This document shows positions 1-64,000 of a stretch of DNA of 64,000 bases, in pieces. This DNA comes from Microbacterium sp. (GTDB lineage: Bacteria > Actinomycetota > Actinomycetes > Actinomycetales > Microbacteriaceae): assembly GCA_017306415.1 (NCBI GenBank), contig JAFKIL010000003.1, forward strand, positions 310,001 through 374,000. Direction: 5' to 3'. Position 1 is the first letter of the stretch. Each line of letters starts with the position of its first letter. The notes under the pieces are model-generated. The model saw only the letters and a list, made by a program, of their open reading frames with translations. It was not told the origin of the DNA and ran no database searches. The position numbers and the translations under genes are program-made.

Positions 1-70
1 CGACCGCACGTCGGACCGGCGCCGGAAGCATCTGCACCACCCGTGCGATCACAACGGTGGCACGGCTCAT
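1..70 (-). CDS. Possible 5' end of a gene leaving the window (unidentified)
   Basis: An ATG at 70-68 opens a reading frame to the left edge (starts MSRATVVIARVV). It would be divergent from the aminotransferase gene at 162. A TAGGAT hexamer on the minus strand (complement of 108-113) could serve as its -10. The 23 visible residues are too few to assign a function. It may belong to the same glycopolymer locus. The frame itself is uncertain because no clear ribosome binding site is visible. Confidence 0.3.
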   Translation of the reverse strand, partial: MSRATVVIARVVQMLPAPVRRAV

Positions 71-161
71 GGCCGGCCGTCCGTCGCTTGCAGATCCATA
101 GGGCACAGATCCTATCCGCGCGATCCGGGTGTGCGTCGGCGCAGGTGCTTGAATTGACGGC

Positions 162-1301
162 ATGACATCTCCGGACCCCGCGTTCACCGAGCCGTTGCAC
201 GTCGGGAGACCGAACATCGGCGATCCGGAGGAGTTCCTCCGTCTGGTGCAGGGTGCCCTCGACCGCCGATGGCTGTCCAACGACGGACCGCTCGTGCGCG
301 AGCTCGAGACCCGGATCGCCGAGCGCCTCGGGGTGGCGCACTGCGTCGCGACGACGAACGGCACGATCGCGCTCGAGATCGCGATCCGCGCGCTCGGCAT
401 GACCGGCGAGGTCATCGTGCCGTCGTTCACCTTCGTCGCGACCCCGCACTCGCTGAGCTGGCAGGGCATCACGCCCGTCTTCGCCGACATCGACCCCGAC
501 ACCCACTGCCTCGACCCCGCGTCCGTCCGCCGCCTGATCACCCCGCGCACGACGGGGATCATCGGCGTCCACCTCTGGGGGCGGCCCGCTCCGGTGACCG
601 AGCTCGAAGAGATCGCAGAGGAGCACGGTCTCCAGCTGATGTTCGATGCCGCCCATGCGTTCGGCGTGTCGCTGGGCGACCGGATGGTGGGCTCCTTCGG
701 CCGCGCGGAGGTGCTGAGCTTCCACGCCACGAAGTTCTTCAACTCGGTCGAGGGCGGCGCGATCGTCACCGACGACGCCGACATCGCGCGCACCGCCCGC
801 CTCATGCGCAACTTCGGATTCGCGGGCGAGGACGACGTGGTCTACGAGGGCACGAACGGCAAGATGACCGAGGTGTGCGCGGCCATGGGCCTCGCCAACC
901 TGGGCGCCCTCGACGAGGTCGTCACGACGAACCGGCGCAACTACGACGCGTACGTCCGGGAGCTCCACGGGATCGAGGGAGTGTCCGTGCTGCCGATCGG
1001 CGAGCAGGGTCGCAGCAACTACCAGTACGTCGTGATGCTGATAGACGAGGCCTGCGCCGCCACCCGCGAGGAGGTGCTGGCCGCCCTCCGCGATAACAAC
1101 GTGCTCGCACGGCGCTACTTCTGGCCCGGGTGCCACCGCATGGAGCCGTACCGGACGATGTTCCCGGAGGCCGGTGCGAACCTCCCCGAGACGGAGCGCG
1201 TCGCGGAGCGGGTGATCGTGATGCCCACCGGCACGAGCGTGGACGAGCAGGCCGTGGCGGCGATCGCCCGGATCGTCCGGGCACGGGTGGAGGCCGCGTG
1301 A
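162..1301 (+). CDS. DegT/DnrJ/EryC1/StrS nucleotide-sugar aminotransferase
   Basis: A 379-residue PLP-dependent sugar aminotransferase of full family length. The PLP-binding lysine is K191 in SFHATKFFNSVEGG, and the cofactor aspartate is D162 in FDAAHA. The family transfers an amino group from glutamate to a keto-sugar nucleotide. The next two genes overlap it (GTGA at 1298-1301) and encode a PglD/NeuD-type acetyltransferase and a WecF-like transferase. By analogy with VioA/WecE, I infer it makes a dTDP-4-amino-4,6-dideoxyhexose. The 4,6-dehydratase needed upstream is not in the window. Substrate sugar and amination position are inference; family membership is secure. Confidence 0.88.
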   Translation: MTSPDPAFTEPLHVGRPNIGDPEEFLRLVQGALDRRWLSNDGPLVRELETRIAERLGVAHCVATTNGTIALEIAIRALGMTGEVIVPSFTFVATPHSLSWQGITPVFADIDPDTHCLDPASVRRLITPRTTGIIGVHLWGRPAPVTELEEIAEEHGLQLMFDAAHAFGVSLGDRMVGSFGRAEVLSFHATKFFNSVEGGAIVTDDADIARTARLMRNFGFAGEDDVVYEGTNGKMTEVCAAMGLANLGALDEVVTTNRRNYDAYVRELHGIEGVSVLPIGEQGRSNYQYVVMLIDEACAATREEVLAALRDNNVLARRYFWPGCHRMEPYRTMFPEAGANLPETERVAERVIVMPTGTSVDEQAVAAIARIVRARVEAA

Positions 1302-1960
1302 CGGCCGGGCCGCTGCGCACGCTGTACGTGTTCGGCGCCGGCGGTCACGGACGCGAGGTGGCCTGGATCGCACGCGCCGTGCATCCGTCCGTGCGGATCG
1401 TGCACCTCGTGGACGACGAGCGGTACGCGGGCGAGCCGGTGAACGGCGCGCCGGTCGCCCATGTGTCGCGCGTCGTATCCGGTGACGACGCCGCATTCGT
1501 CACCGCGGTGGGCGATGCCGATCTGCGGCGGGCGGCCGCGGCCACGCTCATCGCGGCGGGGCTGACGCCGCTCGCCCTCGTCCACCCGTCCGCAGAGGTG
1601 ACCCCGACCGCCCGCATCGGCGCCGGAGCGGTGATCTTCCCCGGCGCCTTCCTCAGCGATGCGGTGCGCGTGGGCGCGCACGCCGTGGTCAACGTGGGCG
1701 GCAGCCTCTCGCACGATGTGGTCGTGGGCGACTTCGCGACCCTCTCACCGGGAGTCAGGGTCGCGGGGAACGTCAGCATCGGCGAGGGCGTGTTCCTCGG
1801 CATCGGCGCCAGCGTGGTGAACGGTCGCGTCGGCGCGCCCCTGACGATCGGGCCAGGCGCCGTCGTCGGGGCGGGCGCGACGGTCATCGCCGACATCGCG
1901 CCCGGGACTGTCGTCGGCGGCGTGCCCGCCCGTCCGCTGCACCGGGACGACACCCGATGA
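1298..1960 (+). CDS. PglD/NeuD-family sugar O/N-acetyltransferase
   Basis: About 220 residues. The N-terminus has the GAGGHGREV motif of the PglD-type nucleotide-binding half-domain. It is followed from about residue 95 by hexapeptide repeats (IGAGAVIFPGAFL, VGAHAVVNVGG, IGPGAVVGAGATV) that build a left-handed beta-helix. The GTG start at 1298 overlaps the stop of the aminotransferase, and its own stop overlaps the next ATG (ATGA), so the three genes are translationally coupled. The likely job is acetyl-CoA-dependent N-acetylation of the 4-amino sugar made by the preceding enzyme. A longer in-frame opening upstream lies inside the aminotransferase gene and was not used. Confidence 0.87.
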   Translation: MTAGPLRTLYVFGAGGHGREVAWIARAVHPSVRIVHLVDDERYAGEPVNGAPVAHVSRVVSGDDAAFVTAVGDADLRRAAAATLIAAGLTPLALVHPSAEVTPTARIGAGAVIFPGAFLSDAVRVGAHAVVNVGGSLSHDVVVGDFATLSPGVRVAGNVSIGEGVFLGIGASVVNGRVGAPLTIGPGAVVGAGATVIADIAPGTVVGGVPARPLHRDDTR

Positions 1961-3075
1961 GCCTGCGGATCGCCCACCTCTTCCCGGACTCGCCGTTCCT
2001 GCGGTTCACGGCCGACATGTTCGAGTCCGCGGCGCCCGGCGCGAACACGTTCCTCGTCTACGCCGCCACCGCGGATGTCTCGCGCCACGGGCTCCCGCCG
2101 ACGGCGACCGTCGAGACCATCGTCGCGGACGATGCCGGGCTCGCGCGCGCGACCGCCGCAACCGCCGACGCCGACATCGCGATCTACCACAGCGTCGGCT
2201 CCTTCGCCGCGCGCGCCCTCATCGCGGCGCCGCGCTCGACCCTGAAGGTCTGGAGCGGGTGGGGCGGCGACTACTACGGGTCGGACTGGTCGGGGATGTC
2301 GGGGCTCCTCGAGCCGCTCAGCGCGCGCTACGAACGCAACCGCCTCACGCTGCCCGGGAAGGTTCAGGAGACCTACCGTCGTCGGCACTTCCGCGTGGTC
2401 CACCGGGCCGCCCGCGCCGCGGATGTCTTCTCCGCCCCGGTGCCCCAGGACTTCCCCGTCTTCACGCGACGCTTCGCGGAGTTCCACGGCAGGTACGCCC
2501 AGCTCAACTACGCCAGCGTCGAAGACACCTATGCACTGGGCGCCGAGGCGGCCGAGGGCGACGACATCCTGCTGGGCAATTCGGCCACCGTACCGAACAA
2601 CCATCTCGACGTGCTCGAGATCCTCGCGCGGGGAGACGTGGCCGGCCGCAGGATCATCGCCCCGCTCAGCTACGGCGATCCCCGATACGCGGATGCCGTC
2701 GCTGCGCGCGGCCGCGAGCTGTTCGGCGATTCCTTCGTCGCCGTGCGGGACTTCATGCCGCTCGCGGAATACCAGGCCCTGATCGCGGGCTGCAGCACGA
2801 TCGTCATGGGTCATCGCCGCCAGCAGGCGCTGGGCAACGTGGCCAGCGCCCTATGGACGGGCGCCCGCGTCGTGCTCCACGACCGGAGCCCGCTGTTCAG
2901 CTTCTTCCGGGGCAGCGGCGCGCATGTGATCCCACTGTCCGCGGTCACGGGCGACGGTCTCCCCCGCGACCGCGCGACTCCTTCCGAACTCGCCGACAAC
3001 CGCCGCGTCCTGAGCGCATTCTGGGGCAGAGAGCGCGTGCTCGAGAACATCCGAGATCTGATCGCGTCGGTCTGA
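1957..3075 (+). CDS. WecF-like 4-acetamido-4,6-dideoxygalactose transferase
   Basis: A 372-residue protein resembling the TDP-Fuc4NAc:lipid II Fuc4NAc transferase family (glycosyltransferase family 56). The characteristic run GNSATVPNNHLD is near residues 208-219, and the region QQALGNVASALWTGARVVL lies near 288-306. WecF adds Fuc4NAc to an undecaprenyl-pyrophosphate-linked disaccharide in enterobacterial common antigen synthesis. Here the acceptor would be a cell-wall glycopolymer intermediate. It is the last gene of the plus-strand trio and ends 15 bp from a convergent glycosyltransferase gene. The family call rests on the NSAT/NNH motif; the acceptor is unknown. Confidence 0.8.
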   Translation: MSLRIAHLFPDSPFLRFTADMFESAAPGANTFLVYAATADVSRHGLPPTATVETIVADDAGLARATAATADADIAIYHSVGSFAARALIAAPRSTLKVWSGWGGDYYGSDWSGMSGLLEPLSARYERNRLTLPGKVQETYRRRHFRVVHRAARAADVFSAPVPQDFPVFTRRFAEFHGRYAQLNYASVEDTYALGAEAAEGDDILLGNSATVPNNHLDVLEILARGDVAGRRIIAPLSYGDPRYADAVAARGRELFGDSFVAVRDFMPLAEYQALIAGCSTIVMGHRRQQALGNVASALWTGARVVLHDRSPLFSFFRGSGAHVIPLSAVTGDGLPRDRATPSELADNRRVLSAFWGRERVLENIRDLIASV

Positions 3076-3089
3076 TCCGCCGCGGCGAC

Positions 3090-4277
3090 TCAATCGGTCG
3101 CCGGAATCGTGGCCGGAGGCCCGATCAGCGCGAGGAAGACCCGCCCCTCCTGCTCCGCGTTGAGCGTGCGCGCCGCCAAGTCCGACGCGGCCTTCATCCG
3201 AACGACGTCCTCGTACGACAGCGCCTCGAGCGTGCGCAGCAGATCCGCGCTGCCCCAGCCCTCGACGACCACGCCGTCACCATACTCGCGCACGACCTCG
3301 ACCATCGCCGGGCTCTCCCCCATCACGATCCCCAGCCGTCCCTGGATCGACTCGAACAGCTTGTTGGGCAGCGCGAACCGGAGGTTCATGTTCGTCGGCG
3401 GCAGGAAGATGATCTCGATGTCGTAGCCATTGATGCGCTCGGCGATCTCGCGCATCGGCACCGGCGGGACGATCTCGATCCGATCGCGGGCGGGATGCGC
3501 GGCGATCAGCGCGCGCAGCCCCTCGCCGATCGCACTCGGCGTGAGCATGAACGTCATCGTGAACCGGTCGGGCAGCTCCCGCATCGCATCGAGGATCTCC
3601 CGGAACCCGCGCTCCCACGCCGCCATGCCGTGATAGAGCAGGCGTACGCGGCCGGGACTCGTCTCGCTCGGCGGCTGATCCACGTACGGCGGCACGTTTC
3701 GGATCGGCACGGGCACCGGCATCCCGAGCTCCTGCGCGTACAGCTCGCCGATCGGCGCATTCACGACGGAGCGGCTCGTGAACGCGGGATTGCCGATCTG
3801 GCGACGCACCCAGCGATAGTGATGGGCCGTGAGGCGTCCGCCCAGAGTCTGCCGGCGCAGATCGGGTCGGTGGTATTCGTGCATGTCGAGATGGAGCCGG
3901 GCGCGACGCGCCGCCGGCGTGAAGTCGCGCGGGTCATCGACCCACGGCGCGAACTCGAACTCGTTGAACACGACGAGGTCGTAGGCGCCGGAGCGGATCG
4001 CGTGCACGAGCTCGGCCGGCACCCGATCGGTGATGAGCTTGCGGAATCGCCGCCGACGCGGGAGGAGCACATGGATCAGGAGGAATCCCCACCGCGTGCT
4101 GAGCCAGGGCTTCTGATCCGCGATCACGTGATGGCGCGCCACCCCCTCGGTCGTGCGGGGGCCGAGACCCAGACTGTCCACCGTCCACCCCGCCCCCAGC
4201 AGCCAGTCGATCTGCCGGCTGACGCGGGGATCGTCCCGGATGTCGGAGTACGACACCACCAGTGCGCGCGCGCTCAT
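3090..4277 (-). CDS. GT-B fold glycosyltransferase
   Basis: 395 residues starting MSARALVVSYSDIRDDPRV. The DDPRV signature after the first strand is common in actinobacterial GT4-like enzymes. The C-terminal half has a donor-site region with LPNKLFESIQGRLGIV, as in GT-B proteins. The ATG at 4277 lies one base after the stop of the upstream oxidoreductase gene; a longer opening to 4388 is only read-through into that gene. It closes the minus-strand operon. Donor and acceptor sugars cannot be read from sequence. Confidence 0.8.
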   Translation of the reverse strand: MSARALVVSYSDIRDDPRVSRQIDWLLGAGWTVDSLGLGPRTTEGVARHHVIADQKPWLSTRWGFLLIHVLLPRRRRFRKLITDRVPAELVHAIRSGAYDLVVFNEFEFAPWVDDPRDFTPAARRARLHLDMHEYHRPDLRRQTLGGRLTAHHYRWVRRQIGNPAFTSRSVVNAPIGELYAQELGMPVPVPIRNVPPYVDQPPSETSPGRVRLLYHGMAAWERGFREILDAMRELPDRFTMTFMLTPSAIGEGLRALIAAHPARDRIEIVPPVPMREIAERINGYDIEIIFLPPTNMNLRFALPNKLFESIQGRLGIVMGESPAMVEVVREYGDGVVVEGWGSADLLRTLEALSYEDVVRMKAASDLAARTLNAEQEGRVFLALIGPPATIPATD

Positions 4278-4278
4278 G

Positions 4279-5286
4279 TCACGCGCCCGGGGCGCCGTCG
4301 AACGCCGTCGCGACGCCATCGCGCGCCGACCCGAGCGCGGCCTCGACGACGGCGAGGGTGCGCAGGCCCTGCTCCATCGTGACCACATCGCTCGGCCGCC
4401 CGAGCACCGCGTCGCGGAACGCCTCGTGCTCGACGCGCAGGGGCTCGCGCTTCGCGAATGCGTACCGCGTGACGTCGCCCTCGGAGACGCCGCGGAAAGA
4501 GCTGACCGACTCCCACTCCAGCGGGATCGTGCCGTTCGCGTAGAACGTCAGGTCGCCGGTCGAGGTGTCGGCGACGAAGGCGCCTTTCTCCCCCGTGACG
4601 ACCGTGACGCGCTCCTTCATGGGGCTGAGCCAGTTGACGAGGTGGTTCACGATGACGCCGGACGCGAGGCGCCCCGTGATCGCGATCATGTCCTCGTGCT
4701 CGCGGCCGCTCTTGAACGTCGTCTGCGCGAAGACGCGCACGTAGTCGCTCTGCGCGACCCACGCCGTGAGGTCGACGTCGTGCGACGCCAGGTCCTTCGC
4801 GACCCCCACGTCGGCGATCCTGGAGGGGAACGGCCCCTGGCGACGGGTCTGGATCTGGAAGACCGCCCCCAGCTCGCCGGCGGCGAGGCGGCGACGCAGC
4901 TCCTGCAGGGCGGGGTTGAAGCGCTCGATGTGGCCGACGGCCCCGATCAGGCCGGCATCCCGGAAGGCGTCGACCATGCGCTCCCCCGCATCGACGGTGT
5001 CGGCGATCGGCTTCTCGACGAGCGTGTGCACCCCGGCCGCAGCCAGCTTGAGAGCGGCATCCTCGTGGAAGCGGGTCGGCACGGCGACGACCGCAGTGTC
5101 GATCCCCGCACCGATCAGTGCGTCGATGTCGGGCAGGACCTCGAGGGCGCCCGCGACACCGTGTGGATCGCCGCCCGGATCGGCGATGGCGACGAGCTCC
5201 ACCCCGTCGATCTCGCGGAGGACGCGGGCATGGTGCCGGCCCATCATCCCGACGCCGAGGAGACCCGCGCGCAGTGTCTCGGGCAT
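4279..5286 (-). CDS. Gfo/Idh/MocA-family sugar-nucleotide dehydrogenase
   Basis: 335 residues. An N-terminal Rossmann motif GLLGVGMMGRHHA is followed by the family signature EKP (K92). A conserved KDLASHDVDL segment comes before a C-terminal substrate domain. Its start overlaps the stop of the adjacent DegT aminotransferase (ATGA at 5286). A dehydrogenase/aminotransferase pair of this kind (WlbA/WlbE, WbpB/WbpE) oxidises C3 of a UDP-GlcNAc derivative and then aminates it. I infer a UDP-3-amino sugar as product. The matching N-acetyltransferase may be the plus-strand PglD-like gene or lie outside. Confidence 0.85.
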   Translation of the reverse strand: MPETLRAGLLGVGMMGRHHARVLREIDGVELVAIADPGGDPHGVAGALEVLPDIDALIGAGIDTAVVAVPTRFHEDAALKLAAAGVHTLVEKPIADTVDAGERMVDAFRDAGLIGAVGHIERFNPALQELRRRLAAGELGAVFQIQTRRQGPFPSRIADVGVAKDLASHDVDLTAWVAQSDYVRVFAQTTFKSGREHEDMIAITGRLASGVIVNHLVNWLSPMKERVTVVTGEKGAFVADTSTGDLTFYANGTIPLEWESVSSFRGVSEGDVTRYAFAKREPLRVEHEAFRDAVLGRPSDVVTMEQGLRTLAVVEAALGSARDGVATAFDGAPGA

Positions 5287-6383
5287 CAGGCGCCCGCTCC
5301 GGCGACGGCCTCGACCGCGGCGACGATGCGCTCGAGGTCGCCCTGCGACAGCGACGGGTGCACGGGAAGCGAGACCACCTCCCGGGCGGCGCGCTCCGTC
5401 TCCGCGAGCTCGACCCCGGGCGCGTAGCCCGCGAGAGAGGGGAGCCGGTGGTTCGGGATCGGGTAATACACGCCGCTCCCGACCTGGTGCTCGTCCTTGA
5501 GGGCAGCGACGAAGCCGTCACGGTCGTCGGCCACCCGGATCGTGTACTGGTGGTACACGTGCACGGCGCCGTCGGCGACGGGCGGCACGACCACGCCGCG
5601 GAGATGGGCGTCGAGGAAGGCGGCATTCGCCTGCCGCGTCCTGGTCCAGCCGTCCACCTTCGTCAGCTGCACGCGCCCGATGGCGGCGTGGATGTCCGTC
5701 ATCCGCGCGTTGAAGCCGATGATCTCGTTCTCGTACTGCCGCTCCATGCCCTGATTGCGAAGGAGACGCGCAGTCCGTGCGATCTCGTCGTCGGCGGCCA
5801 CGATCATCCCTCCCTCGCCGCTGGTCATGTTCTTGGTCGGATAGAGCGAGAACATCGCGAACGCACCGAACGAGCCCACCGGGCGGCCGTCTAGGGATGC
5901 GCCGTGCGCCTGCGCGGCATCCTCGTACAGGGCGATTCCGTGCCTGTCCGCTATCTCGGCCAGCGCGCGCATGCGCGCGGGGTGCCCGTACAGATGCACC
6001 GGCATGATCCCCTTGGTCCGGTCGGTGATCGCCGCCTCGACGGACGCGGGGTCGAGCGTGAAGGTCTCCGGCTCGATGTCGGCGAAGACGGGGCGCGCGC
6101 CGGTGAGCGCGACGGAGTTGCCGGTGGCTGCGAACGTGAACGACGGGACGATCACCTCGTCACCCGGACCGACGCCGGCGGCGAGGAGCCCGAGGTGCAG
6201 TCCGGCCGTCCCGGAGTTGACCGCGACCGACGGGCGGCCCGGGACGAAATGCTCCGAGAACTCCCGCTCGAAGGCCGCCACCTCGGGGCCCTGGGCGACC
6301 ATGCCGCTGCGCAGGACGCGGTCGACGGCCGCGCGCTCCTCGTCGCCGATGAGGGGCTTCGCGGGGGGGATGAAATCGCTCAC
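5286..6383 (-). CDS. DegT/DnrJ/EryC1 aminotransferase (WbpE/WlbC-like)
   Basis: 365 residues with a GTG start at 6383 (VSDFIPPAKPLIGDEE, the canonical N-terminus for the 3-aminotransferase group). The PLP lysine is K184 in SLYPTKNMTSGEGG and the cofactor aspartate lies in YEDAAQAHG. It overlaps the oxidoreductase gene that follows and is separated from the glycosyltransferase upstream by 61 bp. Together with the oxidoreductase it fits synthesis of a 3-amino-3-deoxy UDP-sugar. A much longer frame reaches 7109 but only runs antiphase through the neighbour. Confidence 0.87.
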   Translation of the reverse strand: MSDFIPPAKPLIGDEERAAVDRVLRSGMVAQGPEVAAFEREFSEHFVPGRPSVAVNSGTAGLHLGLLAAGVGPGDEVIVPSFTFAATGNSVALTGARPVFADIEPETFTLDPASVEAAITDRTKGIMPVHLYGHPARMRALAEIADRHGIALYEDAAQAHGASLDGRPVGSFGAFAMFSLYPTKNMTSGEGGMIVAADDEIARTARLLRNQGMERQYENEIIGFNARMTDIHAAIGRVQLTKVDGWTRTRQANAAFLDAHLRGVVVPPVADGAVHVYHQYTIRVADDRDGFVAALKDEHQVGSGVYYPIPNHRLPSLAGYAPGVELAETERAAREVVSLPVHPSLSQGDLERIVAAVEAVAGAGA

Positions 6384-6444
6384 TGCTCTGCTTTCGTCGG
6401 GATCTCGTCGTCCCGGCCGGCAGCGCGGGAGCGTCGAGACGATT

Positions 6445-7647
6445 CTACGAGGCGGCCTCGTCGCCGCCTGAGAGGACGTCGAGCACTGCCGTCGCCGCTC
6501 TGTCGCCGACGGCGGTGAGGGAGACGTGCTCGCGCGCCCATCCGGCCCGGGAGGAGCGGAGCCGCTCGGACTCCCCCGACGCGGCCTCGGCGAGCAGCCG
6601 GCGCATGGCGGCGGCGACGGCCTCGGGGTCGAACGCGGTCGCTTCGCCGAGGCCCGCGTCGCGCACCAGCGCTCCCCCGACCTCCGCGCCCGCGAACAGG
6701 ACGGGGGTGCCGCACGCCGCCGCGGCGTAGGTCTTCGTCGGTCGGGCGAAGTCGTATCCGATGCCGGGGGCGATCGACACGAGCGCGGCGACGGCGCCGC
6801 GGATCCATGCCGCGGAACGGCTCGGATCCACGACGCCGCCGAAGACGACCCGTCCGGGGACGAGGCGTTCGGCGAGCGTCCGCAGCTCTCCTTCCACCGC
6901 GCCCTGGCCGAAGAAGCGCAGGCGCAGATCGGGGAACTCGTCCGCGATGAGGCCGAACGCCCGGATGAACACGTCCGGCTGCTGCCACTCGGACATCGTT
7001 CCGGTGTAGACGAAGTAGCGCTCATCGGGCTCGGGGGGCACCGCGTCGGGCGAGAAGACCTCGGTGTCGATCCCGTTCCCGATCGTCGCGATCCGCCGCG
7101 GGTCGGCACCGAGCCCCACGAGACGCTCGGTGACCTCGGCCGAGACCGACAGGATGCGCGCCGCGCCGCGGAGGGCCGCGCGCTCCATGGCCCTCATCAG
7201 CGACACGACCGGCTTCGCGGCGCCCATCGCGATGACACCGTCGGTCCAGACATCGGCGGCGTAGTACACGTAGCGGCGCCGTCTCAGCGCGGCCGCCGCC
7301 CGCACGACGAGCGCGGTCGTCGGCGGTGACTCGGCCACGGCCGCATCCCACCGGCGGAACAGCATCCGGAAGAGCAGGGGTGCGTCGAAGCTGGCGTACT
7401 GCACGTAGCCCCTGACGTTGCCGCCCCGATCGCGCAGGACGGGGAGTCGCCGGACGTCGACGTCGATCGGATCAGGGACCCGCGGGGCGTGCGCGGGCGG
7501 TGTCGTGGTGACGACGGTGACGGCCGCGCCCCGGCCGCGCAGGCCGCGCGCGAGCGCACCGAGCCGGAACGCGCCCGCACTCACCTCCGGGACGAACAGG
7601 CGTGAGGCGATGACGACCGCCCGGCCCTTCGCGGCCCGTGCGCTCAC
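6445..7647 (-). CDS. GT4-family glycosyltransferase
   Basis: 400 residues. The N-terminal acceptor half begins VVIASRLFVPEVSAGAFRLG; the donor half has a GNGIDTEVF loop after the linker and a YTGTMSEWQQPD strand, typical of GT4 enzymes. Its GTG start at 7647 overlaps the stop of the DUF2304 gene (GTGA), which sets the start; a longer opening to 7989 is out of context. It probably adds one sugar of the glycopolymer repeat on the cytoplasmic face. Specificity is unknown. Confidence 0.85.
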   Translation of the reverse strand: MSARAAKGRAVVIASRLFVPEVSAGAFRLGALARGLRGRGAAVTVVTTTPPAHAPRVPDPIDVDVRRLPVLRDRGGNVRGYVQYASFDAPLLFRMLFRRWDAAVAESPPTTALVVRAAAALRRRRYVYYAADVWTDGVIAMGAAKPVVSLMRAMERAALRGAARILSVSAEVTERLVGLGADPRRIATIGNGIDTEVFSPDAVPPEPDERYFVYTGTMSEWQQPDVFIRAFGLIADEFPDLRLRFFGQGAVEGELRTLAERLVPGRVVFGGVVDPSRSAAWIRGAVAALVSIAPGIGYDFARPTKTYAAAACGTPVLFAGAEVGGALVRDAGLGEATAFDPEAVAAAMRRLLAEAASGESERLRSSRAGWAREHVSLTAVGDRAATAVLDVLSGGDEAAS

Positions 7648-8093
7648 TCCGCCCGCTCCGTCGCATCCCCCACGGGACCGGCGTCTCCGGACGCGTCGGA
7701 CGCGGGCGCGGCGGCGTCCGCGGACCCGTCGGAGGGCGGCGTCCGCGACTCCTCGAGCTCGCGCAGGCGGAGGTCGTGGAACGCGGACTGCTCCGCGAGG
7801 GTCCTCAGCTTGTCCTCGACGCGGGTCAGCTCGGCACCGTACTGCAGACTCACCAGGAACAGCAGCCCGATCGCGATGAAGAAGACCAGGTTTGTCGGCA
7901 CCGCGATGCCGAGCAGATGCGCCGCCCACGTCAGCGTCGTGGGGAACACCGCGACGACGAGGGCGAGGATGCCGCCGACGAGCCACCACACGGCATGGCG
8001 CTCGCGCAGCGTCGACCTGCGCATGAGCTCGACGATCGCCGCGACCGCGAGGAGCGCGGCGACGATACCGAAGGCGTAGGCCACCGGGTTCAT
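7644..8093 (-). CDS. DUF2304 membrane protein
   Basis: 149 residues: three hydrophobic segments (about 4-24, 35-56, 64-86), then a short probable coiled coil (about 88-115) and an Ala/Asp-rich tail. This layout matches DUF2304 proteins, which are commonly encoded next to DPM1-like polyprenol-phosphate glycosyltransferases, as here: its ATG overlaps the stop of that gene. It may anchor or assist the glycosyltransferase or help translocate the polyprenol-linked sugar. That role is inference; no catalytic motif is visible. Confidence 0.8.
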   Translation of the reverse strand: MNPVAYAFGIVAALLAVAAIVELMRRSTLRERHAVWWLVGGILALVVAVFPTTLTWAAHLLGIAVPTNLVFFIAIGLLFLVSLQYGAELTRVEDKLRTLAEQSAFHDLRLRELEESRTPPSDGSADAAAPASDASGDAGPVGDATERAE

Positions 8094-8824
8094 GCCGCGA
8101 CCGTCCCCTCGCGCAGTCGGACCTTGGGTCGCAGCAGCGCGATCATGACCGCGATGCCCGCGCGCAGGAGGTAGAGGCTCGCCTTCCCCACGTGGTGCGA
8201 CGGGGCGCCCGCCTGGCGGGGTCGCATCGCGATCGGAACCTGGCGGATCCGCAGCCCCGACCGGGCCGCGATCACGAGAGCCTCGACGGTGTCGCCGAGG
8301 TACTCGGCCGGATACTCCTCCGCGAACAGCCCGATCGCGCGCGGGCCCATCGCCTTGAAGCCGCTGGTGACATCGGTCAGGGGCTGCCGGGCGACCCCGC
8401 TCACGACGCCCGCGAGCACCCTCATCGCCCACCGGCGCGGACCGCGCGCGTCATACTCGCCCACGCCGGCGAAGCGTGCGCCGATCACGATGTCGGTATC
8501 GCCCAGCGATGCCAGCAGCACCGCGACGTCGCGCGGATCGTGCTGTCCGTCGCCGTCGACCTGAACGACGACGTCGTAGGCGTGGTCGCGCGCGTAGCGG
8601 AATCCGGCGCGCATCGCGCCCCCCACCCCGAGGTTGAACGGCAGGGCGATGACCCGGGCGCCGGCAGCGCGCGCCATCTCGGCCGTGCGGTCGGACGATC
8701 CGTCGTCGACGACCACGCAGTCCGCCCCGGGAGCGGCGCGGAACACGTCCCGGACGACGGCGCCGACAGACTGGTCCTCGTTCCAGGCGGGCACCACGAT
8801 CAGGAGCTTCGGCGCGGCGGACAT
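8090..8824 (-). CDS. GT2 polyprenol-phosphate glycosyltransferase (DPM1/GtrB-like)
   Basis: 244 residues of GT-A fold. It carries the VVDDGSSD nucleotide-binding motif (D40-D41) and a QVDGDGQHDP DxD-type metal motif (D90, D92, D96). A short C-terminal hydrophobic stretch suits membrane association. Such enzymes load a sugar from a nucleotide donor onto undecaprenyl or decaprenyl phosphate. Neighbours fit a lipid-linked sugar pathway: DUF2304 directly downstream and a multispanning DUF6541 protein upstream that could use the lipid-linked sugar outside. A TAGGAT hexamer (complement of 8833-8838) eight bases before the ATG may provide an internal promoter. Confidence 0.87.
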   Translation of the reverse strand: MSAAPKLLIVVPAWNEDQSVGAVVRDVFRAAPGADCVVVDDGSSDRTAEMARAAGARVIALPFNLGVGGAMRAGFRYARDHAYDVVVQVDGDGQHDPRDVAVLLASLGDTDIVIGARFAGVGEYDARGPRRWAMRVLAGVVSGVARQPLTDVTSGFKAMGPRAIGLFAEEYPAEYLGDTVEALVIAARSGLRIRQVPIAMRPRQAGAPSHHVGKASLYLLRAGIAVMIALLRPKVRLREGTVAA

Positions 8825-8857
8825 GTCACGCCATCCTATCGGCCGGGGCCGGGCCGA

Positions 8858-10819
8858 TCACGTGGCGCACGCGGTGATGCGCCAGAGCGAGGCATCCCCC
8901 TCGTGGTCGACCAGCTCGAAGCCGGGCTGCCCGGCCAGCCCGCTGAACCCCGGCATGACATACCGGCCGGGGGTGGCCTCCCCCGGCCCGAAGTCGACGA
9001 CGTAACCGGGCGAGCCGAACGCGGCGAGCGCCGTGCACACGGCGGGGTCCGTGCCCGCATCGCGCAGACCGGCGGCGAGCACGGCCCACTGCGCCCCCTG
9101 CGGCGGCTGCCACGTGCGCGGGTAGACGTCGCGACCGCTCAGCATGTATCCGAACGCCATGCCGGTGGAGGGGTTCCCGATCACCCGCGCCCCCGGCGGC
9201 GTCGTCTGCGGCAGTCGCTCCAGGAGGAGGCGCTCGTCGGGAGAGAGGAAGTCGGTCATGGTGTAGCGCGACGTGGAGTCGAACCGGTCCTCGGTGACGT
9301 TGGGCATCATGATCATCGGGCGCACGGCGAACGCGACCACCATCAGCACCGTCACTCCCGTCAGGCTCCACGCCCCGGCGAACGCGAGGGCGGCGCGCGC
9401 CCGGCGGCGGGACAGGATGCCGACGGCCCACGTGGCGACGGCGACCACGCCGATCGCGGCCAGCGGCACGACCGTCAGCGGGGCGAGCGCCGCGAACCGG
9501 TACGGATCCGCGTACCAGGCGCCCAGCAGGTAGCGCCGCACGAGCGGCTGGCCGATCGCCGCGCTCGCGTAGTAGAGGAGGGAGAAGACGAGCCAGGTCG
9601 TCGCCAGCCACCGCAGGCGCGGGCGCCGCACCGCGACGACGAGCCCGATGACCATCAGGATGCTGACCCCGACGGCGGCGGGCAGCATCACCTGGCCGTT
9701 CCACACGATGTCCAGGGCGGCGCGGAGCTTGCCGCGGAAGGGCGGCCAGTGCGCCCCGGTCGTCGACCGAGTGAGCACCACCCAGGCGAGCACGAAAGCC
9801 AGCCAGGCCGCGAGCAGCGACGCGATCAGGACGGCGCCACGGCGTCCCCCTCGCCCGCGCACGCGAGGGATGGCCCACCACGTGAAGAAGGCGACCGCCA
9901 CGACGGCCCACGAGAGGATCGACGCCGGTTGCGACAGCGCGAGGGCGCCGAGCGACGCGATCGAAAGCACCACCGTCAGGACCGCCGACCTCGGCGTGCC
10001 CGTGACCGGGCCGGCGCCCGCCGCCCACCGCGGCGCCGCGACCACCACCGCGGCGGCCGCCGGCAGCAGCGCCAGCGAGAGGGTGTACGGATACAGCACG
10101 CCCCACTCCACCATCAGCATCGGGAACGCCCACAGCGCCGCGGAGAGCGCGGCGGCGACACCGGCGACCACGTCGGATCCTCCCGTCACCTCGCGCGCGA
10201 ACCAGGCCATCCCGACTGGCCAGACCGCCCCGACGATGACGAGCGTGATCATGTTCGCCGCCACCGGGATCTGGCACCCGGAGATCATCGCGACCAAGGA
10301 CGCGAGTCCGTGCCACGCCGCCGGGTAGAACCCGCTCCCGCCGATGACGCCGCTGACGTGCAGGGACGACGCCGAGCCGGTGTCGAGGATGTACCGCAGC
10401 GCGTTGAGGTGGAACACGGCGTCGTTCGTCTGCGAGATCGCCCGCGGATCGTGCACGTAGACGACGAAGCGAGCGACGGTGAGGGCGATCCCGATCGCGA
10501 GGCCGGCGATCAGCAGCCACGACCTGCGACGATCGCGGGGGGGACGGGGACGTCGCGGTCCGAGCCCGATCCCCGCGAGCCATCCGAGAGCCGCGACGAC
10601 GAGGCATCCGACGATGGCCCAGAGCGGCGACCACGGGATCCTCAGTGCGCCGAACACGATCGCGAGGACCGCGATCACCAGGGTGCTCCCCACGGGTGCG
10701 AGGGCCCACAGGGCGAGACCGCGCAGGCGCAGTCCGGCCCCGACGAGCAGGCCGGGGACGAACACGACGGCGAGAGCGGTCAGCAGCACGAGCCACTGGC
10801 CGATCCACTCGGAGATCAC
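8858..10819 (-). CDS. DUF6541 polytopic membrane protein, probable extracytoplasmic glycosyltransferase
   Basis: 653 residues with at least a dozen hydrophobic segments and a soluble C-terminal part (about 500-653). The N-terminus (MISEWIGQWLVLL, FVPGLLVGAGLRLRGL) matches DUF6541 proteins of actinobacterial envelope loci. The architecture is like GT-C enzymes that use polyprenol-phosphate sugars on the outer face. The GTG start at 10819 overlaps the stop of the ABC ATPase gene. With the GT2 and DUF2304 genes just downstream, a role in adding a side-chain sugar to an exported polymer is likely but unproven. Confidence 0.75.
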   Translation of the reverse strand: MISEWIGQWLVLLTALAVVFVPGLLVGAGLRLRGLALWALAPVGSTLVIAVLAIVFGALRIPWSPLWAIVGCLVVAALGWLAGIGLGPRRPRPPRDRRRSWLLIAGLAIGIALTVARFVVYVHDPRAISQTNDAVFHLNALRYILDTGSASSLHVSGVIGGSGFYPAAWHGLASLVAMISGCQIPVAANMITLVIVGAVWPVGMAWFAREVTGGSDVVAGVAAALSAALWAFPMLMVEWGVLYPYTLSLALLPAAAAVVVAAPRWAAGAGPVTGTPRSAVLTVVLSIASLGALALSQPASILSWAVVAVAFFTWWAIPRVRGRGGRRGAVLIASLLAAWLAFVLAWVVLTRSTTGAHWPPFRGKLRAALDIVWNGQVMLPAAVGVSILMVIGLVVAVRRPRLRWLATTWLVFSLLYYASAAIGQPLVRRYLLGAWYADPYRFAALAPLTVVPLAAIGVVAVATWAVGILSRRRARAALAFAGAWSLTGVTVLMVVAFAVRPMIMMPNVTEDRFDSTSRYTMTDFLSPDERLLLERLPQTTPPGARVIGNPSTGMAFGYMLSGRDVYPRTWQPPQGAQWAVLAAGLRDAGTDPAVCTALAAFGSPGYVVDFGPGEATPGRYVMPGFSGLAGQPGFELVDHEGDASLWRITACAT

Positions 10820-11559
10820 GACTCCACCAGCTCCGTCGCGCGCTCTATGTCACCGTCGAACACGACCTGGCCCTTGCTGATCACGATCCCCCGCGTGCAC
10901 AGCTCGCGCACCATGTCGAGGTCGTGGCTGACGACGACGAGCGTCTTGCCGGCCGCGATCAGCTCCTCGAACTTGAGGCGGCACTTCTCGCGGAACGGCG
11001 CATCGCCGACGGAGAGGATCTCGTCGACCAGAAGCACGTCGACCTCGACGTGGATCGCGACGGAGAAGGCGAGCCGCATGAACATGCCGGACGAGTAGTG
11101 CTTGACCTCCTGGTCGATGAACTGTTCGATCTCGCTGAAGGCCACGATCTCGTCGTAGCGCTCCTCGATCTCGCGGCGGCTCATCCCGAGGATCGCGGCG
11201 TTGAGGTAGACGTTCTCCCGGCCGGAGAGCTCGGGGTGGAACCCGGCGCCGACCTCGATCAGGCCCGCCACGCGGCCGCGGGTGAGGACCGCCCCCTCGT
11301 CCGGCTCCATGACCCCGGACACGAGCTTGAGCAGCGTCGACTTGCCCGAGCCGTTCAGACCGAGGATCGCGACCGATTCCCCCTCGTCGATCACGATGTC
11401 GACGCCCTTGAGCGCGTCGAAGGTGCTCGAAAGGCGGCGGCGGCGGATCCACGCGACGACGGTGTCCTTGAGCGAGAGTGCGTGGTTGAGGGTGAACCGC
11501 TTGCGGACGCCCTGGATGATGACGCTGGGCCGCCCGCGGTGCGTGGTGGAGTCGGTCAT
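10816..11559 (-). CDS. ABC transporter ATP-binding protein, Wzt/TagH type
   Basis: 247 residues. Walker A is GLNGSGKST (67-75), the signature region is HYSSGMFMRLAF, and Walker B is VDVLLVDEIL. The SSGM variant signature and the N-terminal extension before the first strand are typical of polysaccharide or teichoic-acid exporters. It lacks the long C-terminal carbohydrate-binding domain of Escherichia coli O9a Wzt. The ATG at 11559 overlaps the stop of the permease gene. It powers export of the finished lipid-linked polymer. Confidence 0.92.
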   Translation of the reverse strand: MTDSTTHRGRPSVIIQGVRKRFTLNHALSLKDTVVAWIRRRRLSSTFDALKGVDIVIDEGESVAILGLNGSGKSTLLKLVSGVMEPDEGAVLTRGRVAGLIEVGAGFHPELSGRENVYLNAAILGMSRREIEERYDEIVAFSEIEQFIDQEVKHYSSGMFMRLAFSVAIHVEVDVLLVDEILSVGDAPFREKCRLKFEELIAAGKTLVVVSHDLDMVRELCTRGIVISKGQVVFDGDIERATELVES

Positions 11560-12449
11560 AGGTCCTGCGCGAACCTTCCCTCGAGCCGACGGAACACCGT
11601 CTGGCCGATCAAGATGGTCGCGACGCTGATGAGGAGCGTCCACAGCGTGTTGATGCCGAGGTCCGGCGGGAGCGGAAGGCTCGGCCCCGCGTCCGTGATC
11701 GGGTACCAGAACGCGTAGTGGAAGAGTTCGACGGCCTGCGTGATCGGGTTGAGCAGGTAGAGGCGGAGGAGCCAGTCCGGCACGTGGACCTGCACCATCG
11801 TCCAGAAGTAGAGCACCGGCGAGGCCCACGTCGCGAGGAGCAGCAGGAGTTCGACGATGTTCTCCGCGTCGCGGAACCGGACGTTGACGGCTCCGAAGAG
11901 CAGTCCGAGGCCGAGCGCGAAGAGCGTCACCACCAGGACGCCGGCGAGGATGGCGAGGATGGCGAGGATCGAGACGTGCGCGAGCCACCCGAGGAACGCG
12001 ACCACCACCAGCAGGAGCGCGAGCTGCGGCAGGAAGTGGACGAGCGCGACGATCGCGGCCGACACAGCGAAGAGCTGTCTGGGCAGGTACACCTTCCGCA
12101 CGAGCGCCGCGTTGCTCACCACCGACGTGGTCGCGTTCTTGAACGCCTCCGAGAAGAGATTGATGACGATGATGCCCGAGAACAGGTAGATCGCGTAGTT
12201 CGGCACCCCGCGATTGAGATCGAGGAAGGCCCCGAACACCACCCAGAAGACCAGGAACTGCGCGGCCGGGCGGACGTAGGACCAGCCCCAGCCCAGCACC
12301 GAGTTCCGGTAGCGGGTGGTCACTCCGGTGCGGATCAGCAGCCGCAGCAGGTAGTGCCAGCGGAACACATCCAGCAACCCGCTGCTGCGGCCGGGAGTGT
12401 CGAACTCCGACCGCGGCACGGAGAGGAAGAGATCGGGTCGGTCGCTCAC
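11556..12449 (-). CDS. ABC-2 type polysaccharide export permease, Wzm/TagG type
   Basis: 297 residues with six predicted membrane segments. The N-terminal LLRLLIRTGVTTRYRNSVLG element is typical of ABC-2 polysaccharide permeases. The GTG start at 12449 is preceded by a TAGAAT hexamer (complement of 12502-12507). It is the first gene of a minus-strand operon running to 3090 with mostly 4-bp overlaps. With the ATPase it forms the exporter that carries undecaprenyl-linked glycopolymer across the membrane, before attachment to peptidoglycan by the nearby LCP protein. Confidence 0.9.
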   Translation of the reverse strand: MSDRPDLFLSVPRSEFDTPGRSSGLLDVFRWHYLLRLLIRTGVTTRYRNSVLGWGWSYVRPAAQFLVFWVVFGAFLDLNRGVPNYAIYLFSGIIVINLFSEAFKNATTSVVSNAALVRKVYLPRQLFAVSAAIVALVHFLPQLALLLVVVAFLGWLAHVSILAILAILAGVLVVTLFALGLGLLFGAVNVRFRDAENIVELLLLLATWASPVLYFWTMVQVHVPDWLLRLYLLNPITQAVELFHYAFWYPITDAGPSLPLPPDLGINTLWTLLISVATILIGQTVFRRLEGRFAQDL

Positions 12450-12501
12450 GGGCTCAGGCTTCTCGAGGGCGCGGGCGGAGTGCCCGACAGCAAACCATCA
12501 C

Positions 12502-12507
12502 ATTCTA
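12502..12507 (-). promoter_or_regulatory. -10 element of the glycopolymer export operon
   Basis: The minus-strand hexamer is TAGAAT, about 52 bases before the GTG of the permease. It lies in a 100-bp gap free of coding sequence after the cell-wall-binding protein gene. No convincing -35 is seen. Confidence 0.45.
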
Positions 12508-12549
12508 GGCGACGCTCGCGCGGAGTTCCTGTACGAGCGCCGTCACAGG

Positions 12550-14568
12550 TCAGCAGCGGGCGAGCTTGGCGACCGCGTCCGACAGCGCCCCGGTGCCGCC
12601 GAGGAGCGTGACGGCCACTCCCCCCTCGTTCTTGAGGAAATCGGCGGCGGTGGAGCTGAGGCACGTCGGCCGGGTCAGCAGCAGCGGCGCGCCGTTGACC
12701 GCGGCGAGGGTCGACCCCGTCAGAGCATCGGGGTAGTCCATCGCCGTCGCCAGGTAGACGGACGGGTTGCTGGACCCGTACGCGCCGGCGATCACCGCGG
12801 CGTTGGTCGCATACCGATCGGCGCCGCCGAAGCGCGTCACCGCGATGCGCAGCGATGCGAGCTGCGTCGCGATGCCCGCTGAGACGACCGCGGGTCCGCC
12901 GACGAGCGCCGCCGAGGTGACGTGCTGACTCTGCAGCAGCGTCACGGTCGCTGCATCCAGGGTCGGCTGACTGCCATCGACCAGGATGATCGGACGATTC
13001 TGCTGCCCGGCGGGCGCCGCCGCACTCAGAGCGTCCGGGAAGTCCCGGCCGGTCACGATGTACACGTTCGCCGACGCTCCGGCCGCCTGTGCGAGGAGAC
13101 GGGACGTCTCGAAGCGGTCGGCGCCGCCGATGCGGGTGACCGCGACGTTCGGGCGGACGGTGCTCAGCGCCGCCTTCACGCGATCGGGCGTGCCGTCGTC
13201 GAGGACGCCCGGGCCGCCGATGAGCACCACGTTGGCGGGGGCGAGGCGCTTCAGCTCGGCCGCCACCACGTCGGGCAGGGAATCGGGCGCGGTGAGCAGC
13301 AGAGCGGCGCGCTGCCGCGCGGCGAGCGGCGCGGCAGCCAGCGCGTCCGCGTAGTCCGCCCCGGTCGCGAGGTAGACCGTGCCGACGGTGGAGGGGAACT
13401 CCGCCTTCGAGATGGTCACCGCCGTCGTGTAACGATCTGAGCCGGACGTGCGGCTCACGGTGAAGCCCTTCACGGCCGCGGTCGAGCCGGACGTCGCGGA
13501 CGCCGACGTGTATCCCGACCGTGCCACCGTCACGCGCACGCTGAGCGTCTTGCCCGCGTCGTCCGTGGTGATCCGGTAGGCGGCCGACGTCGCCCCCGAG
13601 ATGGCGGAGCCGGCACGCAGCCACTGGTAGGCGACCGAGGTCGGCGCAGGCGACCATGCTCCCGGATTCGCGGAGAGCACCTGCCCGGCGACGGCGGCGC
13701 CGGAGATCGTCGGGGTCGGTGCGGAGGCGAACACCCCGTACTGCGTGGAGCCGAACCAGTCGGTGAAGTAGTTGTAGAAGTTCCGGTTGCCGTACGACGA
13801 GCACGAGTCGCCCGTTCCGTATCCCGCCTTCAGCGCCGCCGCGTTGGGCGTGTACGGCGTGTAGTAGTAGAGGTTCGCCGTCGCCTGGTTCGCGACGTAT
13901 ACGGACTTCCGGCCGCAGCTCGTGTTCGGGCTGTAGAGGATGTTCCAGGTCTTGCCCGGCGCGTACCACGTGAAGGTCTTGGCCGTCCCGGGGGGATTGG
14001 CGTACCGCTTGAGCTGCCAGACGCCGCTGTACACCTGGATGAACAGGCCGGCACTGTTCCCGTTGCACCCGCTGGAGTCCGGGCAGTTCGCACCCATCGC
14101 GTAGTTGTAGGCGTACGTCGACGGCCAGACGCTGGTCACGAGGCCCTGCTCCTTCTGGAGCATGACGAGGATGACCCTGGGGTTCACGCCGCACGCCTGG
14201 GCGACCTTGTAGATGATCGCGGAGGCGCGTTCGCGTCCGCCGCCGGAGTAGGCACCGCACATCGGGTCGGCCGCGATGCTCTTGGTCGTCGTGTAGTAGT
14301 CCTTGAGGCAGACGGCGGAGGCGGCGCATGTGGGCACCTTCGCCTGCAGGAACGTCTGGATCTGCGCCTGGCTCATGGCGTTCTTGTCGAAGAACACGGC
14401 GTCGCCGATGATGTTCCCCGGTTGGAACGCGCTCAGGTTCGCGGCCTGCGCGGACGGCGTGGCGACGGGGGCGACGATCGCCGTCAGAACCAGGGCAGCA
14501 GCGGCCAGCACCGCTCCGAGGAATGCGCGCGCGCTGCGACGCGGCAGGGATCGGGTCACGGTGATCAT
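12550..14568 (-). CDS. Secreted protein with three cell-wall-binding type 2 repeats
   Basis: 672 residues. The signal peptide (1-43) ends ATPSAQAA. A Cys-containing N-terminal domain (about 44-255; GNIIGDAVFFDKNAMSQAQI, MLQKEQGLV) recurs in actinobacterial proteins often labelled hemagglutinin; its function is unknown. An Ig-like segment (about 258-350; YQWLRAGSAISGATSAAY) follows, then three CW_binding_2 repeats (355-672) with the signatures SGSDRYTTAV, GGADRFETS and GGADRYATN. The repeats are known to hold proteins to cell-wall polymers. I chose ATG 14568 because a TTG at 14604 overlaps a GATAAT -10-like sequence. Genes around it make the glycopolymer it may bind. Confidence 0.85.
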   Translation of the reverse strand: MITVTRSLPRRSARAFLGAVLAAAALVLTAIVAPVATPSAQAANLSAFQPGNIIGDAVFFDKNAMSQAQIQTFLQAKVPTCAASAVCLKDYYTTTKSIAADPMCGAYSGGGRERASAIIYKVAQACGVNPRVILVMLQKEQGLVTSVWPSTYAYNYAMGANCPDSSGCNGNSAGLFIQVYSGVWQLKRYANPPGTAKTFTWYAPGKTWNILYSPNTSCGRKSVYVANQATANLYYYTPYTPNAAALKAGYGTGDSCSSYGNRNFYNYFTDWFGSTQYGVFASAPTPTISGAAVAGQVLSANPGAWSPAPTSVAYQWLRAGSAISGATSAAYRITTDDAGKTLSVRVTVARSGYTSASATSGSTAAVKGFTVSRTSGSDRYTTAVTISKAEFPSTVGTVYLATGADYADALAAAPLAARQRAALLLTAPDSLPDVVAAELKRLAPANVVLIGGPGVLDDGTPDRVKAALSTVRPNVAVTRIGGADRFETSRLLAQAAGASANVYIVTGRDFPDALSAAAPAGQQNRPIILVDGSQPTLDAATVTLLQSQHVTSAALVGGPAVVSAGIATQLASLRIAVTRFGGADRYATNAAVIAGAYGSSNPSVYLATAMDYPDALTGSTLAAVNGAPLLLTRPTCLSSTAADFLKNEGGVAVTLLGGTGALSDAVAKLARC

Positions 14569-14596
14569 GTGACCAGTGTGACTGATGAGGCGTGTG

Positions 14597-14602
14597 ATTA
14601 TC
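14597..14602 (-). promoter_or_regulatory. Possible -10 of the cell-wall-binding protein gene
   Basis: The minus-strand hexamer GATAAT lies 28 bases before the ATG at 14568. Its position makes the upstream TTG codon unlikely as a start. No -35 is recognisable. Confidence 0.35.
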
Positions 14603-14683
14603 AAACGTTCGCCTCAATCCCCCCTGTGCGACACGCCGGATTCACAGATCTCGCAGTGAGATGCGCCCGTTGCAGGCGGGGTT

Positions 14684-15805
14684 TCAGAGGTCGGCGTGCA
14701 GCTGCCACACGCGCTCGGCCGCAGCGTGCCAGGAGAACGCCCTGCCCCGATCAGCGGCGAGCACAGCGAGGCGGTCGAGGGATGCTGTCGATGCGAGCGT
14801 CTCGCCGAGCGCGCCCGCGAGAGCCTCCGCGTCGTCGCGCCCGTCGTCCGGATCCCCGACGACGGTGCCACCGTCCACGATGAGCTCGCGGTGATCTCCC
14901 GAAGCCGCTGCGACGACGGGGACGCCGAGCACGAGCGCCTCGACGACCCGCCAGGGGAACGCCGATCGACGAGCGGGCGCGAGGTGAGCGACGGCCGCGT
15001 CCAGGACCGCCGCGCGATCCGCGGCGTCGAGCGGCCCCCGCACGTGGACGAGACGCTCGGGGACCCCGGCCGCGGCGGCGAGATCGACGATCGCGGGCTC
15101 GTCGCCGTCGCGGGCGTCGAGCACCACGACCGGAAGGTCGATGCCCGCGCGGGCGACGGCCGCGAATCCCGCGGACAGCGCGGCGGAGCCGGAGGCATCC
15201 CCCGCCATGACGATGGCGGCCTCGGGCAGGGACAGCGTGCGTCGGCGTCCGACGGCGTCGACCGGAACGCCGAACACGGCGGGCGCGGCACCGGCGACGA
15301 CGCGGATGCGGGTGCCGAGCCGGGACATGCCGGCCAGGCGCTCGGCCATCGCGTGCGTGGGCACGACCACGGCGTCGGCGTGCTTCTCGGCGCGCTTGAG
15401 CATCGCACGATGCCAGACGACGGAGGTGCGCGGCAGCTCGTCCGGCTGCTCCCACGCGCGCAGGTCCCACAACGTGACGACGGTCTGGTCGTGGTCGTTC
15501 GCCCGGTCGTGGCGGACGAGGGGCGCGAGGAGCGTCGGCGAGTGGATCAGGCCGCCGCCGACCCCGGGTGCCACACCGAGCTGCCACGCCGCCGCGAGTT
15601 CGCGGCGGGCCATGCCCATCCGGTGCACGTCCGTGACGCCCGCGACGTCCACGCCGTGCGGACCCGACGGCACGATCGCACCCACGTCGCACCCGTCGGG
15701 CGACGACAGCACGAGGGCGCGCGCGAGCTCTCGAGATGCCGTCGCGAGATCGGGATCGGTCGCGGCCACGAGCTGATCGAGGACCACCCGGAGCGTCACG
15801 GTCAC
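14684..15805 (-). CDS. Glycosyltransferase, GT-B fold
   Basis: 373 residues from a GTG at 15805. A donor-side region with FPWRVVEALVLGVPVVAAASGDHRELI near the C-terminus is typical of GT4 enzymes, as is the mid-protein strand VVVPTHAMAERL. It starts five bases after the stop of the LCP gene, so it is co-transcribed with purE and LCP. In many actinobacteria a GT of this kind sits next to an LCP ligase, suggesting work on the same wall polymer. Substrate unknown. Confidence 0.8.
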   Translation of the reverse strand: MTVTLRVVLDQLVAATDPDLATASRELARALVLSSPDGCDVGAIVPSGPHGVDVAGVTDVHRMGMARRELAAAWQLGVAPGVGGGLIHSPTLLAPLVRHDRANDHDQTVVTLWDLRAWEQPDELPRTSVVWHRAMLKRAEKHADAVVVPTHAMAERLAGMSRLGTRIRVVAGAAPAVFGVPVDAVGRRRTLSLPEAAIVMAGDASGSAALSAGFAAVARAGIDLPVVVLDARDGDEPAIVDLAAAAGVPERLVHVRGPLDAADRAAVLDAAVAHLAPARRSAFPWRVVEALVLGVPVVAAASGDHRELIVDGGTVVGDPDDGRDDAEALAGALGETLASTASLDRLAVLAADRGRAFSWHAAAERVWQLHADL

Positions 15806-15810
15806 GGCGG

Positions 15811-17259
15811 CTATCCCTTCGGGGTCGCCGTGGGGGTCGGCGGATGCAGCTTCGAGTGGATGAGCTCGCGCACATAGGCGATGTCGGGGGTCGTCTGATC
15901 GACCTGGTTCGCGGGCGTGAGCTCGATGGTGGTGATCGCCTCGGACTTGGACTTGATCGCCAGGTCCGTCAGGTAGCCCAGCATGGAGCTGGGGATGTCC
16001 GTCTTCACCAGGTGCTGACCCGCCGACGCCACCTCCTGGAAGCGGCTGAGGACGTTCGCGGGGGTGAACTGCTTGAGGATCGCCTCCTGCAGCTGGCGCT
16101 GGCGCTTCATGCGGTCCCAGTCGCTCGTGGTCTTCCGCGAGCGCGCATACCACTGTGCGGTGTCGCCGTTCATGTGCTGGGCTCCGGGCTCGATCCACCC
16201 GATCGCCCAGTCGTTCACCGGCTGACCCTCGTACGAGGGACCGCCGCCCTCGGGGAGGCGCTCGGTGACCGTGATGTCGACGCCGCCGAGGGCATCGACC
16301 AGGGCCGCGAAACCGGCCATGTCGATGAACGCGTAGTAGGGGATGTCGATGCCCAGCAACCCTTCCGCGGCATCCTTCGTCGCCTCGACCCCGGGGGTGG
16401 AGCCCTGCGCCTTCGCGTCGGGGTAGATCTTCGCGCCGTCGCGACAGACGTCGAGCTCGGTGTTGAGCTGGTTGATGGCGCCCGACCAGCCGCACGTCGC
16501 GCTGGCATGACCCGTGTGGACGTCGGGGTAGAGCTTGGCCATCGGGCTGCCCTTGACGAAGGGGAAGCCCTCCAGGTCGCGCGGGATGCCCGTGATGATC
16601 ACGCGGCCGGTGTCGGCGTTGACGGAGACGACGGAGATGCTGTCGAATCGCATGGAATCACGCCCGGTGCCGCTGTCGGCGCCGAGCAGGAGGATGTTGT
16701 AGTACCCGTCGGACGGCGCCACCGGCGGGCCTGACGCGGAGAAGATCGACCCGAGTGTGTTGCGGGTGATGTCGGTCAGTCGCGCGACGTACGCCGCTCC
16801 CCCGCCGGCCACGACGAGCAACGCGATGGACAGCATCGCGATGCCCGCACGGGGGGCCGGACGCACCTTCACCAGGCGGACGAGCCGGATCGTGTCGAGC
16901 GCCAGGACGATCCACAGGATCGCGTACAGCACGACGACCACCTCGACCGCGAGGAGCGCGAGGGGGTTCGTGGCGATCGAGAGGATCAGCGGACGCCACA
17001 GGACCATGCCGACGACGGCGAGGAGGACGAGCACCCACAGGGCGAGGGTCGCGCCCAAGCCGATCCGTCCGAGCCTGCGGTTCCCCGCGACCGCCTGCGC
17101 GGAGCCCGGGATGAGGAAGTTCAGCACCACCAGCCACCACCCGCGGCGCGTCATCACCTGGGGCGACGACGCGTCCGGGTAGCGCATCGGGCGCTCCTGG
17201 ATGAGACCTCCCGGCACGGCGCTCGTCGCGGACGTGCGCGGCCGGGCGAGCGTGGTCAC
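15811..17259 (-). CDS. LCP (LytR-CpsA-Psr) cell-wall glycopolymer ligase
   Basis: 482 residues. Four hydrophobic segments (about 41-58, 64-88, 95-122, 138-157) anchor an extracellular LCP domain from about 185. Conserved LCP motifs are visible: [10 protein letters not shown] (189-198), R200, RFDSI (D206), ITGIPRDL with R227, and [13 protein letters not shown] enzymes transfer undecaprenyl-pyrophosphate-linked glycopolymers to peptidoglycan. The GTG start at 17259 overlaps the purE stop. Four N-terminal membrane segments instead of the usual one is an actinobacterial variant. Together with the ABC exporter it completes the assembly route. Confidence 0.92.
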
Positions 17260-17771
17260 AGGGAGTCCTTCAGGCGGCGGTTCTTCTCCTCGACCTGCGC
17301 CTCGAGATCGCGCGCGAACGCCTCCACGCGGTCGGCGAGTGCGGGGTCCGCGACCCCGAGGATCCGGGCCGCCAGGAGTCCCGCGTTCCTCGCCCCGCCG
17401 ATCGAGACGGTGGCCACCGGAATGCCTGCGGGCATCTGCACGATGCTCAGGAGCGAATCGAGCCCGTCGAGGGTCGCGAGCGGCACGGGCACGCCGACCA
17501 CGGGGAGGGCCGTCACCGACGCCAGCATGCCCGGAAGATGCGCTGCCCCTCCGGCGCCCGCCACGATGACCCGCATACCGCGGGCGCGGGCCTCGCGGCC
17601 GTAGCGGATCAGCTTGTCGGGTGTCCGGTGCGCCGACACGACCTCGACCTCGTGCGGGACCCCGAGGTCGGTCAGTGCCTGGGAGGCGTCGCTCATCACG
17701 CGCCAGTCCGAATCGGAGCCCATGACGACTCCGACCAGCGGCGCGGTGGCGGAGTGCATCGTCTCAGTCAC
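17256..17771 (-). CDS. purE: N5-carboxyaminoimidazole ribonucleotide mutase
   Basis: 171 residues. The substrate-binding motif GSDSDW and SAHRTP are followed by the [12 protein letters not shown] loop, all diagnostic for class I PurE. It converts N5-CAIR to CAIR in purine synthesis, working after PurK encoded 80 bp upstream. The GTG at 17771 has a TAGCCT hexamer six bases before it, so a leaderless mRNA is likely. Its stop overlaps the LCP gene, giving an unexpected coupling of purine synthesis with wall assembly. Confidence 0.96.
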
Positions 17772-17777
17772 CCGACC

Positions 17778-17783
17778 AGGCTA
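17778..17783 (-). promoter_or_regulatory. Leaderless -10 hexamer of purE
   Basis: TAGCCT on the minus strand, spacer of six bases to the GTG start at 17771. It fits the actinobacterial TANNNT-N6/7-start arrangement seen repeatedly in this window. Confidence 0.6.
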
Positions 17784-17851
17784 GGCCGCATGCCTGGAAG
17801 ATCCCCGCAACGGCGCGGCCCGGCCGGCCGATTCCCCGCGGACGAGCGAGC

Positions 17852-18988
17852 TCAGTCTGCGAAGAGGGCCGCCGCGGCGCGCGCGTCGTAGACGATGTCC
17901 TCCAGGTCGTCCCCGGTCGCGTTCACGTGCCCGACCTTCCGGCCGGGGCGCGGTGCCTTCCCGTAAGTATGGAGCTTGACCGACGGGTGCGCCGCCATCG
18001 CCGACGCGAACCGCGACTCGAGCCCGCCCTGCGCCGGGCCACCCAGGATGTTGACCATCACCGCCCACGGCTGCCGGGGCGACGGGTCGCCCAGCGGGAG
18101 GTCCAGGACGGCGCGGAGATGCTGCTCGAACTGACTCGTGACGGCGCCGTCCTGCGTCCAGTGGCCGGAATTGTGCGGCCGCATGGCCAGCTCGTTCACC
18201 AGGATGCGGTCATCGGTCGTCTCGAAGAGCTCGACGGCGAGCATGCCCGTGACGCCGAGACCCTCCGCGATCGCGATGCCGATGCGTGCGGCCGCATCGC
18301 GCAGCCGCTCCCCGGCACGCGGAGCGGGGGCGAACACCTCCGCGCACACGCCGTCGCGCTGGACCGTCTCGACGACGGGGTAGGCGCGCACCTCGCCGGA
18401 CGGGCGGCGCGCGACCTGCTGGGCGAGCTCCCGGGTGAACGGGACGAACTCCTCCACCAGGAGGCTCCCGCCGCGGGCGTCCTCGGCGAGGGCGGCGAAC
18501 CAATCGTCCGCCTCGGTGGCGGCGTCGACGACACGGACGCCCTTGCCGTCGTATCCCCCGCGCGGGGTCTTGACGACGGCGCGGCCGCCGTGCGCGTCGA
18601 GGAAGTCCTGCAGCTGCTCGGCATCCGACACGGCCGCCCAGTCGGGCTGCGGCATCCCGAGCTCCTCGAGGCGTGCCCGCATGAGGAGCTTGTCCTGGGC
18701 GAACTGCAGCGCATCGGGCCCGGGATGGACGGCGACGCCCTCCGCGACGAGGGTCCGCAGAACCTGCTGGGGCACGTGCTCGTGGTCGAATGTGACGACG
18801 TCGACGTCGCGGGCGAACGCGAGCACCGTGGCCATATCGGTGTAGTCGCCGACCGAGCCGGCGGCCAGGCGCGCCGCCATGCCCCGCTCCTCGGCGAGGA
18901 CCTCGATCTCGATGCCGAGTTCCACCGCCGGCGCGATCATCATCCGCGCCAGCTGACCGCCGCCGACCACTCCGACTCGCAGCGCCAT
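17852..18988 (-). CDS. purK: N5-carboxyaminoimidazole ribonucleotide synthase
   Basis: 378 residues of the ATP-grasp family. The N-terminus MALRVGVVGGGQLARMM is the PurK signature; DHEHVP (GDxxTFExE-like region), KTPRGGYDGKG and NELAMRPHNSGHWT follow. It makes N5-CAIR from AIR, ATP and bicarbonate. The ATG at 18988 has a strong GAAGGAG ribosome binding site; a longer frame to 19021 ignores it. The gene pairs with purE downstream. Confidence 0.96.
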   Translation of the reverse strand: MALRVGVVGGGQLARMMIAPAVELGIEIEVLAEERGMAARLAAGSVGDYTDMATVLAFARDVDVVTFDHEHVPQQVLRTLVAEGVAVHPGPDALQFAQDKLLMRARLEELGMPQPDWAAVSDAEQLQDFLDAHGGRAVVKTPRGGYDGKGVRVVDAATEADDWFAALAEDARGGSLLVEEFVPFTRELAQQVARRPSGEVRAYPVVETVQRDGVCAEVFAPAPRAGERLRDAAARIGIAIAEGLGVTGMLAVELFETTDDRILVNELAMRPHNSGHWTQDGAVTSQFEQHLRAVLDLPLGDPSPRQPWAVMVNILGGPAQGGLESRFASAMAAHPSVKLHTYGKAPRPGRKVGHVNATGDDLEDIVYDARAAAALFAD

Positions 18989-19064
18989 GCCGCTCCTTCC
19001 GTCCGCACCATTGTCGCGCACGCGGCGGACCGCCGCGGCGCGCGGGTCGGCCGGCGGCAGGACC

Positions 19065-19619
19065 TCAGGCCGACGGAGCCGGCGGAACGATGGTCTGGGC
19101 GTCCCTGTGCGCCAGGATCTGGCTCACCTCGACCTGGTCGACCAGCACCTCGTGCACAAGGTCGACGCTGGGCACGTTCGTCAGCCGCATCGGCTCGTCC
19201 ATCCCGTTCGAGAGGGTGAGCGTGCCGGCACCCCACAGGCGCTGCATCGGGCCCCGTCGCACCTCGATCGTGTATCCGCGCACGTGGGACAGCTCGCGGC
19301 GCCGGGTCGCGAAGACGCCCACTCGCTCGATCACCCGCCGCGTCGTGATCGTGTACGTGTGCGAGAGCCACGCCAGATACGGCAGGAACACGAGGAGGAA
19401 CACCACCAGCGCGCCCGCCGCGAGCAGCATCCAGTTCTGCAGCGGCGCGGGCAGGTTCCCGAAGAGATAGCCGCACATCCCCGCGACGACGATGAGGATG
19501 AGGGCCGGCCAGACCAGCGCCCGCGCATGGCGGCGGAACCGGGCGACCCTCAGCTCGGGGGTCGGTGCTCCCGGGGCGGGCGCGATGGGGCGGCCCCCGA
19601 TGCCCGTCGGCTGCGTCAT
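19065..19619 (-). CDS. PH-domain (bPH2) membrane protein
   Basis: 184 residues: a short cytoplasmic lead, two membrane segments (about 36-57 and 63-83), then a bacterial PH-like domain (YTITTRRVIERVGVFATRRRELSHVRGYTIEVRR). M. tuberculosis has a similar protein (Rv3278c) at the same place between purK and birA. Role unknown; such proteins are membrane-bound and may bind other envelope proteins. A CAGAAT hexamer lies six bases before the ATG. Longer upstream openings overlap birA and were not used. Confidence 0.85.
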   Translation of the reverse strand: MTQPTGIGGRPIAPAPGAPTPELRVARFRRHARALVWPALILIVVAGMCGYLFGNLPAPLQNWMLLAAGALVVFLLVFLPYLAWLSHTYTITTRRVIERVGVFATRRRELSHVRGYTIEVRRGPMQRLWGAGTLTLSNGMDEPMRLTNVPSVDLVHEVLVDQVEVSQILAHRDAQTIVPPAPSA

Positions 19620-19683
19620 GTTCCCATTCTGGAGCGGGATGGCTCCGACCGGGGGTACCCGCGCGGCCGGTCGGCGATCCGGA

Positions 19684-20478
19684 TCAGCGGACGTGCACGA
19701 CGTCGCCCGCGGACACCGCGGTCTCGACCCGGCCGGACGCCACGACCAGGCGGCCGGCGGCGTCCAGGCGCACGGCGCGCCCCTCGAGGGTCTCCCCGTC
19801 GGGGAGCTGGACGCGCACGTCCGAGCCGACGGTCGCGCACAGGGCCTCGACCTCTCCGAGCACGCCCGCTCCCGCCGCATCCCCCCGGGCCTCGGCGAGC
19901 GCGACGAGGTGCTCGTCCAACGCCCGCAGGTAGTCGGCGAGCAGCCGGTCCTCGTCGACGTCGCATCCCATCACGAGGAAGGAGGTCGCCGTCTGGACGG
20001 GCAGGTCGCCCTCCGTCATACGCGTGTTCACGCCGGCGCCGATGACGACCGCATCGGGATCGGACGGCAGTGCTTCGGCGAGGATGCCGCAGATCTTCCC
20101 GCCGTCCACCATCACGTCGTTGGGCCACTTCAGCCCCGCCGAGTGACCGGTGGACCGCAGTTGCGCCGCGACGGCGCGGGTCATGGCCGCTCCCGCAGCG
20201 AGCGGGATCCACCCCCGGGCGACGGCGGGGATGGCAGGCACGCGGACCAGCACGGACACGGCCAGCGCGGTGCCGGCCGGAGCGGTCCACGAGCGGTCGA
20301 GCCGGCCGCGACCTCGACGCTGATCGGTGGTGAGCAGAACACTGAGGTGCGGCCACCCCGTCGGATCGGCAACGGCGGCGGCGATCACGTCGGCATTGGT
20401 CGAGTCGGTGGTCTCGACGACCTGGAGCCGCGGGCTGATCGCGGCCGAGAGGCGGTACCCGGATTCGGCAATCGGCAT
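19684..20478 (-). CDS. birA: Biotin--[acetyl-CoA carboxylase] ligase
   Basis: 264 residues. The biotinyl-AMP loop GRGRLDRSW is at 56-64, and KWPNDVMVDGGKICGILAE holds the catalytic lysine region; a small C-terminal domain follows. There is no N-terminal helix-turn-helix, so it is a monofunctional ligase, not a repressor like E. coli BirA. Its substrate is probably the biotin domain of the acyl-CoA carboxylase alpha subunit (lysine 554, gene at 29984). The ATG at 20478 is preceded by a leaderless-type TAGCGT hexamer. Confidence 0.94.
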   Translation of the reverse strand: MPIAESGYRLSAAISPRLQVVETTDSTNADVIAAAVADPTGWPHLSVLLTTDQRRGRGRLDRSWTAPAGTALAVSVLVRVPAIPAVARGWIPLAAGAAMTRAVAAQLRSTGHSAGLKWPNDVMVDGGKICGILAEALPSDPDAVVIGAGVNTRMTEGDLPVQTATSFLVMGCDVDEDRLLADYLRALDEHLVALAEARGDAAGAGVLGEVEALCATVGSDVRVQLPDGETLEGRAVRLDAAGRLVVASGRVETAVSAGDVVHVR

Positions 20479-20485
20479 GTGTCTC

Positions 20486-20491
20486 ACGCTA
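20486..20491 (-). promoter_or_regulatory. Leaderless -10 hexamer of birA
   Basis: TAGCGT on the minus strand, seven bases before the ATG at 20478. It lies within the short gap after the end of the cell-wall-binding hydrolase gene, so birA can be transcribed independently of it. Confidence 0.6.
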
Positions 20492-20498
20492 TCCCGCG

Positions 20499-22637
20499 TC
20501 AGCGGTTGCGAAGCCCCGTGTAGTAGACCCAGAGCTTCCGGGATCCGTACTGGATCTCGTACCAGACGCGCTGCGCGTCGAGCACCTGGATGTTGACGCC
20601 CGTGGGGATGGTGAGCACCGCGGGGCCTCCGGGAGAGCTGTGCAGCACGGACGCCGTCTGCGTGACCATCTGCTGCACCGGGTAGGTGGCGGCCGCGCCG
20701 AAAGCGCCGTTGAAGTGCGTGTACACCGCGCGTGAGACGGCGCGCAGAGCGGCCTGCGGCGGGTTGGTGTCGCCGACGATCGACAGGACGTAGGTCGACA
20801 TGGTGCCGTACACGATCGCCGTGTCCCCCTGCAGCAGACCGGTGGAGATCCACAGCGACCCCGGCTTGCTCGCCTGCGGGATGCCCGGAGGGATGCCGGA
20901 GGCGATGCGCGAGCGCCAGATCTGGCTGCGCATGTGATTGATCAGGAGATCCGAGTAGGTCTTCCCGAGGATGGTGCGGTTCGCCAGCCTCTCCATCATC
21001 CACGCGAGATCGTTCGTGCTGGTGCGATTTCCCGCGTACAGGACGCTGCTGCCGCTGGGCACGTTTCCGTACACGGTGTTCGTGAACCCCGCCGAGCGGA
21101 TCATCGCGTTGATGGTGGGGATCGTGATCCAGTGCACGATGTCCGAGTGGCAGTAGTTGTCCGATACGTGGATCATGATCTGGACGCAGACACCGAGGGT
21201 CACACCGGAGGGCAGTCGCGTGCTCAGGCTCGCCTTGCCGCTCTCGACCATCTTGTACGCCGCCCAGGCCGCGAAGATCTTCATCATGCTCGCCGGTTCC
21301 CGGCGCACTCCTCCGCTGACCTGCGCGATCTCGCCCAGGCCGCCGATCTCGCGGACGGTGACGCTGAACGAGCCGCCATAGGACGCGAGCGTCGAGGTGA
21401 TGATCGACGTGAGGCTCGCGACCCGCGCCGCCCGCACCGAAGAGCATGCGCTGTTGCTCAGCGCCGCGGGCTCCAGCCACCGCTCGCCGCCGACCGCCGT
21501 GATGGCCAGGGATGCGCCGCGGATGTCAGCGGACACGGTGTCGGGCACGCATTGACGCAGCGCGTAGAAGAGCGGCTGCCCGGTCACGGCGGCGAGTGCG
21601 GACGCGACGGCGACGTCCGACATGGTGTCCGGGTTGGCGAGGATGGCCCGGGACGCCGAGGCCGTGCTGTCGGCGGCGAGAAGCACGCTCTGCGCATAGC
21701 GGTCGGCGGCGACGCGCCGCTCGACGGTGAGGCCGGCGCTGCGGAGCGACTGTTCGTAGGCGGCCGACACGGTGCCGAGGCCGCCGGCGATGATGACCGT
21801 GCCGGCTCCCGCCGCACGCAGCGCGGAGACCGTCGCGGTGTCCGCCGCGGCACTTCCGTTGACGAGGAGGACACCGCGCCCGGTCCGCGCCGCCGCGACC
21901 GAGGCGAGCGGGGCGTCGATCAGGGACAGTCCCGCCGCGACGTAGACGGATCCCACGGTGCCGTACAGCGAGAGCACCGCTCGCGACGTCGCATAGCGAT
22001 CCCCGCCGCCGTAGCGCTGGACGTCGGGCGAGAAGGACCGCAGCCCCGCCAGGACCCGGTCCGAGACGACGCCGTTCCCGCCGACCACGATGATGCGGTC
22101 CGGTGCGAGCCGGCGCAGCTCGGCGGCCACGGCGTCCGGGATCGAGTCCGGAGCGACGTACAGCAGGGGCGCCCCCACGCGGGAGGCCATGCCGGCAGCC
22201 GTCACGCCGTCGATCGAGGAGAGGCCCGAGGCGATCAGGACGACATCGCTGCCGCCGGGGAAGACCGCTCGGGATGCCGCCACACTCGTCACATAACGGT
22301 CCGCGCCCGCGAGGCGCGCGGCGGTGGGGGGTGCGACCGCGGCGGTCGGAGCGGCACCGCCGACCGCGTGCGGCGTGCTCCGCGCGGTCGGCTGCGGGGA
22401 CGGAGCGGGGGTGGACGGGCTGGGAACCGGCGACGGGCTCGCGTCGAGAGAGGGCGCCGACGTCGCCGACGGCGACTGACCGCCCGTGTCCCCCGACGGC
22501 GAGGCGACGGGGGACTCGGACGGCGCGGGAGCGGAGACCGGATCCGCCGCCAGGGCTGCATCCGCGCCCGCCGTGAACGCGAGCGCTCCGACGACGATCA
22601 CGACGGCGATGCCCATCGCGCCCCGTGTGGTCTTCAT
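20499..22637 (-). CDS. Secreted fusion: cell-wall-binding type 2 repeats + class A beta-lactamase-like serine hydrolase
   Basis: 712 residues. The order is signal peptide (1-31), a Ser/Pro linker (32-104), three CW_binding_2 repeats (about 107-400; AGADRYVTS, GGGDRYATS, VAADRYAQS), then a serine-hydrolase domain (about 402-655). The hydrolase has the catalytic triad of motifs SMMK (450-453), SDN (492-494) and KPG (591-593, in place of KTG). A small SH3-like tail (about 657-712; WYEIQYGSRKLWVYYTGL) ends it. The fold belongs with class A beta-lactamase and DD-carboxypeptidase-like enzymes; peptidoglycan is the probable target. It sits between birA and accD, where M. tuberculosis has no such gene. 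Confidence 0.85.
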   Translation of the reverse strand: MKTTRGAMGIAVVIVVGALAFTAGADAALAADPVSAPAPSESPVASPSGDTGGQSPSATSAPSLDASPSPVPSPSTPAPSPQPTARSTPHAVGGAAPTAAVAPPTAARLAGADRYVTSVAASRAVFPGGSDVVLIASGLSSIDGVTAAGMASRVGAPLLYVAPDSIPDAVAAELRRLAPDRIIVVGGNGVVSDRVLAGLRSFSPDVQRYGGGDRYATSRAVLSLYGTVGSVYVAAGLSLIDAPLASVAAARTGRGVLLVNGSAAADTATVSALRAAGAGTVIIAGGLGTVSAAYEQSLRSAGLTVERRVAADRYAQSVLLAADSTASASRAILANPDTMSDVAVASALAAVTGQPLFYALRQCVPDTVSADIRGASLAITAVGGERWLEPAALSNSACSSVRAARVASLTSIITSTLASYGGSFSVTVREIGGLGEIAQVSGGVRREPASMMKIFAAWAAYKMVESGKASLSTRLPSGVTLGVCVQIMIHVSDNYCHSDIVHWITIPTINAMIRSAGFTNTVYGNVPSGSSVLYAGNRTSTNDLAWMMERLANRTILGKTYSDLLINHMRSQIWRSRIASGIPPGIPQASKPGSLWISTGLLQGDTAIVYGTMSTYVLSIVGDTNPPQAALRAVSRAVYTHFNGAFGAAATYPVQQMVTQTASVLHSSPGGPAVLTIPTGVNIQVLDAQRVWYEIQYGSRKLWVYYTGLRNR

Positions 22638-22835
22638 AGTCGCCGATCTGCCCGCCGTGTGGTGCCTGTGATTCCAGAGATATCAGTGATGCACGAGTTT
22701 CGCCGCCCGCTGGACGCGGACGTGAAAGGACGCTAATGAACGCGGGGCCGCGAGAACCGCGTCGGAGTCGTGATCGCACAGCGAACCGAGCGAGGCCTTG
22801 TCCGCACCCTCCAACCGCCGCGACAATGCGCTCGC

Positions 22836-22841
22836 TAGGGT
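22836..22841 (+). promoter_or_regulatory. Leaderless -10 hexamer of accD
   Basis: TAGGGT followed by a six-base spacer and the GTG start at 22848. It lies in the 210-bp divergent region between the secreted hydrolase gene and accD. Nothing else is clear there apart from short AT-rich stretches (22671-22687) that may hold the opposing promoter. Confidence 0.6.
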
Positions 22842-22847
22842 GGAACG

Positions 22848-24434
22848 GTGACCGATCCGGATCTCTCGACCACCGCCGGCAAGATCGCCGACCTGCGCGC
22901 CCGCTTCCAGGAGGCGGTCGTCGACGCGGAGAAGCTCGCCCAGGACAAGCAGCACGCAAAGGGCAAGTTCACCGCACGGGAGCGGATCGAACTGCTCCTC
23001 GACACGGGGTCGTTCACCGAGATCGACGAATACGTGCGGCACCGTACGACGGCCTTCGGGATGGATCGCTCGCGACCCTACGGCGATTCGGTCGTCACGG
23101 GCGTCGGGACCATCCACGGCCGGACCGTGGCGGTCTACTCGCAGGACTTCTCCACGTTCGGCGGATCGCTCGGAGAGGTCGCCGGCGAGAAGATCATCAA
23201 GGTCATGGAGCTCGCGATGCGCAGCGGCATCCCGATCGTGGGGATCCTCGACTCCGGAGGGGCTCGCATCCAGGAGGGCGTCGTCGCCCTCGGCAAGTAC
23301 GGGGAGATCTTCCGCCTCAACACCGCCGCATCCGGAGTGATCCCGCAGATCTCGATCATCATGGGACCGGCCGCCGGCGGGGCCGTGTACGGGCCCGCCC
23401 TGACGGACTTCGTCATCATGGTCGACAAGACGAGCCAGATGTTCGTCACCGGACCCGACGTGATCAAGACGGTCACCGGCGAGGACGTCGGGATGGAGGA
23501 GCTGGGCGGCGCGTACACGCACAACACGCGCTCCGGCGTCGCGCACTACCTCGCGGAGGACGAGGACGACGCGATCGACTACGCGCGCACGCTCCTGGGC
23601 TTCCTCCCCGACAACAACATGTCGGAGCTGCCGGTGTACGAGTCGGAGTTCGAGTGGGAGACCACGGACTCCGACCGCGTCCTGAACACCCTCATCCCCG
23701 ACTCGCCCAATCAGCCGCACGACATCCACGCGGTCATCTCGCACATCGTCGACGCGGGCGAGTTCCTCGAGGTGCAGCCGCTGTTCGCGCCCAACATCGT
23801 CATCGGCTTCGGCCGCGTCGAGGGCCGCACCGTCGGGGTCATCGCGAACCAGCCCGCGCAGATGGCGGGCACGCTCAACATCGACGCGGGAGAGAAGGCG
23901 AGTCGGTTCGTCCGGTTCTGCGACGCGTTCTCGATTCCGATCCTCACGCTCGTGGACGTGCCCGGCTACCTGCCCGGCACCGACCAGGAGTGGACCGGCG
24001 TGATCCGGCGCGGGGCGAAGCTGCTCTATGCATACGCGGAGGCGACGGTCCCCCTCGTGACGGTGATCCTGCGCAAGGCGTACGGCGGTGCGTACATCGT
24101 GATGGGCTCGAAGCAGCTCGGCGCCGACGTGAACGTCGCGTGGCCGACCGCGGAGATCGCCGTCATGGGAGGTCAGGGCGCGGTCAACATCCTCTACCGC
24201 GGCGAGCTGAAGCGCGCCGAGGAGGCCGGCGAGGACGTCGCCGCGGTGCGCGCGCGGCTCGCGAGCGAGTACACGTACAACGTCACGTCGCCTTTCCTCG
24301 CGGCCGAGCGCGGAGAGCTCGACGGCATCATCGAGCCCTCGCAGACGCGCGTGTTCGTGGCGAAGTCGCTCCGCGCACTGCGCGGCAAGCGCGCCAGCCA
24401 GCCGCCGAAGAAGCACGGGAACATCCCGCTGTGA
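22848..24434 (+). CDS. accD: Acyl-CoA carboxylase beta (carboxyltransferase) subunit
   Basis: 528 residues, full length for PccB/AccD5-type carboxyltransferases. Two crotonase-like halves are visible: the first with the acyl-CoA oxyanion region [10 protein letters not shown], the second with the carboxybiotin site [12 protein letters not shown] and the [13 protein letters not shown] loop. It moves CO2 from biotin to acetyl- or propionyl-CoA. The GTG start fits a leaderless promoter. It overlaps accE by 4 bp, and the order birA-accD-accE-maf-accA resembles M. tuberculosis birA-accD5-accE5-maf-accA3. Acyl preference cannot be fixed from sequence. Confidence 0.95.
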
Positions 24435-24697
24435 CCGGGGAGCGGGGACCGGGCGCGCCCGGTGACGCGGCGGCGGAGACGGCGGGATCGGATGCGCTGC
24501 GCGTGGACGTCGTCCGCGGGGAGCCCACCGATGTGGAGCTCGCGGCGCTGATCGCCGTGGTCGGCGAGTCCTACGCCCAGGAAGCCGAGAGCGCCGTCGT
24601 GGACGAGGCCGCGGAGCGGACCGCGTGGCAGCTGTCGCAGCGGTCGTTGCGTGCGCCGCTGCGTCGCGAGGCGGGCTGGGGACGGTTCTCGGGCTGA
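24431..24697 (+). CDS. accE: Acyl-CoA carboxylase epsilon subunit
   Basis: 88 residues. The small subunit family is recognised by a conserved segment [20 protein letters not shown]-like (here [20 protein letters not shown], about 26-45) and a C-terminal [21 protein letters not shown]. In actinobacteria it stimulates assembly and activity of the alpha-beta carboxylase. The GTG start overlaps the accD stop (GTGA), which places it in the operon. Confidence 0.9.
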
Positions 24698-24844
24698 CTG
24701 TCCCCCAAAATACCTACAGATTTCCTGAAGCCGTCACCGGATACTTGAACTGCTGGAACGCATTCCGCGTTCGGTCGACCTGCCCGTCCAGGGTAGACGG
24801 GCCCAGGTCCGACCACGTGAGTGGTTTTCGGGTAACCGCTCACG
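24698..24844 (+). ncRNA. Candidate structured RNA / 3' UTR after accE
   Basis: The transcript of this non-coding stretch can fold into a bulged hairpin at 24773-24814. Its stem parts GGTC, GACCTG and CCCGTC pair with GACGGG, CAGGTC and GACC. A second hairpin at 24816-24844 pairs CGTGAGTGGTT with AACCGCTCACG. A perfect 13-bp terminator stem follows at once. The first 75 bases are richer in A and T than the surroundings. I do not recognise a known RNA family. It could be a processed 3' UTR or an independent small RNA. Confidence 0.4.
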
Positions 24845-24882
24845 AGGCGAGGGGCGGGCGGCTTCGCCGCCCCTCGCCTCCT
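24845..24882. terminator. Strong intrinsic terminator between convergent operons
   Basis: A perfect 13-bp stem: AGGCGAGGGGCGG (24845-24857) pairs with CCGCCCCTCGCCT (24867-24879) around a 9-base loop, then CCTCTTGTTCT. It separates accD-accE from the convergent signalling operon ending at 24971 and may work in both directions. The remaining bases to 24970 hold nothing I recognise. Confidence 0.75.
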
Positions 24883-24970
24883 CTTGTTCTCACCGTCCCG
24901 GTACCCCTCCCCCACCGGGACGGCGAGCAGAGCGTCGGCCGACTCGTCGCGGCCGCGCTGCATGGCTGCG

Positions 24971-26023
24971 TCAGCGCGGCCGGGGGATCTCGCGCCAGAG
25001 GTCGACGCTGTCCTCGTCGGTGAGAGAGGTCCCCGCGGCGGAGCGCCCGACCACCGTCACGGCGACGCGATCATCGGGCGACGTGCGGATGTAGAGCCGA
25101 TCCGAGGTCGCATCCCTCACCGCCGCCGCCAGCTCGGCCCTGATCGACCAGAGCTGCGCCTCGTCCAGGCCGTCCAGTCCGCCCTCGTCGAGGACCGTGA
25201 CCGTGGCGCCGCGGCGACGCGCGGCGTCCAGCTCGCCGCGGACGACGTCGTCGAGGAGACGCGGGCCGCGCAGCTCGTCGCGCAGCTGGCCCTCCGCGAT
25301 GCGGGCCTCGATCCGCTCACGTCCGTCGAGCGCTCCTCCGCGCTCGATCGTGCGGGAGAGGATCGGACCGGCGACCGCCAGAGCGCGCTGGACCTGGATG
25401 CGACGCTCGCGCTGACGGCCCGTCTGTGATGCGCGCCACGCGGATGCCGCACGCTGCAGCTGGGCGAGCCGCGATGTGTCGCGGGCAGCGCGGTCGAGCG
25501 ACCGCAGCAGCAGCTGCGCCACGACCACCCACATCACCGAACCGACCAGACCGAGGGCCAGCGCCTGCAGCGGACCGAGCCACGCCATCGACGCGGCCGC
25601 GAGCAGGGCGATGCCCGACCACGCGACCCACGTGCGCCGACGCACCATCACGATCACCATGAGTGCCCCGATGCCGCCGATGTACCACGTCGCGAACGGA
25701 GCGCTACGCGAGTCGGGGGCGACCGAGAGCATGATCGCGTTCGGGACGATGACCGACGTGACGACGGCCAGTGCGGAGACCCACCGGGGCAGGCGGGCGG
25801 CCCGGCGCGAGCCGTCGTCCGTGACGGCCGCGTCATCGACGTCGTCCGGGCGGGGGGCGTTCACGAACAGGCACAGGAGCGTCGTGATGAGGTAGAGGAG
25901 GAAGGCCACGACCAGCACCACCGGCTGCTCGACGCTGCCGCCGGTCCACAGCAGACCACGTGCGGCGAGATAGGCGGTGAACGCGATCCCGAGCGAGACG
26001 AGGACGGTGCGGACGCTGACCAT
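24971..26023 (-). CDS. Membrane protein with degenerate kinase-like C-terminus, third gene of a two-component operon
   Basis: 350 residues. Six hydrophobic segments fall in the first 175 or so. A cytoplasmic region (about 190-350) has a helical part (RTIERGGALDGRERIEARIAEGQLRDELRG) and a mixed alpha/beta end (VTVLDEGG, DRLYIRTSPDDRVAVTVVG). The layout mimics a histidine kinase, but no phospho-acceptor histidine block or N/G1/G2 ATP motifs are visible. Its ATG overlaps the stop of the true kinase gene (ATGA). It may be a co-sensor or pseudokinase modulating that kinase; this is inference. Confidence 0.7.
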   Translation of the reverse strand: MVSVRTVLVSLGIAFTAYLAARGLLWTGGSVEQPVVLVVAFLLYLITTLLCLFVNAPRPDDVDDAAVTDDGSRRAARLPRWVSALAVVTSVIVPNAIMLSVAPDSRSAPFATWYIGGIGALMVIVMVRRRTWVAWSGIALLAAASMAWLGPLQALALGLVGSVMWVVVAQLLLRSLDRAARDTSRLAQLQRAASAWRASQTGRQRERRIQVQRALAVAGPILSRTIERGGALDGRERIEARIAEGQLRDELRGPRLLDDVVRGELDAARRRGATVTVLDEGGLDGLDEAQLWSIRAELAAAVRDATSDRLYIRTSPDDRVAVTVVGRSAAGTSLTDEDSVDLWREIPRPR

Positions 26024-27273
26024 CAGGCGGGCTCCGCCCACTCGAGCGCGACGACGGTGCCGCGGCGATCGGACTCGATGCGCGAGCGACCGCCGACGGC
26101 GGCGACCCGCGCCACGATCGAGGCACTGATGCCGAGACGGTCGGCGGGAACGGCGCTCGTGTCGAAGCCCGGTCCGGAATCGCGCACGCGCACCTGGACG
26201 GCGAGCGGCTCGGGCGTGCTCGAGACCGAGACCTCCAGCCCGGCGGCATCCGCGTGCTGGATCGCATTCGAGATGGCCTGGGTCGCCGCGAGCACCAACG
26301 CACGGGCGACGCCGCCGGGGATGAGGAGATCGGCATCCGCTCGCGCGACGTCGACGCGCAGCGCCGCCCCCAGCTCGGCGGCCGCGTGGTCGAGCTCGGT
26401 GGCGAGGTCCCCGATGCTCGTGGGCGCCTCAGAGCCCATGCTCGAGTCCCGCTCCGTGTTCGCGAGCCGTGTCAGGGCCTCCCGAGCCATGCTGACGGCG
26501 AGCGTGCGCTCGCGCGGGCTGTCAGCGCGCTCGGCGGCGATCAGGGCGGCCAGGACGCTGTCGTGCATGAGGGCGCCCACGGCGATCCGCTCCTGCTCGG
26601 TCGCGTCGGCGGCGGCCGCGGCCGCGTACGATTCGACGGCCCTGGCGCGTGTCTCGTCGACGTTCGCGGCGATCGAGCGGAACATCCAGCCGAGCGTGAT
26701 GAGGATGCCGCCGAGGATGAGCGCGAAGGACACGTCGAGCGAGACGGGGATGCCGAAGGCGGGGTCGAAGCCCACCTGCACCATCCGCACCAGCCCCCAC
26801 AGCAGGGGGGTGACGACGGTCCAGACGATCTGCACGGTCAGCGGGAAGGCGAGCACGGTGCAGACCGTCGCCACGTTGATGAGGTAGAAGATCCACGGCT
26901 GCGTCGCGAGAGTCGGGCTGGATCCCAGGGTCGCGAAGGGCCACAGGATGAGCGCCACGATGTAGAGGATCGCGAACAGCGCCGCGAACGCACCCGCCCC
27001 CCGGCCGACGAAACACGCGATGATCATGGCGGCGAGCGGCAGGAAGACCATCAGCGTGAGCGGCAGATGCCAGGCGGAGTCCTCCTCCGAGGGTCCGAGC
27101 GCGGTCAGGAAGGCCTGCGCGCTCAGCGCCATGCAGCCCACGCCGATCACGATCGCGAGCATGCGCTCCACCCGCGTACGGGTGAAGGAGCCCAGCCCCG
27201 CGGTCGTCTCACGCGACTGCGGGATGGACCCCCATGCCGCGTCGAGTGCCCCGCGATCGGCGTCAGCTGTCAC
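26023..27273 (-). CDS. Sensor histidine kinase (NarL-partner type)
   Basis: 416 residues from a GTG at 27273. Six membrane segments (about 36-58, 70-90, 94-113, 127-150, 153-166, 182-198) form the sensor. The dimerisation block EQERIAVGALMHDSV has H237 as likely phosphorylation site; the ATPase domain follows (N-box region QAISNAIQHAD, G1-like DSGPGF, later RRGTVVALEW). There is no large extracellular domain, so a membrane or lipid-linked cue is plausible. It overlaps the response regulator gene by 11 bp. Confidence 0.87.
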   Translation of the reverse strand: MTADADRGALDAAWGSIPQSRETTAGLGSFTRTRVERMLAIVIGVGCMALSAQAFLTALGPSEEDSAWHLPLTLMVFLPLAAMIIACFVGRGAGAFAALFAILYIVALILWPFATLGSSPTLATQPWIFYLINVATVCTVLAFPLTVQIVWTVVTPLLWGLVRMVQVGFDPAFGIPVSLDVSFALILGGILITLGWMFRSIAANVDETRARAVESYAAAAAADATEQERIAVGALMHDSVLAALIAAERADSPRERTLAVSMAREALTRLANTERDSSMGSEAPTSIGDLATELDHAAAELGAALRVDVARADADLLIPGGVARALVLAATQAISNAIQHADAAGLEVSVSSTPEPLAVQVRVRDSGPGFDTSAVPADRLGISASIVARVAAVGGRSRIESDRRGTVVALEWAEPA

Positions 27274-27931
27274 CGTCTTCTTCCTCTTCGATCTGCGAGA
27301 GGATCCCGTCTTCGACGGCGCGGCGCAGCAGGTCCACCTTCGTCGGAGCGGGCCGGCCCACCTCGACGTACTTCATGCGGACGCGCGTGATGTTCTCCTT
27401 CGCCGTCGAATAAGCGACTCCGAGCCGTTCGGCGACGACCTTGAGCGGAAGTCCGGCGGCGTACAGCCGCAGCACCTCGCGCTCGCGCGCCGACAGCTGG
27501 GCGTCCGCGAACGCCCGGTCGCCGTCGACCGCGCTGGCCCACTCGACGTTGTTGAGCAGCTCGCCGCGGGCGACGGTGCTCACCGCGGCGATCACCTCGT
27601 CGATGGGCGACGACTTGCTGATGATGCCGGCGGCGCCGGCCGCGAGCGCCTCGCGCACCGCAGCAGGGCGGTCGGCCACGCTGTGGATGATGACGCTCGA
27701 GCCGTCCGCGGTCAGCCGCTGGACGTTCTCCGTGACAGTGGTGCCGTCACCGAGCATCAGGTCCAGCACGACGGCGTCGGCCTGCGCTCCGTTGCTGAAC
27801 GACCGCCAGTTCAGGTACTCGCCGACCGAGCTGCCGGAGAAGACTACTTCCATCGTGCTCGAACGGATGCACGCGGCCTCCAGTCCGAGCCGCACGGACT
27901 CATGATCGTCGATGAGCGCGACACGGGTCAT
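27263..27931 (-). CDS. NarL/LuxR-family response regulator
   Basis: 222 residues. The receiver has an acidic pocket at LIDDHE, phospho-acceptor D57 (VVLDLML) and the lysine in IISKSSP. The C-terminal LuxR helix-turn-helix reads LSAREREVLRLYAAGLPLKVVAERLGV (split here across about 145-172) and ends with an acidic tail. It is the first gene of the operon with the kinase and the kinase-like membrane protein. The ATG at 27931 has TAGCCT seven bases upstream, so the mRNA is probably leaderless. Target genes are unknown. Confidence 0.9.
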   Translation of the reverse strand: MTRVALIDDHESVRLGLEAACIRSSTMEVVFSGSSVGEYLNWRSFSNGAQADAVVLDLMLGDGTTVTENVQRLTADGSSVIIHSVADRPAAVREALAAGAAGIISKSSPIDEVIAAVSTVARGELLNNVEWASAVDGDRAFADAQLSAREREVLRLYAAGLPLKVVAERLGVAYSTAKENITRVRMKYVEVGRPAPTKVDLLRRAVEDGILSQIEEEEDGDS

Positions 27932-27938
27932 GGCTCTC

Positions 27939-27944
27939 AGGCTA
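27939..27944 (-). promoter_or_regulatory. Leaderless -10 of the response-regulator operon, overlapping a stop codon
   Basis: TAGCCT on the minus strand, seven bases before the ATG at 27931. Its first three bases are the TAG stop of the RNA methyltransferase gene, so the same bases end one gene and promote the next. Confidence 0.55.
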
Positions 27945-29225
27945 GCGTGCGCTGTGCGCGCGAGTGAGGGACGCCACGGCCTCGACATGGTGCGAGTGCG
28001 GGAAGAGATCGACGCCCGCGATCGCGGCGGCCTCGTATCCGCCATCCCGAAAGGTCTTCAGATCCCGCGCGAGGGCCGCGGGATCGCACGCGACGTAGAC
28101 AATGTGCGCGGGCGCGACCTCGACGAGCGCGTCGACGACCTCCCGCCCTGCACCCGAACGGGGCGGATCGAGGACGACGGTCCCGTGACGCAGGCGGTCG
28201 CGCTCGCCACCGCCTGCGGTGGCGAGGAGCGCGCGGATCCACCTGTCCACCCGCGCGGTCTCCGCGCGCGCCCCCACCCAGTCCGCGAGGTTCTCCCCGG
28301 CGTGCTCGGTGGCGCGGGGATCGGACTCGACGCTCGTGACCCGCGTCGCCCGACCGCCGGCCTCCGCGATCGCGGCGGCGAACAGACCCACCCCGCCGTA
28401 GAGGTCGAGGTGCGCGGCATCCGGATCCACCCCGTGCTCACGCAGCGCCGACGCCACCATCGCGCTCAGGGTCGGGGCCGCGCCGCGATGGACCTGCCAG
28501 AAGCCACCGGCGTCGACCGCGAACGCGCGGTCTCCGACCCGCTCCACGACCACTTCGCGGGCCGGATCGCGACCGGGCTGCGATCGACGCGGGCGCCGAT
28601 CGGGCCGCGGCAGGATGCGGACGCGCCCGTCCGCCGGCTGGACCAGATCGATGCGTCCCGGGCGGTCGGCGCGGAGCCCCCGCGCGGCCTCTTCGATCGC
28701 GGCGGTCGCCAAGGGCAGGTCGCCGACGGCGATCACGCGATGGCTGCGCGCGGCGTACGGTCCCACCGCCCCGTCGTCGTCGACGTGCAGGCTCACGCGC
28801 GTCCGCCAGCGGAGTCCGCCCCCCTGGTCGTCGCCGCTCACGGGACCGACCGTCGCGGGCAGATCGAGACCGCCGATGCGACGAAGGGCGTCGCGGAGCA
28901 CGTCGAGCTTGAGCTCTCGCTGATACGCGAGGTCCGCGTGTCCGAAGTCCGCGCCGCCGGGACGGTCCTCGGGGGCGACCCCGATGTCCGCCGCCGGCCA
29001 CACGTGCGGACGGCGATGGGACGACGCCTCGAGCACCTCGAGAGCCTCGGCGCGCCAGAAGGATGCGTGCCCCGTCTCCGTGAGACGCGCCCGCACCCGC
29101 TCGCCCGGCAGCGCATCCGGCACGAAGACCACCCGGCCCTCGTGCCGCCCCACGAAGACGCCGCCGTGCGCGACCCCCGTCACCTCGAGGTCGATGAGGT
29201 CGCCGGGCTGCATGCCATCGAGCAT
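27942..29225 (-). CDS. TRAM-domain class I RNA m5U methyltransferase (RumA/TrmA family)
   Basis: 427 residues. An N-terminal TRAM domain ([20 protein letters not shown]) precedes the SAM-binding [11 protein letters not shown] motif, the catalytic [10 protein letters not shown] and the [14 protein letters not shown] motif with the nucleophilic cysteine. These are hallmarks of uridine-C5 methyltransferases acting on rRNA or tRNA. The 4Fe-4S cysteine pattern of RumD is not evident. Start is ATG 29225 or the in-frame ATG 29213; longer openings run into maf. It is divergent from maf with only 33 bp between starts. Confidence 0.85.
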
Positions 29226-29246
29226 CGCATACGCCGGCGGCCGGGC

Positions 29247-29252
29247 TAGCGT
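29247..29252 (+). promoter_or_regulatory. Leaderless -10 hexamer of maf
   Basis: TAGCGT followed by GGGGGC and the ATG at 29259, a six-base spacer. No ribosome binding site fits between them. Confidence 0.6.
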
Positions 29253-29258
29253 GGGGGC

Positions 29259-29906
29259 ATGCGCGTGTGCCTCGCCTCCACCTCCCCCGCGCGTCTGATG
29301 CTGCTGCGTCAGGCGGGCATCGAGCCGGAGACGCGGGCACCCGACGTGGACGAGGAGGCGGTGATCGCGGCGGTCGAGGCCGCCGAGCGGCGCACGCTGC
29401 CGCCGGACGAGCACGTCCTCCTCCTCGCGCGCCGCAAGGCGGCCGATGTCGCCGCGGGTCTCATGCGGGACGATCCCGCGTTCGACGGGCTCGTCATCGG
29501 GGGCGACTCGATGTTCGCGATCGACGGGGCCATCCTCGGCAAGCCCTACACCCCGGAGGTCGCGACGGAGCGGTGGCGGGCGATGCGCGGCCGCACGGGA
29601 GTGCTGCACTCGGGCCACAGCGTGATCCGCGTCGATCCCACCCGCGGCGCCATCGAGGCCCACGCGGTGGCGGAGGCATCCGTCTCCTTCGTCGCCGACA
29701 TCGGCGACGACGAGATCGAGGCGTACGTGGCCACCGGCGAGCCGCTGCTCGTCGCGGGCGCGTTCACGGTGGACAGCCTCGGCGGCCCCTTCATCGACAG
29801 GGTCGAGGGCGACCCCTCGACGGTGGTGGGCATGTCGCTCTCGACACTCCGCCGGCTCGCCAACGAGCTGGGCGTGCGCTGGCCGAGCCTCTGGGCATCG
29901 TCGTAG
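29259..29906 (+). CDS. maf: Maf/YceF/YhdE-family nucleotide pyrophosphatase
   Basis: 215 residues. The N-terminal [17 protein letters not shown] motif and the central [10 protein letters not shown] and LGKP segments match the Maf family. These hydrolyse non-canonical or modified nucleoside triphosphates and have been tied to septum control. In M. tuberculosis maf (Rv3282) follows accE5 as well, but here the signalling operon and RNA methyltransferase lie between. Leaderless start at ATG 29259. Confidence 0.92.
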
Positions 29907-29970
29907 ACTCCCCACACCTTTCCTCGCCTTTCTTGTGCGATGAACTCAAAATGGGTGTGCGGGTGGTCGG

Positions 29971-29976
29971 TAGGCT
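29971..29976 (+). promoter_or_regulatory. Leaderless -10 hexamer of the acyl-CoA carboxylase alpha gene
   Basis: TAGGCT, then a seven-base spacer to the ATG at 29984. It lies in the 77-bp gap after maf, giving the alpha subunit gene its own promoter. Confidence 0.6.
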
Positions 29977-29983
29977 GGCATCC

Positions 29984-31750
29984 ATGCCTGAAATCGCCAA
30001 GGTGCTCATCGCGAACCGCGGCGAGATCGCCGTCCGTGTCATCCGTGCCGCGCGGGACTCCGGCAAGGCCTCGGTCGCCGTCTACGCCGACCAGGACCGC
30101 GACGCCCTGCACGCGCGCCTCGCCGACGAGGCCTACGCGCTGGGCGGGGCGACGAGCGCCGACACCTACCTCTCCATCGACAAGATCCTCTCGATCGCCC
30201 GGCGGTCGGGGGCGGATGCCGTGCATCCCGGCTACGGGTTCCTGGCGGAGAACGCCGAGTTCGCGCGAGCCGTGATCTCGGCAGGGCTCACCTGGATCGG
30301 CCCCACTCCGGAGGCGATCGAGGCTCTCGGCGACAAGGTCACCGCGCGGCACGTCGCGGAGCGCGTGGGCGCCCCGCTGGCTCCCGGCACGCCCGGTCCG
30401 GTCGAGACCGCCGACGAGGTCGTCGCGTTCGCGCGCGAGTTCGGACTGCCCATCGCCATCAAGGCGGCCTACGGCGGCGGCGGGCGCGGCCTCAAGGTGG
30501 CGCGCGAGCTGGACGAGGTCCCCGAGCTCTTCGAGTCCGCGACCCGCGAGGCGATCGCCGCATTCGGCCGCGGCGAGTGCTTCGTCGAGAAGTACCTCGA
30601 CAAGCCCCGGCACGTGGAGACCCAGTGCCTGGCGGATGCCGCGGGCACCGTCGTCGTCGTCTCCACCCGCGACTGCTCGCTGCAGCGGCGGCATCAGAAG
30701 CTGGTCGAGGAGGCGCCCGCGCCGTTCCTCACGGAGGCGCAGAACCGCACGCTCTACGAGTCGTCCAAGGCGATCCTGCGGGAGGTCGGCTACATCGGCG
30801 CCGGGACGTGCGAGTTCCTCATCGGAGCCGACGGCACGATCTCGTTCCTCGAGGTCAACACGCGCCTCCAGGTCGAGCACCCCGTCTCGGAGGAGGTCAC
30901 CGGCATCGACCTCGTGCGCGAGCAGTTCCGCATCGCCGAGGGCGGACTCCTCGAGTACGGCGATCCGGCCCCGCAGGGCCACTCGTTCGAGTTCCGCATC
31001 AACGGCGAGGACCCCGGCCGCAACTTCCTGCCTCAGCCGGGGCCGATCAAGGTCTTCAAGACGTTCGGGGGTCCCGGCATCCGGCTCGACTCCGGCGTCA
31101 CCGCGGGCGATGTCGTCGGGGGCGCGTTCGACTCCCTCCTCGGCAAGATCATCGTCACCGGCCGGGATCGCGCCGAGGCGCTGGAGCGCTCGCGCCGTGC
31201 CCTCGACGAGTTCGAGGTCGGCGGCCTCCCGACCGTTCTCCCCTTCCACCGCACGGTCGTGCGGGATCCCGCCTTCACGGCGGAGGACGGCCGCTTCGGC
31301 GTGTACACGCGCTGGATCGAGACCGAGTTCGTCAACGACATCCCGCCGTGGGACGGGGAGATCGGCGACATCGCCCCGGCCGAGGGCCGCCACACGGTCG
31401 TCGTCGAAGTGGGCGGCAAGCGGCTCGAGGTGAGTCTGCCCGACCGCGTCGCGGCCGCCACGGTCGCCTCCGGCCGTCCTGCGGCGGTGCCGCCGTCGCG
31501 ACGCACGCACGACGCGTCGACCGTGAAGGGATCATCGGGGGATGCGGTGAAGGCGCCCATGCAGGCCACCATCGTGAAGGTCGCCGTGGAGGACGGCCAG
31601 CAAGTCGTCAAGGGCGACCTGGTCGTCGTCCTGGAGGCGATGAAGATGGAGCAGCCCATCCAGGCGCACAAGGACGGCGTGGTCGGCGCGATCAACGCCG
31701 ACCCGGGGAGCACCGTGTCCGCGGGGCACCAGCTCCTGACGATCTCCTGA
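29984..31750 (+). CDS. accA: Acyl-CoA carboxylase alpha subunit: biotin carboxylase + biotin carrier (AccA3-like)
   Basis: 588 residues. The biotin carboxylase part runs from 1 to about 450: [28 protein letters not shown], the Gly-rich ATP loop [10 protein letters not shown], and [15 protein letters not shown] linker and C-terminal biotinyl domain follow, with EAMKMEQ placing the biotinylated lysine at 554. It carboxylates biotin for the AccD/AccE partner encoded at 22848-24697; the BirA ligase is also in the window. A longer frame to 29267 only reads through maf. Orthologue-like to AccA3 of M. tuberculosis by architecture and order. Confidence 0.96.
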
Positions 31751-31777
31751 CCGACGCGCCGCGACCGCCGGGCCGGG

Positions 31778-33229
31778 TCAGGCGTCGGGTTCGGCCGTGC
31801 GGTCGACGATGTGCATGGCGCGCGTGGCATCAGTGATGCTGCCGGACAGGGACGGGTACACCGCGAACACGCGCGAGACCTGGTCGACCGTGAGCCGTCG
31901 CTCCACCGCGATCGCGACGGGGTAGATCATCTCCGAGGCGCGCGGTCCGACGATGACCCCGCCGATCACGGTGCCGCTCCCCTCTCGGGCGATGATCTTC
32001 ACGAAGCCGTCCTTGATGCCCATCATCTTCGCGCGCGGGTTCGCCGCGAGGGGCAGCTTGTGGGCGATGCCGTTGATGTGGCCGGCCTCGATGTCCGCCT
32101 CCTGCCAGCCGATCGTCGCGATCTCGGGAGCGGTGAAGATGTTGGATGCGATCCGCCGGCGCTCGAGCGGGATCACGACGTCGCCGAGGGCGTGGAAGAC
32201 CGCCGTCCTCCCCTGCATGGACGCGACCGACGCCAGCGGGACGAACGTGGTGCAGTCGCCCGCGGCGTAGATGTTCGGCACCGAGGTGCGTGCGACGCGG
32301 TTCACCTGGATGTGGCCCGACTCGGTCATCTGGACGCCCGCCTCCTCCAGCCCGATGCCCTTCGTGTTGGGGATCGAGCCGACCGCCATGAGGCAGTGGC
32401 TGCCCTCGATCGTGCGTCCGTCCGACAGCGTCACGAGCACGCCGTCACCGGTGTTCTCCACCTTCTCCGCCCGCGACTTCGACAGCACCTGCATCCCGCC
32501 GCGCTTGAACACCTTCTCCAGCACGGCGGCGGCGTCCTTGTCCTCGCCGGGGAGCACCTGATCGCGGCTCGAGACCAGGGTGACCTTCGCGCCGAGGTTC
32601 ATATATGCGCCGGCGAACTCTGCGCCCGTGACTCCGGACCCGACGACGATGAGGTGCTCGGGGAGCGCCTGCATGTCGTACAGCTGGGTCCACGTGAGGA
32701 TGCGCTGTCCGTCAGGGAGCGCGGTGGCGAGCTCTCGCGGGGACGCACCCACCGAGACGACGAAGGTGTCGGCCTCGACGCGATCGAAGTCGGTGCCCCC
32801 GGGGCCCGTCGAGACGACGATCGCGTCGTCGCCTTCGAGTCGCCCGTGTCCCGAGATGATGCGCACGCCCGCCTCGACGAGGGAGGCGCGCATGTCGTCG
32901 GACTGCTGCCGGGCGAGCGACAGCAGCCGGTGGTTGACCGCCGCGAGGTTGATCGCGATCTCGGGTTTGAGCGGCTTGCCGGTCTGCCCCTTGGCGAACA
33001 GCTGCACGCCCAGGTCGCCCGCCTGGGAGATCGCGACAGCGGCGTCCGCGGTGGCGATGAGGCTCTTCGACGGCACCACGTCCGTGATCACCGCGGAGCC
33101 GCCGATGCCCGCCCTCTCGACGATGGTGACCTCGGCCCCGAGCTGGGCCGCGGCGAGCGCCGCCTCGTAGCCGCCGGGGCCGCCGCCGATGATGGCGACG
33201 GATTGGGTGCGCTCGAAGCTCTGGGACAT
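31778..33229 (-). CDS. lpdA: LpdA-type NAD(P)H dehydrogenase (quinone), disulfide reductase fold
   Basis: 483 residues. FAD motif IIGGGPGGYEAALAA is at the N-terminus, a second Rossmann motif VVGSGVTGAEFAGAY in the middle, and AAGDCT closes the FAD site. The usual active-site CxxxxC is replaced by GIGGSAVITDVVPSK, and the C-terminal His-Glu pair by VYPSLSGSITDA. This pattern matches M. tuberculosis Rv3303c, a quinone reductase rather than dihydrolipoamide dehydrogenase. The ATG at 33229 has GACAAT six bases upstream. Convergent with accA. Confidence 0.88.
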   Translation of the reverse strand: MSQSFERTQSVAIIGGGPGGYEAALAAAQLGAEVTIVERAGIGGSAVITDVVPSKSLIATADAAVAISQAGDLGVQLFAKGQTGKPLKPEIAINLAAVNHRLLSLARQQSDDMRASLVEAGVRIISGHGRLEGDDAIVVSTGPGGTDFDRVEADTFVVSVGASPRELATALPDGQRILTWTQLYDMQALPEHLIVVGSGVTGAEFAGAYMNLGAKVTLVSSRDQVLPGEDKDAAAVLEKVFKRGGMQVLSKSRAEKVENTGDGVLVTLSDGRTIEGSHCLMAVGSIPNTKGIGLEEAGVQMTESGHIQVNRVARTSVPNIYAAGDCTTFVPLASVASMQGRTAVFHALGDVVIPLERRRIASNIFTAPEIATIGWQEADIEAGHINGIAHKLPLAANPRAKMMGIKDGFVKIIAREGSGTVIGGVIVGPRASEMIYPVAIAVERRLTVDQVSRVFAVYPSLSGSITDATRAMHIVDRTAEPDA

Positions 33230-33315
33230 GACTCCATTGTCCCAGTCCCGGTCGCCCGCCCAAGACACGGGCACGCCGCGCAGCGGGTGCGCTGGCCCCG
33301 GCCCGCGCGTGTTCC

Positions 33316-33321
33316 TAGAGT
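33316..33321 (+). promoter_or_regulatory. Leaderless -10 hexamer of the purine nucleoside phosphorylase operon
   Basis: TAGAGT, then GGGGGG and the ATG at 33328. Divergent from the lpdA promoter 87 bp away. Confidence 0.6.
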
Positions 33322-33327
33322 GGGGGG

Positions 33328-34164
33328 ATGTCAGACTCCACGACGGACAACCCCCTCGACGACCCGGCCGCAGATCCGTTCGCGGTCGCCGCGCAGGCCG
33401 CCGACGACATCGCGCGCCTCACCGGCGTCGACCGTCACGACATCGCCCTCACGCTCGGCAGCGGCTGGGGCAAGGCCGCGGAGCTGATCGGCGAGACCAC
33501 GGCCACCATCGACGCGACGGACGTCACGGGGTTCGGCCGCCCCGCCCTCGAGGGTCACGTCGGCACGCTGCGCAGCGTCGTCACGGCGCGGGGCAAGCGC
33601 GTCCTGGTGATCGGGGCGCGCACGCACTTCTACGAGGGGCACGGGGTGCGCCGCGTCGTGCACAGCGTCCGAACGGCCGCCGCGACGGGCGCGAAGACCA
33701 TGGTGCTCACGAACGGAGCCGGCGGCGTTCGTCATGAGTGGCATCCGGGTCAGCCGGTGCTCATCAGCGATCACATCAACCTCACCGCCGCATCCCCCCT
33801 CGAGGGCGCGACGTTCATCGACCTCACCGACCTCTATTCGCTGCGCCTGCGTGATCTCGCCCGCACGATCGATCCGACGCTCGAGGAGGGGGTGTACTGC
33901 CAGTTCCGCGGGCCGCAGTACGAGACGCCGGCCGAGGTCCGCATGGCGAAGGCCATCGGGGGGCACATCGTCGGGATGTCGACGGCCCTCGAGGCGATCG
34001 CGGCGCGGCAGGCGGGGATGGAGATCCTGGGCTTCTCGCTCATCACGAACCTCGCCGCCGGCATCCAGACCACGCCCCTCAGCCACCAGGAGGTCATCGA
34101 GGCCGGCCGCCAGGCGGAGCCGGTGATCTCCTCCCTCCTCGCTCGCGTGATCGGAGCGCTGTGA
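33328..34164 (+). CDS. deoD: Purine-nucleoside phosphorylase (trimeric type)
   Basis: 278 residues. Motifs of the trimeric PNP family: LTLGSGWG (phosphate loop), GARTHFYEGHG, LTNGAGGVRHEW, GPQYETPAEVRM and the C-terminal ITNLAAGI. It splits inosine and guanosine to base and ribose 1-phosphate. The phosphohexomutase gene overlaps it by 4 bp, which fits isomerisation of sugar phosphates from nucleoside breakdown. M. tuberculosis has the same pair (Rv3307-Rv3308). Confidence 0.94.
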   Translation: MSDSTTDNPLDDPAADPFAVAAQAADDIARLTGVDRHDIALTLGSGWGKAAELIGETTATIDATDVTGFGRPALEGHVGTLRSVVTARGKRVLVIGARTHFYEGHGVRRVVHSVRTAAATGAKTMVLTNGAGGVRHEWHPGQPVLISDHINLTAASPLEGATFIDLTDLYSLRLRDLARTIDPTLEEGVYCQFRGPQYETPAEVRMAKAIGGHIVGMSTALEAIAARQAGMEILGFSLITNLAAGIQTTPLSHQEVIEAGRQAEPVISSLLARVIGAL

Positions 34165-35870
34165 GCGCCGCCAGGCCCGGGACGGCCGACCGCGAGGCGA
34201 TCGAGTGGGTCCTCGGCAGAGCGCGGGCGTGGATCGCGCAGGATCCGGATCCGGACACGCGCGCCGAACTCACCGACCTCGTCGGGCGGGCCGAGGACGG
34301 CGACACCGCCGCGATGAGCGACATCGCCGACCGCTTCGCGGGCCGCCTCGCGTTCGGCACCGCGGGACTGCGCGGTGAGCTCGGCGCCGGCAGCAGCCGC
34401 ATGAACCGCGTCCTGGTCGCCCAGGCGGCGGCGGGGCTGGCGGCGTACCTGCACGACAAGGCGGCGCCGGATGCCACGCCCACCGTCGTCGTCGGGTACG
34501 ACGGACGGCGCAACTCGCACGTCTTCGCCGTCGACTCCGCCGAGCTGTTCGCGGGCGCGGGCATCCGCGCGATCCTGCTCCCCCGGCTGCTGCCGACCCC
34601 GGTCCTCGCCTTCGCGGTGCGGCACCTCGGTGCCGACGCGGGCGTCATGGTGACGGCATCCCACAATCCGCCGAACGACAACGGCTACAAGGTGTACCTC
34701 GGCGGCGTGGACGACGGATCCCAGATCGTGCCGCCGGCCGATGCCGAGATCGCGGCGCACATCCAGCGCATCGCCGATGGCACGACGGTCGATCGCCTGC
34801 CGCGCTCCGTCGGGTACGAGGTCGCCCCCGAGTCCGTGGTCGACGCGTACATCGAGGCCACCGCCGCGGTCGCGCCCGCACCGAGCGGCGCGGACGACCT
34901 GCGCTGGGTGTACACCGCCATGCACGGTGTCGGCTGGGAGACCGTGTCCGCGATCGCCGACGCCGCCGGCTACTCCCGCCCCACGCTCGTGACGGCGCAG
35001 ATCCAGCCCGACGGCGCGTTCCCGACGGTCGCGTTCCCGAATCCGGAGGAGCCGGGCGCGATGGACCTCGCGTTCGAGACGGCGCGTGCATCGGGCGCCG
35101 AGCTCGTGATCGCGAACGACCCCGACGCCGATCGACTGGCCGTCGCCGTGCCGGATGACAGCGTGGACGGCGGGTGGCGCCGCCTCACCGGAAACCAGGT
35201 CGGGCTGCTGCTCGGCTGGCGCGCGGCCCGCACGGCGACCCCGGGCTCCGGGGCGTCGCTGGCGTGCTCGCTGGTGTCGTCACCGGGGCTGGAGGCCGTC
35301 GCCGCGCACTACGGCCTCGACTTCCACGCCACCCTCACCGGGTTCAAGTGGATCTCGCGCGCCCCCGGACTGGTCTTCGGCTTCGAGGAGGCACTCGGCT
35401 ATCTCGTGAACCCCGGAACGGTCCGCGACAAGGACGGCGTCTCCGCCGCGGTGGCGATCCTGGGGATGGCCGCGGAGGCGCGCGGACGCGGAGCCAGCCT
35501 CGACGATCTCCTCGCCGAGTTCGGCGCCACCTTCGGCCATTTCGCGAGCGACCAGATCTCGATCCGGGTCGACGACCTCGGCGTCATCGCGCGCATCATG
35601 GCGGGGCTGCGCACGGCGCATCCCGCCTGCCTCGGCGACGTCGATGTCGAGCGCGTCGACGACCTGATGGAGGGGATCGACGGGTTCCCCCCGGGGGACG
35701 TGCTGCGGTTCCGGCTCGTCGACGGGTCGCGCGTGATCGTGCGACCGTCGGGGACGGAGCCGAAGCTCAAGGCGTACCTCGACGTGCGCGGCGACTCCGC
35801 GGAGGACGCGGCGGGACGCCTCGGCGCTCTGCGAGAGGCCGTCGGCGCGCTCCTCGACCGGAACCGCTGA
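34161..35870 (+). CDS. Phospho-sugar mutase (PgmB/PmmB-type phosphohexomutase or phosphopentomutase)
   Basis: 569 residues of the alpha-D-phosphohexomutase superfamily. The phosphoserine loop TASHNPPNDNGYKVY has catalytic S167; the metal loop ANDPDADRLAVAV and sugar loop GFEEALGYLV follow; the phosphate loop is RPSGTEPKLKAYL. The 570-residue size matches the PmmB/PGM2 branch, which includes phosphopentomutases. Following PNP in an overlapping pair, conversion of ribose 1-phosphate to ribose 5-phosphate is a good hypothesis. Confidence 0.9.
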   Translation: MSAARPGTADREAIEWVLGRARAWIAQDPDPDTRAELTDLVGRAEDGDTAAMSDIADRFAGRLAFGTAGLRGELGAGSSRMNRVLVAQAAAGLAAYLHDKAAPDATPTVVVGYDGRRNSHVFAVDSAELFAGAGIRAILLPRLLPTPVLAFAVRHLGADAGVMVTASHNPPNDNGYKVYLGGVDDGSQIVPPADAEIAAHIQRIADGTTVDRLPRSVGYEVAPESVVDAYIEATAAVAPAPSGADDLRWVYTAMHGVGWETVSAIADAAGYSRPTLVTAQIQPDGAFPTVAFPNPEEPGAMDLAFETARASGAELVIANDPDADRLAVAVPDDSVDGGWRRLTGNQVGLLLGWRAARTATPGSGASLACSLVSSPGLEAVAAHYGLDFHATLTGFKWISRAPGLVFGFEEALGYLVNPGTVRDKDGVSAAVAILGMAAEARGRGASLDDLLAEFGATFGHFASDQISIRVDDLGVIARIMAGLRTAHPACLGDVDVERVDDLMEGIDGFPPGDVLRFRLVDGSRVIVRPSGTEPKLKAYLDVRGDSAEDAAGRLGALREAVGALLDRNR

Positions 35871-35893
35871 CGGGACGGCCGAGGGACGCCGCG

Positions 35894-35899
35894 TAAGCT
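35894..35899 (+). promoter_or_regulatory. Leaderless -10 hexamer of the GNAT acetyltransferase gene
   Basis: TAAGCT, six-base spacer, GTG start at 35906. Confidence 0.55.
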
Positions 35900-35905
35900 C
35901 GACAC

Positions 35906-36487
35906 GTGGACTTCGCAGCGCCCGTGACCCTCGAGAACGCCTTCGTCCGGCTCGAGCCGCTCGCCGACGACCATGCCGGAGACCTGGCCGAGGCCGCCGC
36001 GGGACTCGAGCACGCCTGGTACACCTCGGTCCCGAGGCCCGAGGATGTCCCGGCCGAGATCGAGCGGCGCCGCGAGTCGCATGCCGCCGGCGGCATGAAC
36101 CCCTTCGCGATCCGACGCCTGGCGACCGGGCGGGTGGTGGGGATGACCACGTTCTGCAACATCGACCAGCCGGACCGACATGTCGAGATCGGCGCGACGT
36201 GGATCTCTCGCGACGCGCAGCGCACCGAGGTCAACCCCGCGGCCAAGCTCCTCCTGCTCGCCCATGCCTTCGACGGCTGCGACGCGATCGCCGTCGAGCT
36301 GCGCACCCACTGGCACAACCGGCAGTCGCGGGCCGCGATCGAACGACTCGGCGCCAAGCAGGACGGCGTGCTGCGCAACCACCGCATCATGCCCGACGGG
36401 ACGCTGCGCGACACGGTGGTCTACTCGATCCTCCCCCACGAGTGGCCGGCCGTGCGGCGCGGCCTCGAGGTCCGCCTGTCGCGCTGA
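35906..36487 (+). CDS. RimJ/RimL-type GNAT acetyltransferase
   Basis: 193 residues. VRLEPLADDHAGDLAEAA at the start and the C-terminal NRQSRAAIERLGAKQDGVLRNHRIMPDG pattern match the GNAT_3/RimJ family. The acetyl-CoA loop region is NPAAKLLLLAHAFD. Such enzymes N-acetylate protein termini or small amines; the substrate is unknown. It ends next to a long hairpin and the convergent mtlR gene. Confidence 0.88.
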   Translation: MDFAAPVTLENAFVRLEPLADDHAGDLAEAAAGLEHAWYTSVPRPEDVPAEIERRRESHAAGGMNPFAIRRLATGRVVGMTTFCNIDQPDRHVEIGATWISRDAQRTEVNPAAKLLLLAHAFDGCDAIAVELRTHWHNRQSRAAIERLGAKQDGVLRNHRIMPDGTLRDTVVYSILPHEWPAVRRGLEVRLSR

Positions 36488-36523
36488 GGCATCCCGTCCG
36501 CCGTCGCATTCGCCCCGCACCTG

Positions 36524-36592
36524 CGTTCGGGGCGCGTTCACGTCGTTGGGGCGGGGATTCTGCGCCCCGACGACGCAAACGCGCCCCAAACG
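36524..36592. repeat. Long inverted repeat: 30-nt arms, 9-nt loop
   Basis: The arm 36524-36553 pairs with 36563-36592 at 26 of 30 positions around the loop GGGATTCTG. Arms share the core GGGGCGCGTT / AACGCGCCCC. It fills most of the 137-bp gap between convergent GNAT and mtlR genes. There is no U-tract on either side, so a repeat element is at least as likely as a terminator. Confidence 0.7.
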
Positions 36593-36624
36593 TTTCACCA
36601 GGCGGAGGCCCGTGGAGGCATCCG

Positions 36625-38547
36625 TCAGCCGTCGATGACGGCGACGAGCTCGTCGAGGAACGCCGGGAAGTCGGTGCCCCGCCGCACGATCCGCTGGACC
36701 GACTCGCGCTCGCTGAACACCTCGACGAACTGCTCGAAGACGGTCTGGAAGGCCGCGCGGTCCGCCTCGGAGAACGCGACCATCGCGACCACCTGGACGC
36801 GGCTCTCGCCCCACGGGATGGACGGATCCGCGATCCCGATCGCGATCGCGGTGCGGGTCGCGGTCATCCCGAGCGCGTGCGGCACGGCGAGCGCGTCGGT
36901 GAACGCCGTCGACGACAGCCGCTCGCGCTGGATGGTGCGATCGACGTAGTCGTCGTCGATCACGCCGTCCGCGACGAGCGGCGCGCCCAGGCGACGGATG
37001 ACGTCCTCTTCGGTCGTGGCCTCCAGGCCACGGACGAAGGCCGAGGGGACGAAGTAGCGCTCCAGCTCGGCGCGCAGGCGCATGAGCCGGCGGGTGCGCC
37101 GGATGCGTCCGGCGGCCGACTGCACGCGCTCGACGTCAGCGTCGGTCAGGAAGGGCTGGATGCGCACGATGCGGTCCCCGACCACGGGCGGGTCGATGGT
37201 GGTGAGCACGAGGTCCGTGTCGATCGAGTCCCAGTCGGGGTCGGCCCGGGTCTCCACGCCCACGACCTCGATGGCCTGCCCGAGCGACCGGTCGACGCTC
37301 GAGCGCAGGAGTTCGTGCAGCTCGTAGTAGCCGGGGCAGACGATGGTCGCCGTCAACAGCTGATCGGCGCGCCGGTTGCGCTCCAGGCGGCCGCCGACGT
37401 GCATCGCGATGTAGGCGATCTCGTCGTCGAGGATGGGGATGTCCAGCCGCTCGTTGAGTCCGCTCGCGATGTAGACGCCGACCTCGAAGATCATCGGATA
37501 CGTCGACTTCAGCGACCGCGTGAGCGGGTTGCGCGACCACGCCTGCTCCCGCGACCGGTGCAGCAGGTTCTGCACGTGGAGCGCGAGACGCAGGATGAAG
37601 TCCTCGTGGGCGATGTCGACGAGGAACTCCGCCGCGGCACCGGACACGACGTCGCGCACGGCGGACTCGACCGCGGGCTCCAGCCGCGCGCGCGCGTCGT
37701 CCGCGGGCTCCGCGCCCGGCGCGACGACCCGGGTGAGGACCAGGGTGGCGAGATGCTGTCGATCGCCCGCCCCGAGACGGACGCCCAGGTGCCGCTCTGC
37801 CAGCCGGTCGATGAGCGACCCGACGTCGTCGGTCGCCGTCCGCGGCGTCCCGCTCGCCGCCTCCAGCGCACGCCCGGCGGCCACGCGATCCGCGGCGATG
37901 GCGATGTGCATGACGACGTCGCCGATGCCGTACTCGTTGACGAAGTAGCCGAGTGCACCGAGCTCGGCGACGAGATCCGCTTTGAACGGACCGAAGGCGT
38001 GCGCGCCGACGGAGCCCTCTCCGAGCGTGCGGCGGACCGCGTCGAGGTCGAATGACCCTGCTTCCATCTCGTCGTGGGCGAGCTTGCTGACCAGCCGTCG
38101 CTGCGCCATCTCGGTGCCCCGCAGCCGTGCCGTCGACGCCGAGCGCTCCAGCGTCAGCTCCGTGCCTCCGAGGAGGCCGCGCACACGCCCGAGGTCGGCC
38201 TCCAGCGTGGCGCCGGACACGTGCAGCCGGTCCGCCGTCTCGTGCACGTCGATGCCCTCCGGCGCGTCGAGGAGCGCACGCACGAGCGTGTGCAGTCGAT
38301 CGCGCGGCGTCCCCGCGTCGGCGGCGGCTCCGGCGCGCTGTGCGGCTGCCGCATCCGGGCCCGCGCGGTACCCCTGCGGGCCGGACTCGACGGCGGCACC
38401 GGACGGCACGCGGGCGTTGACCGCCGTGACGTACGACCGCACGCTGCGCGGGGTGACGCCGAGCGTGTCGGCCAGCGCGGCAGCCGTCACCCATTCGCCG
38501 TCGCGCACCAGGAAGGCGAGCAGTCGATCCTGCCTCGCTCTGGTCAC
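36625..38547 (-). CDS. mtlR: PRD-containing PTS activator of mannitol genes (MtlR-like)
   Basis: 640 residues. An N-terminal helix-turn-helix (about 5-45) and a second wHTH region (about 82-130) precede two PRD domains (about 180-285, 300-395). A IIB-like domain (from about 398, C404 in VCPGYYELHELL) and a IIA domain (from about 495, H557 in AVPHALG) end it. This is the MtlR architecture, regulated by phosphorylation on PRD histidines and on the IIB/IIA sites. The GTG at 38547 has a GGGAGG ribosome binding site; the upstream start at 38577 does not. Divergent from the PTS operon across 156 bp. Confidence 0.88.
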   Translation of the reverse strand: MTRARQDRLLAFLVRDGEWVTAAALADTLGVTPRSVRSYVTAVNARVPSGAAVESGPQGYRAGPDAAAAQRAGAAADAGTPRDRLHTLVRALLDAPEGIDVHETADRLHVSGATLEADLGRVRGLLGGTELTLERSASTARLRGTEMAQRRLVSKLAHDEMEAGSFDLDAVRRTLGEGSVGAHAFGPFKADLVAELGALGYFVNEYGIGDVVMHIAIAADRVAAGRALEAASGTPRTATDDVGSLIDRLAERHLGVRLGAGDRQHLATLVLTRVVAPGAEPADDARARLEPAVESAVRDVVSGAAAEFLVDIAHEDFILRLALHVQNLLHRSREQAWSRNPLTRSLKSTYPMIFEVGVYIASGLNERLDIPILDDEIAYIAMHVGGRLERNRRADQLLTATIVCPGYYELHELLRSSVDRSLGQAIEVVGVETRADPDWDSIDTDLVLTTIDPPVVGDRIVRIQPFLTDADVERVQSAAGRIRRTRRLMRLRAELERYFVPSAFVRGLEATTEEDVIRRLGAPLVADGVIDDDYVDRTIQRERLSSTAFTDALAVPHALGMTATRTAIAIGIADPSIPWGESRVQVVAMVAFSEADRAAFQTVFEQFVEVFSERESVQRIVRRGTDFPAFLDELVAVIDG

Positions 38548-38628
38548 CGTCGGCCTCCCACACGCGAATCCGTCCACCGCGCGTTCTCAGTCAACCATGC
38601 CCTCCGCGTCGCGGGCGGGCACCGGAGC

Positions 38629-38646
38629 TTTCCGCCCGGGCGGAAA
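38629..38646. promoter_or_regulatory. Perfect 18-bp palindrome, probable MtlR operator
   Basis: TTTCCGCCCGGGCGGAAA is perfectly self-complementary. It lies between mtlR and the mannitol PTS operon, just upstream of a possible promoter (TTGTCG at 38656, AACAAT at 38679, 17 bp apart). A centre near -53 would suit an activator. Assignment to MtlR is inference from position. Confidence 0.5.
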
Positions 38647-38655
38647 CAGACGTGT

Positions 38656-38684
38656 TTGTCGGCTCCCAGCGTTTTCACAACAAT
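38656..38684 (+). promoter_or_regulatory. Probable promoter of the mannitol PTS operon
   Basis: TTGTCG (38656-38661) and AACAAT (38679-38684) are separated by 17 bp. They precede an AGAGGAGG ribosome binding site and the ATG at 38704. Confidence 0.4.
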
Positions 38685-38703
38685 GGCGAGAGGAGGCCGA
38701 TCG

Positions 38704-39027
38704 ATGAGGATCCTTGTGGTCTGCGGTGCAGGTGCGTCGAGCACGTTCGTCGCACAGCGCGTGCGCCATGCGGCGCAGTCGCGAGGACTCGCGTACACGG
38801 CCTTCGCCGGCACCGAGCAGTCGTTGCCGATCGACTTGGACGCCGCGGATGTGGTGCTGGTCGGACCCCACCTCGCCCACGCGATGGAACGCATCGAACG
38901 CGACGCCGCCGCGCGCGGCGCACGGGTGGTGCTCCTGCCGGCGGACATCTTCAGCGACCTGGACGGAACACGCACGCTCGCCCTCGTGGGCGGCGCCACC
39001 GGGCAGGACCACGGGATCCCCGCCTGA
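38704..39027 (+). CDS. Stand-alone PTS IIB component (lactose/cellobiose-type fold)
   Basis: 107 residues. The N-terminal MRILVVCGAGASSTFVA is a IIB phosphate loop with phospho-cysteine C7. No matching IIC is encoded nearby, and the mannitol permease has its own IIB. It could serve a permease elsewhere or act as a phosphorylation relay in regulation. The ATG at 38704 has a strong GGAGG site. First gene of the PTS operon. Confidence 0.82.
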   Translation: MRILVVCGAGASSTFVAQRVRHAAQSRGLAYTAFAGTEQSLPIDLDAADVVLVGPHLAHAMERIERDAAARGARVVLLPADIFSDLDGTRTLALVGGATGQDHGIPA

Positions 39028-39054
39028 CCGGTCGGGCACGAGAGAGGAACGGAA

Positions 39055-39330
39055 ATGGCACAGGTGACCAGGACGGTACGCATCGGATCGTCGCACGGAC
39101 TCCACGCGCGCCCGGCGAAGCTCTTCGCACAGGCCGCCAAGGACTCGGGCGTTCCGGTGACGATCGCGAAGGACGCCGGTGGTCCCGTGAACGCCGCGTC
39201 GATCCTGGGCGTCATCGCCCTGGGCATCGAGCAGGGCGACTACGTCACCCTCAGCACCGAGGGCGACGGCGCCGAGGATGTGCTCGACACCCTCAGTGAG
39301 CTGCTCGCGACCGACCACGACGCGGAGTGA
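39055..39330 (+). CDS. ptsH: Phosphocarrier protein HPr
   Basis: 91 residues. The active-site motif is SHGLHARPA with H17; the second conserved segment VNAASILGVIALGI places the regulatory-type serine at S49. It passes phosphate from enzyme I to the IIA domains. A GAGAGGAAC site precedes the ATG. Encoded directly before enzyme I, whose start is next to its stop. Confidence 0.94.
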   Translation: MAQVTRTVRIGSSHGLHARPAKLFAQAAKDSGVPVTIAKDAGGPVNAASILGVIALGIEQGDYVTLSTEGDGAEDVLDTLSELLATDHDAE

Positions 39331-39332
39331 CC

Positions 39333-41015
39333 ATGACGCAGCTGCGAGGAGTCGGAATCGGGCTGGGCATCGCCCAGGGTCCGGTCGCGCGCATGGCCGA
39401 GCCGTTCCCCGCGCCGAGTGATGCACCGAGCACGCTCGACGCCGGGAGCGAGACCACGCGGGTGCGGGATGCCGTGGCCGGCGTGGCGCGCGAGCTCGAG
39501 CAGCGCGGCGCGCAGGCGGGCGGCGCGGCCCAGGATGTGCTCGAGGCGCAGGCGATGATGGCGGAGGATCCCTCCCTCGAGACGGAGATCGACGCACGCA
39601 TCGCGCAGGGACACACCGCCGAGTGGGCCGTGCACGACGCGTTCGCCTCGTTCCGCGACACGCTCACCGCGATGGGGGGCTACCTCGGTGAGCGCGCCGC
39701 CGACCTCGACGACGTCGCCCAGCGCGTCATCGCGAGGCTCCGCGGCGTCCCCGCCCCCGGCGTCCCCGACCCGGGGCATCCGTTCGTGCTGGTCGCGAAG
39801 GACCTCGCGCCCGCCGACACGGCACTGCTCGACCTGGACAAGGTGCTCGCGCTGGTGACGACGGAGGGCGGCCCCACGTCGCACACCGCGATCCTCGCCC
39901 GCGAGAAGTCGATCGTGGCCGTCGTCGGCGCCGTCGATGCGACGTCCCTCGTCGACGGCGAGACCGTCATCGTCGATGCGGCGGGCGGCCTCGTCCTCAC
40001 CGAGCCGACCGCGGACGAGCTCGACCGCGCACACCGCCGTGCCGCCGACCGGGCGGCTGCGGCATCCGCCCCCGTGACCCCGGGTGCACTGAAGGACGGC
40101 ACGGCCATTCCGCTGCTCGCCAACCTCGGTAACGCCGACGGCGCCGCCGACGCCGTCGCGCTCGGCGCCGAGGGCGTCGGGCTGTTCCGCACCGAGTTCC
40201 TGTTCCTGAGCTCGAGCAGCGCCCCGACGATCGCGCAGCAGCGCGCCTCGTACGAGAAGCTCCTGGCCGCGTTCCCTGGCAAGAAGGTCGTCGTCCGCGT
40301 GCTCGACGCCGGGGCCGACAAGCCGCTCCCCTTCCTCAACGACGCGCACGAGGAGAATCCCGCACTGGGTCTGCGCGGACTGCGCGCCCTCCGCGCGAGC
40401 GAGGACATCCTCCGCGAGCAGCTGACCGCCCTGGCCGAGGCGGATGCCGCGACCCGCGCGGCCGGACAGAGCGCCGACCTGTGGGTGATGGCGCCGATGG
40501 TCTCGACGGTCGAGGAGACCGCGTACTTCACGGCGATCGCCCGGGAGTACGGCGTCAAGACGGCGGGCGTCATGGTCGAGGTGCCGTCCTCGGCGCTGCT
40601 CGCCGATCGCATCCTCGCCCACGCGGACTTCGCCTCCATCGGCACGAACGACCTCACCCAGTACACGCTCGCGGCCGACCGGCTGCTCGGCTCGGTCGCG
40701 TCGTTCCAGGACCCGTGGCACCCGGCGGTGCTGCGGCTCGTCCGCGAGGTCGGAGCCGCCGGACGCGCACACGACAAGCCGGTCGGCATCTGCGGCGAGG
40801 CCGCCGCCGACCCGCTCCTGGCTGTGGTCCTCGTCGGCCTCGGAGCGACCAGCCTCTCCATGGCGCCCACCGCCCTCGCGGACGTGCGGGCGAGCCTCCT
40901 GGAGAACACCCTCGCGGACGCCCAGCGCGTCGCCGAGGCCGCCCTCGCCGCGGACGACGCGGCATCCGCCAGAGCAGCTGCACGAGCGGCCCTCTCCGTT
41001 CCCGCGACGGCATGA
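39333..41015 (+). CDS. ptsI: PTS enzyme I (phosphoenolpyruvate-protein phosphotransferase)
   Basis: 560 residues, normal size. The phosphohistidine motif GGPTSHTAILARE gives H184; the PEP-binding barrel shows GVGLFRTEFLF, VRVLDAGADKPLPF, GTNDLTQYTLAADR and a C-terminal GICGEAA. It uses PEP to phosphorylate HPr. The ATG at 39333 lies just after the ptsH stop with GGAG five bases upstream; a GTG at 39327 overlapping that stop is the alternative. Finding general PTS proteins inside a sugar-specific operon suggests this may be the main PTS locus. Confidence 0.94.
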   Translation: MTQLRGVGIGLGIAQGPVARMAEPFPAPSDAPSTLDAGSETTRVRDAVAGVARELEQRGAQAGGAAQDVLEAQAMMAEDPSLETEIDARIAQGHTAEWAVHDAFASFRDTLTAMGGYLGERAADLDDVAQRVIARLRGVPAPGVPDPGHPFVLVAKDLAPADTALLDLDKVLALVTTEGGPTSHTAILAREKSIVAVVGAVDATSLVDGETVIVDAAGGLVLTEPTADELDRAHRRAADRAAAASAPVTPGALKDGTAIPLLANLGNADGAADAVALGAEGVGLFRTEFLFLSSSSAPTIAQQRASYEKLLAAFPGKKVVVRVLDAGADKPLPFLNDAHEENPALGLRGLRALRASEDILREQLTALAEADAATRAAGQSADLWVMAPMVSTVEETAYFTAIAREYGVKTAGVMVEVPSSALLADRILAHADFASIGTNDLTQYTLAADRLLGSVASFQDPWHPAVLRLVREVGAAGRAHDKPVGICGEAAADPLLAVVLVGLGATSLSMAPTALADVRASLLENTLADAQRVAEAALAADDAASARAAARAALSVPATA

Positions 41016-41052
41016 GCCGCCGCACCACCCCCGAGAGAAAGAGACACTGCAC

Positions 41053-42714
41053 ATGACAACGGCGTCACCGGCCGTCGCCACGAGCGGCGGCAAGAAGGCG
41101 CAGGTCGCTGTCCAGCGATTCGGCACCTTCCTGTCCGGCATGATCATGCCGAACATCGCGGCGTTCATCGCCTGGGGTCTGATCACGACCCTGTTCATCT
41201 CCGTCGGCTGGCTCCACTGGTGGACGCCCGTCGCACCGATTCTGGGCGGATGGGGGAACGCCGACCAGATCGGGTGGCAGCATGCCATGACGGCACTCGC
41301 CACCGGGCCTGACGGCAAGACCTTCCCGCAGTACGTCGGACTCGTAGGGTCGATGATCACCTACCTGCTGCCGCTCCTCATCGCGAACACGGGCGGCCGC
41401 ATGGTCTACGGCGAGCGCGGCGGCGTCGTCGCCTCGATCGCGACAATGGGCGTCATCGTCGGCACGACCATCCCGATGTTCCTGGGCGCGATGATCATGG
41501 GACCGCTCGCGGCGCTGATCACCAAGTACATGGACCGGATCTGGGACGGGAAGATCCGACCGGGCTTCGAGATGCTGGTGAACAACTTCTCCGCCGGCAT
41601 CCTGGGAATGATCCTCGCCGTCGTCGGCTTCTTCGCCTTCGGACCGGTCTTCACGTACGTGGCGGACGGCCTGGGCGCTGCGGTGCAGTGGCTGGTGAAC
41701 CTCGGCCTCCTGCCGCTGCTGTCGATCATCGTCGAGCCGGCGAAGATCCTGTTCCTCAACAACGCGATCAACCATGGCGTCTTCACTCCGCTGGGCATCC
41801 AGCAGGCGTCGGAGGCCGGCAAGTCGATCCTGTTCCTCATCGAGGCCAACCCCGGCCCCGGCGTCGGCGTCCTGCTCGCCTTCACGTTCTTCGGCGTCGG
41901 CATGGCGAAGGCATCGGCACCGGGCGCGATCATCATCCAGTTCCTCGGCGGCATCCACGAGATCTACTTCCCGTATGTGCTGATGAAGCCGATGCTGTTC
42001 ATCTCGGTGATCGCGGGCGGCATGACGGGCGTGGCGACCAACGCCATCCTCGGCGGCGGTCTGAGGTTCCCGGCGGCACCAGGGTCGATCATCGCGGTGA
42101 TCCTGGCGGCGGCGCCTGCGGGCGTGCCCAACCTGCTGGTGGTGCTGCTGTCGGTCGTCCTCGCGGCGACGGTGTCGTTCCTCCTCTCGTCGCTCTTCCT
42201 CCTGCGCAGCCGCAGGAGGGACCTCGCGGCGGAAGGTGCGGGCGACCTGTCGGCCGCGATCGCCGCCACCGAGGCCAACAAGGGCAAGGAGTCCGCAGCG
42301 CTCGCCGGCCTGCGCGAGCGCGCCGTCGCCAACGCCTCCGTCGAGGGCGACCAGCTGACCGTTACCGGCGCCGAGGCGGCCGACGCGATCGCTGGCGGCA
42401 CGGTGGTCACCGAGAAGCCGGTGAACAGCATCGTGTTCGCGTGCGACGCCGGCATGGGCTCGTCGGCGATGGGTGCCAGCGTCCTGCGCAACAAGATCAA
42501 GAAGGCGGGCGTCGAGGGCGTCACGGTCGTCAACAAGGCGATCGCGAACCTGGACGGCTCGGCCGACCTGATCATCACGCAGAACCAGCTCACGGACCGT
42601 GCGCGGCAGCAGGCGCCGAACGCGATCCACGTGTCGGTCGACAACTTCATGAACTCGCCCAAGTACGACGAGGTCGTGGACCTGGTGCGCGAGCAGCACC
42701 AGGATGGGCACTAG
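41053..42714 (+). CDS. mtlA: Mannitol-specific PTS permease, IICB component
   Basis: 553 residues. The IIC membrane domain (about 15-390) carries GMIMPNIAAFIAWGL, NAINHGVF and the GGIHEIYFPYVLMKP motif typical of mannitol IIC. A linker leads to IIB (about 455-553) with phospho-cysteine C464 in FACDAGMGSSAMGAS. The IIA domain found in E. coli MtlA is a separate protein here, encoded 113 bp downstream. Imports mannitol as mannitol 1-phosphate. Confidence 0.95.
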   Translation: MTTASPAVATSGGKKAQVAVQRFGTFLSGMIMPNIAAFIAWGLITTLFISVGWLHWWTPVAPILGGWGNADQIGWQHAMTALATGPDGKTFPQYVGLVGSMITYLLPLLIANTGGRMVYGERGGVVASIATMGVIVGTTIPMFLGAMIMGPLAALITKYMDRIWDGKIRPGFEMLVNNFSAGILGMILAVVGFFAFGPVFTYVADGLGAAVQWLVNLGLLPLLSIIVEPAKILFLNNAINHGVFTPLGIQQASEAGKSILFLIEANPGPGVGVLLAFTFFGVGMAKASAPGAIIIQFLGGIHEIYFPYVLMKPMLFISVIAGGMTGVATNAILGGGLRFPAAPGSIIAVILAAAPAGVPNLLVVLLSVVLAATVSFLLSSLFLLRSRRRDLAAEGAGDLSAAIAATEANKGKESAALAGLRERAVANASVEGDQLTVTGAEAADAIAGGTVVTEKPVNSIVFACDAGMGSSAMGASVLRNKIKKAGVEGVTVVNKAIANLDGSADLIITQNQLTDRARQQAPNAIHVSVDNFMNSPKYDEVVDLVREQHQDGH

Positions 42715-42727
42715 GGAGCCCCGACCG

Positions 42728-42766
42728 CTGCGGGGCCGGGCCGGCGCGTCGCCCCCGGCCCCGCAG
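42728..42766 (+). other. Strong intra-operon hairpin between mtlA and mtlF
   Basis: CTGCGGGGCCGGG (42728-42740) pairs perfectly with CCCGGCCCCGCAG (42754-42766). CGACCG and CGGTCG outside it (42722-42727, 42773-42778) extend the structure. No U-tract follows. It may protect mRNA ends or partly attenuate transcription into mtlF-mtlD. Confidence 0.6.
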
Positions 42767-42827
42767 CCCTTCCGGTCGACAGATCGGCCAACGACGAATC
42801 CGGCATCGGACAAGGAGAAAGGCGGAC

Positions 42828-43271
42828 ATGATGGCACGTGAGGTCCTCACCCTCGGGCAGGTGCGCATCCACGGCGGCGGAGCGACGCGCGAAGAGGCGA
42901 TGAAGGAGGCCGCCGACATCCTGCAGGCGGCGGGCGCCGTCACCGGCGGGTACTACGACGCGATGCAGCAGCGCGAGCAGACGGTGTCCACCTACATGGG
43001 CAACGAGCTGGCCATTCCGCACGGCACGAACGAGACGAAGGACACGATCCTCGAGTCGGCCCTGTCGTTCGTCCGCTACGACGGCGGTGTGGACTGGGGC
43101 GGCGAGCCGGTCAGCTTCGTCGTCGGCATCGCGGGCAAGGGCGACGAGCATCTCGGGATCCTGTCCCAGATCGCGATCCTGTTCTCGGACGAGGACGACG
43201 TCGCCCGCCTGAAGGCCGCACAGACGCCGGAGGAGCTGTTCGGGCTCCTCTCCAGCGTGAACGCGTCATGA
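42828..43271 (+). CDS. mtlF: Mannitol-specific PTS IIA component
   Basis: 147 residues. The active-site histidine is H65 in NELAIPHGTNETK; the PTS IIA type 2 fold continues to LSQIAILFSDEDDVARL. It takes phosphate from HPr and gives it to the IIB domain of MtlA. ATG 42828 follows CAAGGAGAAAGGCGG; ATG 42831 is the adjacent alternative. Its last bases overlap mtlD (ATGA). Confidence 0.94.
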   Translation: MMAREVLTLGQVRIHGGGATREEAMKEAADILQAAGAVTGGYYDAMQQREQTVSTYMGNELAIPHGTNETKDTILESALSFVRYDGGVDWGGEPVSFVVGIAGKGDEHLGILSQIAILFSDEDDVARLKAAQTPEELFGLLSSVNAS

Positions 43272-44422
43272 GGGCCGTCCACTTCGGCGCGGGGAACATC
43301 GGTCGCGGGTTCGTCGGCCTGCTCCTGCATCAGGGCGGGTACGAGCTGACGTTCTCGGACGTCGCAGCCCCCCTCGTCGACGCGATCAACGACGTCGACG
43401 CCTACACGGTCCACGAGGTCGGCGAGGGCGGAGTCGACACGGTCGTCACCGGGTTCCGCGCCATCAACAGCGCGGACCACCCCGACCTCGTGATCGAGGC
43501 CATCGCGGGCGCGAACGTCGTCACGACGGCGGTCGGGCCCACCATCCTGCGCTTCGTCGCCCCGCTCGTGGTGTCCGGTCTCGCGCTGCGCGATCCGTCC
43601 TCTCCCCCGCTGCAGATCATGGCGTGCGAGAACGCGATCAACGCGACCGACATCCTTCGCGACGAGATCCGGGCGCAAGCCGGCGAGGCGTGGGACGCGC
43701 TCGCGTCGCGCGCGGTGTTCGCCAACACGGCGGTCGACCGGATCGTCCCGGCCCAGCCCGAGGGTGCGGGCGTCGACGTCACCGTGGAGCCGTTCTTCGA
43801 GTGGGCGATCGAGCGCCCGCCGTTCGGCGACGACCCGCCCCACATCCCCGGTGCCCACTTCGTCGACGACCTCACCCCGTACATCGAGCGGAAGCTCTTC
43901 ACGGTGAACACGGGCCACGCCACGACCGCGTACTACGGCGCACGGGCGGGGATCGAGCGCATCTCCGACGCGCTCGCCGACCCTGACATCGCCGCGCGCG
44001 TCGCCGCCACCCTCGAGGAGACCTCGGAGCTGCTGGCCGCGAAACACGAGCTGGATCCGGCGGACCTCTCGACCTACCGCGCGACCATCCTGAAGCGCTT
44101 CCGCAATCCCGCCCTCCCCGACACCGTGTGGCGGGTCGGCCGCCAGCCCCTGCGCAAGCTGTCCCGGCACGAGCGATTCGTCGGGCCGGCGGCCGAGGCG
44201 GCAGAGCGCGGCCTCCCCGTCGCCCAGTTGGTCGCTGCGATGGGTGCGGCGCTCGAGTTCGACGACCCCGAAGATCCGCAGTCCGTCGACATGCAGCGCC
44301 TGCTTCGCGAGCAGGACGCGGATGCGTTCACTGCGGCTGTCACCGGTCTCGATCCGTCGCATCCGCTGTACGCGCGGGTGCGCGAGGTGGTCGCTGCGAG
44401 GCAGGCTACGCTGACGGCGTGA
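43268..44422 (+). CDS. mtlD: Mannitol-1-phosphate 5-dehydrogenase
   Basis: 384 residues, typical size. The NAD motif HFGAGNIGRGFVG at the N-terminus is diagnostic; ACENAINATD and the KLFTVNTGHATTAYYG catalytic region follow. It oxidises mannitol 1-phosphate to fructose 6-phosphate, completing the pathway encoded upstream. Its stop overlaps the next start (GTGA at 44419). Confidence 0.95.
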   Translation: MRAVHFGAGNIGRGFVGLLLHQGGYELTFSDVAAPLVDAINDVDAYTVHEVGEGGVDTVVTGFRAINSADHPDLVIEAIAGANVVTTAVGPTILRFVAPLVVSGLALRDPSSPPLQIMACENAINATDILRDEIRAQAGEAWDALASRAVFANTAVDRIVPAQPEGAGVDVTVEPFFEWAIERPPFGDDPPHIPGAHFVDDLTPYIERKLFTVNTGHATTAYYGARAGIERISDALADPDIAARVAATLEETSELLAAKHELDPADLSTYRATILKRFRNPALPDTVWRVGRQPLRKLSRHERFVGPAAEAAERGLPVAQLVAAMGAALEFDDPEDPQSVDMQRLLREQDADAFTAAVTGLDPSHPLYARVREVVAARQATLTA

Positions 44423-45723
44423 CAGGACACGTGGCGGCGCAGACCCTCGCCGTCATCGGTGCCGGCCCGTCCGGTCTCGCGGCGGCGCGCGCGCTGTCGA
44501 AAGCGGGCATCGCGTTCGACGGATACGAGGCGTCCCGCGGCGTCGGCGGCCTGTGGGACATCGAGAACCCCCGGTCGACGATGTACGAGTCGGCCCACCT
44601 CATCTCCTCTCGCACGACCACGCAGTTCGCCGAGTTCCCGATGGAAACGGACGCGGACTACCCGGGGCATCGCGTCCTCCTGGAGTACTTCCGCGCCTAC
44701 GCGGAGCGGTTCGGGCTCGCGACGCACTACCGGTTCGGCACGCGCGTCACCGCGATCGACCGCGCCGCAGACGGCGGATGGATGCTTCGTGCCACCGGCC
44801 CCGACGGCGAGACCGAGAAGCGCTACGACGGCGTCGTCATCGCGAACGGCACGCTCGCCGAGCCCAACGTGCCGCGGTTTCCCGGGCGGTTCGACGGCGA
44901 GATCCTGCACACGAGCGCCTACAAGACCGGACCTCAGCTCGCCGGGCGACGGGTGCTGATCGTCGGCGCGGGGAACTCGGGCTGCGACATCGCGGTGGAC
45001 GCCGTCCACCACGCGGCATCCGTCGACATGAGCGTCCGGCGCGGCTACTACTTCGTGCCGCGCTACCTCTTCGGGAAGCCGTCCGACACCCTCAATCAGG
45101 GCAGACCTCTCCCCGCCCGGATCAAGCAGTTCGTCGACACGCGCGTGCTGCGCGCGTTCACCGGGGATCCCGTCCGGTTCGGGTTCCCGAAGCCGGACTA
45201 CCGCCTGTACGAGTCGCATCCGATCGTGAACACGCTCATCCTGAATCACCTCGGGCAGGGCGACCTGCGCATCCGGGCGGACATCGAACGCTTCGAAGGC
45301 GCGACGGTGCACTTCCGCGACGGGACGGCGGCCGACTATGACACGGTGCTGCTCGCGACCGGGTACCGGCTGGACTATCCCTTCGTCGACCGCGCGGAGC
45401 TGAACTGGTCGGGCTGGTCGCCGCGCCTCTTCCTCAACGTCTTCCCACCGTCGTTCACCGGGCTCTACATCATGGGGATGATCGAGGCGTCGGGCATCGG
45501 GTGGCAGGGCCGGTACGAGCAGGCTGAACTCATCGCGGCGTACCTCTCCGCCGCCCCCGCCGTGCAGGCGGCGTTCCGGCGCAGGGTGTCCGCCGAGCCG
45601 TGGCCCGACCTCACCGGCGGCTACCACTACCTCGGACTCGAGCGGATGTCGTACTACGTCAACAAGGACGCCTACCGTCGCGCCGTTCGCGACGCGACAC
45701 GAGCCCTGACCGCCGGCGGCTGA
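44419..45723 (+). CDS. Flavin-containing monooxygenase (FMO/Baeyer-Villiger type)
   Basis: 434 residues. FAD motif GAGPSGLAAARAL (14-26) and a second nucleotide motif VLIVGAGNSGCDIAVDA fit class B flavin monooxygenases; ATGYRLDYPF closes the family pattern. Its GTG overlaps the mtlD stop, although it has no clear role in mannitol use. A TACGCT hexamer (44407-44412) six bases before the GTG could let it be transcribed alone as a leaderless mRNA. Substrate unknown. Confidence 0.87.
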   Translation: MTGHVAAQTLAVIGAGPSGLAAARALSKAGIAFDGYEASRGVGGLWDIENPRSTMYESAHLISSRTTTQFAEFPMETDADYPGHRVLLEYFRAYAERFGLATHYRFGTRVTAIDRAADGGWMLRATGPDGETEKRYDGVVIANGTLAEPNVPRFPGRFDGEILHTSAYKTGPQLAGRRVLIVGAGNSGCDIAVDAVHHAASVDMSVRRGYYFVPRYLFGKPSDTLNQGRPLPARIKQFVDTRVLRAFTGDPVRFGFPKPDYRLYESHPIVNTLILNHLGQGDLRIRADIERFEGATVHFRDGTAADYDTVLLATGYRLDYPFVDRAELNWSGWSPRLFLNVFPPSFTGLYIMGMIEASGIGWQGRYEQAELIAAYLSAAPAVQAAFRRRVSAEPWPDLTGGYHYLGLERMSYYVNKDAYRRAVRDATRALTAGG

Positions 45724-45756
45724 GGCGGCCGGCGGGCCGTGAGGCCGCCGGCGCGC

Positions 45757-45842
45757 GTGCAGAACTCCACGGATCCGCTTCGGTATGCGTGATATCCGGT
45801 GAGTTCTCCTCCGGAGGACCCCACATCCGTGGAGTCCTGCAC
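45757..45842. repeat. 86-bp element, copy 1: 18-bp inverted repeat with 50-bp interior
   Basis: GTGCAGAACTCCACGGAT (45757-45774) and ATCCGTGGAGTCCTGCAC (45825-45842) are complementary except at one position. The interior is exactly 50 bases, as in copy 2, and includes the palindrome TCCTCCGGAGGA. It lies in the 309-bp stretch after the monooxygenase gene that has no intact gene. Confidence 0.85.
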
Positions 45843-45932
45843 CGAAGTGCTGGGAGATGCTCGGCGCAGTGGTGATCCACAGGGCGCCGGCGCGAACCCT
45901 TCCACGGGCACGCCGCCGACTTCGCTGTCCTG

Positions 45933-46032
45933 ATGTCGACAACGGATATCCAGAGTGCAACCGGCGACCTCCTATGGAGCGAGTTCATGACTCCGCAGAC
46001 CTTCCGAGAGCTCGGTGTGACGCGCCGGTGGC
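45933..46032 (+). pseudogene. Possible remnant of the DUF559 gene N-terminus
   Basis: One frame reads MSTTDIQSATG... then MTPQTFRELGVTRR, which looks like the winged-helix lead of longer AbiEi/DUF559 proteins. The DUF559 frame starts in a different phase at 46033. An internal deletion with frameshift would explain both. Short and tentative. Confidence 0.3.
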
Positions 46033-46644
46033 ATGCACCTTCAATTCACGCCGGGTACGACCCGGCTCCCTCCCCGGCCGGCGCACGTCATCGCACACTG
46101 GCGCGTCACCGCCGGGAATCGGCGCCGGCTCACGACCGACCTTGTCGAAGCCCTCGTCCAGGCGACGCGCCGCCAGTCTCCCCGCGATGCGATCGCCACG
46201 CTGGAGAGCGCGTGGCATCACTGCCTGATCGACGAGTCGGATATCGCCGAGATCTTCCGCCGTCTGCCGCTCCGCTACCGATCGTTGCGCCCTCTGCTCG
46301 ACCGGCGGGCCGAATCGGGTGCCGAAACGCTCATGCGTCTTGTTCTTCGCGTGCTCGGGTGCGACGTCCAGGTGCAGGTAGCCATCGCCGGTGTGGGTCG
46401 CGTGGACCTCCTCGTCGACGGGTGGCTCATCGTGGAGTGCGACAGCAGAGCCCTCCATGACGGATGGGCAGCACACGCCCGGGACCGCAGACGGGATCTG
46501 GCTGCCGCCGCTCTCGGCTATACGACGGTTCGCCCGCTTGCCGAAGACATCTTCTACGACCAGGACGACCTCGTCACCACGATGAGAAGGATCGTGCAGA
46601 ACTCCACGGATGTGACCGGAAATCCGCAACGAAAGCCTTCATGA
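46033..46644 (+). CDS. DUF559 (Vsr/PD-(D/E)xK-like) protein, N-terminally shortened
   Basis: 203 residues. The C-terminal part fits DUF559: E98 in SGAETLMR, then VGRVDLLVDGWLIVECDSR with D125, E135 and D137 as likely metal ligands, then RDRRRDLAAAALGY. Actinobacterial relatives usually have 270-310 residues with an N-terminal winged helix and AbiEi-like region; only the end of that region is present here. The last codons (VQNSTD) are the left arm of repeat copy 2, and the stop lies inside that repeat. Such proteins are thought to be nucleases, sometimes linked to toxin-antitoxin or mobile loci. Function here is unknown. Confidence 0.7.
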   Translation: MHLQFTPGTTRLPPRPAHVIAHWRVTAGNRRRLTTDLVEALVQATRRQSPRDAIATLESAWHHCLIDESDIAEIFRRLPLRYRSLRPLLDRRAESGAETLMRLVLRVLGCDVQVQVAIAGVGRVDLLVDGWLIVECDSRALHDGWAAHARDRRRDLAAAALGYTTVRPLAEDIFYDQDDLVTTMRRIVQNSTDVTGNPQRKPS

Positions 46645-46679
46645 CTCCCGCGCTAGCCAGAATCCGTGGAGTTCTGCAC
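46594..46679. repeat. 86-bp element, copy 2: perfect 18-bp inverted repeat with 50-bp interior
   Basis: GTGCAGAACTCCACGGAT (46594-46611) and ATCCGTGGAGTTCTGCAC (46662-46679) are exactly complementary. The interior is 50 bases, unrelated to most of copy 1. The left arm codes for the last residues of the DUF559 protein. Arms of both copies sit 68 bp apart centre to centre. Confidence 0.9.
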
Positions 46680-46722
46680 ACGGCGAGCCCGTCCGCGGCT
46701 CCGCGCTGACGCGGCTGGGGCC

Positions 46723-47838
46723 TCAGCGGTCGAACCCCTCCGCGATGAGCTCGATCAGCTCCTCCCGCTCCTCGACGGGGAGGAACGCCGCCGCCGCGGC
46801 GTTGAGCTGGAACGCCTCGAGGTCGTCGAGGTCGTAGTCGAACGCCTCGACCAGCAGCGCGAGCTCCCTCGTGAGCGACGTGCGGCTCATGGTGCGGTTG
46901 TCGACGTTCACCGTCACGGTGAACCCGAGCTGGTAGAGGAGGTCGAATGGATGGTCCGCCATCGCGTCGCCCCAGCGTTCGATCGCGCCGGTCTGCAGGT
47001 TGGATGACGGCGACAGCTCGAGCGGGATCTCCCGGTCGCGCACCCAGCGGGCCAGGTCGCCGAACTGCACCAGGACCTCCTCACCCTCCTGGGAGACGAT
47101 CTCGAGATCCTCGGCGATGCGCACGCCATGGCCGAGTCGCAGCGCCCGCCCGTCGATCAACGCGGAACGGATCGAGTCGAGCCCCGCCGCCTCCCCCGCG
47201 TGGACCGTCGCGGGGAAGAACTCCGACGCGAGGTAGTCGAAGGCGGCGGCGTGCCGGGACGGGAGGAATCCGTCCTCCGGCCCGGCGATGTCGAAGCCGA
47301 CCGCGCCCCTTCCTCGCCAGTCGACGGCGAGCTTCGCGATCTCCAGCGAACGGTCGGTGTGCCGCATCGCGGTGATCAGCTGCCCCACCCGGATGTCGCG
47401 GCCCGCGCTCTCCGCCGCGTCCTCCGCCTGCTCGATGCCCTCCTGCACCGCGGCGACCGCCTCGTCGAGACTGAGACCCGATTCGAGGTGCTGCTCGGGC
47501 GCCCAGCGCACCTCCCCGTAGATCACGCCGTCGGCGGCGAGGTCCTCGACGAATTCGCGGGCGATCCGCGTGAGCGCATCCGCGGTCTGCATGACCCCGG
47601 TGGTCAGATCGAAGGTCTTGAGGTACTCGACGAGCGACCCGGAGTCGCACTTCTGCGCGAACCACTCCGCGAGCGCATCGCCGTCGCTCTCCGGCACCGG
47701 GATGCCGGCCGCGTCGGCGAGCTCGATGATGGTCGCGGGGCGCACGCCGCCGTCGAGGTGATCGTGCAGTGACACCTTGGGCAGGCCGCGCAGCGAGACG
47801 CCCTGCACGCGGGCGTCGCCGTTCTGGTCGATGGACAT
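46723..47838 (-). CDS. add: Adenosine deaminase
   Basis: 371 residues. Zinc motif SLHDHLDGG (H25, H27), the VHAGEAAG helix, RLGHGVRI and a C-terminal NVDNR in the place of the usual TDDP. It converts adenosine or deoxyadenosine to inosine. ATG 47838 has a GAGGAG site six bases upstream; a longer frame to 47919 lacks one. It follows deoA by 28 bp and is the last gene of the salvage cluster. Confidence 0.92.
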   Translation of the reverse strand: MSIDQNGDARVQGVSLRGLPKVSLHDHLDGGVRPATIIELADAAGIPVPESDGDALAEWFAQKCDSGSLVEYLKTFDLTTGVMQTADALTRIAREFVEDLAADGVIYGEVRWAPEQHLESGLSLDEAVAAVQEGIEQAEDAAESAGRDIRVGQLITAMRHTDRSLEIAKLAVDWRGRGAVGFDIAGPEDGFLPSRHAAAFDYLASEFFPATVHAGEAAGLDSIRSALIDGRALRLGHGVRIAEDLEIVSQEGEEVLVQFGDLARWVRDREIPLELSPSSNLQTGAIERWGDAMADHPFDLLYQLGFTVTVNVDNRTMSRTSLTRELALLVEAFDYDLDDLEAFQLNAAAAAFLPVEEREELIELIAEGFDR

Positions 47839-47866
47839 GTCGCTCTCCTCGATGTCGGGGGGATGG

Positions 47867-49171
47867 TCAGGCGGTGATGCGCTCGCGGACGATCGACTGC
47901 ACGGCCGGAGCCTGGGCACCGACGTGCCACGCGCCGTCCAGTGCCGTCAGCGCGCGGTCGAACCGCGATCCATCATCCGCCGACAGGGTGAACAGCGGCT
48001 GACCGGCGGCGACCGCGTCCCCGGGCTTGACGTGAAGGTCGATGCCGGCCGCGTGGACGACGGGATCCTCGGCACGCGCCCGTCCCGCGCCGAGTCGCCA
48101 TGCGGCGATCCCGAACGGAAGGGCGTCCATGCGCTCGACCACACCCGCGGCATCGGCGGTCACGGTGTGGGTCTCGCGCGGCACGGGGAGCGCGGCATCC
48201 GGGTCGCCGTCCTGTGCCCGGATCATCGCGCGCCATGCATCCATCGCGCGCCCGTCCGCGAGGGCCGTCTCGACGTCGGCGTCGGGCTGGCCGGCGAGGG
48301 AGAGCATCTCGCGCGCGAGGGCGACGGTCAGCTCGACGACGTCCGCGGGACCACCGCCTGCCAGCACCTCCACCGACTCGCGCACCTCGTTCGCGTTCCC
48401 GATCGCGAGTCCGAGCGGCGTGTTCATGTCAGTGAGGACGGCGGTCGTGGCGACCCCCGAGTCGGTGCCGAGCGCGACCATGGTGCGGGCGAGCTCACGC
48501 GCACGCTCGATGTCGTGCATGAACGCGCCGGAGCCGAACTTGACGTCGAGCACGAGCGAGTGGGTGCCCTCGGCGATCTTCTTCGACATGATGCTGGACG
48601 CGATCAGCGGGATCGCCTCGACCGTCCCGGTGACGTCGCGGAGGGCGTACAGCTTCTTGTCCGCCGGCGCGAGGCCCGAGCCCGCGGCGCAGATGACCGC
48701 GCCGACATCGTGGAGCTGAGCGACGATCTCGTCGTTCGACAGCGCGGCGCGCCAGCCGGGGATCGACTCGAGCTTGTCGAGCGTCCCGCCCGTGTGGCCG
48801 AGGCCGCGACCCGAGAGCTGCGGCACCGCCACGCCGAAGCTCGCGACCAGGGGGGCCAGCGGCAGAGTGATCTTGTCGCCGACGCCGCCCGTCGAATGCT
48901 TGTCGACCGTCGGCTTGCCGAGGCCCGTGAAGCTCATGCGCTCGCCCGACGCGATCATCGCATCGGTCATCACGCGGATCTCGTCGCGGGTCATCCCGTT
49001 CAGCAGCACCGCCATCGCGAATGCCGACATCTGCGCGTCCATGACGTAGCCGCGCGTGTACGCGTCGACCATCCAGCGCAGGGCGCCCTCGGGCACCTCC
49101 CCGCCGTCGCGCTTGGCACGGATGACGTCGACCGCGTCGAACGGCTCGACGGCCGCCGGTCCGTCGCTCAC
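47867..49171 (-). CDS. deoA: Thymidine (pyrimidine-nucleoside) phosphorylase
   Basis: 434 residues. KHSTGGVGDKITLPLAPLVA is the phosphate-binding signature, followed by SGRGLGHTGGTLDKLESIPG, DVKFGSGAFM and a C-terminal PYNP-like domain. It splits thymidine, deoxyuridine or uridine. The GTG at 49171 overlaps the cdd stop, so both are co-translated: deaminated cytidine goes straight to phosphorolysis. Confidence 0.95.
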   Translation of the reverse strand: MSDGPAAVEPFDAVDVIRAKRDGGEVPEGALRWMVDAYTRGYVMDAQMSAFAMAVLLNGMTRDEIRVMTDAMIASGERMSFTGLGKPTVDKHSTGGVGDKITLPLAPLVASFGVAVPQLSGRGLGHTGGTLDKLESIPGWRAALSNDEIVAQLHDVGAVICAAGSGLAPADKKLYALRDVTGTVEAIPLIASSIMSKKIAEGTHSLVLDVKFGSGAFMHDIERARELARTMVALGTDSGVATTAVLTDMNTPLGLAIGNANEVRESVEVLAGGGPADVVELTVALAREMLSLAGQPDADVETALADGRAMDAWRAMIRAQDGDPDAALPVPRETHTVTADAAGVVERMDALPFGIAAWRLGAGRARAEDPVVHAAGIDLHVKPGDAVAAGQPLFTLSADDGSRFDRALTALDGAWHVGAQAPAVQSIVRERITA

Positions 49172-49569
49172 CGGCCGGCCTCCTCGAGGTCGCGGGGACC
49201 GAAGGCGTCGGGCAGCACCTCGTCGATGGTGCGGATGCCGGACACCGTCTCCAGCAGCATCCCGGGGATGGCGTGCTCGTAGAGCAGCTGACGGCACCGG
49301 CCGCAGGGCATCAGCGTCCGGCCGTGCGCGTCGACGCAGACGAAGGCGACGAGCTGACCGCCGCCGGACATGTGCAGGTCGGACACGAGCCCGCACTCCG
49401 CGCACAGGGTCACGCCGTACGACGCGTTCTCGACGTTGCATCCCTGGACGATGCGTCCGTCCGAGACGAGGGCGGCGGCCCCCACCTTGAAGCGCGAGTA
49501 CGGGGCGTAGGCGCGCTCCATCGCCTCCGTGGCCGCAGCGCGCAGCTCATCCCAGTCGATGTCGGTCAC
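49168..49569 (-). CDS. cdd: Cytidine deaminase
   Basis: 133 residues, the usual small tetrameric form. Zinc ligands are C56 in TLCAECG with catalytic E58, and PCGRC (C89, C92). It deaminates cytidine and deoxycytidine. GTG 49569 has GGAAGG five bases before it and overlaps the stop of a possible 25-residue ORF that links it to the permease gene. Confidence 0.95.
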   Translation of the reverse strand: MTDIDWDELRAAATEAMERAYAPYSRFKVGAAALVSDGRIVQGCNVENASYGVTLCAECGLVSDLHMSGGGQLVAFVCVDAHGRTLMPCGRCRQLLYEHAIPGMLLETVSGIRTIDEVLPDAFGPRDLEEAGR

Positions 49570-49643
49570 GTCGGCCTTCCGTTCGCGTCGGTATCAGGAG
49601 GGTCGGATGCCGCGGGGCGGCAGCTGTCGCACGCCACGGTCAT
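49566..49643 (-). CDS. Possible 25-residue ORF coupling permease and cytidine deaminase genes
   Basis: The peptide MTVACDSCRPAASDPPDTDA... ends ...NGRPT. Its ATG overlaps the permease stop (ATGA at 49640-49643) and its stop overlaps the cdd GTG, so both joints have the overlap typical of this genome. It has one CxxC pair. It may be a real small protein, or it may only keep ribosomes moving into cdd. The upstream AAGGG is too close to the ATG for a good ribosome binding site. Confidence 0.35.
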   Translation of the reverse strand: MTVACDSCRPAASDPPDTDANGRPT

Positions 49644-50929
49644 CCCTTGATGTAGTGCTTGCCGTCGGCCGCGGGCGCCTGGATCCGCCCTGCGAAGCCG
49701 GCGACCGCGAGGATGGTGACGACGTAGGGCACCATCAGCATGAACTCGCTCGGGATCGGCGTCTTGAGCACCGTGAGCAGGTTCGGCAGGTTCGTGGCGA
49801 ACCCGAAGAGCAGCGCCGCGAGCGTGGCGCGGATCGGATCCCAGCGTCCGAAGATCACGCACGCCAGGGCGATGAAGCCGAGACCGGCGGTCATCTCCTT
49901 CGTGAAGTGCGGGACCGAGACGAGGGTGAAGTACGCGCCGCCGATGCCGGCGATCGCTCCCGCGAGCGATACGTTCCAGAATCGCGTCGTGTTGACGCGG
50001 ATGCCGACGGTGTCCGCGGCCTGCGGGTGTTCGCCGACGGACCGGAGGCGAAGTCCCCATCTGGTGCGGTACAGCGCCCATGCCACGACCGCGACGGTCA
50101 CGTACATCAGGTAGACGATGAACGTCTGGTTGAAGAACACCGGCCCGATGACGGGGATGTCGCCGAGGAGCGGGATCTTCCAGCGCGGGAACGTGGGCGG
50201 GCTGTTCAGCAGCGCCTCGTTCGGGGCGAGCAGCACGCCGTAGAGGAACCCGGTGAGGCCGGTGACGAGGACGTTGAGCACGACGCCGACGATGACCTGG
50301 TCGACCAGGTACTTGATCCCGAAGGCGCCGAGGAGGAACGACACCAGCACTCCGCCGACCATCGCGCCGATCAGGCCGACGAACGGGTTGTGGGTGATGC
50401 TCGCGAGCACCGCGGCGGAGAACGCGCCGAGGAGGAACTGCCCCTCGATCGCGACGTTGACCACGCCTCCGCGCTCGCCGATCACGCCGCCGAGCGCGCC
50501 GAACACGAGGGGGACGGACAGCGAGAGGGCTCCCGCCAGCAGTCCGGAGACCGGGACCACTCCGCCGCCGGCGGCCGCCCACGTCAGGAAGGCGAACACC
50601 GCCAGGAGGGCGTACACGATGGGCACCCACAGGCGCGCCTTGCGGTAGGTCCAGGCGTCCAGCGCGGCCAGTACCGTGAGGACGAGGAGCAGTGCCCACG
50701 TGATCCACGCCGTCGACCCCGAGGGCACCTGGATGTCGGCGACCTTGAGCGCGGTGCTCGAGCTGCCGATCTGGAAGATGCTGACACCCGAGCGCGGCGC
50801 CACGAGGAACAGCAGCCCGAGGAGGACGGTCGCGATCGCCAGGGAGATCGCCAGCTTGTAGTTCCGCGTGCGGACGGTGGCGAGCTGGATGGTGCCGTCG
50901 CCGGCGGTGCGAGGCGCGAGGGCGGTCAT
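49640..50929 (-). CDS. Nucleoside ABC transporter permease (NupQ/BMP-system type)
   Basis: 429 residues with about ten membrane segments. It belongs to the BPD_transp_2 family of BMP-type nucleoside transporters: LVFGALGGVIGERGGVVNVAIEGQFLLGA and the later VGEHPQAADTVGI loop. Its ATG overlaps the stop of the sister permease gene. A longer frame to 51736 is only a phase artefact. It probably forms the membrane channel with that sister. Confidence 0.9.
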   Translation of the reverse strand: MTALAPRTAGDGTIQLATVRTRNYKLAISLAIATVLLGLLFLVAPRSGVSIFQIGSSSTALKVADIQVPSGSTAWITWALLLVLTVLAALDAWTYRKARLWVPIVYALLAVFAFLTWAAAGGGVVPVSGLLAGALSLSVPLVFGALGGVIGERGGVVNVAIEGQFLLGAFSAAVLASITHNPFVGLIGAMVGGVLVSFLLGAFGIKYLVDQVIVGVVLNVLVTGLTGFLYGVLLAPNEALLNSPPTFPRWKIPLLGDIPVIGPVFFNQTFIVYLMYVTVAVVAWALYRTRWGLRLRSVGEHPQAADTVGIRVNTTRFWNVSLAGAIAGIGGAYFTLVSVPHFTKEMTAGLGFIALACVIFGRWDPIRATLAALLFGFATNLPNLLTVLKTPIPSEFMLMVPYVVTILAVAGFAGRIQAPAADGKHYIKG

Positions 50930-52301
50930 GACGCCACCGCCTTCTCCTCGGAGCGCGCGGTTCGGCGGGCCGCGCGGGCCTTCCCGCGGGTGGAGAGCTC
51001 CGACTCGTCCTTCGGCAGGAAGAACACCGCGCGGATGAGCGGCGGCGCCGCGATGAAGAGGACGATGAGGGACTGGACGACCAGCACGATGTCGACCGGG
51101 ATGCCCTGCGCCGCCTGCATGGTGAACGAGCCGGCCTTGAGCGCCCCGAACAGGAGGCCCGCCCAGAACGTCCCCCACGCGCGGCTGCGGCCGAGGAGCG
51201 CGACGGTGATGGCGTCGAACCCGATGCCGGCGTCGATGCCGCTGTCGAAGCCGCTCGTCACGGATCCGAGGATCTGGCTCATCGCGGCCAGGCCCGCCAG
51301 GCCGCCGGCGAACAGCATGGCGTAGATGTACATGCGCTGCACGCTGATGCCGGCCGCGCGGGCGGCGTGCGGGTTCTCGCCGACCGCGCGCATCCGGAAC
51401 CCGAGGCTGGAGCGCTCGATCAGCCACCACACGATGAGGGTCGTCACCACGACGACCGGGAATCCCCAGTTCAACAGCGGGAACTGCGGCCCGAAGAGCG
51501 ACGGGTACTGTGCCGTCTCGGGCGTCGGCGCAGAGATCGGCTGGTTCGATCCGGCCTTCTGCAGCAGCTCGGGTGTGCGCACCATCCAGCTGACCAGGTA
51601 CAGGGCGACGTAGTTGAGCATGATCGTGAGGATCACCTCGTGCGCGCCGGTGCGGGCCTTCAGGAGTCCGACGATGCCGCCCCAGATCGCACCGCCCGCG
51701 ATGCCCGCCGCGACGGCCAGGGGAAGGTGGATCCACATCGGCAGATCGAGGTGGAACGTGACCAGCGCCGCCGTGGCCGCCCCGATCAGCATCTGTCCGC
51801 GGGCACCGATGTTGAACAGCCCCACGCGGAACGCGAGCGCGACGCCGAGGCCGGCCGCGATGAGCGGGGCGGCGAATCCGAGGGTGTTGGTGAGGGGACG
51901 GATGGCGCTCACGAAGTCGGGGGCGATCGGGTTGAAGATCGAGCCCTGGAAGAGCGCGTAGTACGCGCCCGACACGGCGTTCCAGATCGCGACGAGGGTG
52001 TCCTGGGGACGGGCGAAGAAGTAGCCCGCCGCGGCCTGGACGTCGGGGTTCGTGATGGCGATGAGGATGCCGCCGACGACCATCGCGAGGACGATCGCGA
52101 GGATCGTGGTGACGGCCGAGCCGCGCAGGATCTCGCGGATGATGACGTTCTGGCGCGGCGGCGGCGGAACCTCGGCGCCCGGGGGCGGCTTCGGCGCCGC
52201 TTCGGGGACGGCGGGCGTGCCGGTCAGGGGTCCGGATGCCGGGGGCAGCTGCTCGGGCGGGAGACCGGTGGGCTCGGGCCCGGCGCCGGTGGCGTTGTCG
52301 C

Positions 52302-52305
<4 letters not shown>
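50926..52305 (-). CDS. Nucleoside ABC transporter permease (NupP/BMP-system type)
   Basis: 459 residues. A Pro-rich cytoplasmic N-terminus (about 1-55) leads to about ten membrane segments with the family loops FRVGLFNIGARGQMLIGAA and VGENPHAARAAGI. ATGA overlaps on both sides tie it to the ATPase and the second permease. Two dissimilar permeases, one double ATPase and a BMP lipoprotein make up this transporter class. Confidence 0.9.
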
Positions 52306-53816
<1,511 letters not shown>

Positions 53817-53822
53817 ACTGTG

Positions 53823-53828
53823 ACCCTA
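53823..53828 (-). promoter_or_regulatory. Leaderless -10 hexamer of the nucleoside ABC transporter operon
   Basis: TAGGGT on the minus strand, six bases before the ATG at 53816. It lies between the ATPase gene and the lipoprotein gene upstream. Confidence 0.6.
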
Positions 53829-53907
53829 TCCGGACCGAGGAACAGCGGAAAAGGACGCGGCCGGGAGGATGCGTGGCATCCCACCCGGCCGCGTCGCGAC
53901 CGTTCGC

Positions 53908-55023
53908 CTACTTGGGCGAGCTCGGCGAGGTGACCTTGAGGTCGCCCGAGATGATCTGCTTCTTCAGCTCGTCGAGCTTGTCGGTCAGACCCTTGGGCAG
54001 CTTGCTCTCGAAGTCGTGGAACGACGAGAGCCCGACGCCGCCGTTCTCCAGCGTGCCGACGTACGGCGTGGTGTCGAAGTCGCCCTTCGCCGCCGCGAGC
54101 GTCGCGTCGTGCACGGCGTTGTCGATGCGCTTCATGATCGAGACCAGCGTCACGTCGGCGACCGACGGGTCGGCGACCGCGAGGTCGGAGTCGACGCCCA
54201 GCATGACCGTCTTCTTGCCGCTGTCCTTGATGGCGGCGGCAGCCGACTGGTAGATCGGGCCGCCGACAGGCAGGATCACGTCGACGCCCTGGTCGAGGAT
54301 GCCCTGCGCGGTCTGCTTGGCCGTGTCGTTCGCCGCGAAGCCGCCGGTGAAGGCGCCGGTCTGCTTGTCGACGTCCCAGCCGAAGGTCGCGACGCTCGAC
54401 TTCTCGTCGTCGTTGTACTTCTTGACGCCGTCGATGAAGCCGTCCATGAAGATCGTGACCGGCGGGATCTGCAGGCCGCCGAACGTGCCGACCTTGTCGG
54501 CGCCCTCCTGGTGCGACCACGCGGCGGCCGCGTAGCCGCCGAGGTAGGCCGCCTGGACGGTGTCGAACAGCAGCGGCTTGATGTTCGGCGCATCCGGCTT
54601 GCCGTCGTTGTTGCCGTCGGCGCTGTCGTCGATGATCGCGTAGTCGATCTTCGGATTGGCGAGGGCGGACTTCACCGTGTCGGCCGACAGCTTGAAGCCG
54701 ACCGAGATGATGAACGTGCAGCCCTGGGCGACGAGGTTCTCGAGGTTCGGGGCGTAGTCGTTCGCGGAGTCCGACTGGACGTCGATCTCCTTGACGCCCA
54801 GCTCCTTCGCGGCGGCCTTGATGCCGTTGAGCGCGGACTCGTTGAACGACTTGTCGTTCCATCCGCCGTCGTCCGAGACGATGCAGGGCTTGAAGCCGGC
54901 GACCGCGGTCGGACCTGCGCTCGTCGGGTTGGAGCTCGGTGCCGCGCCACAGCCGGCGAGGGCGACGATGACGCCTGCGGCGATGGTGACGCCGAGGAGC
55001 TTTCGGGTGGTAGAGATGGTCAA
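53908..55023 (-). CDS. BMP-family nucleoside-binding lipoprotein
   Basis: 371 residues. The signal peptide ends in lipobox LAGC with C25. The mature part has the BMP domain: VSDDGGWNDKSFNES, FIISVGFKLSADTV and VGTFGGLQIPPVTIFMDGF. It would bind nucleosides outside the membrane for the ABC transporter encoded next. I chose TTG 55023 because GGAGG (complement of 55030-55034) sits six bases before it; ATG 55038 would place that site inside the gene. A -10 TAGGAT (complement of 55068-55073) precedes. Confidence 0.88.
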   Translation of the reverse strand: MTISTTRKLLGVTIAAGVIVALAGCGAAPSSNPTSAGPTAVAGFKPCIVSDDGGWNDKSFNESALNGIKAAAKELGVKEIDVQSDSANDYAPNLENLVAQGCTFIISVGFKLSADTVKSALANPKIDYAIIDDSADGNNDGKPDAPNIKPLLFDTVQAAYLGGYAAAAWSHQEGADKVGTFGGLQIPPVTIFMDGFIDGVKKYNDDEKSSVATFGWDVDKQTGAFTGGFAANDTAKQTAQGILDQGVDVILPVGGPIYQSAAAAIKDSGKKTVMLGVDSDLAVADPSVADVTLVSIMKRIDNAVHDATLAAAKGDFDTTPYVGTLENGGVGLSSFHDFESKLPKGLTDKLDELKKQIISGDLKVTSPSSPK

Positions 55024-55067
55024 CTCACGCCTCCACATCAGGGTGACCCCGCGGACTTCGCGGGGGG

Positions 55068-55073
55068 ATCCTA
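55068..55073 (-). promoter_or_regulatory. -10 element of the BMP lipoprotein gene
   Basis: TAGGAT on the minus strand about 45 bases before the TTG start. It leaves a short leader containing a small CCGCG...CGCGG hairpin and the GGAGG site. Confidence 0.45.
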
Positions 55074-55158
55074 AGAAGTTACCGAGTGTGACGTGGGAGT
55101 TGCATGCCGCGCGGTCCCCTGAGCGGGAATGGTTACAAACCCGCAACACGGGCGACCG

Positions 55159-56274
55159 TCAGAGGACGTCGCCCCGGCCGGTGAGCTTGAGCGCGTCCAC
55201 GACGCCCTTGACGCGCTGCGCGTGCTCGCTCGTGGTGACCAGGAGCGCATCCGGCGTGTCGACCACGACGATGTCCTTCACGCCGATCAGCGAGATGACG
55301 CGGGTGGTCTGGCTCACGACGATGCCGCTCGCGGCATCCGAGAGGATCCGGGCGTTCGGCCCGAGGATCGCCAGATCGTTCTTGCGGCCGTGGGAGTTCA
55401 GCTTCGCAAGGCTCGCGAAGTCCCCCACGTCGTCCCAGTCGAAGTGGCCCGGGATCACGGCGAGGCGCCCCTTCTGCGCGGCGGGCTCGGCGACCGCGTA
55501 GTCGATCGCGATCTTCTCCAGCGTCGGCCAGACGCGATCGACGACGGGGCCGCGCGCGTCGCGGTCGTCCCACGCCTCGGCGAGATCCATCAGCCCCGCG
55601 TAGAGCTGGGGGCGATTCTCCGCGATCTCGCCGAGCAGGACGTCGGCGCGCGCGATGAACATGCCCGCGTTCCAGAGGTACGAGCGGTCCGCGAAGTACT
55701 CCCGCGCGGTGTCGAGGTCCGGCTTCTCGACGAAGCGCTCCACGAGGGCCGCCTCGGGGGCGCCCGCGACGATCAGCTCATCGGCCTTCTTCATGTAGCC
55801 GAAGCCGATCGAGGGCTCGCTGGGCTGGATGCCGATCGTGCACACGTACCCCTCGCGGGCGACGGCGACGGCCTGCTGCACGGCCCAGTCGAAGAGGTGC
55901 GGCACGCGGATGACGTGGTCCGCGGCGAACGAGCCGATCACCACGTCGGGCTCGCGTCGCGCCAGGACCGCGGCCGCGAGGCCGATCGCCGCGGTGGAGT
56001 CGCGCGGTTCGGACTCGAGGAACACGTTGCGATCGAGGATGTCCGGCAGCTCGTGTTCGACCGCGGCGCGGTGGGCGCGCCCGGTCACGACCGCGATCCG
56101 CTCCGCGCCGGCGAGCGGCTCGAGCCGGTCCCACGTGTCGCGCAGGAGGGTGTTCCCCGAACCGGTGAGGTCGTGCAGGAACTTCGGCGCGTCGGCGCGG
56201 GACAGGGGCCACAGCCGGCTGCCGATGCCGCCGGCGGGGATGATCGCGTAGAAGTCGCTGAGGGGATCGGCCAT
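55159..56274 (-). CDS. manC: Mannose-1-phosphate guanylyltransferase
   Basis: 371 residues. The nucleotidyltransferase signature PAGGIGSRLWPLSRADAPKFL (about 13-33, K31) and FVEKPD are clear. It makes GDP-mannose from mannose 1-phosphate and GTP. The bacterial ManC isomerase extension is absent, so it is monofunctional. Product can feed mannosylated wall polymers or glycolipids. TACCCT seven bases before the ATG suggests a leaderless mRNA. Confidence 0.93.
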   Translation of the reverse strand: MADPLSDFYAIIPAGGIGSRLWPLSRADAPKFLHDLTGSGNTLLRDTWDRLEPLAGAERIAVVTGRAHRAAVEHELPDILDRNVFLESEPRDSTAAIGLAAAVLARREPDVVIGSFAADHVIRVPHLFDWAVQQAVAVAREGYVCTIGIQPSEPSIGFGYMKKADELIVAGAPEAALVERFVEKPDLDTAREYFADRSYLWNAGMFIARADVLLGEIAENRPQLYAGLMDLAEAWDDRDARGPVVDRVWPTLEKIAIDYAVAEPAAQKGRLAVIPGHFDWDDVGDFASLAKLNSHGRKNDLAILGPNARILSDAASGIVVSQTTRVISLIGVKDIVVVDTPDALLVTTSEHAQRVKGVVDALKLTGRGDVL

Positions 56275-56281
56275 GGCTGAC

Positions 56282-56287
56282 AGGGTA
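56282..56287 (-). promoter_or_regulatory. Leaderless -10 hexamer of manC
   Basis: TACCCT on the minus strand, seven bases before the ATG at 56274. The 278-bp region between manC and sdhC also holds the palindrome and iron-box-like site described separately. Confidence 0.6.
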
Positions 56288-56400
56288 GTCGCCGTGCCGT
56301 CGCTCGCCCGGCGAAAGTGTCACGCTCCGCCGCGGTCGCGTCGACATGCGCCACCTTCAACACTCGCGGGCGAGGATGCCTCGATGGGGCCGCCGAGATG

Positions 56401-56414
56401 TCTCGACGTCGAGA
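56401..56414. promoter_or_regulatory. Perfect 14-bp palindrome upstream of sdhC
   Basis: TCTCGACGTCGAGA is self-complementary and abuts the DtxR-like box. It could be a second regulator site for the succinate dehydrogenase operon. The binding protein is unknown. Confidence 0.45.
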
Positions 56415-56432
56415 TAAGTTAGGGCGGCCTAA
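56414..56432. promoter_or_regulatory. DtxR/IdeR-like iron box upstream of sdhCDAB
   Basis: The 19-mer ATAAGTTAGGGCGGCCTAA matches 13 of 19 positions of the DtxR/IdeR consensus, including both TTAGG and CCTAA. It lies 25 bp before the likely -10 TAGGAT. Succinate dehydrogenase contains Fe-S clusters and haem, so iron control is plausible. Confidence 0.4.
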
Positions 56433-56456
56433 GCTCCGCCGGCCGAGCGACGGGAA

Positions 56457-56462
56457 TAGGAT
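56457..56462 (+). promoter_or_regulatory. -10 element of the sdhCDAB operon
   Basis: TAGGAT, followed by a leader of about 85 bases with a GGGAGGGA ribosome binding site before the GTG at 56553. Confidence 0.45.
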
Positions 56463-56552
56463 GAGTGCAGCGCCCGTGTGACGCCCGGGGCATCCGCCCC
56501 ACTGGGGCATGTCGACCGCCCCGACTCGAGTTCGATCCAGGGAGGGACGGCC

Positions 56553-56987
56553 GTGTCCGCACCAGCACGCGTCACACCGTCGGTATCCGAGACCACATCG
56601 AGAGTCCCCCGTGGCACGCTCTACCGCGGCCACACCGGGATGTGGTCATGGGTGCTGCACCGCATCACCGGCGTCGCGATCTTCTTCTTCCTCCTGGTGC
56701 ACGTCCTCGACACGTCGCTCATCCGCGTCGCTCCCGACGCCTACGACGCGGTCATCGGCACGTACAAGCAGCCCCTCATGGGCATCGGCGAGATTGTCCT
56801 GGTCGGCGCCATCGTCTATCACGCGTTCAACGGGCTGCGGATCATCCTCGTCGACTTCTGGTCGTGGGCCACGCGCCACCAGCGCCAGCTGTGGTGGGTC
56901 GTCATCGGCCTCTGGGTCGTGACGATGGCCGGCTTCGTCCCCCGTCAGCTCATGGTCATCGTGGCCGAGATCACCGGGGGGCACTGA
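56553..56987 (+). CDS. sdhC: Succinate dehydrogenase cytochrome b556 subunit
   Basis: 144 residues, three membrane helices (about 35-55, 70-92, 107-130). The SdhC motif GHTGMWSWVLHRITGVAIFFFLLVHVLD carries candidate haem and quinone residues; a second histidine is in YHAFNGLR. The GTG start has GGAGG seven bases upstream; the longer frame from 56478 has no such site. sdhD begins one base after its stop. Confidence 0.92.
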   Translation: MSAPARVTPSVSETTSRVPRGTLYRGHTGMWSWVLHRITGVAIFFFLLVHVLDTSLIRVAPDAYDAVIGTYKQPLMGIGEIVLVGAIVYHAFNGLRIILVDFWSWATRHQRQLWWVVIGLWVVTMAGFVPRQLMVIVAEITGGH

Positions 56988-56988
56988 C

Positions 56989-57429
56989 ATGACCGCCGAC
57001 ACCATCGCCGACCCGCGCTCCGCCGCGCCGCGCCGCAAGGGCCCGAACCTCGAGAAGTGGGGCTGGCTCTACATGCGGATCTCGGGCGTCCTGCTGGTCG
57101 TCCTCATCTTCGGCCACCTCTTCGTGAACCTCGTCATGGGCGAGGGCGTGCGGGGCATCGACTTCGCGTTCGTCGCGGGCAAGTACGCGACGCCGTTCTG
57201 GCAGGTCTGGGACCTGCTGATGCTGTGGCTGGCGCTCATCCACGGCGCCAACGGCATGCGCACGATCGTCAACGACTACGTCACCCACCAGACGGCGCGC
57301 CGCATCCTGGTCTGGGCCGTGTGGCTCGCGGCCGGCCTCCTCATCCTGCTCGGCACGCTGGTCATCTTCACGTTCGACCCGTGCATCCCGCCCGTGCCCG
57401 ACGCTCTCGCCGGCGTCTGCCCGGCCTGA
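56989..57429 (+). CDS. sdhD: Succinate dehydrogenase hydrophobic membrane anchor subunit
   Basis: 146 residues with three membrane helices (about 30-50, 70-92, 106-128). [22 protein letters not shown] and [17 protein letters not shown] carry histidines positioned as haem ligands in this family. With SdhC it anchors the dehydrogenase and passes electrons to menaquinone. Confidence 0.92.
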
Positions 57430-57487
57430 CCGGCCCGCCGCGCACGCGCACCGACGACTCCGACACAGATACGAAGGCACCCACCAC

Positions 57488-59314
57488 GTGAGCACTCAGA
57501 CAGCCGACGACATCGTCAAGGACGGCGTGCACTACCACCAGTTCGACATCGTCATCGTGGGCGCCGGCGGTGCCGGCATGCGCGCGGCGATCGAGGCCGG
57601 CCCCGGCGCGAAGACGGCCGTCATCACCAAGCTCTACCCGACGCGTTCGCACACCGGCGCCGCGCAGGGCGGCATGGCCGCGGCCCTCGCGAACGTCGAG
57701 GAGGACTCCTGGGAGTGGCACACGTTCGACACGGTGAAGGGCGGCGACTACCTCGTCGACCAGGATGCCGCCGAGATCCTCGCCAAGGAGGCCATCGACG
57801 CGGTCATCGACCTCGAGAACATGGGCCTCCCGTTCAACCGCACTCCCGAGGGCAAGATCGACCAGCGGCGGTTCGGCGGCCACACCGCCGACCACGGCAA
57901 GACCCCCGTGCGCCGCGCCTGCTACGCCGCCGACCGCACCGGCCACATGATCCTGCAGACGCTGTTCCAGAACTGCGTCAAGCTCGGCATCAACTTCTTC
58001 AACGAGTTCTACGTGCTCGACCTCATCACCGTGAAGGACGACGGGGGCGGCACGCAGATCGCGGGCGTCGTGGCCTACGAGCTGGCCACCGGCGACCTGC
58101 ACGTCTTCCAGTCCAAGGCCGTCATCTTCGCGACCGGCGGCTTCGGCAAGATCTTCAAGACCACCTCGAACGCGCACACCCTGACCGGTGACGGCGTCGG
58201 CGTCATCTGGCGCAAGGGGATCCCGCTGGAGGACATGGAGTTCTTCCAGTTCCACCCGACCGGACTCGCCGGCCTCGGCATCCTGCTCACGGAGGGAGCG
58301 CGCGGCGAGGGGGCGATCCTGCGCAACGCGAGCGGCGAGCGGTTCATGGAGCGCTACGCCCCCACCATCAAGGACCTCGCCCCGCGCGACATCGTCAGCC
58401 GCTGCATGGTGCAGGAGGTCGCCGAGGGCCGCGGAGCCGGCCCGCACAAGGACTACGTGCTGCTGGACTGCACGCACCTGGGCGCCGAGGTGCTGGAGAC
58501 GAAGCTGCCCGACATCACCGAGTTCGCTCGCACCTATCTGGGCGTGGACCCCGTCGTCGAGCCGGTGCCCGTCATGCCCACCGCGCACTACGCGATGGGC
58601 GGCATCCCGACCAACAACGACGCCGAGGTGCTCAGCAGCAACACGACGGTCGTGCCGGGACTGTACGCAGCCGGCGAGTGCGCGTGCGTCTCTGTGCACG
58701 GATCCAACCGCCTGGGGACCAACTCGCTCCTCGACATCAACGTCTTCGGCAAGCGTGCCGGCCGCAACGCGGTCGCGTACGCGAAGACCGCCGAGTTCGT
58801 CCCGCTCCCCGAGGACCCCGCGAAGGACGTGCGCGAGCTGCTCGAGGGCCTGCGCGACAACCCGGGCACGGAACGGATCGCGGTGCTGCGCAAGACGCTG
58901 CAGGACGAGATGGACCGCAAGGCCCAGGTGTTCCGCACCGATGAGTCGCTCGGCGAGGTGCTCGAGATCATCGAGCAGCTCCGCGACCGCTATCGCAACA
59001 TCCATGTCGACGACAAGGGCAAGCGCTACAACACCGACCTCCTCGAGGCCGTGGAACTCGGCTTCCTCCTCGATCTGGCGGAGGTCGTCGTCTACGCGGC
59101 CCGCAACCGCAAGGAGAGCCGCGGCGGCCACATGCGCGACGACTACCCGACGCGCGACGACGAGAACTACATGAAGCACACGATGGCCTATCTCACCGGC
59201 GACCCCCACTCGTCGGACGCCGGCGACCACATCCGGCTGGACTGGAAGCCCGTGGTGTTCACGAAGAACGAGGCCGGCGAGTTGCGCTACCCGCCGCTGG
59301 AGAGGAAGTACTGA
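57488..59314 (+). CDS. sdhA: Succinate dehydrogenase flavoprotein subunit
   Basis: 608 residues. FAD motif [18 protein letters not shown], the covalent-flavin histidine H55 in [11 protein letters not shown], the substrate loop HPTGLAG and [10 protein letters not shown] with catalytic residues, and a C-terminal [11 protein letters not shown]. It oxidises succinate to fumarate. The GTG start follows GAAGG. The last base of its stop is the first base of the sdhB ATG. Confidence 0.97.
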
Positions 59315-60096
59315 TGTCGACCGCTCTCGTCGAGCCGGGCGCCGTGGAGGCGCTGGATGCGGCTGCCGCTGACACCGGCATCCAGTCGTTCCTGGTGACG
59401 TTCATCATCCGCCGCTTCAATCCCGAGGTCGACGAGGAGCCGCGCTGGGTCGACTACGACGTCGAGGTCTACTCCACGGATCGCGTCCTCGACGCGCTGC
59501 ACAAGATCAAGTGGGAGGTCGACGGGTCGCTCACGTTCCGCCGTTCGTGCGCCCACGGCATCTGCGGCTCGGACGCGATGCGCATCAACGGCCGCAACCG
59601 GCTCGCGTGCAAGACCCTCATCAAGGATCTCGACATCTCGCAGCCCATCTACGTCGAGGCGATCAAGGGACTCCCCCTCGAGAAGGATCTCGTCGTCGAC
59701 ATGGACCCGTTCTTCGCGTCCTTCCGCGAGGTGAAGCCGTTCCTCATCCCCGGCACGAAGGCCGAGCCCGGCAAGGAGCGCCTCCAGTCGATCGTGGAGC
59801 GCGAGCGCTTCGACGACACCACCAAGTGCATCCTCTGCGCCGCGTGCACGTCCTCGTGCCCCGTGTTCTGGACCGACGGCCAGTACTTCGGCCCGGCGGC
59901 CATCGTGAACGCGCACCGCTTCATCTTCGACTCGCGCGACGACGCGGGCGACGTCCGGCTCGACATCCTCAACGACAAGGAGGGCGTATGGCGCTGCCGC
60001 ACGACCTTCAACTGCACCGAGGCGTGCCCTCGCGGCATCGAGGTGACCAAGGCGATCGCCGAGGTCAAGCAGGCCGTCCTGCGCGGGAAGCCCTGA
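59314..60096 (+). CDS. sdhB: Succinate dehydrogenase iron-sulfur subunit
   Basis: 260 residues. The 2Fe-2S ligands are C79, C84, D87 and C99 in SCAHGICGSDAMRINGRNRL, with aspartate in the third place as in E. coli SdhB. Two further clusters use CILCAACTSSCP and CNFNCTEACPRGI. It links SdhA to the membrane subunits. Start overlaps the sdhA stop (TGATG). Confidence 0.97.
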   Translation: MSTALVEPGAVEALDAAAADTGIQSFLVTFIIRRFNPEVDEEPRWVDYDVEVYSTDRVLDALHKIKWEVDGSLTFRRSCAHGICGSDAMRINGRNRLACKTLIKDLDISQPIYVEAIKGLPLEKDLVVDMDPFFASFREVKPFLIPGTKAEPGKERLQSIVERERFDDTTKCILCAACTSSCPVFWTDGQYFGPAAIVNAHRFIFDSRDDAGDVRLDILNDKEGVWRCRTTFNCTEACPRGIEVTKAIAEVKQAVLRGKP

Positions 60097-60106
60097 GCAC
60101 CCGGCG

Positions 60107-61315
60107 ATGACCATCCCGGATCCCGCTTCGACGACGCAGCGGGACGACGCGCGGATGCCGCGACCGCTGCGCGTCGCGCGCGTCGCGGTCACGGGCGCCT
60201 ACGCGGCACAGGCGCTCGGCTACGCGGTCCTCGTCACCTCGCTCCCCGCCATCCAGACCCGGCAGCGGATCGACCCCGAGACGATCTCGTTCATCATGCT
60301 CGGCGTCTGCTTCGCCGCCGCACTCGGCTCCGTCATCGCGAACGCCGTCGCCGTCCGCTGGGGCAGCCGTGCCGCGCTCGCGCTGGGTCTGATCATCGAG
60401 GCGGTCGCCCTCCCGGTGGCAGCGGTCACCACGCCCTTCGCGGTGTTCGTCGCCGCGCTCGCCGTCTACGGCGCGGGGCTGGGCTGCGTCGACGCCGCCT
60501 CGGCCATGCAGGGCGTGACCGTGCAGCGAGCGTACGGGCGACCTCTCCTGGGGACGTTCTTCGCGGGATACACCGGCGCCGCGATCGCCGGCGGCCTCCT
60601 CGTGTCCGGCGTCGCCGCGTCGGCGGTCGGCGCGGGCGTCGCGATCGTCGTGGCGGCCGTGCTCATCCTGGCGATGGCCCTCGCCGGCACGCGCCTGTTC
60701 GCCCGCGACGTCCCCGTGGACGCGGTGCTGGCGCCCGCCGAGCGCGCCCGGCTGCCGCGCGCCGGAATCTGGGCGTTCGGCTTCGTGATCCTGGCCGTCT
60801 TCGTGGTCGACTCCTCGGTGAGCACGTGGAGCAGTCTCTACCTGACGGGACTCGCGACCATCGCCTGGGTGGCGCCGCTCGGCTACGTGGTCTATCAGGT
60901 CTTCATCCTGCTCACGCGGCTCGCCACGGACCGCCTGCTGCCGGTCGTCGGCCGGGCGCGGCTGGTCGCCATCGCGGTGGTCGTCTCCGTGGTCGGCTGC
61001 GTGGTCGTCGCGCTCGTCCCGCTCGCGGTCGCCGCGTTCGTGGGCTTCGCGCTCGCCGGGGTGGCCGTCGGCGTCGTCGTGCCGGTGACCTTCGGCGCGG
61101 CGGGCGAGCTGTCCCCCGCGCACAGCGACCAGATCATCGCGCGGATCAACATCTTCAACTACGTGGGCGTCATCTTCGGCGCCGTCGCGCTGGGCCTCCT
61201 GGCGGACGGACCGGGTCTCGGACCGGCGTTCCTGATCCCCGCCGTCGTGCTGGCCGCCGTGCTGTTCCTGCTGCGGTGGTTCCGGACGCGCCCGGGCGCC
61301 GCATCCGGCGCGTGA
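60107..61315 (+). CDS. Major facilitator superfamily transporter
   Basis: 402 residues with about twelve membrane segments. The cytoplasmic loops carry weak MFS motifs (NAVAVRWGSRAALALG after helix 2). Starts 10 bp after sdhB and may be read from the same promoter. The substrate cannot be told; the closest general class is small-molecule efflux or sugar MFS proteins. Confidence 0.82.
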   Translation: MTIPDPASTTQRDDARMPRPLRVARVAVTGAYAAQALGYAVLVTSLPAIQTRQRIDPETISFIMLGVCFAAALGSVIANAVAVRWGSRAALALGLIIEAVALPVAAVTTPFAVFVAALAVYGAGLGCVDAASAMQGVTVQRAYGRPLLGTFFAGYTGAAIAGGLLVSGVAASAVGAGVAIVVAAVLILAMALAGTRLFARDVPVDAVLAPAERARLPRAGIWAFGFVILAVFVVDSSVSTWSSLYLTGLATIAWVAPLGYVVYQVFILLTRLATDRLLPVVGRARLVAIAVVVSVVGCVVVALVPLAVAAFVGFALAGVAVGVVVPVTFGAAGELSPAHSDQIIARINIFNYVGVIFGAVALGLLADGPGLGPAFLIPAVVLAAVLFLLRWFRTRPGAASGA

Positions 61316-61323
61316 AGCCTCGC

Positions 61324-61329
61324 TACCCT
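61324..61329 (+). promoter_or_regulatory. Leaderless -10 hexamer of the YihY/BrkB gene
   Basis: TACCCT, six-base spacer, GTG start at 61336. It lies just after the transporter stop. Confidence 0.55.
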
Positions 61330-61335
61330 GGCACC

Positions 61336-62559
61336 GTGAGCGACAAGCACGCCGGCGCGAAGGCCGCAGCCGCCCAGGCCGCGCGCGAGGAGGAATCGCT
61401 GCGCGAGCGCTGGGAGCAGGCGCTGCGGGAGCGGTTCGACGAGCCGATCGCCCGGGCGACGGAGATCACGCAGCGCACGCTCGCGTGGTTCCCGATCCGG
61501 GTCTGGCGCCACTTCCTGCAGAACAACGGCTTCCTCCTGGCCGCGAGCATCAGCTACCAGTCGCTGTTCGCCATCTTCGCCGTGCTGTATGTGGCGTTCG
61601 CCTCGGTCGGGCTGTGGCTGGGCGGGAGCCAGCAGGCGATCGACGGGATGATCGCGATCATCAACCGCTACATCCCGGGGCTGATCGGCACGACGACGGA
61701 GAACCCCGGGCTGGTCACATCCGAGCAGGTCGAGGCGATCGCGACCGAGAGCGGGAGCACGCTGGCGATCACCGGCGCGATCGCCGTCATCGTCGCGATC
61801 TGGACCGCGATCGGCTTCGTGACCTTCGCCCGCAGGGCCGTGCGCGACACGTTCGGGCTCCCGTTCGATCGTCGCAACTACTTCCTCCTCAAAGCCCGCG
61901 ACCTGCTCGCAGCACTGATCTTCGGGGTGGCCCTGGTCCTCGGCGCGACGCTCGGTACGCTGGCCACCGGCGCACTCGACTTCCTGTTGTCCCTGATCGG
62001 GCTGGACGGCACGTCCTGGGGCGTGCAGTTCGTGGTCAAGCTGGCCTCGCTTCTGATCGCGTTCCTCATCAACTCGGTCGCACTGGCCGCGCTGTTCCGG
62101 TTCCTCACCGGCGCGACGCTCACGTGGCGCGCGATCTGGCCCGGCTCGATGCTCGGCGGCGGAGCCATCGCCGTCCTGCAGATCGCCGTCGGCCTGCTCT
62201 TCCTGTACACGCCGTCCAACCCCCTCCTCGCGACATTCTCGATCTTCATCGCCTTCCTGCTGTGGTTCCGTCTGGTGGGCATCGTGATACTGGTCGCCGC
62301 ATCGTGGATCGCGGTCGCCGCGAAGGACCGGCGCATCCCGCTCCAGACCCTCTCCGAGGCCGAGCGCGTCGCCGCGGAGCACCAGGCGCTCCTGACCGCC
62401 GCGCAGGTGCGCCTGCGCACCGCGCGCGCCGCCCGCGAGAGCGCGCGGTGGCACCAGGTCTGGGCGGCCGACCGGGCCGTCCGCGCGGCGCAGGAGGAGC
62501 TGGCGCAGGTGGAGGCGTCGGCTCCACCGCCGATCAAGCGCGGCATCCTCTACGACTGA
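61336..62559 (+). CDS. YihY/BrkB-family inner membrane protein
   Basis: 407 residues. A charged N-terminus (about 1-50) precedes six membrane segments with family motifs LAASISYQSLFAIFAVLY, SNPLLATFSIFIAFLLWFRLVGIVIL. A helical C-terminal tail (about 335-400) is rich in Ala, Arg and Glu. The family was once called RNase BN in error; its role in the envelope is not settled. The GTG at 61336 fits a leaderless mRNA. Confidence 0.88.
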   Translation: MSDKHAGAKAAAAQAAREEESLRERWEQALRERFDEPIARATEITQRTLAWFPIRVWRHFLQNNGFLLAASISYQSLFAIFAVLYVAFASVGLWLGGSQQAIDGMIAIINRYIPGLIGTTTENPGLVTSEQVEAIATESGSTLAITGAIAVIVAIWTAIGFVTFARRAVRDTFGLPFDRRNYFLLKARDLLAALIFGVALVLGATLGTLATGALDFLLSLIGLDGTSWGVQFVVKLASLLIAFLINSVALAALFRFLTGATLTWRAIWPGSMLGGGAIAVLQIAVGLLFLYTPSNPLLATFSIFIAFLLWFRLVGIVILVAASWIAVAAKDRRIPLQTLSEAERVAAEHQALLTAAQVRLRTARAARESARWHQVWAADRAVRAAQEELAQVEASAPPPIKRGILYD

Positions 62560-62590
62560 CCCGGGCACGGCGAGTGTCAGGACCCGCGGA

Positions 62591-62596
62591 TAGTGT
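62591..62596 (+). promoter_or_regulatory. Leaderless -10 hexamer of the exonuclease III gene
   Basis: TAGTGT, seven-base spacer, GTG start at 62604. Confidence 0.55.
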
Positions 62597-62603
62597 GGAG
62601 GGC

Positions 62604-63452
62604 GTGTCACGCCGCGTCCGCATCGCCTCCATCAACGTCAACGGCATCCGCGCCGCCACCCGCAAGGGCATGCTCGAATGGCTCGCCGATGCGGAGGTCG
62701 ACGTCATGGCGCTGCAGGAGGTGCGGGCCAGCGCCGACGAGCTCGCACTCGCGCTCCCCGGCTGGGAGCTCGTCAACGACGAGGCGCTCGCCAAGGGGCG
62801 CGCCGGCGTCGCCATCGCCTCCCGCACAGCGCCCACAGCCACGCGGACGGTCCTCGGCCAGGAGGGCCTCGACTCCGCGGGTCGCTGGATCGAGGCCGAC
62901 TTCGAGATCGAGGGCGAGCGGCTCACGGTCGTGAGCGCCTACGTCCACACCGGCGAGGCCGACACACCGCGACAGGACGCGAAGTGGGCGTTCCTCGACG
63001 CCATGGAGGTGAGGATGCCGCGGCTCCGCGCGGAGTCCCCGCTCGCGCTCATCATGGGCGACCTCAACGTGGGCCACCGTGAGCTCGACATCCGCAACTG
63101 GAAGGGCAACGTCAAGAAGGCCGGCTTCCTGCCCAGGGAGCGCGCGTACTTCGACCGGTTCCTCGGCACGGACGGCGAGGCCGTCACCGGCGTGGACGGC
63201 TCGACCGGCACCGGACTCGGGTGGGTCGATGTCGGGCGACGCTTCCACGGCGAGGTCGACGGGCCGTACACCTGGTGGTCCATGCGCGGGCGCGCCTTCG
63301 ACAACGACACCGGCTGGCGCATCGACTACCATCTCGCCACCCCCGCTCTCGCCGACCGTGTCACCGACTACCGGGTCCTCCGCGCGCCGTCGTGGGACAC
63401 GCGCTGGAGCGACCACTCCCCGGTGGTCGCCGATTACACCCTCGGCGGCTGA
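62604..63452 (+). CDS. xthA: Exodeoxyribonuclease III / AP endonuclease
   Basis: 282 residues of the Xth family. IASINVNGIRAATRKG, LQEVRA (metal-binding Glu), GDLNVGH and WRIDYHLATPAL plus the final WSDHSPVVADY (catalytic His) give the full active site. It acts in base excision repair, cutting at abasic sites and trimming 3' ends. An upstream extension overlaps the previous gene in another phase and was not used. Confidence 0.94.
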   Translation: MSRRVRIASINVNGIRAATRKGMLEWLADAEVDVMALQEVRASADELALALPGWELVNDEALAKGRAGVAIASRTAPTATRTVLGQEGLDSAGRWIEADFEIEGERLTVVSAYVHTGEADTPRQDAKWAFLDAMEVRMPRLRAESPLALIMGDLNVGHRELDIRNWKGNVKKAGFLPRERAYFDRFLGTDGEAVTGVDGSTGTGLGWVDVGRRFHGEVDGPYTWWSMRGRAFDNDTGWRIDYHLATPALADRVTDYRVLRAPSWDTRWSDHSPVVADYTLGG

Positions 63453-63521
63453 ACCGCACGGGCGTCCGCCTCGTGTCCTTCCCAGAGGACGTCACGACGA
63501 CGGACTCCCGAGCGGAAGCGG

Positions 63522-63851
63522 GTGGCAGGCAGCGTGGCCGGAAGCAGTCATGGCGCGATCGGGGTGCTGCGCATCCTCGGCGCGCTCGCGGCCATCGTCC
63601 TGGCGGTCGCGGTCCTGATCACGCGCGGACGGCTTCTCGCTGTGGCCGCAGTCCTCGGCCTCCTCTTCCTCGTCGCGACGCTCCTGTCACTCATGCTGGC
63701 GCTCACGGTCGGCCTGTTCGGCATCCGGGAGACCTGGGACTTCACCCTGGTGCCCGAGACCGTCGTCATCGAGTCGATCGGGATCGTGGTCCTCGCCGCC
63801 TTCGCCGTCCTCGTGCTGCGCGAGCGGCGCTCGGACGTCGCGAGAGCCTGA
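63522..63851 (+). CDS. Small membrane protein, unrecognised
   Basis: 109 residues with three hydrophobic segments (about 15-33, 37-65, 82-99) and a charged C-terminus. GTG 63522 has GGAAG four bases upstream; GTG 63534 is also possible. I do not recognise a family. The 69-bp gap before it holds nothing notable. Confidence 0.65.
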   Translation: MAGSVAGSSHGAIGVLRILGALAAIVLAVAVLITRGRLLAVAAVLGLLFLVATLLSLMLALTVGLFGIRETWDFTLVPETVVIESIGIVVLAAFAVLVLRERRSDVARA

Positions 63852-63893
63852 CGCTTCGCCCGCCGCCGGTCTCCCCCGGGGGGCCGCAAGAGA

Positions 63894-64000
63894 TCAGCGG
63901 CGGGCGAGCCTCGTCCACGTCTCGACGACCGTGTCGGGGTTCAAGGACATCGACTCGATGCCCTGGTCCAGCAGCCATTCGGCCAGGTCGGGGTGGTCCG
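63894..64000 (-). CDS. ppsA: 3' end of probable phosphoenolpyruvate synthase
   Basis: The last 34 codons before a TGA at 63896-63894; the gene continues beyond the right edge. The visible end, with DHPDLAEWLLDQGIESMSLN and then PDTVVETW, is the typical C-terminal barrel end of PpsA and related PEP-utilising enzymes. PEP synthase makes PEP from pyruvate and ATP. Pyruvate phosphate dikinase-like relatives share this end, so identity is likely rather than certain. Confidence 0.7.
   Translation of the reverse strand, partial: DHPDLAEWLLDQGIESMSLNPDTVVETWTRLARR

Follow-up and report, generated by a model that had tools for sequence, protein, structure and literature searches.

A 64,000-nt stretch of Microbacterium DNA, the whole of which we call the window, carries a DUF559-type nuclease gene between two 86-bp elements, each made of two inverted arms. 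Sequence statistics reveal that such elements bracket related genes, that their arms match across the gene and are spaced almost invariably, and that they are dispersed, share a helical A/T rhythm and change more slowly in the arms than elsewhere, while the proteins keep an invariant set of residues. On balance, we believe that the elements are probably the cognate sites of the DUF559-type nuclease, which would recognise and nick these paired sites on duplex DNA and probably spread them; that the protein binds, bends and nicks DNA, and that copies spread through templated repair, is what we infer from these patterns.

Two paired-arm elements flank a DUF559-type gene

Two 86-bp elements had been noted at 45757-45842 and 46594-46679 of the window, and both were recovered. 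An arm search of the window allowing up to three mismatches returned four arms, against a chance expectation of 0.03 per window; three are perfect and one carries a single mismatch. Copy 1 (45757-45842), upstream of the gene, consists of a perfect 18-mer left arm (45757-45774, plus strand), a 50-bp interior (45775-45824) and the mismatched right arm (45825-45842, minus strand). Copy 2 (46594-46679) overlaps the 3' end of the gene and has two perfect arms, at 46594-46611 (plus strand) and 46662-46679 (minus strand), around an interior of again 50 bp (46612-46661). Arm starts are 68 bp apart in both copies. The earlier note had the left arm of copy 2 encode the last residues of the protein. By ORF translation the arm does encode residues (VQNSTD), and ten further codons and the stop codon follow in the interior. 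The same note described the elements as facing each other, which has little meaning because each element is itself an inverted pair. We also considered the arms as small hairpins; this is true by eye for GTGCAGAACTCCAC, and such hairpins are absent from the arms of other families, so the idea was rejected.

The window gene looks broken and its locus is conserved

The ORF between the elements (46033-46644, plus strand) contains the middle and the Vsr-like nuclease part (MTES_1575/DUF559) of the gene. Its best Pfam match is MTES_1575 (1.5e-6), followed by a weaker match to DUF559 (0.017), both below the Pfam cut-offs. In the M. ulmi orthologue, which has 329 residues, the ORF corresponds to residues 118-321. 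For residues 1-117 the sole counterpart is a weak match of residues 43-71 (E 0.005) in a different frame, marking a probable 5' gene remnant at 45933-46032 (plus strand, its first residues placed by eye) from which the HTH-bearing N-terminal region is mostly missing. The gene had been described as shortened. The N-terminal part is indeed mostly missing by comparison with the orthologue, and because only residues 118-321 match in frame while the rest has just the weak match in another frame, the window gene looks like a broken copy.

The locus is marked by an upstream gene at 43268-44422 (plus strand) and a downstream gene at 46723-47919 (minus strand), which we take to be mtlD-like and add-like, respectively. 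Neighbour comparison placed the studied gene beside add or mtlD in all 30 closest homologues, in 16 of 20 in the next group and in none of 20 in a third group (group C), with the add-like neighbour marking the locus in 28 of the 30 closest. The proposal that the gene and its two elements form one mobile unit does not agree with this conserved neighbourhood (30/30 and 16/20). The DUF559-type gene at the add/mtlD locus looks vertically inherited because it keeps this position, and the dispersed part appears to be the elements. In M. ulmi the locus is the same and the gene is intact, with an element on either side of it; the interiors of these two elements are unrelated.

A probable winged-helix head and a Vsr-like nuclease tail

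An AbiEi_4 winged-helix match was present at the N-terminus of one of four intact homologues over the cut-off (2e-6) and of another just under it (4.3e-5); two had none. The winged-helix match is followed by a Vsr-like nuclease domain, for which DUF559 exceeded its 20.6-bit cut-off in three of the four and MTES_1575 stayed under 38.2 in all four. Glu-188, Asp-215, Glu-225, Asp-227 and His-232 (E188, D215, E225, D227 and H232) are invariant in 47 of 47 aligned proteins, the alignment comprising 47 of 70 after removal of stop-bearing or partially matching genes and of L164. These candidate catalytic residues occupy what we take to be the expected places of a PD-(D/E)xK centre. Profile comparison with the PDB identified 3hrl, an 'Endonuclease-Like Protein' (6.4e-4 over the nuclease part). 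Three proteins had no match in NCBIfam, and PADLOC returned mainly weak AbiEi matches for two. The bracketed genes thus belong with the DUF559 (PF04480) and REase_MTES_1575 (PF18741) nucleases with AbiEi_4 heads. MTES_1575_REase has been described as having the Vsr REase fold and occurring in fusions with HEPN and other domains (PMC3710099).

Inverted pairs often bracket the genes and match across them

Core-based detection at the 30 best homologues in the genus identified an element upstream of 26, downstream of 28 and on both sides of 25, and all listed pairs at these genes were spaced 67-69 although 62-75 was allowed. We then scanned 70 DUF559/MTES_1575-type genes without regard to arm sequence. 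An inverted pair was present upstream of 54, downstream of 58 and on both sides of 48, and absent from one or both sides of 22; the scan found a pair in 21 of 182 control zones (ordinary own-genome stretches, intergenic and other) and in 4 of 140 zones shuffled in 40-base blocks. Pairs on both sides occurred in 22/30 genes of group A (the 30 best genus matches), 14/20 of group B and 12/20 of group C, where B and C were hand-picked from lists with some rows skipped and four of the 20 in C are other genes of the window's own genome.

In the 48 genes with pairs on both sides, mean arm similarity was 14.8 within a gene versus 7.7 between genes, a difference reached in none of 10,000 permutations; the 12 genes of group C alone also showed matching within the gene (0/10,000). 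Arm similarity tracked protein identity (Mantel r 0.62, 0/5000, 43 genes), a correlation that could result from descent alone. Group C consists of paralogues located elsewhere, many with wholly different arms (L181, L182, L183, L192, L195 and L196); the arms of L190 are of the AACTCC type and some paralogues have no pairs. The suggested connection between the arms and the DUF559-type protein therefore gained ground on four counts: bracketing in 48 of 70 genes, arms matched across the gene, the arm-protein correlation and the unrelated arms of paralogues. Variable spacing with no tie to DUF559, or relatives having the gene and no arms, would have spoken against it; spacing is nearly fixed and the gene association strong, and most relatives do have arms on both sides (25/30, and 48/70 in the wider set). 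A gene-site link is strongly supported by these comparisons.

Dispersed copies were sorted by arm type, by our own count and in a few genomes, among the pairs listed. In G259, 9 of 11 listed pairs away from the gene had the gene's TGCA type in both arms, and in G253 the gene's TCC type was found in 7 of 7 listed away from it (10 of 26 pairs being listed, 3 at the gene). The AC type accounted for 5 of 5 listed pairs in G049, and fit to the gene's type was 7/11 in G068 and 6/12 in G138. G198 disagreed, with TGAG-type arms at the gene and, among 18 listed pairs, 15 of the AC type and 1 of the TGAG type. By this count dispersed copies appear mostly to match the resident gene, G198 being the exception. 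For the mismatch in G198 (L104, L121), a second gene or a replaced gene may be the explanation.

A second family, predicted from the flanks of a paralogue, was dispersed in G138, where three of seven copies lie away from the gene. The window's own genome has one exact copy only, beside the gene, and 4 of 198 genomes matched. In G138 (L182; G138:C1:2917301-2921086), three second-family elements stand in tandem upstream of the paralogue, two of them identical between the inner ends of the arms. Total element lengths in group C lie between 68 and 100. Steps near 76, 88-92 and 100 are an impression only, and arm ends are not comparable across families. G101 retains elements orthologous to those of G049, and its best protein match is just 3.2e-20.

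The elements form a dispersed family in Microbacterium

In the window's own genome, 35 single arms were found with up to two mismatches (reversed-pattern control, 0). The stretches around them contain at least 19 pairs, with arm starts 68 bp apart in 16, 67 in two and 80 in one. These 19 elements are probably no longer spreading, because the enzyme gene looks broken. The exact 11-base core was then searched in a collection holding one genome for each of 84,980 species. Of the 44 stretches recovered, all belong to Microbacterium except those in a MAG with the bare name 'Actinomycetes bacterium'. Within the genus, 19 of 295 genomes had the core at a single fixed gap with up to two mismatches, several with a single weak match (reversed control, 0), and at least one relative of the studied gene was present in 282 of the 295. 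The element interiors of genome G010 are those of M. ulmi.

The number of AACTCC...GGAGTT pairs at the expected gap, counted with those beside the gene, followed the class of the homologue (p 1e-6; reversed control, 0 or 1 per genome). The median was 13 in 31 genomes with a close homologue (30 of group A and the own one), 2.5 in 14 hand-picked genomes with a weak one and 0 (range 0-5) in 11 of the 13 without a match, the other two being incomplete. Among the 31 genomes with a close homologue, the number spanned 1 to 65, the highest count being in G085; G313 had 48. The spacing was 68 bp in 123 of 164 elements, 67 in 29 and 69 in 12, in a search limited to 67-69.

Plasmids searched at 1e-15 gave no match. 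A search of the phylum at 1e-12 returned mainly another, shorter DUF559 type (9/198 genomes), and among ten loci of that type pairs on both sides were seen at L210 only. That locus, from another actinobacterial genome, has a short DUF559 gene flanked by palindrome pairs of the TGTTTCACGTGAAACA type (L210 1372-1442 and 2027-2090), a palindrome that, we presume, resembles parS.

Several unusual arrangements were also recorded. Two elements directly abut in the own genome (L011 5003-5174). The end of a large ORF with an MTES_1575-type nuclease match is about 210 bp away from the element at L009 5000-5085 (G000:C1:1071299-1071384). MAG 1_bin.17 contains arrays of two or three elements with differing arm families (L057 3049-3322, L055 4314-4597 and L049 2241-2432) at a pitch of 94 or 105-106 bp.

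Elements lie mostly between genes and often close to stop codons

Gene calls made with simple scripts gave a context for 63 elements, those less than 250 bp from a locus end being left out. Of these, 27 lie in codirectional, 17 in convergent and 8 in divergent gaps, making 52 outside gene calls, and 11 lie within genes. Background gaps numbered 120, 35 and 63, respectively (chi-square p 0.011). Divergent gaps held 8 of 52 intergenic elements versus 63 of 218 background gaps (p 0.054), and in codirectional gaps the stop codon was the nearer end for 22 of 27 elements, at a median of 14 bp. These positions are unlike those of operators and resemble the distribution reported for REPs (PMC3733652).

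The interior has a helical rhythm and little sign of a hairpin

The earlier note considered the interiors free. Their letters do differ between the two window copies, and 'free' is not quite right because a family-wide A/T rhythm of about 10 bp exists. In 123 non-redundant elements of 68-bp spacing, A/T recurred every ~10.25 bp in register with the dyad (amplitude z 31), and the rhythm amplitude was 4.08 versus 0.09 in 320 control windows. When each element was scored with no assumed phase, z was 21.4 for 164 elements versus -2.3 to 2.5 for five sets of flanking sequence. The rhythm was present in groups A (z 12.3) and B (z 8.8), weak in the paralogues of group C (z 3.1), and detected in the own genome, where 11 elements passed the filter (z 4.9); it is a result for the family as a whole rather than for window copy 1 taken singly. 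Since A and T each add to the signal, common descent of particular letters does not suffice to account for it.

Complementarity of the interior about the dyad was close to the expectation from other elements, and interiors folded only slightly better than shuffled ones (z -0.26, t -2.6). The rhythm together with the near-absent hairpin signal suggests that the interior is duplex DNA bent around a protein.

Arms change slowly and some sites seem old

In nine orthologous pairs of elements, 7 of 324 arm sites had changed (2 of 162 in the core), versus 42 of 448 in the interiors and 95 of 1800 in the flanks. The rate in the arms is lower than in interiors (p 3e-5) and in flanks (p 0.015), with a downward bias from choosing pairs in which both members have recognisable arms. 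One in-frame site is common to four species, with diverged interiors and preserved arms (L014 5058, L059 7650, L065 6098 and L080 3355); this element encodes about 28 residues of an ATPase that we take to be ABC-F-like. Another site is common to three species. At least 13 of 69 sampled elements, elements with diverged arms being outside the sample, occupy a site shared with another species; this count comes from a strict test that replaced a looser translated search, whose 35 pairs were in many cases probably due to chance in G+C-rich DNA. The arms seem to have been maintained over long times, and the long-shared sites are as compatible with functional sites retained over time as with old repeats.

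None of these comparisons caught a transposition event. An orthologous site at which the sister species G101 and G049 differ in having the element is not a clean insertion, and neither is the site of the in-gene element of M. ulmi. Among 198 genus genomes, none other exceeded ~83% identity at the region tried for an empty site. Target-site duplications of 4 or 5 bp at the arm edge were found in 0 of 123 elements. A 3-bp duplication there was in weak excess (10/123 versus 4.3), and small excesses also occurred at further offsets, the largest inside the arm, before any correction for the many offsets tried. A candidate transposition in M. ulmi (L081 2794-3035 and L082 5872-6113) proved to be a 242-bp segmental copy of 98% identity with the element near its middle, and was rejected; the copy may have been made during repair. 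We infer that the elements are mobile.

A nuclease with probable paired sites of its own, and competing explanations

In the mechanism that we favour, the elements would serve as cognate sites for a protein family that joins a winged helix of the AbiEi type, at the head, to a PD-(D/E)xK nuclease of the Vsr/DUF559 type, at the tail; many members would have their own arm sequence. The protein would grip both inverted arms at once on duplex DNA, the interior being bent with A/T facing the same way at every helical turn and the two arms thereby brought together. Copies usually bracket the gene, which they may control; others are scattered, many of them a short way past a stop codon. The nuclease would probably nick or cut at the arms, and new copies could arise from repair templated by an existing copy. 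The elements would then be non-autonomous and REPIN-like, served by an enzyme that resides in the genome and is inherited vertically.

A wider reading is more tentative, and we rate it at a little less than an even chance: that this is an undescribed class of enzyme-repeat systems without tyrosine transposases, in which Vsr/DUF559-type nucleases with winged-helix heads recognise, bend and copy their own paired sites on duplex DNA and several orthogonal families with private arms coexist in a genome. Element length would perhaps be set for each family by helical turns, and the nuclease gene would stay fixed, flanked by copies of its site, as the sites themselves spread and afterwards endure over long periods.

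Rather unlikely, by comparison, is that the elements are static regulatory or chromosome-organising sites of a DUF559-type HTH protein, forming DNA loops under selection with no spread driven by the nuclease. Such sites could explain the slow change of the arms (subject to the selection bias of the orthologous pairs), the positions common to three or four species with diverged interiors, one of them in frame in the ABC-F-like gene, and the helical rhythm and near-fixed spacing, which fit a loop complex. However, proximity to stop codons (22/27) and scarcity in divergent gaps misfit promoter operators, and the candidate nuclease residues are invariant. Copy number varies from 1 to 65 across the 31 genomes with a close homologue, and at least 13 of 69 is the share of sampled elements at a site shared between species, both of which we count against static sites. 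We retain this alternative because the comparisons gave no clean empty site and no 4-5 bp duplication, and because of the long-shared sites.

It is improbable that gyrase or a nucleoid protein wraps DNA at the elements, as at BIME-2, and that the adjacent DUF559 gene is incidental. A location after genes is typical of supercoil-linked sites and counts in favour. So does the G+C period of 10.75 bp reported for gyrase sites, close to the rhythm found here (PMC6379681), although that motif is degenerate and extends over ~130 bp whereas the present rhythm is confined to ~86 bp between gene-matched arms. A general factor would not explain why the arms on the two sides of a DUF559-type gene match, nor why they vary from gene to gene and among paralogues, and the flanks showed no such rhythm.

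Transcription terminators, or RNA hairpins acting in transcripts, are a still weaker candidate, and a very improbable one. The 18-bp arms could pair in RNA and many elements lie just past stop codons, but no intrinsic terminator (GC-rich stem, short loop, T run) was detected in 45700-46760 with loops of 3-8 scanned, and the window stretch around the elements had no Rfam match. Interior complementarity about the dyad is at expectation, it is hard to see what a helical rhythm would mean in RNA, and one element lies within a reading frame in four species. The initial view of the elements as paired sites, not terminators, thus holds. Ordinary REPINs that depend on a RAYT, a Y1 tyrosine transposase, are scarcely credible: inverted doublets at a fixed distance are shared with GI REPINs, whose 16-mers start 71 bp apart (PMC3116915), but the HUH Y1 model (Y1_Tnp, PF01797), positive in 5 of 14 control genomes, has no match in the own genome, the gene between the elements comes from a different family and the interior does not pair. 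Within the reach of the Pfam model, this explanation is refuted for the own genome.

Comparison with known repeat systems

The analogy with REP elements and RAYT enzymes that the earlier note drew is apt for the layout of inverted doublets, fixed spacing and an enzyme gene between repeats. Like REPIN/RAYT systems (REPtrons of Proteobacteria), the proposed nuclease-site system has conserved arms and a less conserved spacer, an arm distance that is fixed (68 bp here versus 71 bp in GI REPINs; PMC3116915), a location after genes and several families per genome, and enzyme and repeat co-evolve in REPIN/RAYT as well (PMC8266576). The flanking of the partner gene by cognate repeats is alike in form only, given the different enzyme and its occurrence in 48 of 70 genes. 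The partner here is a Vsr/DUF559-type nuclease with a probable winged-helix head rather than an HUH tyrosine transposase, and the spacer is unpaired, with a helical A/T rhythm and no compensatory hairpin. We therefore do not file the system under REPIN/RAYT, since the own genome has no match to a Y1 transposase and the spacer is not a hairpin. The enzymes of TIRtrons are likewise tyrosine transposases (PMC3733652), unlike the DUF559-type partner. BIME-2/gyrase sites share a composition period of about one helical turn (PMC6379681). MITEs are also short and dispersed, with inverted termini and no gene inside; their interiors are shared, whereas those of the present elements are mostly unlike between copies, a few local duplicates apart, and for this reason and the lack of a 4-5 bp target-site duplication at the arm edge the MITE reading was set aside.

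The literature searched on REPIN/RAYT, DUF559, MTES_1575 and Microbacterium REPs, mostly open-access, yielded no report of this enzyme-repeat system and no sign of a DNA site tied to DUF559/MTES_1575 proteins; the main text of one REP survey mentions neither Microbacterium nor Actinobacteria nor DUF (PMC3733652). DUF559-type genes are common and unexplained. With a private target readable beside the gene, the function of many of them becomes directly testable, and the many natural enzyme-site pairs make a ready set for studying how DNA specificity changes. If the favoured mechanism is true, it would be a second, unrelated solution to the RAYT/REPIN role, working on bent duplex DNA and not on single-strand hairpins.

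The arms of the window family contain, by eye, neither the GTAG nor the CGTC tag. CGTC-tagged REPs apparently have no dedicated transposase (Di Nocera 2013, PMC3733652), and the arms of the paralogues L183, L184 and L192 start with CGTC.
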